A DNA stretch of 64,000 nt. Source: Bradyrhizobium sp. 200. GTDB lineage: Bacteria > Pseudomonadota > Alphaproteobacteria > Rhizobiales > Xanthobacteraceae. The stretch lies in NCBI RefSeq assembly GCF_023100945.1, contig NZ_CP064689.1, positions 4,012,001-4,076,000 on the forward strand, given 5' to 3'. Made by a program: the position numbers and the translations under genes. Below are positions 1 to 64,000 of the stretch, piece after piece (the stretch's first letter is position 1; every line of letters starts with the position of its first letter). Below the pieces are notes generated by a model, which saw only the letters and a program-made list of their open reading frames with translations, was not told the DNA's origin and did not search any database.

Positions 1-201
1 ATGGCGCGAACGAGCGATCCCAACTCAGCCAATTCGCAGTTCTTCATCATGTTCGCCGAAGGCGCGTCGCTGAACGGAAAGTACACCGTGATCGGCGAAG
101 TGGTGGCGGGCATGGACGTGGTCGACAAGATCAAGCGCGGCGAACCTGTTGCCGATCCCGACAAGATGGTGAAGGTGCAGGTCGCATCCGACATCAAGTG
201 A
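1..201 (+). CDS. Peptidyl-prolyl cis-trans isomerase, cyclophilin type (3' part)
   Basis: The C-terminal 66 residues of a cyclophilin; the 5' end lies before the window. Cyclophilins catalyse cis-trans isomerisation of Xaa-Pro bonds. The visible part keeps the cyclophilin core [23 protein letters not shown] and the closing [10 protein letters not shown] segment, which is shared almost word for word with the complete paralogue at 622. The first ATG here is internal to the family fold, so it is not the true start. A downstream gene starts 4 bases after the stop, suggesting an operon of two cyclophilins with a small secreted protein between them. Because the N-terminus is unseen, a periplasmic (signal-peptide) form cannot be excluded. 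Confidence 0.9.
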
Positions 202-205
202 GGCC

Positions 206-646
206 ATGATTTCGGCGCGCCGCAAGCCGTCTGTCTGGTTTGCCGCCGGCGTGGTGTGGCTTGCATCGGCGACGTACGCGCAGGCCCAGCCGCAGCAGCT
301 CGACAGCCTCAAGGATGTCTTTGCCAAACTGTATTCGTGCTGGCGGCCGCCGCCGGCCTCGCGCGCCAGCCCGATGGACATCACCGTCGTCGTCAGTTTC
401 AACCGCGAAGGCGCCATTCTCGGTCAACCAAGGATTACCTTTGAATCCGAAAATGCCAGCGACAACGACAGGATCGCGTACCGAATTGCCGTAATGGAAA
501 CATTGCAACGCTGTACGCCGTTGCCATTTACCGAGGGACTGGGCGGTGCGGTCGCCGGCCGGCCTTTCGCGGTCACTTTCAGATCCCGCAAACGTCCACC
601 CAAACCAGATGAGAAAAGAGCATGGCTGATACAGAAAATACTTTGA
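206..646 (+). CDS. Small secreted protein with TonB/TolA C-terminal-like fold
   Basis: 146 residues. Residues 1-27 form a signal peptide (basic start, hydrophobic WFAAGVVWLASATYA, cleavage near AQA). The remainder (MDITVVVSFNREGAILGQP, then a helix with a Cys, then PFAVTFRSR) has the strand-helix-strand rhythm of TonB/TolA C-terminal domains, but no proline-rich spacer or membrane anchor remains after cleavage, so it is not a full TonB. It sits 4 bases after the first cyclophilin and overlaps the start of the next by 25 bases, so the three are probably cotranscribed and translationally coupled. Function unknown; a periplasmic accessory role is an inference. Confidence 0.7.
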   Translation: MISARRKPSVWFAAGVVWLASATYAQAQPQQLDSLKDVFAKLYSCWRPPPASRASPMDITVVVSFNREGAILGQPRITFESENASDNDRIAYRIAVMETLQRCTPLPFTEGLGGAVAGRPFAVTFRSRKRPPKPDEKRAWLIQKIL

Positions 647-1086
647 TTCTTGAAACCACCCAGGGCCCCGTCACCATCGAAATGCGCCCCGATTTGGCGC
701 CGGGTCATGTCGCCCGGATCAAGGAACTGGTGCGCGAGGGATTTTACGACGGCATCGTGTTCCATCGCGTGATCGAGGGCTTCATGGCGCAGACCGGCTG
801 CCCGCACGGCACCGGCACCGGCGGTTCCGGCCAGAAGCTGAAGGCCGAATTCAACAAGGAACCGCATGTCCGCGGCACCGCCTCGATGGCCCGCGCCGCG
901 AGCCCGGATTCCGGCGACAGCCAGTTCTTCATCTGCTTCGACGACGCCTCCTTCCTCAACGGCCAGTACACGGTCTGGGGCAAGGTCACTTCGGGCATGG
1001 AGAACGTCGACAAGATCAAGCGCGGCGAGCCGGTGCAGAACCCGGACAAGATCGTCAAGGCGCACATGGCCGCCGACGCGGCGTAA
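622..1086 (+). CDS. ppiB: Peptidyl-prolyl cis-trans isomerase B, cytoplasmic cyclophilin
   Basis: 154 residues, the usual length of single-domain bacterial cyclophilins. The sequence opens directly in the first strand (LILETTQGPVTIEMRPDLAP) with no signal peptide, so it should be cytoplasmic. Cyclophilin core motifs are present: FYDGIVFHRVIEGFMAQTG, the substrate-binding SGDSQFFICFDDASFLNGQY and [20 protein letters not shown]. It catalyses prolyl isomerisation during protein folding. The ATG lies inside the 3' end of the preceding gene, typical of an operon. It is a close paralogue of the truncated cyclophilin at the window start. Whether transcription continues into queA is unclear because a palindromic repeat separates them. 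Confidence 0.93.
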   Translation: MADTENTLILETTQGPVTIEMRPDLAPGHVARIKELVREGFYDGIVFHRVIEGFMAQTGCPHGTGTGGSGQKLKAEFNKEPHVRGTASMARAASPDSGDSQFFICFDDASFLNGQYTVWGKVTSGMENVDKIKRGEPVQNPDKIVKAHMAADAA

Positions 1087-1094
1087 CTACTCGC

Positions 1095-1190
1095 CGTCAT
1101 TCCGGGGCACGCGAAGCGTGAACCCGGAATCTCGCGCCAACAACTTCTGGATTCCGGATTGCCGCGCGCTGCGCGGCCTCCGGAATGACG
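1095..1190. repeat. Palindromic intergenic repeat, CGTCATTCCGG arms
   Basis: Perfect 11-bp inverted arms CGTCATTCCGG (1095-1105) and CCGGAATGACG (1180-1190) enclose further nested complementary runs (cgaagcg, gaacccggaatc, gccgcgcgctgcgcggc). Elements with this wording occur widely between genes in Bradyrhizobium as I recall; that recall needs a genome search. The right arm contains the first in-frame ATG of the queA reading frame, an argument that queA starts at the later ATG. Confidence 0.8.
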
Positions 1191-1199
1191 TGCCGGGTC

Positions 1200-2276
1200 A
1201 TGCGCACCGATCTCTTCGACTTCGAACTTCCTGCCACCAGCATCGCGCTGCGGCCCGCGAGCCCGCGCGATGCCGCACGCATGCTGGTCGTGCAGGCTGA
1301 CGGCGCGCTGAGTGACCGCATTGTCTCCGAGCTGCCGCAATGGCTGAAGCCGGGCGACCAGCTTGTCGTCAACGACACCAAAGTGATTTCCGCCCAGCTC
1401 AAAGGACGCCGCATCGGCCGCGAGACCGAGCCGAAGATCGAGGCGACGTTGATCAAGCGGCTGGACGGGTCGCGCTGGCAGGCGCTGGTCAAGCCTGCGA
1501 AGAGGCTCGCGCCGGGCGATATCGTTCGCTTCGGCAATGAAGGCAAGGTCTGCCTGCTCGGCCATCTCGATGCCGAGGTCGAGGCCAAGGGCGAAGAGGG
1601 CGAGGTCACGCTGTCATTCTCGTTTCATGGGCCAACGCTCGATCAGGCCATCGCCGATCTCGGCACGCCGCCGCTGCCGCCCTACATCGCCTCGAAGCGC
1701 ACGCCCGACGATCGCGACGCCGCCGACTACCAGACCATGTTCGCGGCAAACCAGGGCGCGGTCGCGGCGCCGACGGCGGGGCTGCATTTCACGCCCGGCC
1801 TGGAAGCGGCGCTGCGCAGCCGCGGCGTCGGACTGCACCGGCTGACCTTGCATGTCGGGGCAGGGACTTTCCTGCCGGTCAAGGTCGAGGAGACTTCCGA
1901 GCACCGGATGCATGCCGAGTGGGGTTCGATATCGGCCGATACCGCAGCCGCGCTGAATGCCGCGCGTGCCAATGGCGGGCGCATCGTGGCGGTCGGCACC
2001 ACGTCGCTGCGGCTATTGGAGAGCGCCACGACCGAAGACGGCACCACTCAGCCGTTCGACGGCGAGACCTCGATCTTCATCACGCCGGGCTATCGCTTTC
2101 GCGCAGTCGATATCCTCATGACCAATTTCCATCTGCCGCGCTCGACGCTGTTCATGCTGGTGTCGGCGTTCTCCGGTCTCGACACGATGAAGCGGGCGTA
2201 TGCGCACGCAATCGCCCGTGGATACCGGTTCTATTCCTACGGGGACGCCTGCCTGCTGTTTCGCAGGCCCCATTGA
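1200..2276 (+). CDS. queA: S-adenosylmethionine:tRNA ribosyltransferase-isomerase
   Basis: 358 residues. QueA transfers and isomerises the ribosyl part of SAM onto 7-aminomethyl-7-deazaguanine in tRNA to form epoxyqueuosine, acting after Tgt. The N-terminus [11 protein letters not shown] matches the family start, and typical segments follow: [61 protein letters not shown] and the closing [20 protein letters not shown] chose the ATG at 1200 over the in-frame ATG at 1185 because 1185 lies in the arm of the upstream palindromic repeat and adds five residues absent from the family start. The partner gene tgt lies 6 kb downstream on the same strand. Confidence 0.95.
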
Positions 2277-2566
2277 GGCAGAGGCCGCAGTGCCTTGAAA
2301 AGAGTGCCCGCCAGCGAAGCGGGCAAAGTTTTCAGGGAGGAGGCGCTCTGACAAAGAAGCGCCACGGTTGTGTTTCTGCGATTCGGCTGGAATCGCCAAG
2401 ATCGTAATACTACCGGTCTCCTTCCACGCTTCAGTGCTGCGGCCGTCCGGCCGTCGTGCTTCCTTCTTTCGAAAACGCATAGGTGCAGGCGAGTTCGCGC
2501 GCCGATGATGAGGTTCCAACGCTTCCCGGCGTCGGATAGGGTGCGCGCCGTCAACTGGAGAACCTC
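2277..2566. other. Intergenic, imperfect hairpin after queA
   Basis: No gene seen. At 2297-2333 GAAAAgagtGCCCGC and GCGGGCaaagTTTTC form an imperfect hairpin that may end queA transcripts, although the T-run is weak. The rest has no recognisable feature except a possible promoter for the downstream dehydrogenase, which I could not define. Confidence 0.4.
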
Positions 2567-3868
2567 ATGAACATGTCCGGCATTTTAGCGCGCGTGGTCG
2601 CGCTGATCGGCGCCGTCGCGCTGCTGTGGCGCCGTCTGCAGGGATCTGCGCCCGCGCCGGCCTGGGGCAACGCGCCGGCAATTCCGGAGGCGAAGCCGCA
2701 AGGCGCCATCCCGACGCTCAAGATGCCGACGGCGCAAGGGTGGAGCGACGGGCAAAAGCCGACCGCTGCGCCCGGGCTCAAGGTCAACGCGTTTGCGAAA
2801 GACCTGGACCACCCGCGCTGGATCAACGTGCTGCCCAATGGCGACGTGCTCATTGCAGAATCGACGCAGATCGCCGGACCGCCGAGGAGCGTATTCCACT
2901 ATGCGATGCAGGCGACGATGCGGCGTGCCGCGGCGCTCGGCGTCAGCGCCGACCGCATCACCTTGTTGAGGGACCCTGATGGTGACGGCGTTGCCGAGGG
3001 ACGCAGGATTTTCATGGAGGGATTGAGCCAGCCGTTCGGCATGGCGCTGGTCGGCGACACCTTCTATGTCGGCAACACCGACGGCGTAGTCGCCTTTCCG
3101 TACGCGGCGGGCGCGGACCGCATCACCGCCGAGGGGCGCAAGCTCGTGGCGTTCAAGCCGAGCGGGCACTGGACGCGGAGCCTGCTGCCGAGCGCGGACG
3201 GCAAAAAGCTCTATGCCGGCGTCGGCTCGCTCAGCAACATCGCCGAGAACGGCATGGAGGTCGAAGAAGGCCGCGCTGCGATCTACGAGCTCGATCTCGC
3301 CGGCGGCACGAGCCGCATCTTCGCCAGCGGGCTTCGTAACGCGGTGGGCCTGGCATGGGAGCCTAACACAGGCGTGCTCTGGACCGTCGTCAACGAGCGC
3401 GATGGCCTCGGCGACGAGACACCGCCGGACTATCTGACCTCGGTGCGCGACGGCGGATTCTATGGCTGGCCCTATTGCTACTGGGGACAGACGGTGGACG
3501 ACCGGGTGCCGCAGGATTCGGCCATGGTCGCGAAGGCTATTCAACCGGACTATGCGCTCGGCGGCCACACCGCCTCGCTCGGCCTGTGCTGGATGCCATC
3601 AGGCACGCTGCCGGGCTTTCCGGACGGCATGGTGATCGGCCAGCACGGCTCCTGGAATCGCAGCACGCTGAGCGGCTATGCGGTCGTGTTCGTACCGTTC
3701 GAGAACGGGCGCCCGTGCGGCCCGCCGCGGGATATTCTGACGGGGTTTCTCGCGCCGGATGAGAAGGTCTCCTACGGCCGGCCGGTCGGCGTGACGCTCG
3801 GTCCTGATGGTTCGCTGCTGGTGGCTGACGATGTCGGCAACGTCATCTGGCGCGTAACGGGCGCGTAG
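2567..3868 (+). CDS. Sorbosone/glucose dehydrogenase-like beta-propeller protein
   Basis: 433 residues with an N-terminal hydrophobic segment (about 5-22) acting as membrane anchor or signal. The rest matches the soluble quinoprotein glucose/sorbosone dehydrogenase six-bladed propeller: LKVNAFAKDLDHPRWINVLPNGDVLIAES, then repeated PDGDGVAEGRRIF, LPSADGKKLYAGVG, GLRNAVGLAWEPNTGVLWTVVNERDGLGD, and a final RPVGVTLGPDGSLLVADDVGNVIWRV blade. Known members oxidise sugars or aldoses in the periplasm using PQQ, but many relatives have no proven substrate, so the exact reaction is inferred. It stands alone between queA and the convergent asd, with no PQQ gene in view. Confidence 0.8.
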   Translation: MNMSGILARVVALIGAVALLWRRLQGSAPAPAWGNAPAIPEAKPQGAIPTLKMPTAQGWSDGQKPTAAPGLKVNAFAKDLDHPRWINVLPNGDVLIAESTQIAGPPRSVFHYAMQATMRRAAALGVSADRITLLRDPDGDGVAEGRRIFMEGLSQPFGMALVGDTFYVGNTDGVVAFPYAAGADRITAEGRKLVAFKPSGHWTRSLLPSADGKKLYAGVGSLSNIAENGMEVEEGRAAIYELDLAGGTSRIFASGLRNAVGLAWEPNTGVLWTVVNERDGLGDETPPDYLTSVRDGGFYGWPYCYWGQTVDDRVPQDSAMVAKAIQPDYALGGHTASLGLCWMPSGTLPGFPDGMVIGQHGSWNRSTLSGYAVVFVPFENGRPCGPPRDILTGFLAPDEKVSYGRPVGVTLGPDGSLLVADDVGNVIWRVTGA

Positions 3869-3870
3869 CT

Positions 3871-3983
3871 GCGGGGTGGGCAAAGGTGCTGTAGGGTGGG
3901 CAAAGCGAAGCGTGCCCACCATCTCGCGGCGAGATCGGTGATAGAGGGTGGGCACGTCGCTTGCGCGCCTTTGCCCACCCTAC
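3871..3983. repeat. Palindromic intergenic repeat, GTAGGGTGGGCAAAG arms
   Basis: Perfect 15-bp inverted arms: GTAGGGTGGGCAAAG at 3891-3905 and CTTTGCCCACCCTAC at 3969-3983, with a partial extra copy (gcggggtgggcaaag) at 3871-3885. It lies between two convergent genes and could help terminate both. It is a different sequence family from the CGTCATTCCGG element near queA. Confidence 0.8.
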
Positions 3984-3993
3984 GATTCCTGCA

Positions 3994-5019
3994 CTACGCC
4001 ATCGCGCGCTGCGGCAGCAGCTCCGCGATCTGGATCGCATTCAGCGCCGCGCCCTTCAGGAGCTGATCGGCCGACACGAACATCGAGATCGAGTGGCCCG
4101 AGGCATCGCTGAGATCCCGGCGGATGCGGCCGACCAGGACGTCGTCCTGTCCTGACGCATCGATCGGCATCGGGAAGTAGTTCTTCGCCCGGTCGTCGAC
4201 GATCTTGACGCCCGGTGCGTTGGCCAGGATCGCGCGCACGTCATGTTCGGTGATCGGCTTTTCACATTCGAAGGTGATCGCCTCGCAATGGGCGCGCAGT
4301 ACCGGCACGCGGACGCAGGTGACGCCGATCGCGATCTTGTCGTCCTCGAAGATCTTGCGGGTCTCCTTGATCACCTTGGTCTCTTCGTCGTTGTAGCCGG
4401 TCTCGGGATCGATCGCCGTGTTGTGGCTGAAGACGTTGAAGGCATAGGGAAGCGGGATCACCTTGGGCGTAAACGGCCGGCCGTCGAGATAGGCGCGGGT
4501 CGATTCCACCAGCTCTTCCATCGCCGCGGCACCGGCGCCGCTTGCCGCCTGATAGGTCGATATGATCATGCGCTTGATGCGGTTCTGCCGGTGGATCGGC
4601 CACAGCGGCACCAGCGCCGTGATCGCCGAGCAGTTCGGGTTGGCGATGATGCCCTTGTGCTCCCGAATGCGATTGGCGTTGATCTCGGGGATCACCAGCG
4701 GCACGTTCGGGTCCATCCGGAACGCGGAGGAATTGTCGACCACGACCGCGCCGGCCTTCACGGCTGCGGGCGCGAACTTGCGCGAGATGCCGCCACCGGC
4801 CGAGAACAATGCGATATCGACACCCTCGAACGACTTCTCGGTGAGCTCCTCGATCGCGATCTTCTGGCCGCGGAAGTCGATGGTCCTGCCGGCCGAGCGG
4901 GCGCTGGCCAGCGCCTTGAGTTTGCGGACCGGGAAGCCGCGCCTGTTCATGGTGGCGATGAATTCTGCGCCGACAGCGCCGGTCACGCCGACGATGGCAA
5001 CTACGGGTTCGTGGCTCAC
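3994..5019 (-). CDS. asd: Aspartate-semialdehyde dehydrogenase
   Basis: 341 residues, normal length. The enzyme reduces aspartyl phosphate to aspartate semialdehyde with NADPH, the shared step towards lysine/diaminopimelate, threonine and methionine. The N-terminal NADP-binding loop VAIVGVTGAVGAEF, the SAGGGISRKFAP segment, and the active-site Cys130 in IIANPNCSAI are all visible, followed by the SYQAASGAGAAAMEEL loop. Translation starts at GTG with agagg about 10 bases upstream. Upstream lie an intrinsic terminator and a Thr/Lys-rich 23-codon open frame, so expression is probably controlled by attenuation (see the leader-peptide and terminator entries). It is monocistronic here: the next gene downstream is convergent. 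Confidence 0.96.
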   Translation of the reverse strand: MSHEPVVAIVGVTGAVGAEFIATMNRRGFPVRKLKALASARSAGRTIDFRGQKIAIEELTEKSFEGVDIALFSAGGGISRKFAPAAVKAGAVVVDNSSAFRMDPNVPLVIPEINANRIREHKGIIANPNCSAITALVPLWPIHRQNRIKRMIISTYQAASGAGAAAMEELVESTRAYLDGRPFTPKVIPLPYAFNVFSHNTAIDPETGYNDEETKVIKETRKIFEDDKIAIGVTCVRVPVLRAHCEAITFECEKPITEHDVRAILANAPGVKIVDDRAKNYFPMPIDASGQDDVLVGRIRRDLSDASGHSISMFVSADQLLKGAALNAIQIAELLPQRAMA

Positions 5020-5056
5020 GGGTCTATCCTCTGTTTGAGCATCGATGCTGCGGGCA

Positions 5057-5090
5057 ACAAAAAAGCCCCGGTCCTTTTCAGGCGGGGCTT
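5057..5090 (-). terminator. Intrinsic terminator (attenuator) in the asd leader
   Basis: Read on the minus strand, an 8-bp stem AAGCCCCG/CGGGGCTT (5090-5083 with 5070-5063) is followed by a run of T (TTTTTT-GTT). It ends about 38 bases before the asd start, inside the asd leader, not after a long gene. The 5' arm with its flank (CCGAAGCCCC, plus strand 5084-5093) can instead pair with GGGGCTCGG of the leader reading frame (plus strand 5133-5141): 9 bp with one bulged A. The two structures exclude each other, as required for attenuation. Confidence 0.8.
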
Positions 5091-5115
5091 CGGTTCAGAT
5101 AATGCGATCGTTCGA

Positions 5116-5187
5116 CTACGCGCGCACGGCTCCCGAGCCCCCGGAGGGTGCTTTGGTTTTCGTGGTCGCTTTGGTCGAAGTCGTCAT
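5116..5187 (-). CDS. Candidate Thr/Lys-rich leader peptide of asd (23 aa)
   Basis: A 24-codon frame starting with ATG, product MTTSTKATTKTKAPSGGSGA then VRA. Six of residues 2-12 are Thr and three are Lys, end products of the pathway that Asd feeds. Its stop codon is about 25 bases before the terminator stem and 97 bases before the asd GTG. The GGC/TCG-containing codons 16-18 form the antiterminator strand. No Shine-Dalgarno sequence precedes the ATG, but the best promoter places the RNA start within a few bases of it, so it may be leaderless, as is known for trpL in Sinorhizobium. Composition, position and structure fit an attenuation leader like thrL; translation is not proven. It could alternatively be a chance small frame. 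Confidence 0.65.
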   Translation of the reverse strand: MTTSTKATTKTKAPSGGSGAVRA

Positions 5188-5195
5188 GGCGCGGA

Positions 5196-5224
5196 CTTAT
5201 GCGGCAGCTCGGGGCCGCCGTCAA
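5196..5224 (-). promoter_or_regulatory. Candidate sigma-70-type promoter of the asd leader
   Basis: On the minus strand TTGACG (5224-5219), a 17-base spacer, then CATAAG (5201-5196). The -35 box is strong, the -10 box moderate. A start site about 7 bases downstream would fall near 5189, next to the leader ATG at 5187. Confidence 0.5.
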
Positions 5225-5251
5225 CGGTTTTCAGGCCCTATCCGGGCCCCG

Positions 5252-5857
5252 TCATCGCCGTCTTGCGGTGCCGGGTGGCTGGAGGATCACCTCCTTCAGG
5301 TCGCTGCCACTCATGACGACGATCGCGAAATTCAGCCGGCCGCGTTCGCGGATCAGGCCGCCGCTGACAGCCTTGCCCGACGCCGCCTGCTCGGCCACGC
5401 GAACGGCATCTGCCAGGCGATGCCGGATCGTTTTGAGTGCAACGAGGTTGCTGCGGTCCTCGGCATCGAGTTGCTTCAGGGGCAGGGCGGCTTCGCCGCC
5501 GACAATCTTGCCGGTCGCGGCGTCGATGGCGTGGTGCCAGACGCGGTCGTTGTGAAGGGTCTTGACGCGGTAGACCGGTGAATCCGACGCGCCGTCGAAG
5601 CTGACATCGGCGGTCGTCGCACCGGCATGCAGGGCTTCGGCGATGGCCATCGCTCGGCTGAGCGAGATCGCCGAGCCACGGAAGAGCTCAAGCTCGCGGC
5701 TGACTGCCTGCTGGTCGGACGCAGCGCTTTCCTCGGCCTCATTGCGGAGCGAGGCTGGCTCGCCGGTCGGTGAGGCGACAGCATAGACCGGGGCAGGGAG
5801 GATGATCGCCACCAGGGCGGCTGCAAGCAACTGTCTCCAACATCGCGGCGCACGCAT
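5252..5857 (-). CDS. PepSY-domain secreted protein
   Basis: About 201 residues from the chosen ATG (MRAPRCWRQLLAAALVAIIL), which starts a clear signal peptide ending near VYAVA. Two PepSY-like units follow: AISLSRAMAIAEALHAGATT ... YRVKTLHNDRVWHHAIDAATG and NLVALKTIRHRLADAVRVAEQ ... LNFAIVVMSGSDLKEVILQPPG. PepSY domains are found in periplasmic or cell-surface proteins, often protease-inhibitory or regulatory. A longer frame runs to 6064 but its extra part has no domain character. A 29-bp palindrome shared with the patatin gene lies about 200 bp upstream, and a strong hairpin lies in the presumed leader. Probably repressed by the adjacent TetR protein (inference). Confidence 0.75.
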   Translation of the reverse strand: MRAPRCWRQLLAAALVAIILPAPVYAVASPTGEPASLRNEAEESAASDQQAVSRELELFRGSAISLSRAMAIAEALHAGATTADVSFDGASDSPVYRVKTLHNDRVWHHAIDAATGKIVGGEAALPLKQLDAEDRSNLVALKTIRHRLADAVRVAEQAASGKAVSGGLIRERGRLNFAIVVMSGSDLKEVILQPPGTARRR

Positions 5858-5922
5858 GCTTGCAGTCTCCATCCTTGAGCCTGTATCTGCCGGCGGAAGG
5901 GCCGGATCGTCTTGAAGAAAGC

Positions 5923-5957
5923 GCGGCCGACCCTTTGGAGGTATACGGGTCGGCCGC
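5923..5957. other. Strong hairpin in the PepSY gene leader
   Basis: Perfect 11-bp arms GCGGCCGACCC (5923-5933) and GGGTCGGCCGC (5947-5957) with a 13-base loop. It lies between the TetR-type operator and the PepSY start, so it would be in the 5' untranslated RNA. On the minus strand it is followed by CTTTCTTC, a poor T-run, so it may be a weak terminator or an RNA-stability element. Confidence 0.6.
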
Positions 5958-6053
5958 GGAACGTCGCAAACGGGGCTGTACCGCCATTTGCGGCGATCGA
6001 AGCGACGCGAGCCCCGCTGGGACTGGTGAAAGCAGGAGCCCGCACCTCGCTTG

Positions 6054-6082
6054 TAACAAAACAATACCGTATCGTTTTGTTA
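6054..6082. promoter_or_regulatory. Candidate TetR operator 1 (PepSY gene)
   Basis: A near-perfect 29-bp palindrome centred on 6068: TAACAAAAC, a variable base, ATAC, centre, GTAT, a variable base, GTTTTGTTA. The core AAAAC-N-ATAC(C/G)GTAT-N-GTTTT recurs at 8257-8281 upstream of the patatin gene. It lies between the 3' end of the tetR-like gene and the PepSY gene. Confidence 0.7.
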
Positions 6083-6138
6083 TGGTCAATGATGCCGCAT
6101 GTCAGTAACGCACGCGAAACGCCGTTCTCACGGAATTG

Positions 6139-6915
6139 TCAGCGGGAAGGGCGTCGCCGAACGGTTCCCTTGGGGATGGACTGAACGCGGCTCGGCGGCC
6201 CAAGCGCTCCGGCCAGGAACAGCCTGATCGCCGAGCGCATGCGCTTTTCGGCGGACTTCATCTCCAGCGGCGTTCCGAACGTCGCCATGCGGTGCGTGTG
6301 ACCGACGACCACGTCGAGAAAGACCTCAGCCGCGATGCCGGTATCCTCGACGTCCATGGCGCCCTGTGCGACCAGACGATCGAAGAAGCGGGCGGTCGTG
6401 GAAACGGCCTTCAACCAGCCTTCTTCCTTGCCAAGTTTGGCAATGTCGGGAAAGTTGATGGCCTGTGACGTCATCATGCGGCTGAACGCGACGGCATCGG
6501 GTCCGCAGGTGAACATCAGCATCTCGCGCCCGACCTCTATCAGGCGCTGCTCGACCGAAATGCCCGAGGAACGCGTGAGCTGCACCTCCGCCGCTTCAGA
6601 AAGCGGAGCAAGCCAGCGCGCAATTTCGCGCCTCAGCACCTCTGCAAACAGCCCGCGCTTGTCGCCGTAGCGCGAATAGACGGTGGGCTTGCTGACCCGG
6701 GCTGCTTCCGCAACCGCGTCAAGCGAGGTCGCATCATAGCCCCGGTCCAGAAAAAGACGGGTGGCAACTTCGATCAGCCGCTGATCGCGCTCGATGGCGC
6801 CGCTCTTCGTCGGCCGGCCGCCGCGCGACTTCGGGACGTCTCGTTTCGCCGGCCTGGCCCTGGTCGCAGTCAATCCCATGCCCATTAATTCCTGCGCGGT
6901 CGTGAAACTCCTCAT
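6139..6915 (-). CDS. TetR family transcriptional regulator
   Basis: 258 residues. After a basic N-terminal stretch (RARPAKRDVPKSRGGRPTKSG) the canonical TetR helix-turn-helix is visible: RLIEVATRLFLDRGYDATSL then DAVAEAARVSKPTVYSRYGD KRGLF. The C-terminal part is a helical ligand-binding domain ending in a TetR_C-like segment (IAAEVFLDVVVGHTHRM). The start could also be M13 (MGLTATRARP, position 6879). Two matching palindromes flank this gene, one before the PepSY gene and one before the patatin gene, so it most likely represses both. The ligand is unknown; the lipid-related target suggests a fatty acid or membrane signal (inference). Confidence 0.88.
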   Translation of the reverse strand: MRSFTTAQELMGMGLTATRARPAKRDVPKSRGGRPTKSGAIERDQRLIEVATRLFLDRGYDATSLDAVAEAARVSKPTVYSRYGDKRGLFAEVLRREIARWLAPLSEAAEVQLTRSSGISVEQRLIEVGREMLMFTCGPDAVAFSRMMTSQAINFPDIAKLGKEEGWLKAVSTTARFFDRLVAQGAMDVEDTGIAAEVFLDVVVGHTHRMATFGTPLEMKSAEKRMRSAIRLFLAGALGPPSRVQSIPKGTVRRRPSR

Positions 6916-7012
6916 TGCTCTATAACGCGCGGTAACGGGGGCGTCATCGCCAATCTGGCCGAATTGGCCATATCGTCAACGGTCCAGGGAGGTCGTTCCG
7001 CTCCTGCGTGGC

Positions 7013-8188
7013 TCACGGAAGCGTCGAGGTCCAGGCGCGGCCTGACGCAGCCTTCTCATAGCCATGCTGATAGAGGGCGCGCATGTAGGCGGTGTCGAAA
7101 CCCTCTGAGCGCGACGCGGGATAGTCGCGCTCAATGTAGGACAGATGGAAGCCCCACCGATTGCGCTTGGCGAAATCGTAGGTCGAGAAGATCACCGAGC
7201 GTGTCTGGGACTGGGTGATCGACGACAGGCTGCGTGATGCGACATCGAGCGTGCTGTTGGACACGAGCTCAAAAGTCCGTTCGAGCTTCTTGTTGACGAG
7301 GATGTAGATGTTCATCCGGCTGTTTCCGGGCAGACGGCCGTGGAAGAGCAGGGCATCCGGCAGCGTCAGGACCGGAGCGGTCACGCCGCCATCGACATGC
7401 ATCTCCTCAAAGCGCCGGCCCTGGCCCTCGGCTTCGATCAGGATCGGCGGGAAGACAAGGGGAATGCTGGCGGAGGCCGCCATCACGTCGCGAAACAGGC
7501 GCAGCGCCTCGGGCGAACCGACCGCGGCGATTTTCCCCATGTCCCAAACGACCGTGCGCTGGGTGTCGAGATCGGTCGTCACCACGAGCAGTTTTCGGCC
7601 CCTGGCATTTTCGCGTGCAACGGCGGCCAGGATCTCCGGCCCGACATAGCGGGCCACCAGCTCGCGCAGTCGCTTATTGCCGAACAGGCCGGATCCGAAG
7701 AGCACGCGGATGATGCTGGGATCATCGAGCAGGCTCGAAGCTATGCCGCTGGTGTAGACCTCCCTCAGCGTGTCGTCATATTGCGATCCGAGAAATGCAA
7801 AAGGCGCAATCAGGCCGCCTGTGCTAACGCCCGAGACGACCGAGAAGGTCGGGCGGGTGCCGGCCGCGGTCCAGCCGTTCAATACGCCCACGCCATAGGC
7901 GCCATCGGCTCCGCCGCCGGAGAGCGCGAGATAGGTCCTGGTTGAGAGGTTGTCCTTCTCGAAACGGAATTTTGTGACGGGTTCGTCGGTGTAGCGCCGC
8001 AGGCCGTCGATTTCGAGCACGCGGGAGCCAGAGGCATCCGCAGCGCTGTAGGGCGTCCGCGGCAGGGAAGTGCAGGCGGCCAGCGCGAGGCTGCACAGCA
8101 AGACGGCCGACCTGAGCAGGCGTGAGCCTGTCCTCCTGGTCCGGCTGTCGGAAAGGATTGATCCAGTCAGGAAAGAGGGGAAGGGCAT
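7013..8188 (-). CDS. Patatin-like phospholipase, lipoprotein
   Basis: 391 residues. A lipobox (LALAAC, Cys39) after a hydrophobic segment marks it as a lipoprotein. The patatin fold is clear: oxyanion loop GGGADGAYG (91-99), nucleophile elbow GVSTG (Ser122) and catalytic Asp266 in DGG. Patatins are serine acyl hydrolases cleaving phospholipid or other acyl esters; the lipoprotein form would act at the envelope. It is transcribed in the same direction as the tetR-like and PepSY genes, 97 bases upstream of the former. A palindrome matching operator 1 lies about 70 bp before its start. The region divergent to it contains tgt, whose own promoter may share the intergenic DNA. Confidence 0.88.
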
Positions 8189-8256
8189 TCGCCGTCAGTC
8201 ACCGTAAACGCACATGCCGCCGCCGGCCTCATCGCCCGCCGCGTCTTGTCCTTCTT

Positions 8257-8281
8257 ATAAAACTATACGGTATCGTTTTAT
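8257..8281. promoter_or_regulatory. Candidate TetR operator 2 (patatin gene)
   Basis: A near-perfect 25-bp palindrome, ATAAAACTATACGGTATCGT then TTTAT, centred on 8269. It has the same core as operator 1 (AAAAC-N-ATAC-GGTAT-N-GTTTT). It lies in the divergent region between the patatin gene and tgt, 69 bp from the patatin start and 120 bp from tgt. Confidence 0.7.
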
Positions 8282-8400
8282 TTAACAAGCGAAAAGCTGA
8301 GAGCCCGGGCGGCTCAATTGTGTCCGGCGTGGGGCGCGGGCGGCTCGGAGCATGCATTGGGCGGTTGATTGGCCGTTCCCGGCACGCAATAAGCAGCGCC

Positions 8401-9534
8401 ATGAGTCTTCCCAATCATTTCGAATTGCTCGCCACCAATGGTACAGCCCGCACCGGCCGCCTGACCACGCCGCATGGCGTTGTGCACACGCCGGCCTTCA
8501 TGCCGGTCGGCACGGCCGGCGCCATGAAGGGCATGCACTGGCGCGAGGTGCGAGACGCCGGCGCCGATATCGTGCTCGGCAACACCTATCATCTGATGCT
8601 GCGGCCGGGCGCCGAGCGGATCGCCGCGCTCGGGGGCTTGCAAACCTTCACGGGGTGGAACGGGCCGATGCTGACGGATTCCGGCGGCTTCCAGGTGATG
8701 TCGCTCTCTGACTTGCGCAAGGTGAGCGAGAAGGCCGTGACCTTTCGCTCCCATATCGACGGCGCCAAGGTCGAGCTGTCGCCGGAGCGTTCGATCGAGG
8801 TGCAGCGGCTGCTCGGCGCCGACATCGCGATGCAGATGGACGAGTGCGTGCGGCTGCCTGCGGAGCGCGCCGACATCGAACGCGCGATGCTTCTGTCGCT
8901 ACGCTGGGCGGAGCGCAGCAAGCGGGCGTTCGAGACCGCGCCGGATGGTTACATGCTGTTCGGCATCGTGCAGGGCGGCGACATTCCCGAGATGCGCCAC
9001 ATCAGTGCGCGCGGCCTGGTCGAGATCGGCTTCCACGGTTACGCGATCGGCGGGCTTGCGGTCGGCGAGCCGCAGGCGGTGATGCTTTCGATGATCGAGG
9101 AAACCGCGCCGGCGCTGCCTGTCGATCGCCCGCGCTACCTGATGGGCGTCGGCACGCCCGAGGATCTGATGGAGGCGGTGGCGCGCGGCATCGACATGTT
9201 CGACTGCGTGCTGCCGACCCGCAACGGGCGGCACGGCATGGCGTTCACCCGCTTCGGCCAGATCAACCTCCGCAACGCCCGCCATGCCGATGATCCGCGG
9301 CCGCTTGATGAAGAAAGCAAGTGGCCCTCGGCGCGCGACTATTCCCGCGCCTATCTGCATCATCTGGTCAGGTCGGGAGAAACACTCGGCGCGATGCTGC
9401 TGTCGGAAATCAACGTGGCCTATTACCAGCATTTGATGCGGGGCATGCGCGAGGCGATCGCAAGCGGCACGTTCGAGACATTCCAAAAACAAACGCGCGC
9501 CGGGTGGGCGCGCGGTGATATTGATCCACGATAG
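8401..9534 (+). CDS. tgt: Queuine/preQ1 tRNA-guanine transglycosylase
   Basis: 377 residues. Tgt exchanges guanine-34 of GUN-anticodon tRNAs for preQ1; QueA then acts on the product. Landmarks: [15 protein letters not shown], the [11 protein letters not shown] loop with the catalytic-region [24 protein letters not shown], and the nucleophile/recognition segment [19 protein letters not shown]. Start ATG at 8401 ([14 protein letters not shown]) fits the family; an upstream in-frame extension would run through the divergent operator. Oddity: where most Tgts have the zinc ligands C-x-C-x2-C just before YSRAYLHHL, this one reads [12 protein letters not shown], with no cysteine. The fold-closing YSRAYLHHL is intact. 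Confidence 0.95.
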
Positions 9535-9540
9535 TTTGAA

Positions 9541-9756
9541 TCAATTACAGGCGAACCTCTTGACCGAATGTTTGGTCACGAATCCGTAACCGCAGGTGTC
9601 GCAGGTCCAGAGATAGCTGATCACATTGTCGTTGAGGTAGGCGGAAGCTTCCGCAGCCACCATGGTGTCCGCACAAACGGGGCAGGTCGGTAAATCACAG
9701 CCACGCGGATCGGGCCGGGTCGCGACGGTCGACAGGATTTCAGCAATAGCTGGCAT
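9541..9756 (-). CDS. Small zinc-ribbon-like protein
   Basis: 71 residues starting MPAIAEILSTVATRPDPRGC, preceded by a textbook ribosome site AAGGAGGT 7 bases upstream, which decides this start over a longer frame. Cysteines CDLPTCPVC (with a CPVC knuckle) and CDTCGYGF form a probable four-Cys zinc ribbon. No catalytic region; a small metal-binding or nucleic-acid-binding role is possible. It is convergent with tgt, 6 bases between stops, and divergent from cysK. Not recognised further. Confidence 0.75.
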   Translation of the reverse strand: MPAIAEILSTVATRPDPRGCDLPTCPVCADTMVAAEASAYLNDNVISYLWTCDTCGYGFVTKHSVKRFACN

Positions 9757-9998
9757 CGTGACCTCCTTGCGATTTTGCTTGATTGAAACCTCGGCGCCAT
9801 CCACTACCAAAGTCTACACAAAACCTTTGACGATGTCGCAACACAAATACGTTGATTTCGCGAAATTTAGCGACGTTCTTGTTTTGCAATGCAGCGAACT
9901 CGGAGTGCCCACAGTTCCGGCTTGCGCATCGCAGTGGCCGCCTCCTAAGTAAGAGGCCCGCCAATTCCCCGCACATGATTTGTTACAGGAGTGTTGAG

Positions 9999-10976
9999 AT
10001 GGATGCGTCGTCAGTAACGAGTGCAGCGCAACGTCCGGGGCGGGGCCGGGTTTTCGACTCCATCGTCGATGCGATCGGCGACACGCCGATCGTCCGCTTG
10101 CGCAAATTGCCGGAGGCGCATGGTGTTAGCGCAACCATCCTCGCCAAGCTCGAATATTTCAATCCGGCCGCGAGCGTGAAAGACCGCATCGGCGCGGCGA
10201 TGGTGATCGCGATGGAGAAAGCCGGCGTGATCAATGCCGACACTGTGCTGATCGAGCCGACGTCAGGCAATACCGGCATCGCGCTCGCGTTTGTCGCGGC
10301 CTCGCGCGGCTATCGGCTGAAACTGGTGATGCCGGAATCGATGTCGATCGAGCGGCGCAAGATGCTGGCCTTCCTCGGCGCCGAGATCATCCTGACGCCG
10401 GCCGCCCAAGGCATGAAGGGCTCGATCGCAACCGCCGAGGAGCTGGTGCGGACCACGCCCAACGCGGTAATGCCGCAACAGTTCAAGAACCTTGCCAATC
10501 CCGAAATCCACCGCCGCACCACGGCGGAAGAAATCTGGAACGACACCGGCGGCAATATCGATTACTTCGTCGCCGGCGTCGGCACCGGGGGCACGATCAC
10601 CGGCGTCGGGCAGGTGCTCAAGCCACGCAAGCCCAGCTTGCGGATCGTAGCCGTCGAGCCGGAGGAAAGCCCGGTGCTGTCGGGCGGGCAGCATACGCCG
10701 CACAAGATTCAGGGCATCGGCGCCGGCTTCGTTCCGGACATCCTGGATCGTTCCGTCATCGACGAGATCGTCAAGGTCAACGGCCCCACGGCGATCGAAA
10801 TGTCGCGCGCGCTGGCGCGCATGGAAGGCATTCCCGGCGGCATTTCCTCGGGCGCTGCGATCGCGGCGGCGCTGACGATCGGCAAGCGTCCCGAGAGCGC
10901 CGGCAAGACCATCCTCGCCATCGTGCCGTCGTTCTCCGAGCGCTATTTATCGACCGCACTGTTTGAAGGAATCTAG
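9999..10976 (+). CDS. cysK: Cysteine synthase (O-acetylserine sulfhydrylase)
   Basis: 325 residues. A PLP enzyme that makes cysteine from O-acetylserine and sulfide. The PLP-lysine is K61 in [11 protein letters not shown], the substrate loop [11 protein letters not shown] is at 88-98, and the phosphate-binding [16 protein letters not shown] and GISSGAA motifs follow. The start at 9999 ([20 protein letters not shown]) lies after an aggag ribosome site (acaggagtgttgag). A 49-residue upstream extension has no family similarity. The next gene starts 2 bases after the stop, so the two are probably one transcript, ended by the terminator at 11286. Confidence 0.95.
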
Positions 10977-10978
10977 CG

Positions 10979-11218
10979 ATGGCAGATCAGCCGCGGCGAC
11001 CGAGAACCTTGAACGATGCGCGCACCGAAGCCGAGGCAGCGTTCAAGAGGACCACGACCAAGGTGGCGGAGGCGCCACCCAGGCAAGCCGCCGTTCCCGG
11101 TGTCCGCGAGCAGGTCACCTTGCGCATCGATCAGGACGTGCTGGAATGGTTTCAGGAGGGCGGTCCCGGCTGGCAGGATCGTATCAACGAAGCGCTGCGT
11201 AAGGCCGCGGGCAAGTAG
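10979..11218 (+). CDS. BrnA-like antitoxin-family protein (no BrnT partner)
   Basis: 79 residues. The C-terminal half VTLRIDQDVLEWFQEGGPGW QDRINEALRKA matches the ribbon-helix-helix-like domain of BrnA antitoxins (DUF4415 type). The N-terminal half is basic and disordered (RRPRTLNDARTEAEAAFKRT). BrnA normally follows a brnT ribonuclease gene; here the upstream gene is cysK, two bases away, and no BrnT is seen. It could be an orphan that serves as a DNA-binding regulator, perhaps of the cysK transcript (inference). Confidence 0.75.
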   Translation: MADQPRRPRTLNDARTEAEAAFKRTTTKVAEAPPRQAAVPGVREQVTLRIDQDVLEWFQEGGPGWQDRINEALRKAAGK

Positions 11219-11285
11219 CGCAGGGCAAATACAACGACGCGGTCCGCATCGATTTGCGAAGCGTAAAATGAGAAATGCAAAATGA

Positions 11286-11316
11286 AAAGGCCCGGGATCG
11301 TCCCGGGCCTTTTTGA
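11286..11316. terminator. Bidirectional intrinsic terminator
   Basis: Perfect 12-bp stem AAAGGCCCGGGA (11286-11297) and TCCCGGGCCTTT (11301-11312) with a 3-base loop and T/A runs on both sides. It sits between the convergent cysK operon and the caspase-like gene and can end both. Confidence 0.93.
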
Positions 11317-11335
11317 TAGATACGTCCGCTCGCCG

Positions 11336-12754
11336 TTAGCGCAGCATGCCACCGACGACACCGCCGATGAAGCGTCCGGCGCCGGCCGGGTCGGGGCCGC
11401 TGTTGTTATAGTGGCGCTGCGGCGGCGCCTGCTGGGGCTGTGATTGCGCCTGGCCGCTGCTCGGGGCGCGGCGCTTGGGCCGCTCCTCGTCGGAACTCGC
11501 GGTCGGCGCGGCTGCGACGATCTCGGTCAGCAACGCCTTGTGCTGCAGCTTGTTGAGGTAGCCACTCTTGGGATAGCCGCGTGCGGCCTGCCAGCGCGTG
11601 ATCACGGCGCGGGTCGATTGGTCGAACTGGCCGGTGGCCTTGATATCGAAGCCGAGGCCGGTCAGACGGCGCTGCACGTCGCGGCGCTGGCCCTTGTCGA
11701 GGCCGATCTGATCCTCGGTGGTTTGGTTCGCTTCGTCCTTGAAGGTCGCGGGATCGATACCGGTGCTCAGGTTGCGGGTGGCATCGGGTTTGGGACCGGC
11801 CTCCAGCGAGGCAATGCGTGACAAGGCCAGCGAGCGGAACTGACCGTTGGGATAGTTGGTCAGATAGGCGTTGAGTTCTTCCGGCTTGTTGGAATCCTTG
11901 ATCGAGCGCCAGAACTCCAGTTCCACGTCCGACGCCTTTGAAGCGCCCGCCGCCGGCGTTGCAGCCGCCACGGCGCCCGGCGCTGGCGCGCCGTTCAGGT
12001 AGACCGTGCCGATCAGGTTGGTGTGACCCCAGGGCAATTGTCCCTTGTTGGTCTCCTCATTGACCTGGGCGCGGACCTTGGTCATCGCCTGCTGTATCTC
12101 GACGCCGGGCTGGGTGAGGTTGGCGAGAAGGGCGCGCGTGAACGGGCTGTTGTTGCCTTCCTGGCCGTCGAGCGCGGTCTGGCCCGGGCCGGTCGCGAAT
12201 GCGATCAGCGTGCCTTCGCCGGACTTCATTTCGGCCAGACCCGTCTGCACGTTGACGCTGCGGGTCGCGGAGTTCGACTTGATCTTGGCCGCAAACGGGT
12301 TGTCGCGGCAGGCATCGAGGAACACCAGCTTGACCTTGGCGTCGCCCATGGTCTGCTCGAGCGTGAGGTCGATATTGATCGCGGCGCCCAGCTTGACGTC
12401 CATTTCGGATTTGATGTCGGCGTCGATCGGCAACAGATAGTTGGTGCCACTGATAGCGATGCCGTGACCGGCGTAGAAGAACAGCGCGACGTCGGCGCCT
12501 TGCGCCTTCTTGCCGAAGTCGAGCAGCCGCTCGGTCATCTTGTCGCGCGTGAGATTGGAGCCCTCGACCACTTCGAATCCGACGTTGCGGAGCGTCGCGG
12601 CCATCGCCTTGGCATCGACCGACGGGTTCGGCAGCGGGGCAACGTTCTTGTAGGCGCCGTTACCGACGACGAAGGCAACACGCTTTTCGGCGCTGGCGGC
12701 GCCTGCCGTAAAGACCATGCAGACGACGGACAAAATGAGGGTTGGGTAGCGCAT
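11336..12754 (-). CDS. Caspase-family (C14) peptidase with peptidoglycan-binding-like C-domain
   Basis: 472 residues. Signal peptide 1-22, then a p20-like caspase domain: KRVAFVVGNGAYKNVAPLPN, catalytic His97 in FFYAGHG and Cys149 in LVFLDACRDNPF. After an Ala/Pro linker comes a helical region (VELEFWRSIKDSNKPEELNA) and a peptidoglycan-binding-like helical unit (LDKGQRRDVQRRLTGLGFD ... RAVITRWQAARG). The tail is Gln/Pro-rich and ends GRFIGGVVGGMLR. These exported caspase-like proteins are common in Bradyrhizobium; substrates are not known. The gene is convergent to the cysK unit. A palindrome resembling a CRP/FNR-family site lies about 145 bp upstream. Confidence 0.9.
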   Translation of the reverse strand: MRYPTLILSVVCMVFTAGAASAEKRVAFVVGNGAYKNVAPLPNPSVDAKAMAATLRNVGFEVVEGSNLTRDKMTERLLDFGKKAQGADVALFFYAGHGIAISGTNYLLPIDADIKSEMDVKLGAAINIDLTLEQTMGDAKVKLVFLDACRDNPFAAKIKSNSATRSVNVQTGLAEMKSGEGTLIAFATGPGQTALDGQEGNNSPFTRALLANLTQPGVEIQQAMTKVRAQVNEETNKGQLPWGHTNLIGTVYLNGAPAPGAVAAATPAAGASKASDVELEFWRSIKDSNKPEELNAYLTNYPNGQFRSLALSRIASLEAGPKPDATRNLSTGIDPATFKDEANQTTEDQIGLDKGQRRDVQRRLTGLGFDIKATGQFDQSTRAVITRWQAARGYPKSGYLNKLQHKALLTEIVAAAPTASSDEERPKRRAPSSGQAQSQPQQAPPQRHYNNSGPDPAGAGRFIGGVVGGMLR

Positions 12755-12899
12755 AGGAAATCCCCCTGCAGAATCAACAAAGGCTTTGATTGTAACGCTG
12801 GCTGGACATTACAAAAAAACCCGCGCTTCGCGCCACAAAAAAGCAGGCGAAACAACCAAATTGGGGCCATCCGTTACCGTAGCAGCACGCTTTCGTCGC

Positions 12900-12913
12900 G
12901 TGATCCAGATCAC
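12900..12913. promoter_or_regulatory. Candidate CRP/FNR-family operator
   Basis: GTGATCCAGATCAC, a perfect 6-bp inverted repeat with a 2-base centre, fitting GTGA-N6-TCAC and close to the FixK/FNR box TTGAT-N4-ATCAA. It lies upstream of the caspase-like gene (start 12754) and downstream of the EamA transporter stop. Confidence 0.4.
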
Positions 12914-12930
12914 AGCCAGGCAAATAAAAT

Positions 12931-13809
12931 TCAGCTTCGGGCGGATGCCTTAGTCGAAGGATTCGGTTTCAGGTTCAACAGATTGCCGGTGAGAATGAGC
13001 GCGGCGCCGAGCGCGGTGAACAGATCCAGCCGTTCCGAATAGATCAGCCAGCCGGCGGCGGCGCTCAACGGAACCCGCAGAAAATCCATCGGGATCACCA
13101 CGGTGGCATCCGCATGCAGCATCGCGCGCGCCATGCAGTAATGGGAGACTGTGCCGCAGAACGCGATCACCACGACCCAGCCCCAGATATGCGCTGGCGG
13201 CCACGTCCAGACGTAGAGTGCGGGAAGGAGACCTGCCACCGATTGCACCACCAGCATCCAGAACAGGATCGCGAGCGTCTGCTCGGTCCGGGTGAGCGAC
13301 TTGACCATCGCGACCGACACGCCGAACCCGACTGCCGCCGCCAATGCGACCAACTGGCCCGGATTGACCTCGCTGGTCGTGGGGCGAACGATCACGACGA
13401 CGCCGACGATACCGAGCACGATCGCCGCGATCTTCCAGATTGTCATGCGCTCGCCGAGAAAGGTCGCGGCCAGGATCGCGGTCCAGATCGGCATGGTGAA
13501 TTCGATCGCCACCACCTGGCCGATCGGGATCAGGGTGAGCGCAAGGAACCAGCCGAACTGCGCGCCGTAGTGAATGAGGTTGCGCGCAATATGCTGCGGC
13601 AGCCGCGCGGTCCGCATCGCGCCAAATCCTCCGCTCGCGTGGATCAGCGGGTACAGCATCAGGAAGCCGAGGATCGAACGCATCTCCATGAGCTGGAACA
13701 GGTTGATCTCGCGCGCCGCCTCGCGTCCGGCGACCGCTACGATCACCGTCAGGCTGAGCCAGCCGGCCATCCACAGCGCGGCCAGGATTTTGGATTGTGT
13801 GCGGTCCAT
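12931..13809 (-). CDS. EamA/DMT-family transporter
   Basis: About 292 residues from MDRTQSKILAALWMAGWLSL, with ten predicted membrane helices in the two five-helix EamA repeats (for example TLIPIGQVVAIEFTMPIWTA ILAATFLGE, and AMLHADATVVIPMDFLRVPL SAAAGWLIYSE). Such carriers export small metabolites; the substrate cannot be read. A longer start at 13875 adds 22 polar residues; neither start has a good ribosome site. The tail is basic (LKPNPSTKASARS). It is transcribed towards the caspase-like gene with 176 bases between. Confidence 0.85.
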   Translation of the reverse strand: MDRTQSKILAALWMAGWLSLTVIVAVAGREAAREINLFQLMEMRSILGFLMLYPLIHASGGFGAMRTARLPQHIARNLIHYGAQFGWFLALTLIPIGQVVAIEFTMPIWTAILAATFLGERMTIWKIAAIVLGIVGVVVIVRPTTSEVNPGQLVALAAAVGFGVSVAMVKSLTRTEQTLAILFWMLVVQSVAGLLPALYVWTWPPAHIWGWVVVIAFCGTVSHYCMARAMLHADATVVIPMDFLRVPLSAAAGWLIYSERLDLFTALGAALILTGNLLNLKPNPSTKASARS

Positions 13810-13971
13810 TGGGCCAGCGAGGAGGTTTTGGGGCAGGCCGGTATCGGCGAGCGCGCCGTGATTTGCAACTCGCAAATGCGCGGGGGCAGCGATGCGCGGG
13901 ATCGCAATTTCGCTGTGGGAGCGGTTGCCGGTTCAGTGCTAAGAGCGGCGGTCTCAAGGGAGGACTTACGC

Positions 13972-14370
13972 ATGCGCATCTTGCAACCGGCCGAATGGTC
14001 GAAACCCCGCGGCTTCTCGCACGGTGTCGAGGTCGACGGTCCTGGCAAATGGATCGTGCTGGCCGGCCAGACCGGCGGCGACGAAAAGGGCGATTATGCC
14101 CCCGACATGGCCGCCCAGGTCGGCACGGCGCTGAAGCGCATCGTCAAGCTGCTTGGGGAAGCCGGCGCGGGACCGGAGCACATCGTCCGCCTGACCTGGT
14201 ACCTGACCAGCCGCAGCGAATACGAAGCCGCAGGTCCCGGCACCGGTGCAGCCTGGAAGGAAACGCTCGGGCGCAACTTCCCGCCATCGACGTTGCTCTA
14301 CATCGACGGGCTGGTCGACGTCAGGGCCAAGGTCGAAATCGAAGTCACCGCCTACGTGCCCAAGGTTTAG
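13972..14370 (+). CDS. RidA/YjgF-family protein
   Basis: 132 residues. Start MRILQPAEWSKPRGFSHGVE lies 8 bases after GGGAGGA. The RidA fold is visible: KWIVLAGQTGGDEKG, AAQVGTALKRIVKLLGEAGA, EHIVRLTWYLTSRSEY, and the closing PPSTLLYIDGLVDVRAKVEI EVTAYVP. The Arg of canonical RidA (in the ARxAV segment) corresponds to VDVRAKVEIE. RidA deaminates reactive enamines/imines arising from PLP enzymes; other members have different roles, so the exact activity is uncertain. It is divergent from the EamA transporter. Confidence 0.85.
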   Translation: MRILQPAEWSKPRGFSHGVEVDGPGKWIVLAGQTGGDEKGDYAPDMAAQVGTALKRIVKLLGEAGAGPEHIVRLTWYLTSRSEYEAAGPGTGAAWKETLGRNFPPSTLLYIDGLVDVRAKVEIEVTAYVPKV

Positions 14371-14477
14371 TGTTCAAGGCTTAGTGTCCAAGGCCTGACA
14401 AGGCGTAACCAGACATCATGTGGACCGGGCGCTTTCCACGTCACGCGCCGGAAAAGACAAAAGGATACCTCGAACCA

Positions 14478-14678
14478 ATGACCACTCGATCGACCTCCGC
14501 AGATTTCGTGACCGCCTTCGCAACCGGCTGGCCCGAGCACCAGCCCGACATCATGGTGCTGTCGCTGACCACGCACCGGGGCGTGCAGGATTTTGCGTTC
14601 AACAAGGAGCAGGCTCTGTTGATCGCCAAGACGATCAAGGAGACCGCGGCGAAACTTGAGAAGCCGAAGACGAGCTAA
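14478..14678 (+). CDS. Small conserved-looking hypothetical protein
   Basis: 66 residues from MTTRSTSADFVTAFATGWPE. The body reads PDIMVLSLTTHRGVQDFAFN KEQALLIAKTIKETAAKL, an even mix of strand and helix without signal peptide or membrane segment. It follows the RidA gene by about 107 bases. I do not recognise a family. An earlier in-frame start (14418) adds 20 basic residues but no ribosome site. Confidence 0.55.
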   Translation: MTTRSTSADFVTAFATGWPEHQPDIMVLSLTTHRGVQDFAFNKEQALLIAKTIKETAAKLEKPKTS

Positions 14679-14704
14679 GCGCTAACAAATCGCGCCTCTG
14701 GAGC

Positions 14705-14732
14705 CTGTCATCGCCCGCGCGGGCGATGACAG
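14705..14732. repeat. Perfect 28-bp palindrome
   Basis: CTGTCATCGCCCGCGCGGGC then GATGACAG reads identically on both strands. It separates the small gene at 14478 from a convergent gene. Probably a hairpin terminator or repeat element; no T-run follows. Confidence 0.7.
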
Positions 14733-14742
14733 TTGAGGGAAG

Positions 14743-15312
14743 CTACTTCGACAGCGAAATATGGGCAGCGCGGAACTGGCTGTCGGCTTTCATGGCGATC
14801 TGCTGCTTGTTGCCGGTGGTCTTCAGCGCGATGCTGGCCCCGAAGCCCGCCGCCTGGGCGATCACCTGGAAACTGCCGTTGGCGCCACGGCCCTGGATGT
14901 TGCCGCCGATATTCCGGCTGGTCTCGCTCCAGGTGCCGCTGACTTCGCCGCCTGCTGCGACCACCGCGGCTTGCAGGTTGAACCTGTAGGCGTCGCTGGC
15001 GCAGGTGAGGCTCATGTCCATGCTGGCACCGATAACCTTATAGGTCGCACGGCAGCGGATGCGCTCGCTCGATCCATCGTCCAGCGTCACGGTGCCGGGA
15101 CCGGACCAGGTGCCGGCCATGCCGGCGAAGGCGCTGGATTGGGCGTAGCCTGTGGAGGCCGCGAAGGCCGCCAAAAAAAACGCGACGGCTGCAAATGTCA
15201 GCCGCCGCGCTTTGGCGAAAATTTCTGAAGCGAAAAATTCTGAAGTCCGGCTTGCCTTACTGACGGGACGCTTCCCATCGACCGCTGCACGCGACACCCG
15301 CTGAAGCGCCAT
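14743..15312 (-). CDS. Secreted hypothetical protein
   Basis: About 189 residues from Met at 15312. A hydrophobic export segment (RLTFAAVAFFLAAFAASTGYAQ) follows a long basic lead, so the true start may be a later non-ATG codon. The mature part is beta-rich: SSAFAGMAGTWSGPGTVTLD DGSSERIRCRATYKVIGASM, then YRFNLQAAVVAAGGEVSGTW SETSRNIGGNIQG. This layout resembles small beta-barrel or lipocalin-like secreted proteins in Bradyrhizobium. It overlaps the upstream gene (ending 15257) if 15312 is used. Function unknown. Confidence 0.6.
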   Translation of the reverse strand: MALQRVSRAAVDGKRPVSKASRTSEFFASEIFAKARRLTFAAVAFFLAAFAASTGYAQSSAFAGMAGTWSGPGTVTLDDGSSERIRCRATYKVIGASMDMSLTCASDAYRFNLQAAVVAAGGEVSGTWSETSRNIGGNIQGRGANGSFQVIAQAAGFGASIALKTTGNKQQIAMKADSQFRAAHISLSK

Positions 15313-15610
15313 TCCATTTCCCCGATCCGGAGTTGCCACTGAGTTGACCGTTCGCATATGCACCATTGATCGAGACTCGCACAAGTCCCCCGCTGCCGAC
15401 ACTGCCGGAAACCGGACCGCCCGAAATCTTGCCGTCGGTGACATTCACGGTCGACGTAGTCTGCGCATCGCAACTGCCCGTTTTTGTGACAACGGTAACC
15501 TGCCAAAGGCCGTCATAGGGCGACTGGGCGGAAGCCGGAGCTGCGGCCAGGGTCGCGGCGGAGGCAAGAAACGAAGCAAGCAAAATGTCGCTGATGCGAT
15601 TGGCGCGCAT
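15257..15610 (-). CDS. Small secreted hypothetical protein
   Basis: 117 residues with a signal peptide MRANRISDILLASFLASAAT ending near ASAQ. The mature domain is a short beta-rich unit with two Cys pairs possible (TGSCDAQTTSTVNVTDG and GVACSGRW) and Gly/Ser-rich repeats. Immediately followed by another secreted protein on the same strand, with a small overlap, so probably one operon. No family recognised. Confidence 0.65.
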   Translation of the reverse strand: MRANRISDILLASFLASAATLAAAPASAQSPYDGLWQVTVVTKTGSCDAQTTSTVNVTDGKISGGPVSGSVGSGGLVRVSINGAYANGQLSGNSGSGKWNGASAGVACSGRWEASRQ

Positions 15611-15813
15611 GGATCAAATCCTTGAGATGTGTGTGATGACGTACCTTATCTGGTCACAATGTGTCCAAACTTGGGTGCGACGCAGCACTGCGGAAAGTTC
15701 CCGAGATCTCAAACACATCAAGGTGAATCCGGTTCCAGGCGTGGAACGAAAAAAACGCCATTTTGGTCACGATTCGAGGCTTGGCGGGCATTTCTGAGGT
15801 ATTGAGGTAGGGT

Positions 15814-16413
15814 TCAATGCTTTGCGTCCGACAAGCTCGGCGCTTTGGTGGCGAACTCCTCGTCCTGCGGCGTCGCAGGAAGGTTGTTGTGGGTCCTGGC
15901 GTGAAAGATGACGTCAGCGAGCAATTTCTGGCCGAGCGGGGCCAGCGCGCGCTCCCAGAGCTCGCGTGCAGTCTCACCTTTCTTGACGAATACCCACTCC
16001 TGCGCGGCGATGGCGCCGGCATCCATGCGGTCGGCGAGGTGGTAGACGGTGCCGCCGGCGATCGGATCGCCTTCCTTGATGGTCCATTCGACCGCAGCGA
16101 TGCCGCGATGCCGGGGCAGGAGCGAAGGGTGATAGCCGATGCCGCCGAGCTTGGCGGCGGCCAGCGCCTCCCGGGTGACGCGGGCATGGCTATGGGCGGT
16201 CACGATCAGGTCGGTCGCGGGCGCGATTTCAGACGCGATGACGAATTTCGGATCGGCCTGCACGACGACCTCGATCCTGGCGGCCCGCGCGGTGGCGGCA
16301 AGCCGATCTTCGCCATCGTGAACGACAACGCGGACGATTTCGACCCCGTGTTGGCGCAGCGTGTTGAATGTCGTTACGCCGAAATGGCGGGAACCGACCA
16401 GGGTGATCCGCAT
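15814..16413 (-). CDS. Formyltransferase-fold protein (Fmt-like, N-domain only)
   Basis: 199 residues. The formyl transferase N-terminal fold: MRITLVGSRHFGVTTFNTLR, then LIVTAHSHARVTREALAAA, and the 10-formyl-THF-binding loop GIGYHPSLLPRHRG followed by VEWTIKEGDPIAGGTVYHLA DRMDAG. In Fmt the usual loop is xxHPSLLPxxRG; here it is intact, with Asp in the MDAGAI segment. It lacks the C-terminal tRNA-binding domain, so it is not the initiator-tRNA formylase; it may modify a sugar nucleotide or another amine. Isolated gene. Confidence 0.75.
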   Translation of the reverse strand: MRITLVGSRHFGVTTFNTLRQHGVEIVRVVVHDGEDRLAATARAARIEVVVQADPKFVIASEIAPATDLIVTAHSHARVTREALAAAKLGGIGYHPSLLPRHRGIAAVEWTIKEGDPIAGGTVYHLADRMDAGAIAAQEWVFVKKGETARELWERALAPLGQKLLADVIFHARTHNNLPATPQDEEFATKAPSLSDAKH

Positions 16414-16703
16414 GTGTTCTGTCCGTCGTTAATCAGGCCGGTATGCCGATAGCACACCATCGCGGCCCGTTTCGACGCTGGCCCCGGGGCTTTAGGGTTA
16501 TCAACAGGGCTGGGCGGCGGCGCTAGTCTTTGACGGGCTCCATCCCCGCCAGGCATCGGCCGGTTCTCGTCATCCGTAGATTTCCCCCAATGCGCCTCCG
16601 ACCATAGGTCGGGGCGGCGCCGGCCTGCGTGCGTGGCATCACAGCGCCACGAACGATGCGGCGCTACGGTTCGGGCCAAGATTATCAACCACGGACTATC
16701 AGC
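16414..16703. other. Intergenic, divergent
   Basis: Lies between the formyltransferase-fold gene and a membrane-protein gene transcribed the other way. I see no repeat, RNA gene or terminator. It should hold both promoters. Confidence 0.4.
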
Positions 16704-17108
16704 ATGAAACGCTTTCTGATCTTCGCCGCCGTCGCGCCGCCGCTCGGCTTCATCGTCGCATTCTGGGTGATGCTGCAGATTGCCAACTGGTTTGCGGGCG
16801 GCCCGACCACGTTCGATGTCGCCCAAATCATGATGCTGCCGACGATATATCTGGTCGGGGTGATCCCGGCGCTATTGGCTGGGTGGTTCGACCATGCGCT
16901 GGCAAAGCGTAACGTCTCGTACCGCATCGCGCTCACGGCGCTGTTCGGCTACGCGATCAGCTACCTGCCGCTCGCGGCAGCGTTCTGGATCGGCTTCGGC
17001 CACGGGCCGTATGTCCTGCTGCTCGGCCTCATCGGCGCCGTGCCGTCGGCGGTATGCTCGTGGCTGGCGACGGAGCGGCAAGCATCCGACCTTGTTCCGT
17101 CACCATGA
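16704..17108 (+). CDS. Four-helix membrane protein, hypothetical
   Basis: 134 residues from MKRFLIFAAVAPPLGFIVAF. Four hydrophobic segments (about 4-26, 44-66, 78-100, 104-122) form an integral membrane protein with no conserved catalytic residues. The longer frame upstream lacks coding character. Possibly in DUF5413, a family I associate with Bradyrhizobium, but this is from memory. Its stop overlaps the stop of the opposite-strand gene by 9 bases. Confidence 0.7.
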   Translation: MKRFLIFAAVAPPLGFIVAFWVMLQIANWFAGGPTTFDVAQIMMLPTIYLVGVIPALLAGWFDHALAKRNVSYRIALTALFGYAISYLPLAAAFWIGFGHGPYVLLLGLIGAVPSAVCSWLATERQASDLVPSP

Positions 17109-17345
17109 CAGGATTCGCGGCGGCGGCCGGGAGTAGTTCGGAGGCGGTTGCTGGACCGGTTCGGATTGTTGTTCGGCCGCCATCTGCAGCCGCGCCCGCA
17201 GGTCGGCGCTGCACTGCTTCATCTGGTTGCGCAGCTCGCGCCGGCTGAAGGTGGTGAGGGAGGAATCGCCGAGCTGCTGCCAGGCGGCGCGCAGCCATTG
17301 CTGCAGGGCGCGGATATCGGAATCGAGGACCTCAGGCTGGTTCAT
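17100..17345 (-). CDS. Small hypothetical protein, amphipathic helix rich
   Basis: 81 residues, no signal or membrane segment. MNQPEVLDSDIRALQQWLRA AWQQLGDSSLTTFSRRELRN is rich in Gln and Trp and predicted helical; the tail is Pro-rich (PPPNYSRPPPRILSW). The gene converges on and slightly overlaps the membrane-protein gene. Function unknown. Confidence 0.6.
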   Translation of the reverse strand: MNQPEVLDSDIRALQQWLRAAWQQLGDSSLTTFSRRELRNQMKQCSADLRARLQMAAEQQSEPVQQPPPNYSRPPPRILSW

Positions 17346-17558
17346 GCCGCCGGAATCTCAAGACGTGATCGCGCCGTGATTAGGTCTGATTCTCTTGCCG
17401 ACGCCTACTCCACAGCAGGACGAACGGCAGGAAAACCGACGGCTTTGGAAGGAAGGCTTGGAAAGACGATCTGGAGGGACGGCTTGGAGGACGACCTGGA
17501 AGCAAGGGAACGCGCGCCCCACATGATCGTTGGATGGGTGCCTCCTGGAGAGATCTCG

Positions 17559-17960
17559 ATGTCCCGCAATCCGGCGCTTGTTCTCTTCGTGGCGCTCGCC
17601 CTGATCGCCCCCACCAAGGCCTTCGCACAATTGACGCCGCCGGCCGGCTCGGCCGGCGCGGGCAACTCGTCGATATCGGGCGTGCCGTTCGGCCCGGCCA
17701 ATCCCAGGTCGCTCTCCGATCCCAGCGGCATCGGCAATGCCGGGAATATCCCGCCGCTCCGCCCCAACCCTCCACCGCCGGCCGTCACCTACGGCAGGGT
17801 CGATTCCCCGGCGACGCGCGCACGCCTGGTGACGCCGCCTTATGCGGGCGCTTCGCAGCGGATCGTCAGCCCGCGTCAGGGTTACCCGCGCAAGCCGCCG
17901 GTTCGGCGGCGGGGGCCGGCGGAGGTGAGTAGCTTCAAGGGGATCTGCCGAGGGTGCTAG
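17559..17960 (+). CDS. Small secreted proline-rich protein
   Basis: 133 residues. Start MSRNPALVLFVALALIAPTK follows a ggagag ribosome site 7 bases before and forms a signal peptide cut near AFAQ. The mature chain is disordered and rich in Pro, Gly, Ser (PAGSAGAGNSSISGVPFGPA; LRPNPPPPAVTYGR), ending in a CRGC pair. No domain recognised. The upstream in-frame extension crosses low-quality sequence and is not preferred. Confidence 0.6.
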   Translation: MSRNPALVLFVALALIAPTKAFAQLTPPAGSAGAGNSSISGVPFGPANPRSLSDPSGIGNAGNIPPLRPNPPPPAVTYGRVDSPATRARLVTPPYAGASQRIVSPRQGYPRKPPVRRRGPAEVSSFKGICRGC

Positions 17961-18150
17961 CGGTCAAATTGGAATCGATCCGTCCAGGAACGACCCTGCA
18001 AGAAGACGGACGTTTCGATGCCCGGCCTTCGCGGGGAACAATTTTCTCCTGCCGGACTTATGCAACGTTAGCTCAGCGGTCATGCGTACAGGTCCTGCAT
18101 GCGCTGATGCCGGGTATCGTGTGACGCAAAAATTTGCCCTTGGGGCAGGG

Positions 18151-19995
18151 ATGGCGGGAATGAACATCCAGCAGCGGACGGCCAAAACTCTCTCCCCGCC
18201 AGGCCGGTCCGCCACCCCCGATGTCGCTCCAGCGCCTCGCGAAGAATGGCTGCGGGCGCGCGAAGACAGGCTCGCCGTCACCTACGAACATGTCGGCGTG
18301 GGCATCGTCGAGGTCGACCAGGCGGGGCGGATGCTGCGCGTCAACCAGAAGGTCTGCGAACTGATGGGACACGAAGCGGCCGACCTGCTCGGCCGCTCGA
18401 TCTTTGACGAGACCTTGCCGCAGGACGTCGCGCAGGATCTCGGGCAGTTCACGCGACAGGTCGCGGGCGAAATCGATCGCTACACCATTGAAAAGCGTCT
18501 CGCCCGCAAGGACGGTTCGTACTTCTGGGCGGAGGTTACGTCCTCGAGCGTTCGCGATGCGTCGGGAAATTTCCTGTACGCGGTGCGCGTTCAGCATGAC
18601 ATCAGCTCCCGCAAGGAGGCCGAACAAGCGCGATGCGCCGCCGAAGAGCGGGCGCAGCAGCTCGTGTCCATCGTGGAATCCTCCGATGATGCGATCATCA
18701 GCAAGGATCTGGACGGGATCATCCGGACCTGGAATCCGGGCGCCGAGCGACTGTTCGGCCATACCGCCGGCGAGGCCATCGGCAAGCCCGTGACAATTCT
18801 TTTTCCGCCGGGACGCGAAGACGAGGAGCCCGGGATCCTTGCGCGCATACGGCGCGGCGAGCGCATCGACCATTATGAAACCGTTCGCCGGCGGAAGGAC
18901 GGCAGCTTGTTGGACATTTCGCTGACCGTCTCGCCCGTGCGCAACGGCGAGGGGCGCATCGTCGGCGCATCGAAGATCGCCCGCGACATCACCGATCGCA
19001 AGGAAGCCGAGCGCAAGCTCCGGGAGAGCGAGCAGCGTCTCACGGAATTGTTCGCGGCGATTCCGGCCGCGATTTACACGACCGACGCGCAGGGGAAAAT
19101 TACGTATTTCAACCAGGCGGCGGTCGAATTCTCTGGCCGGACGCCGGCGCTCGGCAGCGACGAATGGTGTGTCACGTGGAAACTGTTCAATCCGGACGGC
19201 ACGCTGCTTCCGCACGACCAGTGCCCGATGGCGATTGCGCTGAAAGAAGGCCGCGCCGTCCGCGGAGCCGAAGCGATCGCGGAGCGGCCGGACGGGACGC
19301 GGGTGCCCTTCATTCCGTTCCCGACGCCGCTGCGGGACTCTTCCGGCAGGATCACCGGCGCCATCAACATGCTGGTGGATATCAGCGAGCGGCGGCAGGC
19401 GGAAACCCAGCAGCGGCTTCTGCTCGATGAACTCAATCATCGTACCAAGAACAATATGCAGATGCTGCAGTCGCTGCTGTTCTCCGCCGCAAGGACAGCT
19501 CACAGCGAGGAGGCGCGGAAGGTCCTCAACGAAGCCAGCGCGCGGATCGCGGCGATGGCGGCGGCGCAGCGCGTGCTGTACGGCCGAAGTGACGCAACCC
19601 GCTTTGCGGCGGAAGAGTTTTTGCCGGTGGTCTGCCAGACCATCCGGCAATTGCTGCCGGAGGCGCGAATTGAATGCGGCGCTGCGCACGGCGTGCTTTC
19701 CAACGACGTGGCGATGCCGCTCGCGCTGATATTGAACGAGCTTCTGACAAACGCCGTGAAGCACGGCATCAAGGATCATGCGAGTCAGGGCGTCCGGGTG
19801 AGCCTGACCGATCAGGGCGGACGGCTGGCGCTCTGCGTCGAGGACGACGGGGAGGGGTTTGACCTGGAACAGGTGCGCAAGACCGCGTCCGGACTGCAGC
19901 TCGTACTCGGCCTCGCGCGCCAACTGCGCGGAACGCTTTGCGTCACGCAAAATCCCTCGCGGGCGAGCCTCGATTTTCCCGCCGTGAAAATCTAG
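18151..19995 (+). CDS. Multi-PAS sensor histidine kinase (HisKA_2/HWE-like)
   Basis: About 614 residues from MAGMNIQQ (starts at 18082 or 18160 are possible). Three PAS units: residues about 40-160 (VGIVEVDQAGRMLRVNQKVC), 165-280 (DDAIISKDLDGIIRTWNPGA, a classic PAS start) and 290-415 (AAIYTTDAQGKITYFNQAAV), each closed by a D-I-[ST]-R/K-E-A-E PAC end. The phospho-acceptor His430 is in LDELNHRTKNNMQMLQSLL, the HisKA_2 signature. ATPase boxes: N-box LNELLTNAVKHG and G1 VEDDGEGF; the G2 box reads SGLQLVLGLARQL. No membrane segment, so a soluble sensor. Followed 12 bases later by a receiver protein, its probable partner. Confidence 0.92.
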   Translation: MAGMNIQQRTAKTLSPPGRSATPDVAPAPREEWLRAREDRLAVTYEHVGVGIVEVDQAGRMLRVNQKVCELMGHEAADLLGRSIFDETLPQDVAQDLGQFTRQVAGEIDRYTIEKRLARKDGSYFWAEVTSSSVRDASGNFLYAVRVQHDISSRKEAEQARCAAEERAQQLVSIVESSDDAIISKDLDGIIRTWNPGAERLFGHTAGEAIGKPVTILFPPGREDEEPGILARIRRGERIDHYETVRRRKDGSLLDISLTVSPVRNGEGRIVGASKIARDITDRKEAERKLRESEQRLTELFAAIPAAIYTTDAQGKITYFNQAAVEFSGRTPALGSDEWCVTWKLFNPDGTLLPHDQCPMAIALKEGRAVRGAEAIAERPDGTRVPFIPFPTPLRDSSGRITGAINMLVDISERRQAETQQRLLLDELNHRTKNNMQMLQSLLFSAARTAHSEEARKVLNEASARIAAMAAAQRVLYGRSDATRFAAEEFLPVVCQTIRQLLPEARIECGAAHGVLSNDVAMPLALILNELLTNAVKHGIKDHASQGVRVSLTDQGGRLALCVEDDGEGFDLEQVRKTASGLQLVLGLARQLRGTLCVTQNPSRASLDFPAVKI

Positions 19996-20007
19996 AGCGG
20001 CGGATCG

Positions 20008-20493
20008 ATGACGCCTGAGCAGCGCGCGGGGTATTTTGCGTTGCCGTCCGAGCCGGACCGTGACCCGCCGCCGCTTGCCGAAGAGGCCCGACGGATGGAG
20101 ATGGAAGGCAAGCAGGGCCCGCCGCGCGTTCTCGTCGTCGAGGATGATTTTCTGATCGCCATGCAAACCGAAGTCGCGCTGACGGCAGCCGGCTTTGAGG
20201 TTGTCGGCCCGGCCACGACCGCCGAGGAAGCCGTCGCGCTGGCCCGCGAGACGCAACCGACGCTCGCCGTGATGGACATTCGTCTCGCCAGCAGCCGCGA
20301 CGGCATCGATGCCGCACGGCAACTGTATCAGGACTTCGCCATTCGCTGCATCTTTGCGACAGCGCATGACGATGCGCATACACGCGGGCGCGCCGAGCCC
20401 TACGCCCCGCTCGGATGGCTGCCGAAGCCGTACACGATGGCTTCCCTCGTCGCGGTGGTTGCCGACGCTTTTGCGCTATTGCGTCGGCCGTAG
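20008..20493 (+). CDS. Single-domain response regulator
   Basis: 161 residues. An N-terminal 38-residue extension precedes a receiver domain: RVLVVEDDFLIAMQTEVALT, phospho-acceptor Asp90 in AVMDIRLA, Thr in IFATAHDD, and the conserved Lys in WLPKPYT. No output domain, so it works by protein contact or phosphotransfer. It starts 12 bases after the PAS kinase stop, probably cotranscribed. The kinase-receiver pair looks like a HisKA_2 system with a stand-alone receiver; the downstream target is not in this window. Confidence 0.92.
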   Translation: MTPEQRAGYFALPSEPDRDPPPLAEEARRMEMEGKQGPPRVLVVEDDFLIAMQTEVALTAAGFEVVGPATTAEEAVALARETQPTLAVMDIRLASSRDGIDAARQLYQDFAIRCIFATAHDDAHTRGRAEPYAPLGWLPKPYTMASLVAVVADAFALLRRP

Positions 20494-20723
20494 GCCCGGA
20501 AAGCGGCGCATCTGGCGGACCATTTCCGACCACAAAGAGAACTTGCGCGTTAAAGAGGCTTGCGCGTTTAATTCAGTTAATATTAGTATTTAATGGAGCC
20601 AATAATTTAAGTCCAGGGAACCGGGGTCAATCGGTATAATAACGGTTAAATCGAACGAGCCGGGGAACCTTCCGCTTTTTCCCGGTTCTTCCTGCCGTAC
20701 CTGATTTGGCAGAGGACGGATGA

Positions 20724-20936
20724 ATGGGACGACGCTGGACAGAGCAGGACATCGACGAGCTGAGACGGCTGGCTCAACGATATTCCGCGCCAAGGATCGC
20801 CGAACTGACCGACCGCACCGTGGGCGGGGTCGTGTTCAAGGCTTACCAACTGAAGCTGCCACTGCGACCGAGCCGCCACGAAAACGAGCCGGGCGCTGGC
20901 ACCGATCCCGAAGCGGCCGGGGCCGCTGCGGAATAG
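20724..20936 (+). CDS. Small GcrA/Myb-like helix-turn-helix protein
   Basis: 70 residues. MGRRWTEQDIDELRRLAQRY SAPRIAELTDRTVGGVVFKA YQLKL has the spacing of the GcrA N-terminal SANT-like helix-turn-helix (W-T-x2-D-x2-L ... I-A-x-x ... G-V-x-x-K-x-L). The C-terminal tail is disordered. GcrA itself is longer and has a sigma-binding C-domain, absent here. It could be a small DNA-binding regulator. It stands alone after a 230-bp AT-rich spacer. Confidence 0.65.
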   Translation: MGRRWTEQDIDELRRLAQRYSAPRIAELTDRTVGGVVFKAYQLKLPLRPSRHENEPGAGTDPEAAGAAAE

Positions 20937-20960
20937 TTTCGCCGGCTATCCAACAAACAA

Positions 20961-20985
20961 AAAAGACCGCCCGAAGGCGGCCTTC
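20961..20985 (-). terminator. Terminator of the PEP-CTERM-like gene at 21011
   Basis: On the minus strand a stem GGCCGCC-TTCG-GGCGGTC (one mismatch) is followed by TTTTTTG, 25-50 bases after the stop of the gene at 21011. The same GACCGCCCGAAGGCGG core occurs after the paralogue at 23233. Confidence 0.85.
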
Positions 20986-21010
20986 CTGATCCGGGATTAG
21001 TGCTTCATTG

Positions 21011-21700
21011 CTACGTTGCCGCCACCCGCCGACGTCGCCAGGCAATCAATCCACCGAGCGCCATCACAAGACCGGGTAGGCCGGCGCCGACGATTGGCCC
21101 AGGGACAGGGCTTGCGATTGTCGCCGAGAAGGTCGCGTCCCTGAAATTCACTGAAGTCCAGGTAGGACCGTCGGCACGGACATTGGCCCACGCCATATTG
21201 CCAAGATTGGAGATGGAGTTGGAGTTGCAGCCGGCAAAAGGCAGACAATCTCCAACGGTCGCTAAGCCGCTGTTGTTTGCAATTCCGTAAGTGCTCAGAA
21301 ACGCCACATAGGTCAGGCCTTGCGTAACGTTTACCCCCGTGGGCGAGAAGTCGAAAAGACCGGCTCCATTTTGTCCGGGTCCAATTCCAGATATCACCGG
21401 GCTCTGCCAGAGCAGTGTGCTCGGCTTGGAGCCATCCCACGCGTACACTGCCCCATATAACGAAGTGATGGTCGAGCTATTCAGGGTAAACTGAAAGTCC
21501 GTAAGCACCCCGGTGATAGAAGCGGTGAACGTCTGTCCCACGAACTGCGTCTGCTGCCCACCTTGCAAGGCGCCGGAAAGATACAAAAAACTGTCGGTGT
21601 TTGTTGGATTGCTGATAACATCAGCCGATGCGGGAGATGCACTTAGCGCCGCTACGCAGGCTATCGCGGCCACCGCCGCCGCTCTCTTGATACTTTTCAT
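21011..21700 (-). CDS. Secreted protein with exosortase-type C-terminal tail (1)
   Basis: 229 residues. Signal peptide MKSIKRAAAVAAIACVAALS ending near ASAD. The mature part is beta-sheet-like (FVGQTFTASITGVLTDFQFT; SYGIANNSGLATVGDCLPFA). The tail VPGPIVGAGLPGLVMALGGL IAWRRRRVAAT has the three-part shape of PEP-CTERM sorting signals: Pro motif, hydrophobic helix, Arg cluster. It suggests export and membrane capture or cleavage by an exosortase or archaeosortase-like enzyme, none of which is visible here. A near-identical tail and downstream terminator occur in the gene at 23233. Confidence 0.8.
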   Translation of the reverse strand: MKSIKRAAAVAAIACVAALSASPASADVISNPTNTDSFLYLSGALQGGQQTQFVGQTFTASITGVLTDFQFTLNSSTITSLYGAVYAWDGSKPSTLLWQSPVISGIGPGQNGAGLFDFSPTGVNVTQGLTYVAFLSTYGIANNSGLATVGDCLPFAGCNSNSISNLGNMAWANVRADGPTWTSVNFRDATFSATIASPVPGPIVGAGLPGLVMALGGLIAWRRRRVAAT

Positions 21701-22128
21701 TACAACTCCTGGATAAGCTTAGCCTCGTTTCAATCGAGGCTTTCCCAGCCGCAATTGCTCAGCGACATTTCATTGTCGTTTACCGTTGTGAAGTCGCCGT
21801 GACGGCTGCGTGACGGCTAACGCCGTCGGTTGTGAGGCCGCGAGGGCAAAGGAGCATTCTTGATTTTCCGCATCTCTGCCACCGCCCCCCCGCAGCGACC
21901 CAGGTTCTGCATCTGCCGGCGCAATCACGCGCGTGGTGGAGCAGGGCATGCCAGCGAGGTCAGAAAAGTCGCCTGTCAGACGAGAAGGCGTCGCGAATGA
22001 TCGTAGCTTGGTGGCGATTGACACACTGCCTTTGATTAGATGGCCCGCCGTTTCACGCCGGCGGGCCTATCTTTCGCCGGATTTCTGTCACCATCCTATC
22101 GAGTTCTCGAATCCGGGGAGAAAACGAC
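21701..22128. other. Intergenic with shared 51-bp sequence and hairpin
   Basis: No convincing gene; an 84-codon minus-strand frame (21770-22024) lacks family features. At 21890-21940 a 51-bp stretch matches 27722-27772 at 45 of 51 positions. A hairpin (stem 22042-22050 with 22059-22067, 9 bp) followed by tatctttc lies 62 bp upstream of the cold-shock gene. Confidence 0.5.
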
Positions 22129-22332
22129 GTGGCGATAGGTACAGTGAAGTGGTTCAACGCGACAAAGGGTTATGGATTTATTCAGCCCGACACTGGCGGC
22201 AAAGACGTGTTCGTTCATATCTCGGCCGTCGAGAGAGCAGGTCTGAGCAGTCTGAATGAAGGTGCGAAGGTGAGCTACGAAGTCGTGGCCAACCGCGGGA
22301 AAGAAGCCGCCGAAAATCTCAGGGTAGGTTGA
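22129..22332 (+). CDS. Cold-shock domain protein (CspA family)
   Basis: 67 residues; start GTG after GGGGAGAAAACGAC. A single cold-shock domain with RNP1 KGYGFIQPD and RNP2 DVFVHISAV. Such proteins bind single-stranded RNA/DNA and melt RNA structure. A hairpin in the leader region (22042-22067) and an AT-rich upstream stretch are consistent with post-transcriptional control, but this is only an inference. No neighbour in the same orientation. Confidence 0.93.
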   Translation: MAIGTVKWFNATKGYGFIQPDTGGKDVFVHISAVERAGLSSLNEGAKVSYEVVANRGKEAAENLRVG

Positions 22333-22659
22333 TCGTCGTACGTCCGTGCCAGCACCAGGCATGGGCGGTCCGGCGAAAATCTTGTTCGTCTGATCTGTCG
22401 GGTTCTTTACAGACACCGGCTGGGATCGGGTTTTAGCTTGGGCATATGCTGGCACGACATGCCCGGCATAGAAAAAGGACGGCCTCAACCTGGGATCCAG
22501 CCCCCTCAAGCTGAGGCCGGTTCTGTTTGAATCCGTGTTCTTACGGATACTCAAGCCTGTGGAAAACTGTAGGGTTGCTGTTGCCGGGGCTGCTTTTCAT
22601 TCCGAACAAATTTAACCGGCCAAGGGTCGCGTCAATGCGGCCCTTTTGGATTCCAGGCG
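22333..22659. other. Intergenic with hairpin
   Basis: No gene seen. A hairpin CGGCCTCA (22480-22487) / TGAGGCCG (22512-22519) is followed by gttctgttt and may end the cold-shock transcript, although it is 150 bases after its stop. Confidence 0.4.
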
Positions 22660-22734
22660 CTATGATGCGACGGCCATCGCCAGTATCAAGATCACAACCA
22701 TAGCGTAAGCGATCCGGCGCCCGATGCGGTTCAT
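22660..22734 (-). CDS. Single-helix membrane peptide, 24 aa (candidate)
   Basis: MNRIGRRIAYAMVVILILAM then AVAS: a basic start followed by one hydrophobic helix. The frame ends cleanly at TAG. No clear ribosome site, so the call rests on composition and on the presence of several similar tiny membrane peptides in this region. It could be chance. Confidence 0.4.
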   Translation of the reverse strand: MNRIGRRIAYAMVVILILAMAVAS

Positions 22735-22761
22735 CGGACAATCACCGGATACTCAAAAAGC

Positions 22762-22938
22762 TTACCTGACTGAATTGGTGTTGCTGATTACGCCCAACAT
22801 CGGTTTCCGCTTATTCCATTGATGTTGCGCACCCTGATCCTCGGCAATTGCGATGCTGAGCAGGCCCACGATGACTACAAAAAAGCTGACTGCGGCCAAG
22901 CACGCGAGCACACGTTCTTTGACACCCATATCGTTCAT
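22762..22938 (-). CDS. Small single-pass membrane protein, 58 aa
   Basis: MNDMGVKERVLACLAAVSFF VVIVGLLSIAIAEDQGA...: a short cytoplasmic lead, one hydrophobic helix (about 10-32), and a polar tail. M4 is an alternative start. Neighbour of the 24-residue peptide. Function unknown. Confidence 0.5.
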   Translation of the reverse strand: MNDMGVKERVLACLAAVSFFVVIVGLLSIAIAEDQGAQHQWNKRKPMLGVISNTNSVR

Positions 22939-23023
22939 CGGAGAAAAGGTCCTGCTGGCCGCCGCGATCTGCAAAGGCATCCGCCTGCTGCAACCACTGC
23001 GCAACTAACACCGCCTGTTAAGC

Positions 23024-23104
23024 TTAATAGGCCCATCCGAAACTGAAAGCCGAACTCACAAAGACGCGCCCGCAATGCGGGCAATGCGCCGGCGCTCCTG
23101 TCAT
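23024..23104 (-). CDS. Candidate 26-aa zinc-knuckle peptide
   Basis: MTGAPAHCPHCGRVFVSSAF SFGWAY, preceded by GGGGGGAAAACG. The CPHCG knuckle at the N-terminus resembles the first half of small zinc-ribbon proteins, with the second half missing. May be a truncated relic. Confidence 0.35.
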   Translation of the reverse strand: MTGAPAHCPHCGRVFVSSAFSFGWAY

Positions 23105-23185
23105 CGTTTTCCCCCCGCAGCAGTGAGCTATGGGAAGGCATTCCACCTTCCCGCGGCGGTTGAGTCAACGCGATGTACACAGCAA

Positions 23186-23207
23186 AAGACCGCCCGAAGG
23201 CGGTCTC
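23186..23207 (-). terminator. Terminator of the PEP-CTERM-like gene at 23233
   Basis: Perfect 7-bp stem GACCGCC-CGAA-GGCGGTC (23188-23194 with 23199-23205); on the minus strand TTTTGCTG follows. Same element as at 20961-20985. Confidence 0.85.
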
Positions 23208-23232
23208 TCCGATCCGATTAGCGCGCCAAAAC

Positions 23233-23775
23233 CTACGCCGCTGCCATCCGTCGGCGCCGCCAAGCAATCAGTCCGCCCAACGCCATCACAAGACCTGGAA
23301 GCCCTGCGCCGACAATGGGGCCGGGGACAGGTGCGGCCTGCACTGTCGTTGTCGTGAACAATCCCCCATAGCCGGCGAGACCGCCGCCCAGAAAGCCGCC
23401 GTTTCGTCCGGTGACATCTCCTGTGATGACCAATTGGTAGCCGCCGGCGATCAAGTTTCCAAAGCTGAAAGAACCGGGTGATGCATCTACGATCGTAGAT
23501 GGCAGGGATCCACCAGAGAGGCTAACGGAGGTGAGATCGATGTCGCGGGCCCACGACAAATCTAGTTCCCATGAGAGGCCGGCGGCCGAGCCCGGACCAT
23601 TTAGCGTGAAAGTGAAACAGTCGCTGAAATGCTGGACCGAGCCAAAGCTGTTGCCAAATACGCCAAAGCCGGGTGTCGAGATCATGCCAATATTCGAAGT
23701 GCTCGTGCATGTTGCAGCGCTGGCAGGGGCGATGATCGTTAGCGTCGCTGCGATGGCGAGCAAAAAGCGCTTCAT
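23233..23775 (-). CDS. Secreted protein with exosortase-type C-terminal tail (2)
   Basis: About 180 residues from MKRFLLAIAATLTIIAPASA, a signal peptide; the longer frame upstream has no such feature. The mature part is beta-rich (HFSDCFTFTLNGPGSAAGLS; ISTPGFGVFGNSFGS) with two likely disulfide Cys. The tail VQAAPVPGPIVGAGLPGLVM ALGGLIAWRRRRMAAA is almost the same as in the gene at 21011, while the bodies differ. This looks like domain-level recombination or a conserved sorting module. Role unknown; surface or exopolymer association is inferred from the tail. Confidence 0.8.
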   Translation of the reverse strand: MKRFLLAIAATLTIIAPASAATCTSTSNIGMISTPGFGVFGNSFGSVQHFSDCFTFTLNGPGSAAGLSWELDLSWARDIDLTSVSLSGGSLPSTIVDASPGSFSFGNLIAGGYQLVITGDVTGRNGGFLGGGLAGYGGLFTTTTVQAAPVPGPIVGAGLPGLVMALGGLIAWRRRRMAAA

Positions 23776-23974
23776 GGGAAATTCCTGGTTGCAACAGAGC
23801 GGTAAGAATTGCCCATGTGGTAGCAGTAAGTAACCGCTAGGCATGTGACACGACTGCAACATTCCCGCCTTTCTGCCAACGGCCGGAGCTGGCGTGAACA
23901 GGCTAATCGGGGGAACACGGTTCTCCAATTGGAGTTATCCGGGCAAGCAACGCGTTCCTGAGGGGACCGACTTC

Positions 23975-24218
23975 ATGCAGGATTATCGGCTTTGGAGCTT
24001 GGGCCAGACGGTCACATCACCAGCCGGTTCGATTTCCGGGCCCGGGATGATGAGGCGGCCAAGGAGCAAGCCCGACAGGTGGCATCCGGCCAAGACCTGG
24101 AGCCAAGACCTGGAGCCAAGACCTGGAGCTATGGCGTCACGATCGAAAGATTGCCGAGTGGCGCGGGCAAAGGCCGACCTGGCTCAAGATCAAGCGGATG
24201 ATTCACGCGCCAAATTGA
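23975..24218 (+). pseudogene. Frameshifted small protein (LGPDGHI / DDEAA family)
   Basis: Three frames together spell one short Bradyrhizobium-type protein: MQDYRLWSLG, then PDGHITSRFDFRARDDEAAK EQARQVASGQDLE, then LWRHDRKIAEWRG. The first shift fits loss of one C near 24004 (GGC for GGCCC). The second is a 13-bp unit CCAAGACCTGGAG present three times in tandem, which adds 26 bases; with one copy the frame would run straight through Q-D-L-E-L-W-R. Family size is about 60-70 residues from memory. Probably inactive. Confidence 0.6.
24090..24128. repeat. Tandem 13-bp repeat, three copies
   Basis: CCAAGACCTGGAG occurs three times without a break (24090-24102, 24103-24115, 24116-24128) inside the pseudogene. 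The unit length is not a multiple of three, so the expansion breaks the frame. Confidence 0.9.
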
Positions 24219-24254
24219 TCGTGTGATCTTCTACTGGCGCTTCACGAGCGTCAG

Positions 24255-24446
24255 CTAATGATGCAACAGGTCCCGGAAGGCGTGCCAGTCGCCCCTGACC
24301 GTCTCAAAGCCCTTGAGTCTCTCACGCTCCGCAGGCGAAAGACTCGCAATAAATGCCGCCCGCTGACGCCGATCGTGGACGAAATGCGCTGTGAGCCCGA
24401 TCGCAAGGCAAGCAGCAAAACCGATGAAAAAACCTGTCCAGAACAT
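24255..24446 (-). CDS. Small single-pass membrane protein, 63 aa
   Basis: MFWTGFFIGFAACLAIGLTA then HFVHDRRQRAAFIASLSPAE RERLKGFETVRGDWHAFRDLLHH: one N-terminal helix and a basic helical cytoplasmic tail. Not recognised as a known family. Confidence 0.6.
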   Translation of the reverse strand: MFWTGFFIGFAACLAIGLTAHFVHDRRQRAAFIASLSPAERERLKGFETVRGDWHAFRDLLHH

Positions 24447-25047
24447 ACGGTACTCCGTTCAGAGCCGTGGTTGGATTAGGATAATGGTGCACTGCGGTGG
24501 CGATATTGCGGCGCACTGCGAGGCATTTTGCAGTCACGACTTCGTGTTGCGCGTCGTGCGTCAGGCCGCCCAACGCAGACGCCGGTTCGCGCTGGCGGGC
24601 CACATCGCGCGCATCATTGCGATGAGTGGACGGCCCAAGCGGTAAATGCTGCGGCAACTACAACCGTAAGGCGAAGGATCACCCGGACGGTCCGATGTTT
24701 ACTTGTGCCATCGAGGCCAAGGCGCTCGCACTCATCTTTCGTGAAACAGTCCTCGTAGATGTGACGAGTCGATTGCGATGACGCTCAATTGCGCGTTGGA
24801 AATACAAGAGCACGAGGAAGGAAAAGAAGCCAACGGCGCATGTGCCCCCGACCAATACTTCCTTCGCGGCCGGGAATGAGCGGGAGAGGATGTAGAGAGC
24901 GGAGGGGCACACCGTGAAGCGCCGGCGACGATTGATGAGAAAGCGCAACCGGCAACGGCCTGCCGCTCATGCCAGACGGCTGAGGCGCTAACGTGGAATT
25001 AATCCCATCAGCCTATATTCTCAGACAGTTCTAGTTGGGTGCCGCGT
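24447..25047. other. Intergenic, 600 bp
   Basis: No gene with good support. One minus-strand frame (24679-24948) has a hydrophobic stretch LVGGTCAVGFFSFLVLLYFQ that could be a membrane segment, but its start is undefined. A 13-codon frame beginning GTG at 24993 precedes the terminator at 25048. Confidence 0.35.
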
Positions 25048-25091
25048 AAAGGAGCCGTCGCGAGGGACGATCCAGCGGCGGCTCCTTTTTT
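25048..25091 (+). terminator. Intrinsic terminator just upstream of a gene start
   Basis: Stem AAAGGAGCCG (25048-25057) / CGGCTCCTTT (25079-25088), 10 bp, with TTTTTT following. It ends 20 bases before the ATG at 25111, so it either closes a short upstream RNA or conditionally stops the leader of the next gene. Confidence 0.85.
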
Positions 25092-25110
25092 GTTCACTCA
25101 TTTGAGGACA

Positions 25111-25797
25111 ATGCACGTGACCGAGACATCGGAAAAGCAGAGCCAAACCGAACAACCCGAATCCACGACACCCAGCAAGAAATCGAGCCGGAAGTCGGTC
25201 TTGGCGCTGGCGGTGTTCGCTCTTGGAATAAACTCGACTGCAGCCGTCTATACACTGTCGCCTTCCGATTTTGCTCTGCCGAATGTCGGAGATTTTGCCC
25301 TGCCGTCTATCAGCAGTTTGGCCGGACTGCTTCCGCATCAGAAAGCTTCCGATCCAATACCGGATCCGGCTGTCGCCGCATTGAAGGATATACAGTCGGC
25401 CCAGCAGCAACATTTTGCCGCTCTGCGAGAGAATAGCTTCCTGTTGCAGGAAAACGCTGCTCTGCTTCAGCAGGATTCAATTACGCTTGCCTCTCTGAGA
25501 CAGAGCGTCGTGGATGAGCATGCCGACGTGAAGAAAATATCCGCTCAGATAACGGATGAACATGAAGACGTGAAGAAGATGTCTGCTCAGATTTCCACGC
25601 TCATAGTGAAGGTCGACGCGCTGAAAAATGCAATAACCCCGGAAGTAACTTCGTCCATTCCAACAAGGCACGCGCGTAACCGGCTATCCCGAGTAATGCG
25701 CAAAAAGATGGCTCGGCAGCCCAAACCTGTAGGGCCTGTTTCGGTTGGAGGAGCCGCCCTAAGTGTCCCGGCTACCACGCCAACCCCACAAGGCTGA
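25111..25797 (+). CDS. Membrane-anchored coiled-coil protein, hypothetical
   Basis: 228 residues from MHVTETSEKQSQTEQPESTT, with GAGGACA before the ATG. One membrane helix at about 30-48 (SVLALAVFALGINSTAAVY), then a linker and a long heptad-like region (AQQQHFAALRENSFLLQENA; LRQSVVDEHADVKKISAQIT) with a duplicated DEHxDVKK unit. The C-terminus is basic and Pro-rich. No catalytic domain. An intrinsic terminator lies directly before the gene. A longer GTG frame at 25039 would read through it. Function unknown. Confidence 0.65.
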   Translation: MHVTETSEKQSQTEQPESTTPSKKSSRKSVLALAVFALGINSTAAVYTLSPSDFALPNVGDFALPSISSLAGLLPHQKASDPIPDPAVAALKDIQSAQQQHFAALRENSFLLQENAALLQQDSITLASLRQSVVDEHADVKKISAQITDEHEDVKKMSAQISTLIVKVDALKNAITPEVTSSIPTRHARNRLSRVMRKKMARQPKPVGPVSVGGAALSVPATTPTPQG

Positions 25798-25840
25798 AGA
25801 ATAATAGGGCGAGGCGCGGGCTTCGGTCCCGCGCTCTGCG

Positions 25841-25999
25841 CTATTTGAAGATGTGATAGATCCCGTTGAGGCCGAGCAGGCCCACGATGATCAGATAGAT
25901 CGCCACCGCTACGCTCACGATGCGAGGCGCGATCAGCAGAAACACTCCCGCGGCCAGGCTGGCAATCGGCACCAGGGGGTGGGCAGCATCCAGATGCAT
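25841..25999 (-). CDS. DUF3096-like small membrane protein
   Basis: 52 residues: MHLDAAHPLVPIASLAAGVF LLIAPRIVSVAVAIYLIIVG LLGLNGIYHIFK. Two short hydrophobic helices with the P-R-I-V-x-x-A-V-A-I-Y-L-I-I-V-G-L-x-G pattern recognised as DUF3096, widespread in alphaproteobacteria and of unknown function. Stop TAG at 25841-25843. Confidence 0.8.
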   Translation of the reverse strand: MHLDAAHPLVPIASLAAGVFLLIAPRIVSVAVAIYLIIVGLLGLNGIYHIFK

Positions 26000-26195
26000 G
26001 CGGGAGATTGTACCAGATTCGGGTGCTCCCTCCGCCGGCCGGCACAGACTTGGCCTTGGCGCCTCTCAGTTGGCGGCCTCCTTCGTGTGCAGGCGTGATG
26101 CCCGACATCGGTTCCAGAACCTTTACGCCCGAAGGTGCTTGTTGTTCTTGATTGCAACGATGTACCCTTCCGGGAGCAAAGAGGAGGGGCCAACG

Positions 26196-26558
26196 GTGTC
26201 CATAAGATTCCTTGCGCTGTTTTTGGCTGTTGCGGCCGCTTGGGCGCCCGTAACGCCGCTATGGGCTCAGGATAGCAAGCGTCCGATCTATCCCAAAGGT
26301 TTTGAAGTCACTATTGATTGGCAATATTCTTGTCCGGATGGGAAGGGTTGCTCCTTCAATTGCCCAGGATCGGGCGGAGCGAACAACGTCACCAAGCTCA
26401 GCATCTTTTTGGGATCAGTTCCGATCGGGAAGAATGAAAATTCTGCCGGTGTTTTTTATGAGTTCACTAGCACGCAAACTCCGCGCGGTAGCGGGTTCGC
26501 CGTCACAAATGGAATAGGCACTCTTGCCTGCCAAGTGCAGGGCATGACCCTCGACTAG
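26196..26558 (+). CDS. Small secreted hypothetical protein
   Basis: 120 residues from a GTG start just after AGAGGAGGGG, which decides the start. Signal peptide MSIRFLALFLAVAAAWAPVT ending near WAQ. The mature chain has three Cys near SCPDGKGCSFNCPGSGG and a later Cys, so probable disulfides. No known family. A longer frame upstream is out of keeping. Confidence 0.6.
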   Translation: MSIRFLALFLAVAAAWAPVTPLWAQDSKRPIYPKGFEVTIDWQYSCPDGKGCSFNCPGSGGANNVTKLSIFLGSVPIGKNENSAGVFYEFTSTQTPRGSGFAVTNGIGTLACQVQGMTLD

Positions 26559-26748
26559 GCACGCCCCCTTCAACCTTTGGCGTGTCGCGACTTAAGGCTC
26601 GCGGGATCATGACACATCTCCGCCTCTCAGTAGCCACAGCGGAGATTATCAAAATCCTTGGGGGCTGAGAGTGGTCGCTGGGTACTGCGAGTCGTGGTAC
26701 GAGAGGCGGGCTAAGAGTGCGCGCTCACATTGCGAGTATATCGAAGGC

Positions 26749-27099
26749 ATGAAGCGGAGCTTTCTCTTTATTGCAACGGTTAGCCTGATCGCGGGCCTTC
26801 CAATCGGCTGCTGCGCGCAGGAGCGTGCGACGGCTGATACAACCCGGATGAGCAGGGAGGAATGGCAGGCTCATGTCAAAGCTTCCCGTGAACGGCTAGA
26901 CCTGATGCGGCGAGAGCGCAAAAGCATTGTAGCGCCGCCGCCTAGCCAGGATGAGATAGCTGAAGCCGCTTCCAGACAGGTCCTCAACGATACTCTTGTT
27001 CCCGGCGATATTGTATCGACCACGCGCGGGCTATTTCGATTTCGAGGATCACCCGATGATCGAGAGCGAAAACCCGAGGATTTCGAACGGCTCCGCTGA
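26749..27099 (+). CDS. Small exported hypothetical protein
   Basis: 116 residues from MKRSFLFIATVSLIAGLPIG, with a signal peptide or lipobox-like GCCAQ. The mature part is helical and charged (REEWQAHVKASRERLDLMRR ERK) with a short domain ending DIVSTTRGLFRFRGSPDD. Function unknown. Confidence 0.55.
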   Translation: MKRSFLFIATVSLIAGLPIGCCAQERATADTTRMSREEWQAHVKASRERLDLMRRERKSIVAPPPSQDEIAEAASRQVLNDTLVPGDIVSTTRGLFRFRGSPDDRERKPEDFERLR

Positions 27100-27153
27100 G
27101 GTGTTTGAGCGGTCTCCAATACCCCAAGCCGACGGGCGGCCTGAAACGGGAGT

Positions 27154-27507
27154 TTAGACGAGCCGCAATGTTAGTTGCCCACGGTTGCGATCCTCATGCC
27201 GCTCGACGAAATCTTGAATGGAGGATGGCAAATCTCTCAGCTCTAGATCGCAACGCCGGCGCAGTTCGCGAGCCACGTCCTCGGAAACGTCCTCCGACCA
27301 CCGCTCCTCAGTGTTGAAGGCGACGACGCAGATCGGATTATTGTATTGGCCCGAAAGGAGATCCTCAATAACGGTCTCCAGGTCTGTGGCTTCGTAGTCG
27401 GCTTCGCGCCAGGCGCGGCCTAACTTTCCGAAATCTTCCGCTACAAGATAAACGGTTTGATCGTTGTCATTCGGGATTATCGACGGCGTCCAATAAGATT
27501 TACGCAT
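27154..27507 (-). CDS. Small acidic hypothetical protein
   Basis: 117 residues from MRKSYWTPSIIPNDNDQTVY, with GGAG 7 bases upstream. Alternating strands and helices (LVAEDFGKLGRAWREADYEA; ICVVAFNTEERWSEDVSEDV), no signal peptide or membrane part. I associate similar short proteins with Bradyrhizobium but cannot name a family. Confidence 0.6.
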   Translation of the reverse strand: MRKSYWTPSIIPNDNDQTVYLVAEDFGKLGRAWREADYEATDLETVIEDLLSGQYNNPICVVAFNTEERWSEDVSEDVARELRRRCDLELRDLPSSIQDFVERHEDRNRGQLTLRLV

Positions 27508-27966
27508 AACAAACTCCACTCAAAAGAACCGGGATTCAAGTGTGACGCGGCATGTTCGTTCCTGTCGTGTGCAGCCAACGGGCGGTCAGTCCCAGCTCCA
27601 CCGGCCGGCCAGGACCATGAGGGTCCTCGCGTCTGGTGAGGTCAGGCGTGGCGCTATTGAAGCGCGGCAGGGGCGCCATCAGCAACCAGCTACAGATTGC
27701 GACGCGGGGATTGCCACTAGTCCGCCGCGACCCGGGTTCTGCCTCTGCCAGCGCAATCACGCGCTTGGTGGCGCTGGAGAATGGGTAGGCGGAAAAACGG
27801 CTATTCACCCGACCGCGCGACGCGCTTGTATGGGCACCGACCGAGCTGAGCGGGCCGCAGAACACGATGTGGGTCACCCCGTTTCCGTTTTGAAAGTGCC
27901 AATTCTTTCGGCAAGACCACACGTCGTGGAATCGCATAGCCTCCGGCTGGGGTAGTAAAAAACGGG
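27508..27966. other. Intergenic with shared 51-bp sequence
   Basis: Overlapping frames on both strands lack family features. Positions 27722-27772 repeat the 51-bp stretch seen at 21890-21940 (45 of 51). Both copies read (T/K)RVIAxAxAEPGS in one minus-strand frame, so this may be a relic coding fragment or a dispersed element. Confidence 0.4.
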
Positions 27967-28071
27967 ATGGAAACAATGAAGGTCCATGTCCTGGAGCGTG
28001 CCCTGACGGCTGCCTGCATCATCGCTGCCATTACTGTTGTCTGGTGGGGGTTCAAGATTCTAGCTGCGTAG
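27967..28071 (+). CDS. Single-helix membrane peptide, 34 aa (candidate)
   Basis: METMKVHVLERALTAACIIA AITVVWWGFKILAA: one hydrophobic helix after a polar start; M4 is an alternative start. Clean stop TAG. A CRP-like palindrome lies 17 bases downstream. Confidence 0.5.
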   Translation: METMKVHVLERALTAACIIAAITVVWWGFKILAA

Positions 28072-28088
28072 CCCTGGCGAAGCGCGGG

Positions 28089-28108
28089 TTTGTGAACCGA
28101 TTCACAAA
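28089..28108. promoter_or_regulatory. CRP-like palindrome TGTGA-N6-TCACA
   Basis: TTTGTGAACCGATTCACAAA has perfect 8-bp arms with a 4-base centre, matching TGTGA-N6-TCACA. It lies between the 34-residue peptide gene and the 32-residue peptide gene, about 155 bp before the latter. Confidence 0.45.
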
Positions 28109-28261
28109 AGGGTGGCAGAAAAGACTCACCGGCTGCAACGAACACGGAAAAACCAAAATCTTATTGACGCCGATTCAGCGCTGACTCATGTTAGCGAATC
28201 AATTGCACCTAACGAGTCTTGTTTCCGCGTAAGCCTTCCTTAAATTTGGGGTGAAGCGGCA

Positions 28262-28360
28262 ATGTATTACGGCTTCTATCTTTTCGCGCTCGCAATTCTC
28301 GTCATGATCGGCCAGTTGGCGTTTGCGCTGTATCAGGCGGCCAGCTTCGTGGCGTCGTGA
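28262..28360 (+). CDS. Single-helix membrane peptide, 32 aa (candidate)
   Basis: MYYGFYLFALAILVMIGQLA FALYQAASFVAS: entirely hydrophobic single-helix peptide, ATG to TGA. Weak ribosome site (ggtgaagcggc). A short repeat follows. Confidence 0.45.
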   Translation: MYYGFYLFALAILVMIGQLAFALYQAASFVAS

Positions 28361-28370
28361 GCCAACTGCG

Positions 28371-28407
28371 TCATTGGTCTCTCTTGAGCTTCCGCTTCCC
28401 CAATGGG
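28371..28407. repeat. Short dispersed repeat, copy A
   Basis: CTCTTGAGCTTCCGCTTCCC CAATGGG (28381-28407) recurs as a near copy at 29111-29138 (25 of 28). In this copy CATTGG (28372-28377) pairs with CCAATG (28400-28405). Confidence 0.6.
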
Positions 28408-28502
28408 TATTTCGCCACCAGATAATCGCGGCGCTAACCTTTACCGGTTAGGTTAAATCAATCGAGGCATTGATCCACTTTTGCGTCGCGTTATGACGAG
28501 GG

Positions 28503-28745
28503 ATGATTATTGGCGAGAGCAATTACGCTTTAGACGATGACGGAAACCGTATCCTGATTGGATTGACGGTCGAAGAGACGCGGGAGTTTCTAGAACTCAC
28601 CGATTTGCTCGCCAGCATCAGTCCTGGGCAACCGCTCTCGTCCATCGACTGGACGTCGCCCCAGGAAATGCGTTGGTTAGCACTCATGCAAAAGCATACT
28701 CTAGGGCTCGAAAAACATCTAAGCGCCGGTGGGATTAAGCACTGA
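28503..28745 (+). CDS. Small hypothetical protein
   Basis: 80 residues: MIIGESNYALDDDGNRILIG LTVEETREFLELTDLL, ending GLEKHLSAGGIKH. Acidic, mixed helix, no signal peptide. Start ATG has no strong ribosome site. No family recognised. Confidence 0.5.
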   Translation: MIIGESNYALDDDGNRILIGLTVEETREFLELTDLLASISPGQPLSSIDWTSPQEMRWLALMQKHTLGLEKHLSAGGIKH

Positions 28746-29362
28746 TGACACGACGCGGCACCGCAGTGCAGTCCGCCTCAGTGCATATCACCTTTTTGCG
28801 GCTGCTCTGTCATCTCCTCGCGCTCAGGGGCTAGGTTAAGAACGCCTGCCGCAAGCTCGGCTTGGGCTACCCTTTTCGCGCAGCAAGATCACTTCCGACA
28901 TTTTTTGGAAGAGCCGGTCTCGACGAGGAGCGGGGCGCTGGTTATTTCTTGGCCGGGACATGCGCTAGTAATGCCGCTAGCCCCGAAATGTTGCAGCGAG
29001 GCCTCGCCAGACCATGCCTCGGCGGCTATCTCCTCTGCAAAGATTTTAAGGTGATCCTTGTTGCCGACTGCTTGTTCGTGTTGACATACACCCAGACTGT
29101 CATTCGTCCCCTCTCGAGCTTCCGTTTTCCCCAATGGGCCTTTTTAAGATCGGGATTGAACACCCTGATGTGACTGTTCAGCGCCTTCATGACTGCCTGC
29201 GATCGGCAGAGGCATGCGAAATTCCGATAGGGTAATTAAAACGCCCTTCAACGATAGAGATTACGCTCGTCATGCCCAGATCCTATTCTGTGGCCAGAGC
29301 GGCCTCAGTGCTGACCGACCTCGGCACTGGGGCCGTTCAATTCGGTGACGGGGATTGCCCAA
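28746..29362. other. Intergenic, 600 bp, with repeat copy B
   Basis: No well-supported gene; long frames on both strands overlap each other. At 29111-29138 there is the second copy of the CTCTCGAGCTTCCG repeat. The rest shows nothing I can name. Confidence 0.4.
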
Positions 29363-29716
29363 ATGGAGCTGCGCAAATCACGGCGGGTAGTGTTCGAGCG
29401 AGGGTACGACGCTCATATGATGGCTATCGATGGCACCTGGCGCCGGGCTTGCAAGATCGAGGATATCTCGGATACCGGAGCGAAACTCAGCGTAGAGGGT
29501 TCGATCGACGGTCTGCCGTTGAAGGAATTTTTTCTAGTTTTATCGTCTACCGGTTTGGCATTTCGACGCTGTGAGCTTTCCTGGGTGAACGGGGACAATC
29601 TCGGCGTCTTTTTCAAAAGAGCGGGGGAAAAGAAAAGCCGAACAACTGCTTGGCCTTCCGAACGCGAAGAGCTTCACTGGCGCCGTCAATCTGTTGCGCC
29701 ACACCTGCCGTCATAA
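29363..29716 (+). CDS. PilZ-domain protein
   Basis: 117 residues from MELRKSRRVVFERGYDAHMM. The PilZ core is visible: an RR(V) start, then CKIEDISDTGAKLSVEG (the D-x-S-x-x-G motif) and FFLVLSSTGLAFRRCELSWV NGDNLGVFF. PilZ domains bind cyclic di-GMP; the RxxxR part here reads RKSRR. It stands alone in the accessory region, so its effector target is unknown. In-frame GTG at 29345 would add six residues. Confidence 0.8.
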   Translation: MELRKSRRVVFERGYDAHMMAIDGTWRRACKIEDISDTGAKLSVEGSIDGLPLKEFFLVLSSTGLAFRRCELSWVNGDNLGVFFKRAGEKKSRTTAWPSEREELHWRRQSVAPHLPS

Positions 29717-29803
29717 ATCCGTAATTTTACGGCAACGAACCTTTCCCTGGTTCCAGCACTTGGATATCGTGGAAAAGTTCGGGGCAAATCGTAGGCGTGC
29801 GTG

Positions 29804-29974
29804 ATGACGGGTCACACTCAATTGGCAGTAACACCACGCGACCGCTTTCTTGAGGCGGCCGAAAAAGAACTCATCGCCTTCGAACGTCGGGAACGGGAAT
29901 TCCTAAAAAAGGATCGCGAGGAGCGAGCTGCAAAGCTGCAGCTTCCACTCGATAAGATCGTGGCTCATAACTAG
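29804..29974 (+). CDS. Small charged helical protein, 56 aa
   Basis: MTGHTQLAVTPRDRFLEAAE KELIAFERREREFLKKDREE RAAKLQLPLDKIVAHN: a charged amphipathic helix, possibly a coiled coil, no export signal. Clean ATG-to-TAG frame. No ribosome site stands out. Unknown function. Confidence 0.45.
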   Translation: MTGHTQLAVTPRDRFLEAAEKELIAFERREREFLKKDREERAAKLQLPLDKIVAHN

Positions 29975-30100
29975 TCCCGCCAACGACCAACCAACGCCAC
30001 GGTCGCGCCTCAAAACGGTCGGGGTTGAAGTAGTGCATTAACTATTCGTTAACGCTTCAAGTCCACCCTGCTTCGGACAGTCCAACGATTGAGGCGCAAC

Positions 30101-30202
30101 ATGCGTAGCAATTGGATACTGACGCGGACCGAGACAATGCTTTTCATCGCGGGCATAACGTTTATAGCCGGCGGGGCAGTGTGGGCGGCAGGTATTGGCT
30201 GA
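30101..30202 (+). CDS. Single-helix membrane peptide, 33 aa (candidate)
   Basis: MRSNWILTRTETMLFIAGIT FIAGGAVWAAGIG: basic start then a Gly-rich hydrophobic helix. GAGG lies 7 bases before the ATG. One of several such peptides in this region. Confidence 0.5.
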   Translation: MRSNWILTRTETMLFIAGITFIAGGAVWAAGIG

Positions 30203-30311
30203 GATGCCGGATAAACGCACCATATCCCCGCTCCCCCCATAGATTGTGAAGTAGCTCATAACAGTTTGCGCCCTTTCTCACCCAAATGGGGATGTGGAGA
30301 GAGTTCGAGCC

Positions 30312-30425
30312 GTGAACGAGCAACCGGTGAATCGCATCCCCCGATGGCTGACGATTGATCTGGTGGTGATCTTCATATCACTTATGATCATCATGATCGG
30401 GCTCGGGATCGGGATTGCTCCCTGA
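30312..30425 (+). CDS. Single-helix membrane peptide, 37 aa (candidate)
   Basis: GTG start after GGAGAGAG: MNEQPVNRIPRWLTIDLVVI FISLMIIMIGLGIGIAP. A polar lead and one strong helix. The ribosome site makes this the best supported of the tiny peptides. Confidence 0.55.
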   Translation: MNEQPVNRIPRWLTIDLVVIFISLMIIMIGLGIGIAP

Positions 30426-30478
30426 CCCCGCGGCCGGAATGCCGGCATTATGACAGCAGCGTCAACCGGACTGCGAAA

Positions 30479-30554
30479 TGGTGAGCGCGGAGGGACTCGA
30501 ACCCTCGACCCCATGATTAAAAGTCACGTGCTCTACCGCCTGAGCTACGCGCTC
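30479..30554 (-). tRNA. tRNA-Lys (UUU anticodon)
   Basis: 76 nt with encoded CCA. Acceptor stem GAGCGCG/CGCGCTC, D arm TA-GCTC-AGGCGGTA-GAGC, anticodon stem CGTGA/TCATG with loop CTTTTAA (anticodon TTT), T arm GAGGG-TTCGAGT-CCCTC, discriminator A. The 3' end faces the accessory region to the left. Confidence 0.97.
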
Positions 30555-30698
30555 ACTCGCCGCGCTGTGTAGGGGGCGGACCCCTGCGGGTCAATAGTGC
30601 CGGCGCGACAAAAGCGGCACTCGCCCAACTCGAATTTCCTTTGTGTCCGTGACGCTTAGCAAAGCTTGTTGAAGCAGACGGGGCCTCTTGATCCACCG

Positions 30699-33380
30699 TC
30701 AGTTCGCCTCGCGGCGAATTTCTGACGCGACCGGCTGGGACTGGCTGCCGACGGTCGGCAGGCTGACCGGCCGCAGCCCGATCAGTTCCGCTGTCCGCAC
30801 CGCGCTGTTGCGCCAGAAGGCGAAGGAATTGATACGGGAGTTTTCCAGCAGCGCGATCGAGACTGCGGCCAGGAACGGCAGGCTCTGCAGCACCAGCACG
30901 CCGGCGAAGATGTAGATCTCGCGCACCTGCTTGTAGCCGTTCGTAACCACCAGCACGGTTGCGCCAACCAGCAGCAGCACCCCGAGCACGGCCTCCCAGA
31001 ACGCCTGGAACTCAATCGACATCACGGACAGGCCGCCCTTGGAGGTGCGGGCGAACGGCAGATGCTCGGTGATCAGGCCCTGGGCCACCGCGCGCGAGAC
31101 AGTCCATTGCACGCTCATTGCCGCGATCATGGCACCCAGCATCTGGCCGGCCTTGATCTTCACCCGCAGGCGATAGAGCGCGATGAAATGCACCAGCGTG
31201 ACGATGAAGGAGGCGATGATCGGCAGCGTCAGGATCTTGTCGGGGATGGCGATGTCGGCAAACGCCACAATCGGTACCCAGATCAGGTTGAGGATCGCGA
31301 CCACAACGCCCAGGCTTTCGGCCCCCAGCCAGTTCAGCCAGCCCAGCGAGAATTCGCGGCGCTGGTCCGGCGTCAGCCGGCTCGCGCCGGGCATGAAGCG
31401 CCGCCAGTGCTTCTTGACGATCTGGAAGCCGCCATAGGCCCAGCGGTGGCGCTGCTTTTTGAACGCTTCGTAGGTGTCGGGCAGGAGGCCCTCGCCATAG
31501 CGGACGTTGGTGTAATGCGTCAGCCAGCCCTGCTGCTGGATGGTCAGGCCGAGATCGGTATCCTCGCAGATGGTGTCGCTGGACCAGCCGCCGGCCATGT
31601 CCATCGCGGAACGGCGGAGCAGGCACATCGTGCCATGCACGATGATGGCGTTGCGTTCGTTGCGCTGAACCATGCCGATGTCGAAGAACCCGGCGTATTC
31701 GCCGTTCATGATGTAGTGCATCAGCGAGCGGTCGCCGTCGCGATGCTCCTGCGGCGCCTGCACGAGGCCGACGCGTGGGTCGGCGAACACAGGAACCAGA
31801 TCCTTCAGCCAGTCCGGATGCACGACATAATCAGCGTCGATGATGCCGATGATTTCGGCGTCCGCCGCGGTGCGTTCCATGGCGATGCGGAGCGCACCGG
31901 CCTTGAAGCCCTGGACCTTCTCGGCATTGATGAACTTGAAGCGCTCACCGAGCGTGCGGCAGTGGTCCTGGATCGGCCGCCAGAATTCCGGGTCGGGCGT
32001 GTTGTTGATGATGCAGACGCATTCGAAGTTCGGATAATCGAGCCGCGACACCGCATCGAGCGTCTGCTTCAGCATCTCGACCGGCTCGAAATAGGCGGGA
32101 ATGTGGATCGAGACCTTTGGAAAGGCGACGGCGTCGCCGATCGTGGCGGGAGCCATCGCCTCCGCGCTCTTGGCGATCAGGCGGCGCGGACCGCGGCCGA
32201 AGGCGATCGCCGCGATCTCGTCGATGCGCGCCATCGCGATCAGGATCAGCGGAACCAGAAGGATCAGGCCGAGCGTCAACGCAAAGGCCGAGCCGAACAC
32301 GAAATAGTGCCCGGCCCAGTAGGCGAACACGGTAGAAACCCAGGCGCCGACGCCATTGGCCGCGGCTGAAAGCACCAGCGCCTGCATGATGGTCGGCTGC
32401 TCGAGCCGCAGGATCGGCAGCGACATCAGGATGCCGACCAGCAGCGCGATCGCCGCCAGCTTCCAATAGTTCTCGTTCACGATCGGACCGGTCCATGCGA
32501 ATTTCGGTTCGCGGGAAGCATCGAGAATGCCCCAATAGGGTCCGACGCCGCCTTCGAAGAATTTCCAGGGCTGATCGATCGCCTCGACGATGTTGTAGTC
32601 CATGCCGATGGCTTCGGCGCGGGTGACGAAATTGCGCAGCACCGAGGCCTGCTCGAACGGTCCGGGTTCGGCGTTCCGCAAATTATATCCGGCGCTTGGC
32701 CAGCCGAATTCCGCGATCACGATCCGCTTGCCGGGAAACTGGTCGCGCAGCAACTGGAACATCGCCACCGCCTGATCGACGGCCTGCTTGTCGGTGAAGT
32801 TTTCCCAATAGGGCAGCACGTGCGCGGCGATGAAATCGACGGACGACGCAAGCTCCGGATTGTCGCGCCAGATGTTCCAGATCTCGCCGGTCGTCACGGG
32901 GACATTGACGGATTTCTTCACCTGCTTGATCAGATCGATCAGGTCGTCGATCTTCTGCTCGCCGCGGAAAATGGTTTCGTTGCCGACGACGATGCCGTTG
33001 ACGTTGCTGTTGCGCTTGGCGAGGCTGATCGCCGCCTCGATCTCGCGCTTGTTGCGATCCGAATTCTTGTCGATCCAGGCGCCGACGGTGACCTTCAGGC
33101 CGAACTCGGCAGCGATCGGCGGCACCAGTTCGACGCCGCCCGTGGACGAGTAGAGACGGATCGCGCGGGTGATCGTCGACAGCTTCTTCAGGTCGGCGCG
33201 AATCTTTTCGATCTGCGGAATATTGTCGACGTCGGGATGCGCCGATCCCTCGAACGGCGCATAGGAGACGCTTGGCAGAATGCCCCTGAAATCGGGTGCC
33301 GCCTGCTTTTCCTGGAACAGGCCCCACAGCCCGGCGTGAGCCGCGGTCACAAACAGCAGAACGGCAACGATCGCGCGCAT
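30699..33380 (-). CDS. ndvB: Beta-(1,3)(1,6)-glucan synthase, GH17 plus GT2 domains
   Basis: 893 residues, size matching the about 102-kDa NdvB of B. japonicum. An N-terminal membrane helix is followed by a GH17-like domain with acid/base Glu in VVGNE (about 135) and nucleophile Glu224 in AEFGWPSAG. Then two membrane helices and a family 2 glycosyltransferase: FECVCIINNTPDP, DADY in IIGIDADYVVHPDWL-like wording, the CEDTDLG acid and the QRHRW motif near 640. Several C-terminal helices complete a membrane synthase that makes cyclic periplasmic glucans needed for osmotic adaptation and soybean nodulation. A tRNA-Lys lies 145 bases beyond its stop. Same strand as the ndvD-like gene. Confidence 0.88.
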   Translation of the reverse strand: MRAIVAVLLFVTAAHAGLWGLFQEKQAAPDFRGILPSVSYAPFEGSAHPDVDNIPQIEKIRADLKKLSTITRAIRLYSSTGGVELVPPIAAEFGLKVTVGAWIDKNSDRNKREIEAAISLAKRNSNVNGIVVGNETIFRGEQKIDDLIDLIKQVKKSVNVPVTTGEIWNIWRDNPELASSVDFIAAHVLPYWENFTDKQAVDQAVAMFQLLRDQFPGKRIVIAEFGWPSAGYNLRNAEPGPFEQASVLRNFVTRAEAIGMDYNIVEAIDQPWKFFEGGVGPYWGILDASREPKFAWTGPIVNENYWKLAAIALLVGILMSLPILRLEQPTIMQALVLSAAANGVGAWVSTVFAYWAGHYFVFGSAFALTLGLILLVPLILIAMARIDEIAAIAFGRGPRRLIAKSAEAMAPATIGDAVAFPKVSIHIPAYFEPVEMLKQTLDAVSRLDYPNFECVCIINNTPDPEFWRPIQDHCRTLGERFKFINAEKVQGFKAGALRIAMERTAADAEIIGIIDADYVVHPDWLKDLVPVFADPRVGLVQAPQEHRDGDRSLMHYIMNGEYAGFFDIGMVQRNERNAIIVHGTMCLLRRSAMDMAGGWSSDTICEDTDLGLTIQQQGWLTHYTNVRYGEGLLPDTYEAFKKQRHRWAYGGFQIVKKHWRRFMPGASRLTPDQRREFSLGWLNWLGAESLGVVVAILNLIWVPIVAFADIAIPDKILTLPIIASFIVTLVHFIALYRLRVKIKAGQMLGAMIAAMSVQWTVSRAVAQGLITEHLPFARTSKGGLSVMSIEFQAFWEAVLGVLLLVGATVLVVTNGYKQVREIYIFAGVLVLQSLPFLAAVSIALLENSRINSFAFWRNSAVRTAELIGLRPVSLPTVGSQSQPVASEIRREAN

Positions 33381-33501
33381 CGGCGGCTAAACCATACGGG
33401 GCTGCAATTTATAGGAAGCGAACCTGTCCCCTAGGTTCGACCGACATGCCGGCGTCATAGGATAGTCCTGCCCTGCGAATTCACAACTGGTATGACGCCA
33501 T

Positions 33502-33547
33502 GACTTTTTTAAGGACCGCTTTTTTAAGGACGGCCTTTTTAGGGGCG
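33502..33547. repeat. Three imperfect 15-bp tandem repeats
   Basis: GACTTTTTTAAGGACC, GCTTTTTTAAGGACG and GCCTTTTTAGGGGCG lie head to tail between the ndvD-like gene and ndvB. On the minus strand, the direction of transcription, these are A-rich. Role unknown. Confidence 0.6.
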
Positions 33548-33612
33548 CGGCCGACAACAAACGCCGGACAAATAGGATCGTTCCTCTGAACGTATCCTGA
33601 ATGGCCGCGCGT

Positions 33613-34278
33613 CTATTTCGCTGGCGCGGCAGGCGCGGCGCCGGGGGCCGGCGAGGGCGACGCGGCAGGCGCCGGCGTCGCATTGCCGGCGGTCGCAGGC
33701 GCCGCCGGCGCTGGGCTGGCCGCCGCAGCCTGGGGCTGGGCGCCCGGATTGATCCAGCAGACGTGGATGCGGCTGTCGAGGGTTTCGGCCACTTTGGGAT
33801 CGATCTGTCCGCCAAAGCGGGTCAGGCAGCGGAACGTGGCCTGGACATGGCCGCCGGGGCAGCCGAACCGGTCATAGAGATCGAGGTGGCGGAACGCGGT
33901 GTCCAGGTCGTCGCGCCACATCAGCCGAACCACCCGGCGGCCGAGCCAGACGCATTCGGGGTTTCCCGCCGGGCCGTTGATGGCCTGGGCCGCCTCGACG
34001 AATTCGTCGGCCTTGCGCTGGTTGTCCTTGTTGGCATCAGCCGCATTGGCGGCTGGCTTGCCTTGATCCTGGGGGGTGGGGCTCCCGCTCTGGGCAAACG
34101 CGCCAGCCGATCCGATCAGGAGGGCCAGGCCGGCAGCGGCAAAGCGCCTCAAAACCGCAACTCTTGGATCAAGCACCCGTCGACGCATACATTCCCCGAT
34201 TAGTTTCCGGCCGCGCGAGCGGCTGGTGTGTTGGTCTGGCTTGTTGCCGCCGAAATAGGTCTCCAATGCGGCGGACAT
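33613..34278 (-). CDS. ndvD: Probable NdvD, accessory to glucan synthesis
   Basis: 221 residues (about 23 kDa) between ndvB and ndvC, where the published B. japonicum ndvD lies, with one membrane or signal segment (RRFAAAGLALLIGSAGAFAQ). The mature part has four or more Cys (NPECVWLGRRVVRLMWRDD, DRFGCPGGHVQATFRCLTRF, HVCWINPG) and ends in a long Ala/Pro-rich tail. It may start at the later Met (34188), giving a signal peptide. NdvD is reported as needed for glucan synthesis in vivo but not for membrane enzyme activity in vitro. Assignment rests on position, size and a single membrane segment, not alignment. Confidence 0.6.
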   Translation of the reverse strand: MSAALETYFGGNKPDQHTSRSRGRKLIGECMRRRVLDPRVAVLRRFAAAGLALLIGSAGAFAQSGSPTPQDQGKPAANAADANKDNQRKADEFVEAAQAINGPAGNPECVWLGRRVVRLMWRDDLDTAFRHLDLYDRFGCPGGHVQATFRCLTRFGGQIDPKVAETLDSRIHVCWINPGAQPQAAAASPAPAAPATAGNATPAPAASPSPAPGAAPAAPAK

Positions 34279-34440
34279 GCTCGGCGATTCACATGACGGG
34301 TATTTCAGATTTTGTCCAGCAAAGTCACAACTTTATCGCCTCGCCGGCAAAACTGCCGCAGGGGGACGAGGCGGAATAGGCCGATCGTGCATCTTGGCAG
34401 AACGCCGATGAACGGGTAATCGACGGTCCCCGCCCGGAGG

Positions 34441-36066
34441 ATGGAACCGATTTCTCTTCGTACGCCGCTGGCGCTTCTCCTTTCATCGCTCGCTATGATC
34501 GCGGCCCTTTGGTGGTGGCTGGCCACGCCGATTACGCTTGCGCGCGCGCCGATCGATCCCAATGCAAAGTTGCAATGCGTTTCCTACGCCCCGTTCCGCG
34601 GCGCCCAGACACCCTTGATACCGACCACGCAGATCCTTCCTGAACAGATCGCCCAGGACCTGGCGCAGCTCGCCAAGATCACCGACTGCGTGCGGACCTA
34701 TTCGATCGAGAACGGGCTCGACCAGGTTCCGGCACTGGCCGCCAAGGTCGGGCTGAAGGTGATCCAGGGGATCTGGCTCTCCAGCAACCGGATCAAGAAC
34801 CTTGCCCAGATTTCGGTAGCGATCGAACTGACCAAGGAACACCCTGATGTCATTACCGCGCTGGTAGTCGGCAACGAGGTGCTGCTGCGCGGCGAGATGA
34901 CGACCTCGGATCTCGCAGCCCATATCCGCTCGGTGAAGTCGCGGGTCACCGTGCCCGTGACCTATGCCGACGTCTGGGAATTCTGGCTGCGCAACCGCGA
35001 AGTCTATGATGCCGTCGACTTCGTCACGATCCACATCCTGCCTTACTGGGAAGACATGCCGGTGCGCGCGAAATTCGCCGCCGGCCATGTCGACGATATC
35101 CGCAAGCGGATGGCGGTGGCGTTTCCAAACAAGGAAATCCTGATCGGCGAAACCGGCTGGCCGAGCGCCGGGCGAATGCGCGAGGGCGCGCTGCCGTCGC
35201 GCACCAACCAGGCGCGCGTCGTGTCCGAAATTCTCGACCTCGCCAAGCGCGAGAAGTTTCGGGTCAATTTGATCGAGGCCTATGACCAGCCGTGGAAGCG
35301 CCAGCTCGAGGGCACCGTCGGCGGCTATTGGGGCATGATCGATGACGCGCAGCGCGCGGTGAAATATCCGCCCCTTGAGCCGATCAGCAATTATCCGTCC
35401 TGGAAACTGCAGATGGGATGCGGCATGGCGCTCAGCGCCTTCGTCTTCCTGGCGGGCTGGCTGACGCTGCGGCGGCGGCCGTGGAAGCCGCGGCTAGCCG
35501 CGTGGGTCGCGGTCGGAACGTCGGCGACGACCGCCGGCATGCTGCTCGGGGTCGCCTCGGACAAGATGTTTTACGAGAGCTACGGCGCCGGCGGCTGGCT
35601 GCAATGGGGCGCGCTGCTGGCGGCCGCCATCGCTTCACCACTGCTGTGCGCGAACGCTGCGATGTCGGGACGGCCGCTGCCGACATTCCTCGAACTGCTC
35701 GGTCCGCGCGACGGCCGGACCGGCGCGGTGCTGCCGGCGCTGCTGGGTCTCGTGCTTGTCGTCACCACGGTGATCGCCGCGGAAACCGCGCTCGGCTTCG
35801 TGTTCGATCCGCGCTACCGCGATTTTCCGTTCGCTTCGCTGACCATGGCGGTGGTGCCGTTCGCGGCCCTGATGCTGCTCAACCGGCCGAAAGAGGGCGT
35901 GCGCCCGATCGCCGAATCCGCCTTTGCCGGTCTGCTGGTCGCGGGCGCGCTCTTCACCGGCTTCAACGAGGGCAACCAGAACTGGCAGTCGATGTGGACC
36001 TGCGCGATCTATCTCTTGCTGGCGCTCACGCTGTGGCGGGCGCGGGCCGTGCAAATCCCAAAATAA
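34441..36066 (+). CDS. ndvC: Beta-glucan synthesis protein, GH17 domain with membrane helices
   Basis: 541 residues, close to the 62-kDa NdvC. Helix at 10-28, then a GH17 domain with VVGNE (Glu146) and IGETGWPSAG (Glu237), then about seven membrane helices. NdvC is needed for beta-(1,6) linkages and nodulation in B. japonicum. Its GH17 half is related to the N-terminal part of NdvB (both carry VSYAPF, VGNE and the GWPSAG loop), suggesting an old duplication. Divergent from the ndvD-like gene with 160 bp between. Its 3' end overlaps an opposite-strand gene by 41 bases. Confidence 0.8.
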   Translation: MEPISLRTPLALLLSSLAMIAALWWWLATPITLARAPIDPNAKLQCVSYAPFRGAQTPLIPTTQILPEQIAQDLAQLAKITDCVRTYSIENGLDQVPALAAKVGLKVIQGIWLSSNRIKNLAQISVAIELTKEHPDVITALVVGNEVLLRGEMTTSDLAAHIRSVKSRVTVPVTYADVWEFWLRNREVYDAVDFVTIHILPYWEDMPVRAKFAAGHVDDIRKRMAVAFPNKEILIGETGWPSAGRMREGALPSRTNQARVVSEILDLAKREKFRVNLIEAYDQPWKRQLEGTVGGYWGMIDDAQRAVKYPPLEPISNYPSWKLQMGCGMALSAFVFLAGWLTLRRRPWKPRLAAWVAVGTSATTAGMLLGVASDKMFYESYGAGGWLQWGALLAAAIASPLLCANAAMSGRPLPTFLELLGPRDGRTGAVLPALLGLVLVVTTVIAAETALGFVFDPRYRDFPFASLTMAVVPFAALMLLNRPKEGVRPIAESAFAGLLVAGALFTGFNEGNQNWQSMWTCAIYLLLALTLWRARAVQIPK

Positions 36067-36406
36067 GCAGGCCGATCGCAAGTCCCGACAGCACGATGTT
36101 GTAGAGCACGATCCCGAATCCCGCCGCGATCAGCCCGCCGGTGAGCAGCACGATCGATGGCCGCATGACGTGAAGCACGGCGATGATCAGCGCGGCGATG
36201 CCGAACACCGAATTCTTGAACAGATAAGTGGCAAGGGTGCGCGACTTGCACAGCATGTTCTGCAGGCCGGCGTCGCAGGCCAGCGCGACGGTCGAGAGTT
36301 CGACCGCGAGATAGCGCAGGTAAAGCGCGTAACCGACGGTGATGAAACCGACCACCAGCAGGAACTGAACTTGATAGGGCGTGAGCCGGAACGGGGATTT
36401 TTTCAT
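36026..36406 (-). CDS. Membrane protein, hypothetical
   Basis: 126 residues with three hydrophobic segments (15-33, 66-86, 88-112), starting MKKSPFRLTPYQVQFLLVVG. A Cys pair (ALACDAGLQNMLCKSRTLATY) lies in the loop. It overlaps the 3' end of ndvC in antisense orientation, which may couple the two transcripts negatively. No family recognised. Confidence 0.7.
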   Translation of the reverse strand: MKKSPFRLTPYQVQFLLVVGFITVGYALYLRYLAVELSTVALACDAGLQNMLCKSRTLATYLFKNSVFGIAALIIAVLHVMRPSIVLLTGGLIAAGFGIVLYNIVLSGLAIGLLILGFARPAPATA

Positions 36407-36502
36407 GGGCGCAATATGGTTGGGATTGGCTGCCGGGACAAGCGTTCGCCCATAGCTGGAATGTGGATCAAAAATTCGGCTTAACGCCCTGCAACCAAAA
36501 GA

Positions 36503-37843
36503 TTATTGTGAATTTTTCCGGCTGAAGAAGGACGACAATGCCGGCTGTGTCGCCGCCGGCGGCGGCGCTTCCGGCTTTTTCGGTGCCTCCTCGACGACCG
36601 CCGTCCGCTTGGCGACGGCGCGCCGGCGATAGGTCGGCTTGTCGGCAGTGGGCGGGACATCGTCCGACTTCACCGACAGTCGCTGGCCGTCGAAGATCGT
36701 GGTCTCGCAAGGCCGGTTGTTTTCGGTCAGGACGGCGCAGATTTTGGCGGCGGCGCCGGCGTCGTGCAGCGGACCGGCCACCAGGCGAAGCTGCATGCCC
36801 AGCCCATTGGTGCCCTCCTTGATGACGATGATCGGGCGCAGCGCCGTCAGGGGCGCGTTCGACCGCGATTTCAACAGCCCGCGCCACAGCGCGCGCAGGC
36901 CGTTCACCGAATTGGCGCCGCCAAGATCGACCCCGAACTCGGTCCGCTGCAGGGAAACTTTTGGCGCGTCGTCCGCCTCCGCATCGGTCGACGCCACGAC
37001 GTCGGGGATCGGGCTCGCGATCACAGGGCTTGGGGCTTTGCCCGGCTCGACCAGCTTGCTGGCGGCGGGATCGGGCGGGGCCATCATCGATTGCGCAGCC
37101 ATAAGCGGCGTGGCGGGCGAAGGTTTTGCTGGCTCCGGCTTGACGGCGTCCGCCTTTGTCAAATCGGCCTTCGCCATCTCCGCCTTTGCCGTTTCCAGCC
37201 TGGCGCTCTCCGCTTTGGCAGCGTCGGTCTTCGCGGCATCCTTGGCGGCGGAGTAAGCCGCAGCCGGGGCGGGCTCCGCGGCGGCAGTGGGTTTGTCCGC
37301 AGCGGGCGCCGTGGCCGGGGCGGTTGCCGCCGGTGCGACTGATGGCAACGGCTGCGGGTTTTGGGCGGCGGCGGGCGGTTCCGGATTTGCGCCCGGCGGC
37401 GAAGCCGAGGCGGACCCCTGCCGGGCGACGGCGCCGGTGACGGAATCGAGCCCCTGTTCCAGGCTGGTGACACGGGAATACAGCCGGTCACGATCGCCAT
37501 TGAGCGTATCGATGGCGGCGGAGAGCCGCCGCGCCTCGCTCTGGGTTTCCTTTGCAACCACCTGAATTTGCTGCGCCTGCCGGGCCAGATCGGCGGCGGC
37601 GACCCGTTCCCGCTTCAATCCGAACGACGACTGGCTCGCCATCACGGCCAGAACCACCGCGCCGGTGGCGCCGACGCCCCAGGATCCGAGCCGCCACAGC
37701 GCCCGGCGGTCGAGTTCGTCCTCGTCGGCCAAGAGGTTGCTCAGCACGCCACCGGTGTCATCCGCCTCAAAGTCTGCGAGATGGTCTGGTTTCTTGGCCA
37801 AGCGCCCCTGGCCCTCCTCAAGGCCCGCCGAATCACAGGGCAA
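36503..37843 (-). CDS. Membrane-anchored protein with SPOR-like C-terminal domain
   Basis: 446 residues. Cytoplasmic lead, one membrane helix (about 50-70), a coiled-coil ([46 protein letters not shown]), a long Ala/Pro/Lys low-complexity linker (repeated AKAES-like units), and a folded end [40 protein letters not shown]. That last part has the R-L-V-x-G-P-F/L pattern of SPOR domains, which bind denuded peptidoglycan at the septum. It could link cell envelope and division, but the sporulation-type fold is not certain. Upstream of glmU in opposite orientation. Confidence 0.7.
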
Positions 37844-37965
37844 ACATTAACAGGAAAAGCGACGGCCACTTGAATCCGGACGTTTTCAGGGCGGCGAATC
37901 GGTTTGATATCCGGGGGAAAACAATTAAAGACGGCCGGCGCCATCCGCATTGCCAAGAGAATAGA

Positions 37966-39324
37966 ATGACCGCTCGATCCAGCCTGACTGTCGTGCTTGC
38001 GGCCGGTGAGGGCACGCGCATGCGATCCTCGCTGCCGAAGGTGCTGCACCCCGTTGCTGGCCAGTCGCTGCTGGTCCATGTGCTGGATGCGGCCCCGCAC
38101 GGAACGGGCGATGCGCTCGCGGTCGTGATCGGGCCGGACCACAAGGCGGTCGCCGACGAGGTTGCGCGCATCCGACCCGATGCGGCGACCTTCGTTCAGG
38201 CCGAGCGCCTCGGCACCGCGCATGCCGTGCTGGCCGCCCGCGCGGCGATCGCGCGTGGCGCGGACGATTTGCTGGTGGCGTTCGGCGACACCCCGCTGAT
38301 TTCGGCCAACACCTTTGCGCGGCTGCGCGCGCCGCTGGAGCAGGGCGCCGCCCTTGCCGTGCTCGGCTTCCGCGCCGCGGATCCCACCGGCTATGGCCGG
38401 CTGCTGCTCGAGGGCGACCGCCTGACGGCGATCCGCGAACATGCCGACGCCACACAAGAAGAGCGCAAGGTGACGCTGTGCAATGCCGGCGTGATGGCGT
38501 TCGACGGCCGCCGTGCCCTGGAAATTCTGGGTCGGATCGGCAACACCAACAGCAAGGCCGAGTATTATCTGGTCGATGCCGTCACCATCGTCAGGGAAAT
38601 GGGATTGGAGGCCGTCGTGATCGAGACCAGCGAGGACGAAGTGCGCGGCATCAACAACAAGGCGCAGCTTGCGGAGGCCGAAGCGGTGATGCAGGCGCGG
38701 CTGCGCAAGGCGGCGCTCGACGCCGGCGTGACGCTGATCGCGCCGGAGACGATCTATCTCGCGGCCGATACCATTTTCGGCAGCGACGTCACCATCGAGC
38801 CGTTCGTGGTGATCGGCCCCGGCGTCACCATCGCCGACGGCGCGGTGATCCATTCGTTCTCGCACATCGTGCAGGCCTCGATCGGCAAGAAGGCGTCCGT
38901 CGGCCCCTATGCGCGCTTGCGCCCCGGCACCTCGCTCGGCGAGGGCGTCCGGATCGGCAATTTTGTCGAGACAAAAGCCGCGACGCTGGAGGCGGGCGTC
39001 AAGATCAACCATCTCTCCTATGTCGGCGACGCCCATGTCGGCGCCAATTCCAACCTCGGCGCCGGCACCATCACCTGCAACTACGACGGCTTCTTCAAGC
39101 ACAAGACCACGATCGGCGAGGGCGCCTTCGTCGGCACCAACTCCTCGCTGGTGGCGCCAGTGAAAATCGGCAACGGCGCCTATATCGGTTCGGGCTCCGT
39201 CATCACCAAGGACGTGCCTGACAACGCGATGGCCGTGGAACGCAGCCCGCAGAGCAACCGCGAGGGCGGCGCGGCGAAGTACCGCGAGATGAAGATGCGG
39301 GCGAAGAAGCCGAAGGAGGGGTGA
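37966..39324 (+). CDS. glmU: Bifunctional UDP-GlcNAc pyrophosphorylase / GlcN-1-P acetyltransferase
   Basis: 452 residues. The N-domain has the uridyltransferase loop [19 protein letters not shown]; the C-domain is a left-handed beta helix (repeated V/I-x-I-G hexapeptides: [20 protein letters not shown]) ending with [20 protein letters not shown], the acetyltransferase region. It makes UDP-GlcNAc for peptidoglycan and lipopolysaccharide from GlcN-1-P. Start ATG at 37966 ([16 protein letters not shown]). Its partner glmS, which makes GlcN-6-P, lies 1.3 kb downstream on the same strand, separated by a small secreted-protein gene and a repeat. Confidence 0.96.
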
Positions 39325-39437
39325 GCGCAGGGGTTGTCACAGAAATTATCGTGTCTCATTCAAGGGATGCAGTCCATTTGCCATAGGCTCCGTGATTATC
39401 AAAAGCATGACCTAAACAATTTTATGGGGAGGCGACG

Positions 39438-39683
39438 TTGAGATTTGGAATATTGATCGCAATCGCGTTGGTCGCGCTAACGAATGTTGCAATGGCTCAA
39501 TCCAAGCATCCGCAAGATGTCCAGAAAATCAATGCGGCGCTGCCAACAGCAAAAATTACACCCGCACAGCGAGCGCAGGTTATTAAGCTCCGCAATGAAG
39601 GAGAAGCGTTCCACAATGCCGGACAACACGGCAAAGCAGAAGTCGTTCTGGAACAGGCCAAGGCAATCCTTAGAGTTCGCTAG
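39438..39683 (+). CDS. Small secreted protein, 81 aa
   Basis: TTG start with GGGGAGGCG just before it. Signal peptide MRFGILIAIALVALTNVAMA, then a helical chain SKHPQDVQKINAALPTAKIT PAQRAQVIKLRNEGEAFHNA. I know similar short proteins between glmU and glmS only by inference of position. Function unknown. Confidence 0.6.
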   Translation: MRFGILIAIALVALTNVAMAQSKHPQDVQKINAALPTAKITPAQRAQVIKLRNEGEAFHNAGQHGKAEVVLEQAKAILRVR

Positions 39684-40621
39684 AGCGTTCGCGACCTGAA
39701 AGGTGGCGAACGGCGACGTAGGCGCAATTGCGCCTACGCGGTTACGGGGCCAGTGCATACGATCCTGTTTCCTCGCGTGCGAGCAAGCTGATAGGCGCTG
39801 CGCGCTCAAGCTAAATTATTGAACCAGATCAACCCGATGCTACCCGTCCAGCCTCATCCGAAAAAATAAACCGCTTTCGTCGTCGGCCAAATCACCGCTA
39901 TCACTCCGGCCGTCCACCCCGGCAAGAGGGGCGTATCGCGATCGTCACGGACGCGGGGTTGGATGCGGTGGACGCAGCGGCGTCGGGCGCGATCGTGGTT
40001 ACAGGGCGGGTTCTCCCGTGAGTGATCTTACGCTTGCGCAGACGACCGGCGTTTCAAGGCCTTCGCCTTTAATCTCAGTCGGCATTTCGCCGATCGGAGT
40101 GGCGGTTGAGGGCGCTGCGTACGGCGAAGTCGTGTGGTTCTGGCATCCGTTGCTGATGTCAAGCCAGCGGAGACGCGTCGGCCCGACCGGGCTTAAGACA
40201 AATCTCAATCCGCTGGTGACGGTGACAAGAGGAATTCGTCGCCGGGAAGAGCGCGAAGTAAGCCGTAAAGCCATTGCGCAGGGAATGCCGGATTGCCTCC
40301 GCTGAACCTGTATGCTCGTGTGCGTTTCCTTCTACCATTGCACACGAGACCGCGGGTGCAGCGCGCATCCGGCATTCCCTGCTCCCTCTTTTCAGGGAGG
40401 AACAAGCCAAGCCTCGGGCAGATCATGCCGCGAGATCGCGGCCCCGTATTCCGCACGCCTCGCGGCTGTGACAGGTTAATCCCTGGTTAGGCGGTCCGCT
40501 AAGCTTTCCGCTTAAGGCTGTCGCAATACGCAACAATTATTGAGTATCTGTGGCCTCACGAATTTCGTTAAGAGTGTCGCGGGTTGCGACGCTATTCGTC
40601 GATTTGGGGAAATTGAACCGC
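39684..40621. other. Gene-free region with palindrome and repeat element
   Basis: No supported gene in about 0.94 kb. A perfect 22-bp palindrome CGTAGGCGCAATTGCGCCTA CG at 39717-39738 may act as a terminator for the small gene. At 40280-40380 lies a nested hairpin (separate entry). Several frames on both strands run through this region with Arg-rich, low-complexity products and are not counted as genes. I recall this kind of sequence as a repeated element in Bradyrhizobium; to be checked by search. Confidence 0.55.
40280..40380. repeat. Nested inverted repeat
   Basis: Outer 14-bp perfect arms AGGGAATGCCGGAT (40280-40293) and ATCCGGCATTCCCT (40367-40380); inner 8-bp arms TCGTGTGC (40316-40323) and GCACACGA (40340-40347). 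One large hairpin, probably a repeat unit rather than a gene. About 240 bp upstream of glmS. Confidence 0.8.
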
Positions 40622-42448
40622 ATGTGCGGCATTGTCGGCATTCTTGGGAAAGCTCCGGTCGCGGAGCTGTTGGTGGATTCACTCAAGCGGCTTGAATATC
40701 GCGGCTATGATTCCGCAGGCGTCGCCACGCTGGAAGGCGGCCGCCTCGCGCGCCGCCGCGCCGAGGGCAAGCTGAAGAACCTCGAAAAGCGGCTGGATGC
40801 CGAACCGCTCAAGGGGCACACCGGTATCGGGCATACGCGCTGGGCAACCCACGGCAAGCCGACCGAGAACAACGCGCATCCGCATGCGACCGATCGCGTC
40901 GCCGTGGTTCACAACGGCATCATCGAGAATTTTCGCGAGCTGCGCGAAGCGCTGGAGAAAAAGGGCGCGGTCTTCAAGACCGAAACCGATACCGAGATCG
41001 TTCTGCACCTGGTCGACAATTTGCTGCAGCAGGGCATCAAGCCGGTCGAGGCGGTGAGGGCGGCGCTGTTGGAACTGCGCGGTGCGTTCGCGCTCGGCTT
41101 CATCTTCGCCGGCGACGACGACCTGATGATCGGCGCCCGCAACGGCCCGCCGCTGGCGATCGGTCACGGCGACGGCGAAATGTATCTGGGATCGGATGCG
41201 ATCGCGCTCGGGCCGTTCACCGATACGATCAGCTATCTCGAAGACGGCGACTGGGTGGTGCTGACGCGCAAGGGCGCTGTTATCTACGACAAGACCAACG
41301 CGATCGCGCATCGCGACGCTGTCAAGCACACCGCCGCGACCTCGCTGGTCGACAAGGCGAACTACCGCCACTTCATGGCCAAGGAAATCCATGAGCAGCC
41401 GGAAGTGGTCGGCCACACGTTGGCGCGCTACGTCGACATGGCGAGCGAACGCGTGATGCTGCCGGTCAAGCTGCCGTTCGACTTCAAGGACATCCAGCGC
41501 ATTTCGATCACGGCCTGCGGCACCGCGAGCTATGCCGGCTATGTCGCCAAATACTGGTTCGAGCGGCTGGCGCGCGTGCCGGTCGAAGTCGATGTCGCCT
41601 CGGAGTTCCGTTACCGCGAGGCACCGCTGCGCAAGGGCGATCTTGCGATCTTCATTTCGCAGTCCGGCGAGACCGCCGATACGCTGGCCGCGCTGCGTTA
41701 CGCCAAGGCCGAGGGTGTGCACACCGTATCAGTGGTGAACGTGCCGACCTCGACGATTGCGCGCGAAAGCGAGACCGTGCTGCAGACGCTGGCCGGTCCC
41801 GAAATCGGCGTCGCCTCGACCAAGGCGTTCACCTGCCAGTTGATGGTGCTGGCCTCGCTCGCGGTCGCGGCCGGCAAGGCGCGCGGCGAATTGTCGGATG
41901 AGGATGAAGCCAAGCTCGTCCACGGCCTTGTCGAGATTCCGCGCCTGATGGCCGCGGCGCTGACAGCGGAGCCGCAGATCGAGAAACTGGCGCGCGACAT
42001 CTCGAAATCGAAGGACGTGCTCTATCTCGGCCGCGGCACCAGCTATCCCCTGGCGCTGGAAGGCGCGCTGAAGCTGAAGGAAATTTCCTACATTCACGCC
42101 GAGGGCTACGCCGCCGGCGAGCTCAAGCACGGGCCGATCGCGCTGATCGACGAGAACATGCCGGTCGTGGTGATCGCGCCGTTCGACCGGGTGTTCGAGA
42201 AGACCGTCTCCAACATGCAGGAAGTCGCCGCCCGCGGCGGCAACATCATCCTGATGACCGACGCCAAGGGGGCGGCGGAAGCCACCATCGAATCGCTGGT
42301 CACCATCGTGCTACCCGATATGGCGTCGGCGTTCACCCCGATGGTCTACGCCATCCCGGTGCAACTGTTGGCCTATCATACCGCCGTGGTGATGGGGACG
42401 GACGTCGATCAGCCGCGAAATCTCGCCAAATCGGTAACGGTCGAATAG
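40622..42448 (+). CDS. glmS: Glucosamine-6-phosphate synthase (isomerizing)
   Basis: 608 residues. Begins MCGIVGILG, so Cys2 is the glutaminase nucleophile after Met removal. N-terminal Ntn domain, then two SIS domains (ITACGTASYAGYVAKYWFE; the second with LYLGRGTSYPLALEGALKLK) closing with the AKSVTVE end. It makes GlcN-6-P from fructose-6-P and glutamine, feeding GlmU. An upstream in-frame extension to 40550 is not family-like. A DUF502 gene follows 90 bases downstream. Confidence 0.97.
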   Translation: MCGIVGILGKAPVAELLVDSLKRLEYRGYDSAGVATLEGGRLARRRAEGKLKNLEKRLDAEPLKGHTGIGHTRWATHGKPTENNAHPHATDRVAVVHNGIIENFRELREALEKKGAVFKTETDTEIVLHLVDNLLQQGIKPVEAVRAALLELRGAFALGFIFAGDDDLMIGARNGPPLAIGHGDGEMYLGSDAIALGPFTDTISYLEDGDWVVLTRKGAVIYDKTNAIAHRDAVKHTAATSLVDKANYRHFMAKEIHEQPEVVGHTLARYVDMASERVMLPVKLPFDFKDIQRISITACGTASYAGYVAKYWFERLARVPVEVDVASEFRYREAPLRKGDLAIFISQSGETADTLAALRYAKAEGVHTVSVVNVPTSTIARESETVLQTLAGPEIGVASTKAFTCQLMVLASLAVAAGKARGELSDEDEAKLVHGLVEIPRLMAAALTAEPQIEKLARDISKSKDVLYLGRGTSYPLALEGALKLKEISYIHAEGYAAGELKHGPIALIDENMPVVVIAPFDRVFEKTVSNMQEVAARGGNIILMTDAKGAAEATIESLVTIVLPDMASAFTPMVYAIPVQLLAYHTAVVMGTDVDQPRNLAKSVTVE

Positions 42449-42538
42449 TCAAGTCAATCGGGTTGTCACGTTGGCCCTTCAAAAACCTGCTAGGATGGCT
42501 TAGCTGGAACAAGCCGGCTGCTCCGATCTGGAACCACG

Positions 42539-43321
42539 ATGAACCGCGAAGAACTGCCCCCGACCGCGTCCCCGGAGGAACCCCTGCCGGAGGCGCACCA
42601 CGCTGGGCTGATGGCCCGTTTCCGGAACTATTTTCTGACCGGACTGGTTGTCGCAGGGCCAGTTGCGATCACGTTTTATTTGACCTGGTGGTTCGTGAAC
42701 TGGGTCGACAATCTGGTCCGGCCGTTCGTGCCCACGGCCTACCGGCCGGAAACCTATCTGCCGTTCGGATTGCCTGGCTCCGGTCTGATCGTCGCGGTGT
42801 TTGCGCTGACGATGTTGGGCTTCCTCACCGCCAATTTGATCGGGCGGACGCTGGTCGATCTCGGCGAGCGCCTGCTCGGACGCATGCCGGTGGTGCGCGC
42901 GATCTATCGCGGCCTCAAGCAGGTGTTCGAGACGCTGTTCTCGGGCAAGGGGTCGAGTTTCCGCAAGGTCGGGCTGGTCGAATTTCCATCGCCGGGGATG
43001 TGGTCGATCGTTCTGATCTCGCAGTCGCCGAGCGTGAACATCGCCAGCCAGCTTCCCGGCCAGGAGGAGCATATCTCGGTTTTCCTGCCCTGCGCGCCGA
43101 ACCCGACCACGGGTTTCTTCTTCTACGTCCCAAAGAGCAAGATCATCGAAGTCGACATGAGCACCGAGGACGCGGCGACCCTGATCATGTCCGCCGGCGT
43201 GGTGCAGCCCGGCTCCGATCCGCAGAAGCGCAATGCTGCGCTCGCCGGCATGGCGAACGCGGCGCGCGTGGCCAATTCGGCCGCGCTGCAGCCGGCTCCG
43301 GCAAAGGTGAAGGTGGAGTAG
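42539..43321 (+). CDS. DUF502-family membrane protein
   Basis: 260 residues. Two membrane helices (about 32-55 and 80-100) followed by a soluble domain. Family landmarks: FLTGLVVAGPVAITFYLTWW, IVAVFALTMLGFLTANLIGR, GRMPVVRAIYRGLKQVFETL and VEFPSPGMWSIVLIS. DUF502 members sit near envelope or glycan genes; biochemical role unknown. Downstream of glmS, possibly same transcript. The C-terminus ends in an Ala/Pro tail. Confidence 0.88.
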   Translation: MNREELPPTASPEEPLPEAHHAGLMARFRNYFLTGLVVAGPVAITFYLTWWFVNWVDNLVRPFVPTAYRPETYLPFGLPGSGLIVAVFALTMLGFLTANLIGRTLVDLGERLLGRMPVVRAIYRGLKQVFETLFSGKGSSFRKVGLVEFPSPGMWSIVLISQSPSVNIASQLPGQEEHISVFLPCAPNPTTGFFFYVPKSKIIEVDMSTEDAATLIMSAGVVQPGSDPQKRNAALAGMANAARVANSAALQPAPAKVKVE

Positions 43322-43343
43322 GGCACGCGCAACGCTCCTCCGC

Positions 43344-43399
43344 CGTCATTGCGAGCCATCGGGCGGCGCTCCGTGCCGACCCGGTGGCTCGCAATGACG
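43344..43399. repeat. Palindromic repeat, CGTCATTGCGAGCCA arms
   Basis: Perfect 15-bp arms CGTCATTGCGAGCCA (43344-43358) and TGGCTCGCAATGACG (43385-43399) between the DUF502 and DapA-like genes. The CGTCATTGCGAG start recurs at 61777. Confidence 0.85.
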
Positions 43400-43416
43400 A
43401 ATAGACAGGCCGAACC

Positions 43417-44400
43417 ATGACCAAGAAGATCGAAGGCATCATTCCCGTGATGATCACGCCGTTCACTGCGAACGGCCGGATCGACTATCCGGGCCTCGGC
43501 CGGCTGGTGGAATGGTACATCGAGCATGGTTCGGACGTGCTGTTTGCAGTCTGTCAGTCCAGCGAGATGCAATATCTCAGCCTGGAAGAACGGGTTGAAC
43601 TCGCCGCCTTCGTCAGGAAAGCTGCAGCAGGTCGCGTGCCGGTGATCGCTTCCGGTCATATCAGCGAAAGCCTGGACGACCAGCTTGCCGAGTTGACCGC
43701 GATTGCCGCGACCGGGGTTGACGGCATGGTGCTCGTCACCAACCGTCTCGACGCCAGGCAGGAAGGCGGCAGCAAGTTCATCGACGATCTGAGCTGGCTG
43801 CTCGAACGGATGCCGACGCAGCTTCCCCTCGGCCTCTACGAATGCCCGGCGCCCTATCGCCGGCTGCTGACCGACGACGAACTGATGTTCTGCGCGGGTA
43901 CCGGCCGCTTCGTCATCCTCAAGGACGTATCCTGCGATCTCGAAACGGTCAAACGTCGCGTGGCGCTGACCAGGAGCACGCCGCTTGCCATCGTCAATGC
44001 CAATGCGGCGATTGCCTATGATGCGATGAAAGCCGGCTCACGCGGCTTCACCGGCGTGTTCACGAACTTCCACCCCGATCTCTACAAATGGATGATGACC
44101 GAGAGCGCCAGCCATCCGGCGCTGGCGGACGAACTTTCCGTTTACCTCGCGCTGTCGGCCATGGCCGAACCGATGGGCTATCCGAAGCTTGCAAAGCTCT
44201 ACCACCAGCGTCTCGGGACGTTCACCTGCACCGACAGCCGCGCCGTCACCTTCGATATCCAAGAAAAATTCTGGGCGCTGGAGCCGCTGATCGACAAGAT
44301 CGTCGAGGGCACCGAGCACTACCGGCTTCGCATTTCCGTCGCCGGCGCGAGTTATCCCGCGCCGATCAGCGGCACGGCCTCATCGCGTTCGTACAGATAA
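43417..44400 (+). CDS. Dihydrodipicolinate synthase-family lyase, divergent
   Basis: 327 residues, a TIM-barrel of the DapA/NAL family. The Schiff-base Lys169 (VILKDVSCD) and Tyr141 (LYECPAPYR) are present. The family's GTTGE-type carboxylate loop is replaced by VCQSSEMQYLS, so it is unlikely to be DapA itself. Family members cleave or form 2-keto acids; the substrate is unknown. Its end overlaps the 3' end of recG by 49 bases, convergent. Confidence 0.82.
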   Translation: MTKKIEGIIPVMITPFTANGRIDYPGLGRLVEWYIEHGSDVLFAVCQSSEMQYLSLEERVELAAFVRKAAAGRVPVIASGHISESLDDQLAELTAIAATGVDGMVLVTNRLDARQEGGSKFIDDLSWLLERMPTQLPLGLYECPAPYRRLLTDDELMFCAGTGRFVILKDVSCDLETVKRRVALTRSTPLAIVNANAAIAYDAMKAGSRGFTGVFTNFHPDLYKWMMTESASHPALADELSVYLALSAMAEPMGYPKLAKLYHQRLGTFTCTDSRAVTFDIQEKFWALEPLIDKIVEGTEHYRLRISVAGASYPAPISGTASSRSYR

Positions 44401-46460
44401 AGCAGGCAGCGCAGCGCCTCGCCGCGCTCGCCCTTCAGCTTCGGATTGTCCTTCATGATCCGCAGCGCTTCGTCGCGGGCTTGCGTGATGAGCTGGCCGT
44501 GGACGTCGGAACGCGCGATGCGATAGCCGGGCAGGCCGCTCTGGCGGATACCGAGCACGTCGCCTTCGCCCCGCAGCTTCAGATCCTCCTCGGCGATCCG
44601 AAAACCGTCGGTGGTCTCGCGGATCACCTTCAGCCGCGCCTTCGACATTTCGCCGAGCGGCTCCTTGTAGAGCAGCAGGCAGGTCGACGCCTCCGAGCCG
44701 CGCCCGATCCGGCCGCGGAGCTGGTGCAATTGCGCGAGCCCGAAGCGCTCGGCGTTCTCGATCACCATGACGGTCGCGGCGGGGACGTCGACGCCGACCT
44801 CGACCACGGTGGTCGCCACCAGCAGCCCGATCTCGTGGGCGGCGAACTGTGCCATCACGCGGTCCTTCTCCGTGCCCTTCATCTGCCCGTGGACCAGACC
44901 AACCTTGTCGTTGAAGCGTTGCCGCAGCTTTTCGAACCGCTCCGTCGCATTGGTGAGGTGCTCGGTGCCTTCGGCATCGGATTCCTCGACCAGCGGACAA
45001 ATCCAGTAGACCAGCGTGCCGGCCTTCAGCGCGCGGCCGACCGCGTCGACGACTTCGTCGAGCCGGCTGGCCGGAACCGCGCGGGTGTCGATCGGCTGGC
45101 GGCCGGCCGGCTTTTCGCGCAGTTCGGAGACGTCCATGTCGCCAAAGTATGTGAGCACCAGCGTGCGCGGGATCGGCGTCGCACTCAACACCAGCACATC
45201 GACCGCCTTGCCCTTGTTGGTCAGCACGAGCCGCTCGCGCACGCCGAAACGGTGTTGCTCGTCGACCACGGCGAGCGCCAGCGCCTTGAAGATAACGTCG
45301 TCCTGGATCAGCGCATGGGTGCCGACCAGCAGGTCGATCTCGCCCGCTTCGAGTTGCGCCAGGATCTCGCGCCGCTCCTTGCCCTTCTCGCGGCCGGTCA
45401 GGATCGCCACGCGAAGGCCGGCGCGTTCGGCCAGCGGCGCGATGGTCTTGATATGCTGGCGGGCGAGGATTTCGGTCGGCGCCATCAGCGCGGCCTGCTT
45501 GCCGGCCTCGATGACTGCAGCGGCGGCGAGCAGCGCCACGGCCGTCTTGCCGGAGCCGACATCGCCCTGCAGCAGCCGCAGCATTCGCACCGGCTGGCGC
45601 AGATCCTCGGCGATGGCGGCCATCGCCTCGCGCTGCGAGGCGGTGAGGGCATAGGGCAGCGCGTCGATGATCCTGTGGCGCAAATGGCCGTCGCCGGCGT
45701 TGCGGTCGCCGGCCGGGCGCCGCAACTGCGCGCGCACCAGCGCCAACGCCAGTTGGCCGGCCAGCAGTTCGTCAAACGCAAGGCGTGACCAGAACGGGCC
45801 GTCCGGCAGGATGTCGGTGAGTTCGAGCGGCACATGCACACGGGTCAGCGCCTCCCGGATTGGCGGAAAGCCGCAGCGGCGAATGACTTCCGGGCTGATC
45901 CACTCGGGCAAATCAGGCAGCTTTTGCAAGGCCTGCGCGATCGCGCGGCGAAGCGATCCGAGCGCGAGACCTTCCGTAAGCGGATAGACTGGATCGATGC
46001 CGGTCAGTTTTGAGAATGCCGCCTCGTCCACGACCCGGTCGGGATGCACGATCTGCGGGATGCCGTCATACATCTGCAGCGTGCCGGACACGTAGCGCTT
46101 CTCGCCGACCGGCAGCAGCTTTTCGACGTAGCCGGGCTTGGCGCGGAAGAACGTCAGCACCACGTCGCCGGTATCATCTGAGGCATAGACGAGGTAGGGC
46201 GCGCGGGAATTGCGCGGCGGGGGCGGCCGGTGGCGATCGACGGTGACCTCCAGCGTCACTACGGCTCCCTGCACAGCCTCGCGAATCTTCGGCCGCGCCC
46301 GGCGGTCGATCACGCTGGCCGGCAGATGCAGCAGCAGATCGACCAGCCGCGGCGTCTCATCGCGCGACAGCAAATAGCGCAATAGCTTGTCCTGCTTCGG
46401 CCCGACGCCGGGAAGGCTCGTGACCGGCGCAAACAGCGAATTGAGCAGGGTGGGGCGCAT
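44352..46460 (-). CDS. recG: ATP-dependent DNA helicase RecG
   Basis: 702 residues. N-terminal wedge domain, then helicase domains: Walker A LLQGDVGSGKTAVAL, DEQH-box VVDEQHRFGVRER, SATPIPRTL, and the C-terminal motifs (TTVVEVGVDVPAATVMVIEN, LHQLRGRIGRG). RecG reverses and remodels stalled replication forks. A 21-bp hairpin TTGCCGGG-tcaag-CCCGGCAA (46484-46504) lies upstream in the divergent region towards sdhE. It converges with the DapA-like gene. Confidence 0.96.
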   Translation of the reverse strand: MRPTLLNSLFAPVTSLPGVGPKQDKLLRYLLSRDETPRLVDLLLHLPASVIDRRARPKIREAVQGAVVTLEVTVDRHRPPPPRNSRAPYLVYASDDTGDVVLTFFRAKPGYVEKLLPVGEKRYVSGTLQMYDGIPQIVHPDRVVDEAAFSKLTGIDPVYPLTEGLALGSLRRAIAQALQKLPDLPEWISPEVIRRCGFPPIREALTRVHVPLELTDILPDGPFWSRLAFDELLAGQLALALVRAQLRRPAGDRNAGDGHLRHRIIDALPYALTASQREAMAAIAEDLRQPVRMLRLLQGDVGSGKTAVALLAAAAVIEAGKQAALMAPTEILARQHIKTIAPLAERAGLRVAILTGREKGKERREILAQLEAGEIDLLVGTHALIQDDVIFKALALAVVDEQHRFGVRERLVLTNKGKAVDVLVLSATPIPRTLVLTYFGDMDVSELREKPAGRQPIDTRAVPASRLDEVVDAVGRALKAGTLVYWICPLVEESDAEGTEHLTNATERFEKLRQRFNDKVGLVHGQMKGTEKDRVMAQFAAHEIGLLVATTVVEVGVDVPAATVMVIENAERFGLAQLHQLRGRIGRGSEASTCLLLYKEPLGEMSKARLKVIRETTDGFRIAEEDLKLRGEGDVLGIRQSGLPGYRIARSDVHGQLITQARDEALRIMKDNPKLKGERGEALRCLLYLYERDEAVPLIGAG

Positions 46461-46620
46461 CCATCCCTCTTCAAGATGATGGATTGCCGGGTCAAGCCCG
46501 GCAACGACGGCATTGGTGATAATTCACCGCTTAGCTAGGGCTGACATTGCCGATCCGGACCGCTATATCAACCCCGCCCGGCACGTCCGGGCTTTTGGCG
46601 TTCGAAATGGAAATAGGACA

Positions 46621-46907
46621 ATGACGGGTACGACACGATCGAGCGGTGGCCTCGACGACCGCCGCAAGCGGCTTTTGTTCCGCTGCTGGCATCGCGGTAC
46701 CCGCGAGATGGATCTCATCCTCGGGCGCTTTGCGGATGCCGAGATAGGGGGCATGCGCGATGACCAACTGGCCGAGCTCGAACGCCTGATCGAGGTGCCC
46801 GATCCCGATCTTTATGCCGCGCTGATCGGCGATACGCCGCTCGATCCGGAATATGCAGGCCCGCTGTTCGACCGTATCAAGGCGTTTCGCGCCGTGGATC
46901 ACGACGC

Positions 46908-46911
<4 letters not shown>
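46621..46911 (+). CDS. sdhE: Succinate dehydrogenase flavinylation factor
   Basis: 96 residues from MTGTTRSSGGLDDRRKRLLF, with the family core RCWHRGTREMDLILGRF (RGxxE motif). SdhE helps attach FAD to SdhA. An earlier start upstream is not family-like. Its stop overlaps the start of mfd by 4 bases (ATGA), so the pair is translationally coupled. The combination recG-sdhE-mfd is common in Rhizobiales from memory. Confidence 0.92.
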
Positions 46912-50426
<3,515 letters not shown>

Positions 50427-50441
50427 CCGAGCGTAGCATCA

Positions 50442-51698
50442 CTACGACGCCGCTCGTTGCGCGCCTTCCTGCAGTCGCGACCGCAATGACTTTGCGGAAT
50501 CGTTCGGCAGCAGCGTTGCGACCGTCACCGCCGGCTCGGAGCGTACGTCGCGCGCGCCGTGGCTGGTATGGCGCATCACGCTGGACAGCCGCCGCGCGAT
50601 GGTGTGCGCCGTCTTCAGGTCGGTTTCGGCAAAGACCACGACTACCGAGCCGTCTTGCTGGGCGGCGCCGAAATCCATTTGCCGCATCAGGCGGCTGATG
50701 ATCCGCGCGCCGTCGAATTGCGCGCGGGGATGTTCGGGATCGAACGCAAAGCGTGCGACCGACAATCCGCCGCCGCGTTGCTGCGTCTGGTAGATGGCGC
50801 TGGCAAAGTCGCGCTCGAAGGCTTCGCGGGTGAGCAGGCCGGTCCGCGCGTCGATCAGGCCATCGGCGTCGATGGCCTTCAGCGTGCGGCTCAGATGCGC
50901 TTCGAAGGCGTGCTGGCGGATCAGCGGCAGCGCCGTCGCCACCGCCTGCGCGACGTCGTCGGAGACGATTTCGAGGTTAGGCAGGTCGTAGACCGGGGCC
51001 AGATCGTTTGCCGTCACCACCACGGGAAGGTTGCGGAAACGGGCATCCTCCGTCAGCACGGTGAGAAAGGCGTCGACCACGCGCAGGCTAAAACCTTCGC
51101 CGAGCACGATGCCATCGATGTCCCGGACGTTGAGATGCTTCGCAGCCGCTTCGATCGAGAGCGCGCCGACCACGCTGGTGCGCTCGCCAAGTGCGACCGA
51201 CAGCGTCGGATAGGCGCCGCCGCGGCCGATCAGCAGCACGGTCGCGTCGCGCGCTGGATCGATATGCGACATCGCCATCGGCGTTGCTGGCTCCAGCCGG
51301 CGCATGACGGTCGCATGCAACGACCGCACGCGCAGTGCGGCACGGAGGCGAGCCACCAGACGGACGGGGCCGGCTTGGGGTTGCGAGGTTTGGGCTTGCG
51401 GGATTTGGCTCTGAAAGAACGGAATGACGTTGTCTGGAAGCGGGACCTGCGGATCGACCGAGATCAGCGGCAGATAGGGCTGGCGTGCCGCAACCCGCGC
51501 TGCCAGCTCCGCCAGTCCGGCTTCATCAGTGTCGGAGGTTGCGGCCAGCACGGCGGCCGGCTGCACCTGCTCGACGGCGCGCGCCGCATCCGTCCACTCG
51601 GTCTCGACCACCGGAAACAGCCTCGCGAGGTCGAGCGTGGCGGCAAAGGACGGCCGTCTCGCAGTCGACACGACGAGGATCGGACCTTGTTGGGACAT
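50442..51698 (-). CDS. Degenerate GGDEF-type protein
   Basis: 418 residues. Two receiver-like modules in the N-terminal two-thirds (TVLLIGRGGAYPTLSVALGE; VVDAFLTVLTEDARFRNLPV VVTAND) and a C-terminal diguanylate cyclase-like domain beginning DARTGLLTREAFERDFASAI. Where GGDEF cyclases have their (G/S)G(D/E)EF signature, this reads DGSVVVVFAETD, so the catalytic motif is lost. The layout resembles PleD-like receiver-receiver-GGDEF proteins. Probably a binding or scaffold role. Downstream of the degenerate adenylating protein with 151 bases between, same strand. Confidence 0.7.
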   Translation of the reverse strand: MSQQGPILVVSTARRPSFAATLDLARLFPVVETEWTDAARAVEQVQPAAVLAATSDTDEAGLAELAARVAARQPYLPLISVDPQVPLPDNVIPFFQSQIPQAQTSQPQAGPVRLVARLRAALRVRSLHATVMRRLEPATPMAMSHIDPARDATVLLIGRGGAYPTLSVALGERTSVVGALSIEAAAKHLNVRDIDGIVLGEGFSLRVVDAFLTVLTEDARFRNLPVVVTANDLAPVYDLPNLEIVSDDVAQAVATALPLIRQHAFEAHLSRTLKAIDADGLIDARTGLLTREAFERDFASAIYQTQQRGGGLSVARFAFDPEHPRAQFDGARIISRLMRQMDFGAAQQDGSVVVVFAETDLKTAHTIARRLSSVMRHTSHGARDVRSEPAVTVATLLPNDSAKSLRSRLQEGAQRAAS

Positions 51699-51849
51699 CT
51701 TGAGAAACTCGGATCAGGCGCGTATCTTTTGCTTTGACGCGTTTTCTTCACGCGAACCGGTATCCACTTCGCTCGAAAACGCTATCGTAGCCGGCGATCC
51801 TAGTTTGCGGCGCTTAATGCTGCGTCAACGCCGCCCCTGACGGCGGCTC

Positions 51850-53355
51850 TCAGGCGGCGTTGCTCCGATCGCGAAATGCTTCCACCATCAATGGGTTAAG
51901 ACCGAGTTCTGTCAGGGCGTCGCGGGCGCGCGCATTATCGAGCGCGCGACCGGCGAGCCGATGGCCGCTGATGCGGTCGGGTAGTGCCGTCAGGAGTGCG
52001 CCCTGGCCGAGGCGGCGCGCCCATTCCTGTAGATCCTGCGCCAGGAACCGGTAGCCGCCGACCGCCATGACCCCCGACGGCGGCGCAGTGATATTGACCG
52101 CGCCGGTCACGCGGTCGAGCCGGGCCGCGTAGTCGGTATCGACATAGTCGCGCGTCGGCGAGGCGATCAGGGAGTCGCTCGGCGGCGGTGGCGGCGCATA
52201 GGCCGCGACCGGCACCATGGGCCCGCGCAATCCCAACGTCCCGCGCGGCGTCAGCAGAACCTCGCCCGCGATCGACGATCCCGGCAATTCGCGCGGCGCG
52301 CCATGGGGCCCGGGCTTGATCAGAGCCGGCGAGCCGTCCTCCGCGATCCGGCGCGCGCCGAATAATCCGGCCTCGCCGAACAGATAGACATCCGTCAGCG
52401 TCGCCTGCTGGGCGGACCAGCACGCGCTGGAGCCGACCTGTTCCGGCGTGCGCCACAGGCCGATGACCTTGCGCAGGCTTGGCATCCGCGCGGCGAGGTC
52501 CAGTTCGTCGAGCCGCAATGCCAGTTGGGCAGGTGCAACCAGCGTATCGCAGGCCTGCTCGTTAATCTGTTGCTCCAGCACCTCGTCGTCGAACGGATGG
52601 TGCAGCACCAGCGTTCCGCCCGACAGCAGCCAGACCGCCAGCGACGAGGCGAGGCCGGCAAACGACATCGGCGAGAAGGCCGACAGGACAGTCGCGCCCT
52701 GCGGCACGTCACTTTCGAGCGACATCGCAAGGCCGCCGGCAATCAGGCCGAGATGGGCGCGCGGGACCGGCCGGAAGCCGTCCGAGGTGACGTCGAAGGA
52801 AATCAGCGCCGCCTTGCGGCCGTCCTGGATCACGGGACGCGTGGTCAGGGATTCCCGGAAAATCGCGTTGTCGAGCGAGGCCATGCCTTCGGGCAGGTCG
52901 CTGCCGAAGCCGCAGACATGTCGGATCGAGAACGCTTCGGCGGCGGCGTTCATGGCGATATCTGAATAGATCACGCCGTCGATCTTGCCCGTGGTCACGA
53001 TTGCCCGCGCGGCGGTGCGGTTGAGCGCCATGGTCAATTCCGACTGCCGCCAGAGCAGCGGCAGCACCGCAACCACGAGGCCGGCGCGGAAGGCGGCGAG
53101 CACGGTGAGCGCGAATTCGATGGTGTTGGGCAGTTGAACCGCGATCACGGAATTGGACGGCAAGCCGGATTCGATGAAGTGCGCGGCCAGCGACGAGATC
53201 ATGCGGTCGGCCTGCGCGAAGGTAAGGCGCTTCGGCGGCTGGCCGGTGATGCGCGGCTTGTTGAGGGGATCGACCAGCGCCAGCGCATCCGGCTGCCGTG
53301 CCAGGTTCCGTTTGAACAACGTATCGAGCGTTGGCGAGGCGGTAGGCTGGGTCAC
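51850..53355 (-). CDS. Degenerate AMP-binding (acyl-adenylate) enzyme-like protein
   Basis: 501 residues with the ANL superfamily fold: FKRNLARQPDALALVDP, KRLTFAQADRMISSLAAHFI, the AFRAGLVVAVLPLLW region and YLFGEAGLFGARR in the A5 zone. But the P-loop A3, usually TSGTTGxPKG, reads SFDVTSDGFRPVPRAH, and no C-terminal lysine motif (PKTxxGK) is seen. So it probably cannot adenylate. It may bind a lipid or acyl ligand, or be a relic kept for regulation. Upstream partner of the degenerate GGDEF gene. Confidence 0.7.
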   Translation of the reverse strand: MTQPTASPTLDTLFKRNLARQPDALALVDPLNKPRITGQPPKRLTFAQADRMISSLAAHFIESGLPSNSVIAVQLPNTIEFALTVLAAFRAGLVVAVLPLLWRQSELTMALNRTAARAIVTTGKIDGVIYSDIAMNAAAEAFSIRHVCGFGSDLPEGMASLDNAIFRESLTTRPVIQDGRKAALISFDVTSDGFRPVPRAHLGLIAGGLAMSLESDVPQGATVLSAFSPMSFAGLASSLAVWLLSGGTLVLHHPFDDEVLEQQINEQACDTLVAPAQLALRLDELDLAARMPSLRKVIGLWRTPEQVGSSACWSAQQATLTDVYLFGEAGLFGARRIAEDGSPALIKPGPHGAPRELPGSSIAGEVLLTPRGTLGLRGPMVPVAAYAPPPPPSDSLIASPTRDYVDTDYAARLDRVTGAVNITAPPSGVMAVGGYRFLAQDLQEWARRLGQGALLTALPDRISGHRLAGRALDNARARDALTELGLNPLMVEAFRDRSNAA

Positions 53356-53413
53356 GGTGTTACTTCGGTTCTGTCGCGGGGGTTGGATCGCTTGGCGGGT
53401 TCACTTGGTGAGT

Positions 53414-55240
53414 TCATTTCGTTTCCGGCTTCTGCCACCAGGTTTCCGGCAGGTAGCCCGTCAACGCGGTCGCTGCAGGCATTTCTACCCGATTCCACCG
53501 CGCAATCCATTGCTCCTCCACGTTAAACACAGGGATGGCGTAGAAGCCCGATATCAGCGCACGGTCGAGCGCCCGCACGGCGGAGACGAAGGCCGGACGC
53601 TCGCGCGCTTCGAGCAGCGCCGCAATCAGTGCGTCGATGGCGGGCTCCTTGGCCCCCATGTAATTCCGCGTGCCGGGAATGTCCGCGGCCTGGCTGCCCC
53701 AATAGAAGGATTGCTCGTTGCCGGGGGACAGCGATTGATCCCAGCGGTTCTGCAGCATGTCGAATTCGTAGCCGAGCCGGCGCTGGTCGAACTGCACGGG
53801 ATCGACCGCGCGAACGCTGGCCTCGATGCCGGCGCGCTTGAGGTCGCGCTGATAGGCCAGCGCGATCCGCTCCTGATCGCGCGTCGTCGCCAGGATTTCG
53901 AAGGTGAGGGGGATTTTGGTGGAACGCTGCCGCAACACGGTTCCATCGAGATCGTAGCCTGCTTCCGACAGCAATTTTAGCGCGCTGCGCAGCGTCGTGC
54001 GGTCGCGCCCCGATCCGTCGGTGACGGGCAGGCGGTAGCTGCCGTCGAGAATATCCGGCCGGATGCGCTCAAGGAACGGCTTCAAAAGCTCGCGCTCGCG
54101 CTCATCGGCCGGGCGGGCATAGGCGGATAGTTCGGACCCTGCGAAGAAGCCCGCTGAACGCGTGTAGAGCCCGAAAAAGTAATTGCGATTGATCCACTCG
54201 AAATCGAACAGCAGCGTCAGCGCCTGCCGCACGCGGATGTCCGAAAACACCGGACGGCGCGTGTTGAACACTAGGAATTCCGCCGGCTGCGGCATCCCGG
54301 TCTTGATGGTATCGCGGATCACCTCGCCGCTGCGGGCCGCCGGAAAATCGTAGCCGTCGTGCCAGCGCAGCGGTTCGTGCTCGACGCGAAAGTCGTAGAG
54401 GCCGCGCTTGAACGCCTCGAACAGGCCGTTGGATTCGCGGTAGAAGTCGAGCCTGATCTCGGCGAAATTCCACAAGCCACGATTGACCGGCAGGTCGCGG
54501 CCCCAATAATCGGGATTGCGGGTCAGCGTGACGCTGGCTCCCGGCTTGACGGCAGTGACGCGATAGGGGCCGGAACCGATCGGTCCCGTCATCGTGGTTT
54601 CCTCAAACGTCGCCGGATCGACCGCGTGCCGCGGCAGGACCGGCATCAGGCCGAGGATCAGCGGCAGCTCGCGGTCATTGGCGCCGCCGAAATCGAACCG
54701 TACCGTGAGCGGATCGGGCGCTTCGGCCTTTGCGACCTTGGAATAATACTGGCGGTGATTGGGGCGGCCCTTGTCGCGCAGCAGGGCCCACGAAAACAGG
54801 ACGTCCTCTGCCGTGACCGGCTTGCCATCGGCGAAGCGCGCTTTGGGATCGAGGTGGAAGGTGACATAGCTGCGCGCGTCATCGGTCTCGATGCTTTTTG
54901 CCAGCAAGCCATAGAGCGTGAAAGCCTCGTCATTGCCGCGCGCCATCAGGCTCTCGACCACAAAGCCCCTCATCTGCTGAACGGCGAGGCCGCGAACGAT
55001 CAGGGGATTGAGGCTGTCGAAGGTTCCGAGGATGCCCCAGACCAAACGCCCGCCCTTCGGCGCATCGGGATTGGCGTAGGGCATGTGCTTGAAGCCGGGG
55101 GGAAGGGCCGGTGCGCCATGCATCGCCAGCGCGTGGCTTTCGGCCGCCTTTGCTTCCCAGAACGGCGCGAGCGGCATTACACCCAGCGCGAGGGCGACAC
55201 ACGCCAATGCACGCAGGCGGATACGCCCGCAGACGGTCAT
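53414..55240 (-). CDS. Extracellular solute-binding protein family 5 (peptide ABC uptake)
   Basis: About 608 residues from MTVCGRIRLRALACVALALG, a signal peptide; an in-frame GTG at 55273 adds 11 residues. Family 5 landmarks: GGRLVWGILGTFDSLNPLIV, DPLTVRFDFGG, and IRVRQALTLLFDFEWINRNY FFGLYTRSAGFF as in YejA-like microcin-C/peptide-binding proteins. It delivers oligopeptides to an ABC permease not in this window. It ends near the divergent AMP-binding-like gene. Function as YejA type is inferred. Confidence 0.85.
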   Translation of the reverse strand: MTVCGRIRLRALACVALALGVMPLAPFWEAKAAESHALAMHGAPALPPGFKHMPYANPDAPKGGRLVWGILGTFDSLNPLIVRGLAVQQMRGFVVESLMARGNDEAFTLYGLLAKSIETDDARSYVTFHLDPKARFADGKPVTAEDVLFSWALLRDKGRPNHRQYYSKVAKAEAPDPLTVRFDFGGANDRELPLILGLMPVLPRHAVDPATFEETTMTGPIGSGPYRVTAVKPGASVTLTRNPDYWGRDLPVNRGLWNFAEIRLDFYRESNGLFEAFKRGLYDFRVEHEPLRWHDGYDFPAARSGEVIRDTIKTGMPQPAEFLVFNTRRPVFSDIRVRQALTLLFDFEWINRNYFFGLYTRSAGFFAGSELSAYARPADERERELLKPFLERIRPDILDGSYRLPVTDGSGRDRTTLRSALKLLSEAGYDLDGTVLRQRSTKIPLTFEILATTRDQERIALAYQRDLKRAGIEASVRAVDPVQFDQRRLGYEFDMLQNRWDQSLSPGNEQSFYWGSQAADIPGTRNYMGAKEPAIDALIAALLEARERPAFVSAVRALDRALISGFYAIPVFNVEEQWIARWNRVEMPAATALTGYLPETWWQKPETK

Positions 55241-55501
55241 AGGCAGGCGGGATTTTGATTCGAAAATGCGCACGCGAAAGCTTTACCATAGGCTTCGGCC
55301 TAGACCTTTCGGGGAATGCCAAAGATGCTTGTCGGCATTGATCTTTTCGTCTGCCGCTGTATTGAAGGCGGGCAGTTGATAATGGCGGGAACACCTGTCA
55401 CGTATCCGCCTCAATTGCCAACGAGACAGCCGCCCCAGCGCGGCTAGGTGTCGGTGCCTGTAGCGGTTTCGGGCGCTGCGGTTCAGAAAGGGTTTTCCGC
55501 A

Positions 55502-56329
55502 ATGAATTTCCGTATCTTGGCCGGATCGATCCGGCCGCGTGGACAGGTCTTGCGTGGACAGGTCTTGGCCCTGTTGGCGGCCTCGGCATTGTCGGCAACG
55601 TTGATCGCGACGGGCGCACAGGCCCAGCAGCCTGCGCCGACGCCCGGTGCCCCCAAGGCCGCGCCCGCCGCGCCGAAAGCGCCTGCGGCGGCTCCGAAGG
55701 CTGCTCCCAAGGCCGGCGCGCCGGCCGCGCAAGCCCCTCCGGCTGGCGCTCCCGCTGCCGGCGCCCAGCCGCAGGAACAGCAGGTCCAACTCATCTACGC
55801 GCCTTGGACCAAGTTCTGTCTCAAGGGGCAGGAAGCCGGCGCCAAGCAGGTTTGCTTCACCGGCAAGGACGGGCGCATCGAGTCCGGCCAGCCCGTCATC
55901 GCCGCCGTCATCATCGAGCCGGAAGGCGAGCCGAAGAAGCTTCTGCGCGTGACGCTGCCGCTCGGCATGCAGCTCGTGCACGGAACCCGGATCATCGTCG
56001 ACAACAATCCGCCGCTGCAGGGCCCCTACGTCATCTGCTTCCAGAACGGTTGCATGTCCGACTACGAAGCAACCCCGGAGCTGATCGCCAGCCTGAAGAA
56101 GGGCCAGAATCTCGTTGTTCAGGCGATCAATTCCAATGGCGCGCCGCTGACGCTGCCGCTGCCGCTCGCGGGCGAATTCGCCAAGGCCTATGACGGTCCG
56201 CCGACCGATCCGAAGGTGTTCGAGGAAAACCAGAAGAAGCTGCAGGAGGAGCTGCAGAAGCGGGCTGAAGAGCAGCGCAAGAAGCTCGAGGGAACTGGCG
56301 GCGCCGGCGCCAATCCGGCGGCAAAGTAA
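55502..56329 (+). CDS. Invasion-associated locus B family protein
   Basis: 275 residues from MNFRILAGSIRPRGQVLRGQ VLALLAASAL, a signal peptide with a small direct duplication (RGQVL-RGQVL). An Ala/Pro low-complexity linker precedes the IalB domain: YAPWTKFCLKGQEAGAKQVCF, VPLGMQLVHG-type wording as TLPLGMQLVHGTRIIVDNNP, FQNGCMSDYEATPELIASLK, with paired Cys. IalB was named in Bartonella; many alphaproteobacteria carry periplasmic members of unknown role. Ended by the terminator at 56354. Confidence 0.88.
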   Translation: MNFRILAGSIRPRGQVLRGQVLALLAASALSATLIATGAQAQQPAPTPGAPKAAPAAPKAPAAAPKAAPKAGAPAAQAPPAGAPAAGAQPQEQQVQLIYAPWTKFCLKGQEAGAKQVCFTGKDGRIESGQPVIAAVIIEPEGEPKKLLRVTLPLGMQLVHGTRIIVDNNPPLQGPYVICFQNGCMSDYEATPELIASLKKGQNLVVQAINSNGAPLTLPLPLAGEFAKAYDGPPTDPKVFEENQKKLQEELQKRAEEQRKKLEGTGGAGANPAAK

Positions 56330-56353
56330 TAGCCGCATCGTTCGACAAAACAC

Positions 56354-56384
56354 AAAAGGCGCCCGACCGGGGCGCCTTTTTTTG
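56354..56384. terminator. Intrinsic terminator after the IalB-like gene
   Basis: Stem AAAAGGCGCC (56354-56363) / GGCGCCTTTT (56371-56380) with a 7-base loop and a T-run TTTTTTTG on the plus strand. A-run on the other side, so it may also end hspQ. Confidence 0.95.
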
Positions 56385-56400
56385 TTGGGTGGAGATTGCG

Positions 56401-56733
56401 CTAATTCAGCGACGGATTGCGCGGGCGGTAGCCGCCTGACTTGTCCTTCACGAAGATCTCGGCCACCTGCGAATGCCGGATCGGCTCGCCTGAATCATCC
56501 GGCAGCAGGTTTTGTTCGGAGACATAGGCGACGTATTCGGACTCCGAATTTTCCGCGAGCAGGTGATAGAACGGCTGATCCTTGTGGGGCCGGACTTCCT
56601 CGGGAATCGACAACCACCATTCCTCGGTATTGTTGAATTCCGGATCGATATCGAAAATCACGCCGCGGAATGAAAACACCCGGTGGCGGACAATCTGCCC
56701 GATCTGAAATTTGGCGGTGCGCGCTTTGATCAT
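56401..56733 (-). CDS. hspQ: Heat-shock protein HspQ
   Basis: 110 residues. MIKARTAKFQIGQIVRHRVF SFRGVIFDIDPEF, then WWLSIPEEVRPHKDQPFYHL LAENSESEYVAYVSEQNLLPDD is the HspQ/YccV (hemimethylated DNA-binding) fold. In E. coli HspQ modulates Lon protease substrates and heat response. It stands alone, antisense to and ended by the shared terminator with the IalB-like gene. Confidence 0.93.
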   Translation of the reverse strand: MIKARTAKFQIGQIVRHRVFSFRGVIFDIDPEFNNTEEWWLSIPEEVRPHKDQPFYHLLAENSESEYVAYVSEQNLLPDDSGEPIRHSQVAEIFVKDKSGGYRPRNPSLN

Positions 56734-56856
56734 ATCCCGTCGAATAGACCATGATTGTGGCCGATGCTAGGGGCAATAGGACGAATTAACCTTTACATGT
56801 GGTGGCTATATCCGGCGCCATGCCCCCGAAATCACTGACGAAAAGACGTTTTCGAG

Positions 56857-57810
56857 ATGGTCGATATTCTCAACCTCGCGCTTCCCTATTTCGGCCTGAT
56901 CTTCATTGGCTTTGCCTGCGGCAAGACCAGGGGCCTGCCGGAATCCGGCCTCGCATGGATGAACTTCTTCCTGCTGTACGTTTCTCTGCCGGCGTTGCTA
57001 TTCCGCATCATGTCGGAGACGCCGTTTTCCGAACTCAACAATCCGCCATTTCTGATTGCGACCACGCTTGCGACCGTGAGCGCCTTCGTTCTTGCGATGG
57101 TAGCAGGCCGCATCATCGGCGAACTGTCGCTGCGCAAGGCGACCATGGCAGGGCTTGCCGGCGCCTACGGCAATATCGGCTACATGGGACCCGGATTGGC
57201 GTTGGCGGTGCTCGGCAGCAAGGCGGCAGCGCCAACGGCGCTGATTTTTTGCTCCGACAGCATCTTCCTGTTTTCAATCGTGCCGCTGCTGATCGCGCTA
57301 ACCGATCGCGAACATCCGTCCATCCTGCACGCGGTTGGCGTAGCCGTCCGGCAGATCGTGCTGAACCCGCTGATCATGTCGGCTGCCGCGGGTGCGCTCG
57401 TGGCGGCGCTGCACATTCAGTTGCCGGTCGCCATCGACAGGACACTGTTGTTCCTGCAAAACGCAGCCGCGCCGACCGCGCTGTTCGTGCTCGGCGTCAC
57501 CGTGGCGTTGCGCCCGTTCGATCGCGTGCCCTGGGAAATGCCCGGCGTGATCGCGATCAAGTTGCTGATCCATCCGCTGATCGTGTTCGGATTGATGCTG
57601 CTGTTCGGGCCGTTCGCGCAGCCCTGGGCGGCGACCGCCGTCCTGATGGCCGCGCTGCCGCCGGCGCTGAACGTGTTCGTGATCGCCCGGCAGAACAATA
57701 CCTGGATCGAACCGGCGTCGGTTGCCGTCCTGATCGGGACCTTCGCCTCGGTGGTCACGCTGACCAGCGTGATGTGGTTCATCCAGAGCGGACGGCTGGT
57801 GTTCCCATAA
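56857..57810 (+). CDS. AEC-family auxin-efflux/malonate-type transporter
   Basis: 317 residues, ten hydrophobic helices. The AEC fold shows the opening LPYFGLIFIGFACGKTRGLP, GYMGPGLALAVLG and the re-entrant ANAPTALFVLG-like wording NAAAPTALFVLGVTVALRPF. Substrate unknown; family members export auxin-like acids or malonate. It has no neighbour on the same strand. Confidence 0.88.
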   Translation: MVDILNLALPYFGLIFIGFACGKTRGLPESGLAWMNFFLLYVSLPALLFRIMSETPFSELNNPPFLIATTLATVSAFVLAMVAGRIIGELSLRKATMAGLAGAYGNIGYMGPGLALAVLGSKAAAPTALIFCSDSIFLFSIVPLLIALTDREHPSILHAVGVAVRQIVLNPLIMSAAAGALVAALHIQLPVAIDRTLLFLQNAAAPTALFVLGVTVALRPFDRVPWEMPGVIAIKLLIHPLIVFGLMLLFGPFAQPWAATAVLMAALPPALNVFVIARQNNTWIEPASVAVLIGTFASVVTLTSVMWFIQSGRLVFP

Positions 57811-57910
57811 AGCGTGGCGCGGGTTTCTCGAACCACAAAATCGCTAAAACAACCCCATGCAAAGTAGAATGGGCCCCGGCTCGCAGCACACGGGCCGCTT
57901 GTGTCCGGGC

Positions 57911-59104
57911 CTAGCTGACGCGCTTCCAGGTCGGCGCCAGCCCCTCGCGCATGGCGAGCCGCCGCAGCGGGCCGAACGAACCAAGGAGGTGCATGCCGGC
58001 CGCGCGCAGCGATTGCATGCCTAAGAAATCGCTGAGCAGTGAACGGTTGGCGACATCGATGGCAATCAGCCGGCTCGCGACGTCGGCGCGGCGGGCGGAC
58101 TGATAGCGCGCCAGCACCGCCGGCGACCCCGGATCCTCCCCGAGCGAGATCGCACTGCCGGCGATATCGGCGATATCGGCCGCATCGCGCAGTCCCATGT
58201 TGAGGCCCTGCGCGCCGATCGGCGGCACCACATGGGCGGATTCGCCGACCAGCGCGATACGATGGCTGGCGAATTGCGCGGGCCGCTCGATCGTCAGGGC
58301 AAACAAATTTCGCCCGGCTTCGACCTGAACGCGGCCGAGAATGGAGTGCGACTGCCGTTCCGCGGCTTCCGACAATTCGTCGTCACTGAGCGACATCAAC
58401 CGCTCGGCTTCCCTGGTCGCCGAGACCCACACCACGCTGCAGCGGCTGCCGGGCAGGGGCACGAATACGCACGGACCCTGCGAGGTGTGAAACTCGGTGG
58501 AGATGCCGTTGTGCGGCCGCGAATGGAAAATGTTGAAGGTCAGCGCCGACTGATGCAGGTCGCGGCGGCTGATCGCGATTCCGGCCGCCTCGCGGGAAGG
58601 CGATTTCCGCCCGTCGGCGCCGATCACCAGCCGCGCGGCGAGTTGCTCGCCCTTGCCGGTATGGATGGTGACGATCGCATCCTGCGGGCCGATCGTTGCC
58701 GCCTCATCGTCAAATCGGGTCAGGTTCGAAAGCTCGGCGGCGCGCGCTTCGAGAGCGACCATCAGCGAGCGATTGTCGATGTTGTAGCCGAACTGTTCGA
58801 GACCGATCTCGTCCGACGTGAATCGCACCTCGGGCGCGCGGATTAGCCGGCCAGTGTCGTCGACGAGGCGCATGGTCCGCAAGGCGGCCGCCTTATCCAG
58901 GCAGCGGGACCAGACGTCCAGACGTTCGAGCAGGTCGGTGGAAGCCCCGAGCAGCGCCGTGGTGCGGTTGTCGGCATAGGGGACGCGGCGGGCGAGGAGG
59001 GCAGTCCTTGCGCCGGTTGCGGCCAGCGCGATGGCCGCGGTCAATCCCGCCGGCCCGCCACCGATCACGGCGGCGTCATAAACTTGCGATGCATCATTAT
59101 TCAT
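57911..59104 (-). CDS. UbiH/UbiF-family FAD-dependent hydroxylase
   Basis: 397 residues. Rossmann GxGxxG VIGGGPAGLTAAIALAATGA, the NRTTALLGAS loop, conserved DG (VIGADGRKSPSREAAGI) and the second FAD motif RIALVGESAHVVPPIGAQGLNMGLRDA. UbiH-family enzymes hydroxylate ubiquinone precursors at one ring position; the position cannot be read. Divergent from pcs with 135 bases between starts. Gene symbol left blank because the alphaproteobacterial set has several non-equivalent members. Confidence 0.9.
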   Translation of the reverse strand: MNNDASQVYDAAVIGGGPAGLTAAIALAATGARTALLARRVPYADNRTTALLGASTDLLERLDVWSRCLDKAAALRTMRLVDDTGRLIRAPEVRFTSDEIGLEQFGYNIDNRSLMVALEARAAELSNLTRFDDEAATIGPQDAIVTIHTGKGEQLAARLVIGADGRKSPSREAAGIAISRRDLHQSALTFNIFHSRPHNGISTEFHTSQGPCVFVPLPGSRCSVVWVSATREAERLMSLSDDELSEAAERQSHSILGRVQVEAGRNLFALTIERPAQFASHRIALVGESAHVVPPIGAQGLNMGLRDAADIADIAGSAISLGEDPGSPAVLARYQSARRADVASRLIAIDVANRSLLSDFLGMQSLRAAGMHLLGSFGPLRRLAMREGLAPTWKRVS

Positions 59105-59239
59105 AATGGGACAATTGACGTTCGGGCGGGCATTTTCAAGCCATCAGCCGGCCGAAATGTTTCTCGCCCAATCGCGCGGCGGAACGCCGCAAGCGCCGAT
59201 ATGCAAATCGGAGCGATTCCTGATAGCACTGCCGGAGCA

Positions 59240-59974
59240 ATGGACCAGACGACAGAGCCAGATTCTACCCCGGCGACCGGCCGAATGCGAACCGCAGCAT
59301 TCGCCGTGCATATCTTCACGGCCATGGGGGCGGGCATCGCGCTGCTGGCGATGCTGGAGGCTGTGCGCGAACATTGGGCCAACATGTTCGGCTGGCTCGG
59401 CGTGGCCCTGATCATTGATGCGATCGACGGGCCGCTGGCGCGAAAGCTGGATGTCGAGCGGCTGCAGCCGAACTGGTCGGGCGAGGTGCTCGATCTCGTG
59501 GTCGATTACGTGACCTACGTCTTCGTGCCGGCCTATGCCATCACGGCGAGCGGGCTGCTGTTGCCGCTGGCGGCGCCAATTCTCGGTATCGGCATCATGG
59601 TGTCGGGCGCGCTTTATTTTGCGGACCGGCGCATGAAGGCGTCGGACAATCATTTCCGCGGCTTCCCGGCGCTGTGGAACGTTGCGGCTTTTTATTTGTT
59701 CCTGCTGCACCCGCCGCCCGCGCTTTCCAGCCTCGGCATCGCGGTTTTGATCGCGCTGACATTCGCGCCGTTTAAGGTGCTGCATCCGGTTCGGGTGGTG
59801 CGTTTGCGCTGGCTGACCCTGTGGCTGATGGCCATCGGAGCCGTGCTTGCGATCTATACGCTTGCCTGCGATTTCAACGTGGGCGTCCCCATCGTCGCCG
59901 GGCTGTGTGCAATTGCGGCTTACGTCTTAGGAAGTGACGCAGTGATCCGGCAAATCAAATCGTTCAAGGCATGA
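59240..59974 (+). CDS. pcs: Phosphatidylcholine synthase
   Basis: 244 residues from MDQTTEPDSTPATGRMRTAA. CDP-alcohol phosphotransferase motif D-x2-DG-x2-AR ... G-x3-D-x3-D: DAIDGPLARKLDVERLQPNW SGEVLDLVVDYVTYV. Eight membrane helices follow. It condenses choline with CDP-diacylglycerol to make phosphatidylcholine, needed for efficient symbiosis in rhizobia. A TerC-type gene overlaps its stop by 4 bases. An upstream in-frame start at 59201 would also work; GGAG precedes 59240. Confidence 0.93.
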   Translation: MDQTTEPDSTPATGRMRTAAFAVHIFTAMGAGIALLAMLEAVREHWANMFGWLGVALIIDAIDGPLARKLDVERLQPNWSGEVLDLVVDYVTYVFVPAYAITASGLLLPLAAPILGIGIMVSGALYFADRRMKASDNHFRGFPALWNVAAFYLFLLHPPPALSSLGIAVLIALTFAPFKVLHPVRVVRLRWLTLWLMAIGAVLAIYTLACDFNVGVPIVAGLCAIAAYVLGSDAVIRQIKSFKA

Positions 59975-60696
59975 TGGAATTACTGACAAGCCCGGAAGCC
60001 TGGGCGGCGCTGCTGACATTGACGGCGCTGGAAATCGTGCTCGGCATCGACAACGTCATCTTCATTTCGGTGATCGTGTCACGAATCCCTGAACGGCAGG
60101 CGAAGCAGGCACGGCAGATCGGTCTCGCGCTGGCGCTGGTGTTTCGCATCCTGCTGCTCAGCCTGCTGGTGTGGCTGATCGGCCTGACCCAGCCCGTGAT
60201 CACCGTGAGGGACCTCGCATTTTCGTGGCGCGACATCATCCTGATTGGCGGTGGGATGTTTCTGATCGCGAAGGCGACCCACGAAATCCATGCCGAGGTG
60301 GAAGCGCGCGAGGCGGAAAACGACAATGGGCCGACGGCCAGTGCGTTCTTCTGGGTGATCATGCAGATCATCGTCATCGATATGGTGTTCTCGCTGGATT
60401 CGATCATCACCGCGATCGGCATGGCGCAGGATCTCGAAATCATGATCGCCGCCGTCGTGATCGCCTGCATCGTCATGTATGTCTCGTCCGGCCCGGTGGC
60501 GAAGTTCGTGGCCAATCACCCGACCACCAAGATGCTGGCGCTGGCATTCCTGGTGCTGATCGGCGTGGCGCTGGTCGCCGATGGATTCAAATTCCATATC
60601 CCGCGCGGCTACATCTATTTTGCCATGTTGTTCGCGGCCGCCGTCGAACTGTTCAATGTGCTCGCCCGGCGCAACCGCAGGAAGGCCGCCAGGTAG
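59971..60696 (+). CDS. TerC-family membrane protein
   Basis: 241 residues; start ATG overlaps the pcs stop (ATGA), so it is translationally coupled to pcs. TerC signatures: LEIVLGIDNVIFISVIVSRI, FWVIMQIIVIDMVFSLDSII TAIG. Seven to eight helices. Members are linked to metal ion export (Mn) or to tellurite resistance; Mn export with membrane-protein quality is a recent view. Pairing with pcs is inferred as an operon. Confidence 0.92.
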   Translation: MMELLTSPEAWAALLTLTALEIVLGIDNVIFISVIVSRIPERQAKQARQIGLALALVFRILLLSLLVWLIGLTQPVITVRDLAFSWRDIILIGGGMFLIAKATHEIHAEVEAREAENDNGPTASAFFWVIMQIIVIDMVFSLDSIITAIGMAQDLEIMIAAVVIACIVMYVSSGPVAKFVANHPTTKMLALAFLVLIGVALVADGFKFHIPRGYIYFAMLFAAAVELFNVLARRNRRKAAR

Positions 60697-60791
60697 CCGG
60701 TTTTCGGCCGGTGAGTTGACAATACGGCGGCGATGGCTTTCGTTTCGCTTTCAAGTTGGGCGCTTCAGGAAATACCGAGGGAGAAACTGTC

Positions 60792-61766
60792 ATGACCAAG
60801 GCCGTGCGCGTGCACAAGGTGGGGGGTCCGGAAGCCCTGGTGTATGAGGACGTGGACGTGGCGGCACCCGGCCCGGGGGAGGTTCGCCTTCGCCAACACG
60901 CCGTCGGCCTGAATTTCATCGACGTCTACTTCCGCACCGGCCTCTACAAGGCGCCGGGGTTGCCCTTCATCGCCGGAAACGAAGCTGCAGGGGAGGTCGT
61001 GGCCGTCGGCCCGGGCGTCACCAATTTTCATCCGGGCGACCGCGTCGCCTACTATTTCACGCTTGGCGGCTACGCCAGCGAGCGGGTGATCCCGGCGGAC
61101 AAGCTGGTCAAGCTGCCCGACCACATCACCTACGAGCAGGGCGCCGTCCTGATGCTCAAGGGGCTGACGGTCTGGTACCTCCTGCACAAGACCTTCAAGG
61201 TCGAGCCGGGCCACCGCGTGCTGATTCATGCTGCCGCCGGCGGCATCGGGCTGCTCGCCTGCCAGTGGGCAAAGGCGCTCGGCGCGCACGTCATCGGTAC
61301 CGTGGGCTCCAAGGCGAAGGCCGATCTCGCGCTCGCCAATGGCTGCGACCACGTCATCCTCTACAATGAGGAAGATTTTGTCGCGCGGGTGAAACAGATC
61401 AGCCGCAACGAGCTCTGCGATGTCGTCTATGACGGCGTCGGCAAGACCACGTTCCCGGGCTCGCTGTCGTGCCTGCGGCCCCGCGGCCTGTTCGTGAGTT
61501 TTGGCAACGCCTCCGGCCCGGTGCCGCCGTTCCCGCTCGCCGAACTCAACAATCACGGCTCGCTGTTTGCGACGCGGCCGAAGCTCAACGACTACGTCTC
61601 CACCCGCAAGGAATTGCTCGAAGGCGCCGATACGCTGTTCGCCGCCGTTATCAACGGCAAGCTCCATGTGCCGATCAACCACGCCTACGCGCTGAAGGAC
61701 GCCGCCAAGGCGCATATCGAGCTCGAGAGCCGGGCGACGACGGGTGCTGCGATTTTGAGGCCGTAA
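60792..61766 (+). CDS. Zinc-independent quinone oxidoreductase (MDR family)
   Basis: 324 residues from MTKAVRVHKVGGPEALVYED, with GGGAGAAAC before the start. GroES-like part (FIAGNEAAGEVVAVGPGVTN; GDRVAYYFTLGGYASE), then a Rossmann domain HAAAGGIGLLACQWAKALGA. No zinc-binding Cys/His set, so quinone reductase type (Qor). It reduces quinones with NADPH. Ends before a palindromic repeat. Confidence 0.9.
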   Translation: MTKAVRVHKVGGPEALVYEDVDVAAPGPGEVRLRQHAVGLNFIDVYFRTGLYKAPGLPFIAGNEAAGEVVAVGPGVTNFHPGDRVAYYFTLGGYASERVIPADKLVKLPDHITYEQGAVLMLKGLTVWYLLHKTFKVEPGHRVLIHAAAGGIGLLACQWAKALGAHVIGTVGSKAKADLALANGCDHVILYNEEDFVARVKQISRNELCDVVYDGVGKTTFPGSLSCLRPRGLFVSFGNASGPVPPFPLAELNNHGSLFATRPKLNDYVSTRKELLEGADTLFAAVINGKLHVPINHAYALKDAAKAHIELESRATTGAAILRP

Positions 61767-61776
61767 CTTTCTCCGC

Positions 61777-61840
61777 CGTCATTGCGAGCGAAGCGAAGCA
61801 ATCCACCTCGCCACGCGGGGATAGATTGATTGCTTCGTCG
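61777..61840. repeat. Repeat, CGTCATTGCGAG element with hairpin
   Basis: CGTCATTGCGAG wording as at 43344, with CGAAGCAATC (61794-61803) and GATTGCTTCG (61828-61837) forming a hairpin. Same family as other Bradyrhizobium palindromes (recall). Confidence 0.7.
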
Positions 61841-61899
61841 TGGAGCCTGTCATCGGGCGCGCATTCGCGCGACCCGTTGGCTCCTCGCAGTCCATCGGT

Positions 61900-62493
61900 C
61901 TACATTGGGCGCGCACCAGTATCCAACGCTTCGTTCGCGGCCGGGAGTACGGGGCGACTTCCTATTGTCGCAGCGGCAAGCGAGCGTATTCGCCGGTTCA
62001 GTTTTGCCGATGTGCGAGTGACAACGTCCCAATTCCAAGCGGATGGGTGACCCAACAGATCTTCATGGGTATGAGCCCACTTTCTGGCACGGTTCTCGGA
62101 GTTGTGATTCGTGTGAGATGGATGCAATTCAATTTTTCCTAGTCTGCCAAGCTGAAGGGAAATCAGGCCCCATCCTTCGACAGAATATCTATGCGTGCCC
62201 AATCCGGCCGCGGGATTGAGTTCTATTCGTCGTATTCGAACTTGGTCCGATGCTTCCACGGGCCATAGCGCCAGGTGACATGACAGCCTGCTATTCGAGC
62301 AATCTCCCAGTTTCGATTCGGTGCTCTCGACGAGTTCGTCCAAGCAGGAGAACTCTCTGAGGTCCCTGTCAAACCGGGAATATGCTTCAAAGACCCTGCA
62401 TTGCAGTTCCTCGAATAAAAACTCCAATATTAGCTCGAAGTCTCCCGGCGCCGCGTAGAAGTCGCAATTGGGCAATGGGTCTATCCTCCTCAA
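61900..62493 (-). CDS. Hypothetical protein, 197 aa, orphan
   Basis: Begins MRRIDPLPNCDFYAAPGDFE LILEFLFEELQCRVFEAYSR and has a conserved-looking middle (LGTHRYSVEGWGLISLQLGR; SHTNHNSENRARKWAHTHED LLGHPSAWNWDVVTR). The product lacks a signal peptide or helix anchor. I believe such proteins exist across diverse bacteria but cannot name the family. The codon use looks less GC-biased than its neighbours; possibly acquired (inference). It sits between qor and the LysR gene in opposite orientation to the former. Confidence 0.55.
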   Translation of the reverse strand: MRRIDPLPNCDFYAAPGDFELILEFLFEELQCRVFEAYSRFDRDLREFSCLDELVESTESKLGDCSNSRLSCHLALWPVEASDQVRIRRIELNPAAGLGTHRYSVEGWGLISLQLGRLGKIELHPSHTNHNSENRARKWAHTHEDLLGHPSAWNWDVVTRTSAKLNRRIRSLAAATIGSRPVLPAANEALDTGARPM

Positions 62494-62731
62494 GACACGC
62501 GAGGAACTTTAGCACCGATTTGTCGGAGGAATTGAACCGAAAGAATCCCTCAATGCATGTCTGCTTCGGGTCGTTCGCGACAGGCCCGATCCGGCAGCAA
62601 ACCCGGTCAGGTCCCTTGTTATCCCAATGGCGGCGTGAAAGCGTACATTCAGTTACTTCGGCTCTGGGCCAGGAGCCGACGAAATCCGTCGATACTCGGC
62701 AGTGATATGCGTGACAGCCAGGACACGACTA
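62494..62731. other. Intergenic, repeat-like sequence
   Basis: Frames here have the repetitive Arg/Ser character (MSASGRSRQARSGS) that I associate with dispersed non-coding repeats in alphaproteobacteria. No gene counted. Confidence 0.35.
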
Positions 62732-63634
62732 TCAAGGCACAGGCGTGGGTGGCCTCAAAAACTCGACCAGCCGTTGAGCGTGTGCGGGCAGGGACCTAAA
62801 ACTTCGCACGCAAATCCTTAGGTGGCGAAGAGCCCAAGTGTCCGTAAGAGGAATGACACGGATAGCCATTGACTGCTGGGATCGCCGAGCTGCTGTTTCG
62901 GGCAGGATGGCAAGACCAATGCCCTTTTCTACCATCTGACACATCAAGTCGGACCCGTTGAGGCGGATGCGCAGCTTGAACCGGCGACCGGCACGGAAGG
63001 CATGATAGTTCAACAAGTCCTGCATCGGGCTGCCCACGGCAAAGCCGATGAATTCATGGTCGAGAGTTTCGCGGAATGCAATTTTACGATGCCGGCTGAG
63101 CGGATGCCGCAGTGGCGTCACCAGGACCAGGCGGATCTCCGCGAACGGAAAACTGTCCAGCTCCGCGCCTGGATCAACGGTCTCCCCGACAATGCCGATA
63201 TCGCCGCGGCCCGCGGCGATTGCTCGAATAATCTCGCCGCTTCCGTGATGCTCAAGGTCGACGTCGATATTCGGATGGGCAGAGAGAAAGGCCGCCAGGG
63301 GTACGGGGAGAAATTCCATCGCGCCGATATTCGACAGCAAGCGCACATGTCCCGTCAGCCCCTTCCCGAAATTGTCCAGGTCACCGCGCATTTGCTCCAG
63401 CTGCTGCGAGACAATCCACGCGTGATGCAGGAGCACTGTTCCTGCTGAAGTAAGCCGAATCCCCCGGCGGTTCCTTTCTAGGAGCGGAGCGCTGAGCGCA
63501 TTTTCCATGGCGCGGATACGCTCACTCGCCGACGCCAGTGTCATGTTCGCGCGAGCGGCCCCGTGCGTGATGCTGCCAGCTTCGGCGACGTGCACGAACA
63601 GTCGCAGGTCGGTCAGATCGAACCTTATGGGCAT
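62732..63634 (-). CDS. LysR-family transcriptional regulator
   Basis: 300 residues from MPIRFDLTDLRLFVHVAEAG. LysR helix-turn-helix SITHGAARANMTLASASERI then RAMENALSAPLLERNRRGIR LTSAG, followed by a substrate-binding domain (LLSNIGAMEFLPVPLAAFLS; ISVIGETVDPGAEL region). Divergent from the TctC-type gene, which it likely controls. The earlier start at 63706 has no family match. Confidence 0.92.
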   Translation of the reverse strand: MPIRFDLTDLRLFVHVAEAGSITHGAARANMTLASASERIRAMENALSAPLLERNRRGIRLTSAGTVLLHHAWIVSQQLEQMRGDLDNFGKGLTGHVRLLSNIGAMEFLPVPLAAFLSAHPNIDVDLEHHGSGEIIRAIAAGRGDIGIVGETVDPGAELDSFPFAEIRLVLVTPLRHPLSRHRKIAFRETLDHEFIGFAVGSPMQDLLNYHAFRAGRRFKLRIRLNGSDLMCQMVEKGIGLAILPETAARRSQQSMAIRVIPLTDTWALRHLRICVRSFRSLPAHAQRLVEFLRPPTPVP

Positions 63635-63761
63635 GGTTAGGGACGTACCTTCGGCTGCGCCTAAGGCACACTTAGCACATTCCGCATTGTGCGTCTCTTG
63701 TCGCACATACAGGGTCGGGGGGCCTCAGACATCCTATCTTGGACATCGTAGGACAAGGAGA

Positions 63762-64000
63762 ATGACGATGAAGCCAATTAGCACCGTAAGATCAGGCATA
63801 GCCGCGTTGGCGTTTGTTGCCGGTGCTATTCCGGCGGCAGCCGCTTTCCCGGAGCGAGCGATTACTTTGATCGTTCCGTTCGCCGCCGGCGGCCCCGGCG
63901 ACACGGTCGTACGCCTCATCGGGACGCATATGGCCAGGACGCTGGGCCAACCGATCGTCGTGGAGAATGCTGCTGGGGCTGGCGGCACGAGCGCTATCAG
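63762..64000 (+). CDS. Tripartite tricarboxylate transporter substrate-binding protein (5' part)
   Basis: 79 codons to the window end. ATG after GGACAAGGAGA. Signal peptide MTMKPISTVRSGIAALAFVA GAIPAAAA, then FPERAITLIVPFAAGGPGDT VVRLIGTHMARTLGQPIVVE NAAGAGGTSAI, the TctC/Bug family opening. These proteins bind carboxylates for a TctAB permease or for sensing. Divergent from a LysR gene (127 bases between), so probably regulated by it. Confidence 0.88.
   Translation, partial: MTMKPISTVRSGIAALAFVAGAIPAAAAFPERAITLIVPFAAGGPGDTVVRLIGTHMARTLGQPIVVENAAGAGGTSAI

What the first reader, a model, noticed from the sequence alone, without database searches (positions are those of the whole stretch)
5057..5224. 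Probable leaderless Thr/Lys attenuator controlling asd
Upstream of asd in the same direction lie, in order, a TTGACG-17-CATAAG promoter that would start RNA near the leader ATG, a 23-codon frame with six Thr and three Lys in residues 2-12, a 9-bp antiterminator pairing (GGGGCTCGG with CCGAAGCCCC, one bulge), and an 8-bp terminator with a T-run before the asd GTG. Terminator and antiterminator share one strand, so they exclude each other. Asd leads to Lys and Thr. This fits thrL-like attenuation, but in an alphaproteobacterium with a leaderless arrangement as in Sinorhizobium trpL. I know of no description for asd.
Basis: partly seen in the sequence, partly recalled or inferred. Interest (0 to 1): 0.8.

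Follow-up and report, generated by a model that had tools for sequence, protein, structure and literature searches.

The report
Threonine/lysine-sensing switch before asd gene
In front of a second copy of the asd gene, this Bradyrhizobium-type genome carries what looks like a switch of a known type: translation of a tiny threonine- and lysine-rich reading frame should decide whether the RNA stops early or runs on into the gene, and the same design is kept in its relatives.

Summary
All parts lie on the minus strand where stated. All 113 loci that reach far enough upstream of an asd orthologue (114 examined; 100 distinct sequences, 61 distinct peptides) keep promoter, 22-24-codon Thr/Lys-rich frame and terminator.

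Folding supports a switch: a ribosome stalled at codon 8 or 10 frees the antiterminator in 100 of 100 leaders; one at the stop codon leaves the terminator in 100 of 100. Against: no column covariation for the antiterminator, and altered sequences pair in 57-70%.

Best reading: a leaderless ribosome-mediated transcription attenuator sensing Thr, probably also Lys.

The gene is a second asd; the genome's canonical asd lacks such a leader. Two similar leaders, Thr before a short thrS and Lys-Lys before a dapA, also sit on second copies; a weaker match before a DUF1127 gene does not fit this pattern.

In other families of the order a Thr/Lys frame precedes canonical asd in 52 of 77 upstreams. Prior art: Sinorhizobium SEP5 (2023). 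Ten searches showed none for Bradyrhizobium. New member of a known kind; no expression data.

The parts
5219..5224 (-). -35 box TTGACG
   Evidence: Sequence; TTGACG in 112 and TTGACT in 1 of 113 loci
5196..5201 (-). -10 box CATAAG, 17 nt from the -35 box and 8 nt from the leader ATG, so the RNA should start at or within about 2 nt of the ATG
   Evidence: Sequence; CATAAG in 103, CTATGG in 7, CATATG in 2, CATAAA in 1 of 113 loci; start site inferred
5116..5187 (-). leader ORF MTTSTKATTKTKAPSGGSGAVRA*, 23 codons plus stop
   Evidence: 22-24 codons (23 in 107) with 3-9 Thr and 1-3 Lys in 113 of 113 loci
5131..5141 (-). antiterminator 5' arm GGGGCUCGGGA, inside the frame (codons 16-19)
   Evidence: Folds; stability against synonymous versions
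5123..5127 (-). antiterminator inner arm GUGCG, pairs with CGCAU 5106-5102
   Evidence: 96.6% of cells paired in 93 sequences
5102..5106 (-). antiterminator inner 3' arm CGCAU
5084..5093 (-). antiterminator outer 3' arm CCGAAGCCCC; its AAGCCCC also forms the terminator 5' arm, so the two structures exclude each other
   Evidence: Sequence and folds
5083..5090 (-). terminator 5' arm AAGCCCCG
   Evidence: six columns GCCCCG invariant in alignment A1
5059..5070 (-). terminator 3' arm CGGGGC and run of six T
   Evidence: T6 in 102 and T7 in 11 of 113 loci
5111..5116 (-). GUCGAA right after the frame, possible 1:2 partner of UUCGAC at 5179-5174 in untranslated RNA
   Evidence: Predicted fold; support mixed
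3994..5019 (-). asd, genus-type second aspartate-semialdehyde dehydrogenase, 341 aa, GTG start
   Evidence: TIGR01296 412.3 bits, cut-off 324.2; PF01118 and PF02774

Best explanation
It is a leader-peptide transcription attenuator. RNA polymerase starts at or within about two bases of the leader ATG, so the RNA is leaderless or nearly so (inferred from promoter spacing). A ribosome translates the 23-codon frame behind the polymerase. If charged tRNA-Thr (probably also tRNA-Lys) is scarce it stalls within codons 2-11; its leading edge then ends before GGGGCUCGGGA..GUGCG, which pairs with CGCAU..CCGAAGCCCC. That takes up the terminator's 5' arm and transcription goes on into asd. If the amino acids are plentiful the ribosome runs to the stop codon and covers the antiterminator, the terminator forms and transcription ends before asd. 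Shown by sequence and folding: the elements, their conservation, their mutual exclusion and their spacing. Inferred: RNA start, translation, stalling and regulated read-through. The target is a second Asd isozyme, so the likely role is to raise aspartate-pathway capacity when Thr/Lys run short.
For: 113 of 113 loci that reach the region keep promoter, frame and terminator. Thr/Lys lie in residues 2-13, with none after residue 13 in 106 of 113. Antiterminator in 100 of 100 distinct leaders with a stall at codon 8 or 10; terminator in 100 of 100 with a ribosome at the stop and in 90 of 100 free RNAs. The antiterminator region is more stable than synonymous versions in 13 of 13 leaders tested (z -1.0 to -4.0). 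0 of 5000 shuffles match the frame or the promoter-ATG spacing. The product is a bona fide Asd. Leaders of the same design, Thr before a short thrS (9 of 9 loci) and Lys-Lys before dapA (30 of 30 loci), fit their genes. A leaderless trpL attenuator is known in S. meliloti (PMC7298713, passages).
Against: No column covariation beyond shuffles for the antiterminator (1 cell changed on both sides). The terminator arm still pairs with the frame in 567 of 1000 synonymous and 698 of 1000 shuffled versions. Arm-swap chimeras were only slightly worse for the antiterminator (59.1% of 3000 pairs). With a stall at the last Thr/Lys codon it forms in 47 of 100. The 1:2 helix is uncertain: synonymous controls are not clearly beaten, though chimeras of those arms were worse in 77.5%. 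A weaker model match lies before a DUF1127 gene with no evident link to amino acids. No expression data.
Confidence: 0.85

Rival explanations
1. The leader is mainly a gene for a small RNA or peptide that acts in trans; the terminator ends it and asd is fed by constant read-through.
For: Such trans roles are reported for rnTrpL and peTrpL of S. meliloti, with resistance effects of the counterpart in B. japonicum (PMC7298713, passages). The peptide is conserved in its Thr/Lys pattern.
Against: The second half of the frame changes residues while keeping bases that pair with the terminator arm, and the element sits directly before asd in all 113 loci. A trans role would not exclude attenuation.
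Confidence: 0.07
2. The frame senses general slowing of translation, or another residue such as Arg, rather than Thr/Lys.
For: One Arg lies between the Thr codons in many leaders (position 7, 43 of 55 distinct 23-mers).
Against: The window leader has Ala there; Thr and Lys dominate residues 2-13 in all 113. Paralogous leaders change the residue with the gene.
Confidence: 0.05
3. A metabolite-binding riboswitch, or a chance frame before an ordinary terminator.
For: Arms rich in G and C pair often by chance (57-70%).
Against: No Rfam match there in the window; 0 of 5000 shuffles; conservation.
Confidence: 0.03

Closest known systems
trpL attenuator (rnTrpL/peTrpL) of Sinorhizobium meliloti, with a counterpart in Bradyrhizobium japonicum
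   Same: Leader frame with clustered control codons, attenuator terminator, RNA starting with the ATG in S. meliloti (PMC7298713, passages)
   Different: Trp instead of Thr/Lys; 14-15-residue peptides; controls trpE(G), not asd
SEP5 of Sinorhizobium meliloti
   Same: Six Thr and three Lys codons clustered in a small frame in a 5'-UTR, gene named aspartate dehydrogenase by the authors, possible leader peptide, translation detected (PMC10117765, passages)
   Different: Described as conserved only in Sinorhizobium and with the cluster near the 3' end of the frame; here the cluster is at the 5' end, a U-run terminator follows and the gene is the second asd. That SEP5 belongs to the order-wide type is my inference
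thrL attenuator of the E. coli thr operon (recalled, no call)
   Same: Thr-rich leader peptide, ribosome-mediated transcription attenuation
   Different: As recalled: thrABC target, Thr and Ile sensing, a 5' UTR with ribosome-binding site. Rfam finds no such family in the window

Membership tests
Ribosome-mediated transcription attenuators of amino-acid genes | Leader frame enriched in codons of the pathway's amino acids | tested here: met
Ribosome-mediated transcription attenuators of amino-acid genes | Intrinsic terminator between leader and gene | tested here: met
   113 of 113 loci with T6-T7; the consensus scan does not list it because of its loop limit
Ribosome-mediated transcription attenuators of amino-acid genes | Antiterminator that shares a strand with the terminator and forms when the ribosome stalls at control codons | tested here: met
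   By folding only: 100 of 100 at codons 8 and 10, controls, no covariation
Ribosome-mediated transcription attenuators of amino-acid genes | Ribosome at the stop codon favours the terminator | tested here: met
   By folding only: 100 of 100
Ribosome-mediated transcription attenuators of amino-acid genes | Protector (1:2) structure in untranslated RNA | tested here: inconclusive
   Terminator in 90 of 100 free RNAs; 1:2 helix support mixed
Ribosome-mediated transcription attenuators of amino-acid genes | Leader translated; read-through depends on the amino acid | not testable with these tools
   No expression data
Leaderless attenuators (S. meliloti trpL type) | RNA starts at the leader ATG | tested here: inconclusive
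   Promoter spacing fits in all 113 loci; the 5' end itself is not testable here
Order-wide canonical-asd Thr/Lys leader | Cluster near the stop codon, no U-run terminator, canonical asd downstream | tested here: not met
   The window element has its cluster at the 5' end, a U-run terminator and the second asd

The most novel reading that the evidence does not exclude
Bradyrhizobium has placed second copies of aspartate-family and threonine enzymes (a second asd, a second dapA, a short ThrS) each under its own leaderless Thr- or Lys-sensing attenuator, while the main copies lack such leaders. Together they would form a starvation regulon without a shared transcription factor, and the terminated leader RNAs or peptides might also act in trans.
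Probability: 0.5. Interest if true: 0.72.

Novelty: new member of a known kind. Interest (0 to 1): 0.6.

Why it matters
I found no description of attenuators on asd, dapA or thrS in Bradyrhizobium in ten searches of open papers (listed in the full report). If true, they would explain how duplicated enzymes of the aspartate family are held in reserve in an important legume symbiont genus. With the Thr/Lys frames before canonical asd in other families of the order (52 of 77 upstreams, 24 of 34 families), the same gene appears to be controlled by Thr/Lys leader frames in two architectures, with and without a transcription terminator. Both are directly testable with reporters.

Tried and rejected
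Chance frame or terminator: rejected. Riboswitch: no Rfam match at this place. Column covariation as proof of the antiterminator: not obtained; arm-swap chimeras were worse than natural in only 59.1% of 3000 pairs. The hairpin inside the frame shows 18 compensated cells but in one column pair, probably few events, so I did not build on it. The 1:2 helix read from single folds is negative in z in 11 of 13 leaders but mostly weakly, while arm swaps were worse in 77.5%: left open. A consensus structure for the canonical-asd leader was tried and given up because the alignments were poor; only folding energies are reported. Of the weaker hits of model R1 I read 18 loci and 20 regions (one of them, L253, was not an R1 hit); many are ordinary gene-end terminators or coding sequence and were set aside.

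Dropped rows: L177 (contig starts inside asd) of 114; L330 and L332 of 79; L121; 2 of 52 outside the length limits. Duplicate genomes between named and unnamed collections were not removed from the 113; identical sequences were merged to 100. Alignment A1 holds 93 of those 100; the seven others were found later with a looser -10 pattern. Canonical asd upstreams were fetched for 59 family loci counted and for 79 loci from the order sample of 130 genomes; the rest were not fetched. The shuffle control covers 59 family and 39 other-family upstreams, not all 77.

Full report
1. The observation. On the minus strand the window reads TTGACG-17-CATAAG-8-ATG, a 23-codon frame MTTSTKATTKTKAPSGGSGAVRA*, an antiterminator arm inside the frame, a terminator with six T, and asd starting with GTG at 5019. 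The frame ranks first of 782 ORFs of 10-60 codons in the window for Thr+Lys in a 12-codon stretch; 0 of 5000 dinucleotide shuffles of the upstream region gave a frame as rich and 0 of 5000 gave the promoter-ATG spacing. A consensus scan lists neither this promoter nor this terminator, because its rules exclude both.

2. Which asd. The genome (9.49 Mb, one contig) has two asd genes. The window copy is a proper Asd (TIGR01296, 412.3 bits, cut-off 324.2). 252 of 265 genomes of the genus have a match at E<=1e-100, a level the canonical copies listed (about 1e-74 to 1e-85) do not reach. The other copy, G000:C1:164793-165785, is 45% identical and of the type found across the family. 75 of the 80 named loci carry the genus name Bradyrhizobium, the closest at 96% identity. 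In the window's family 1 of 59 canonical asd upstreams has a Thr/Lys frame; that of this genome has none.

3. Conservation. Of 114 loci examined 113 reach the region, and all 113 carry the set: TTGAC; CATAAG 103, CTATGG 7, CATATG 2, CATAAA 1; a 17-nt spacer with ATG 7-9 nt below the -10 box in 104, the other 9 with spacers of 15-16 and 8-11 nt; a frame of 23 codons in 107 (22 in 3, 24 in 3) with 3-9 Thr and 1-3 Lys; no Thr/Lys after residue 13 in 106 and one in 7; T6 in 102 and T7 in 11. There are 100 distinct sequences and 61 distinct peptides; some genomes occur twice, once named and once unnamed. Divergent orthologues (77-90% identity) carry it too, including L009 from a neighbouring genus (MITTTQRATTKTPFRAEESARV*, only one Lys).

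4. Structures. Assuming that a ribosome covers about 12 nt from its A-site codon onward (a recalled value), a stall at codon 8 or 10 with RNA made up to the terminator's 3' arm lets the terminator's 5' arm pair with the frame in 100 of 100 distinct leaders; a ribosome at the stop leaves the terminator in 100 of 100; free RNA forms it in 90 of 100; a stall at the last Thr/Lys codon gives the antiterminator in 47 of 100. In the window the antiterminator is GGGGCU.CGG.GA..GUGCG with CGCAU..UC..CCG.A.AGCCCC; in several divergent species GGGCUUCGG faces CCGAAGCCC exactly.

5. Controls. The antiterminator region is more stable than synonymous versions in 13 of 13 leaders tested (z -1.0 to -4.0). But the terminator arm still pairs with the frame in 567 of 1000 synonymous and 698 of 1000 shuffled versions against 100 of 100 natural ones; columns show no covariation beyond shuffles; arm swaps are worse in only 59.1% of 3000 pairs. 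So the antiterminator rests on universal presence, stability and base conservation, not on compensatory change. The hairpin inside the frame has 18 compensated cells in one column pair. The 1:2 helix stays open.

6. Similar leaders in the same genome. A covariance model of the leader also hit, weakly (E 0.07 and 0.4), two leaders that then proved conserved: before a threonyl-tRNA synthetase of 403 aa (TIGR00418 436 bits, cut-off 384, core and anticodon domains only), MKKLLSAALTTTATAYGGSPSGCAR*, and before a DapA (TIGR00674 211.6 bits, cut-off 206.15), MITSSCAALSSKKGPHLGTRDRRAR*. In 40 genus genomes the short thrS was found in 9 at E<=1e-150, one with an internal stop and one matching over 245 of 403 residues; all 9 loci have the Thr leader, 8 with a terminator by my pattern. 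DapA was found in 39 of 40 at E<=1e-90; 30 loci were fetched and 30 have the Lys-Lys leader and a terminator. The stalled-state antiterminator is predicted in 29 of 29 and 8 of 8 distinct leaders; no shuffle control was run for these. The genome also has a stronger DapA (348.9 bits) and a full-length ThrS (674.3 bits), neither with such a leader. A third hit (E 0.007), before a DUF1127 gene, MIKTSCASWTRKNVTRSRWAVEGVVR*, has counterparts in other genomes but no evident link to Thr or Lys, which is a point against reading every such leader as an amino-acid switch. A scan for TTGAC-18-YAT-7..12-ATG found 30 sites in the genome against 7 for the reversed pattern; the script flagged a short frame plus terminator at two of them, asd and thrS, and missed the imperfect dapA terminator seen.

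7. Other families of the order. In 52 of 77 usable canonical asd upstreams (24 of 34 families outside the window's) a Thr/Lys-rich frame lies before asd, its cluster mostly close to the stop codon. For the first 39 of these the count was 30, against 0.32% of shuffles. The stretch from that stop to asd folds with negative z in 48 of 50 (mean -1.52). Rfam has no match in 20 loci scanned, 18 of them such upstreams. I saw no U-run terminator in the stretches printed (the print was cut), which suggests translational rather than transcriptional control (inference).

8. Prior art. Ten searches of open PubMed Central papers listed no description of an attenuator before asd, dapA or thrS in Bradyrhizobium; subscription papers are mostly not held, and listings were capped. 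Passages, not whole texts, were seen of PMC10117765, PMC7298713, PMC4842269 (no asd in the main text, 192 start sites exactly at a start codon), PMC5082802, PMC2965389 and PMC4117421. Vitreschak et al. 2004, cited by the SEP5 paper, was not read.

9. Verdict. A leaderless Thr (probably Thr/Lys) transcription attenuator on a second asd, conserved in the genus, of known mechanism. Features of the class that sequence can test are met, except the 1:2 helix and the RNA 5' end, which are inconclusive. Translation, stalling and regulated read-through are inferred.

Noticed in passing
L257-L334 (upstreams of canonical asd in other families of the order): A Thr/Lys-rich small frame before canonical asd in 52 of 77 usable upstreams, 24 of 34 families, followed by a structured stretch without a U-run in those read; no Rfam match in the 18 scanned.
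   Followed up: partly
L181/L335 (G000:C1:4415587-4415719 +): Thr-rich leaderless-type leader before a short second thrS; the same leader in 9 of 9 loci of the genus sample.
   Followed up: partly
L183/L344 (G000:C1:8202584-8202711 +): Lys-Lys leaderless-type leader and terminator before a second dapA; the same in 30 of 30 loci fetched.
   Followed up: partly
L179 (G000:C1:5427104-5427235 +); L235, L236, L237, L246: Leader frame of 24-26 codons plus terminator before a small gene (DUF1127 in L179); conserved in outline, signal unknown.
   Followed up: no
L255 (G491, asd 63% identical) and L201/L254 (G045, asd 48% identical): Other second asd genes with Thr/Lys frames before a GCCCCG-type hairpin that lacks a U-run.
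   Followed up: no
L048, L050, L084, L105, L110, L111; L153, L154, L172: A palindromic repeat-like insert (GCATGATCCGGAAAAGTGG..CATGC type) between terminator and asd in some species.
   Followed up: no
L074: Record titled Frankia sp. RB7 carries an asd locus 85% identical to this one with the same leader; probably mislabelled or contaminated.
   Followed up: no
L012 (G054): The one canonical asd of 59 in the window's family with a Thr/Lys frame, MASAMATVTKKPATTPSTAKGGTTR*.
   Followed up: no
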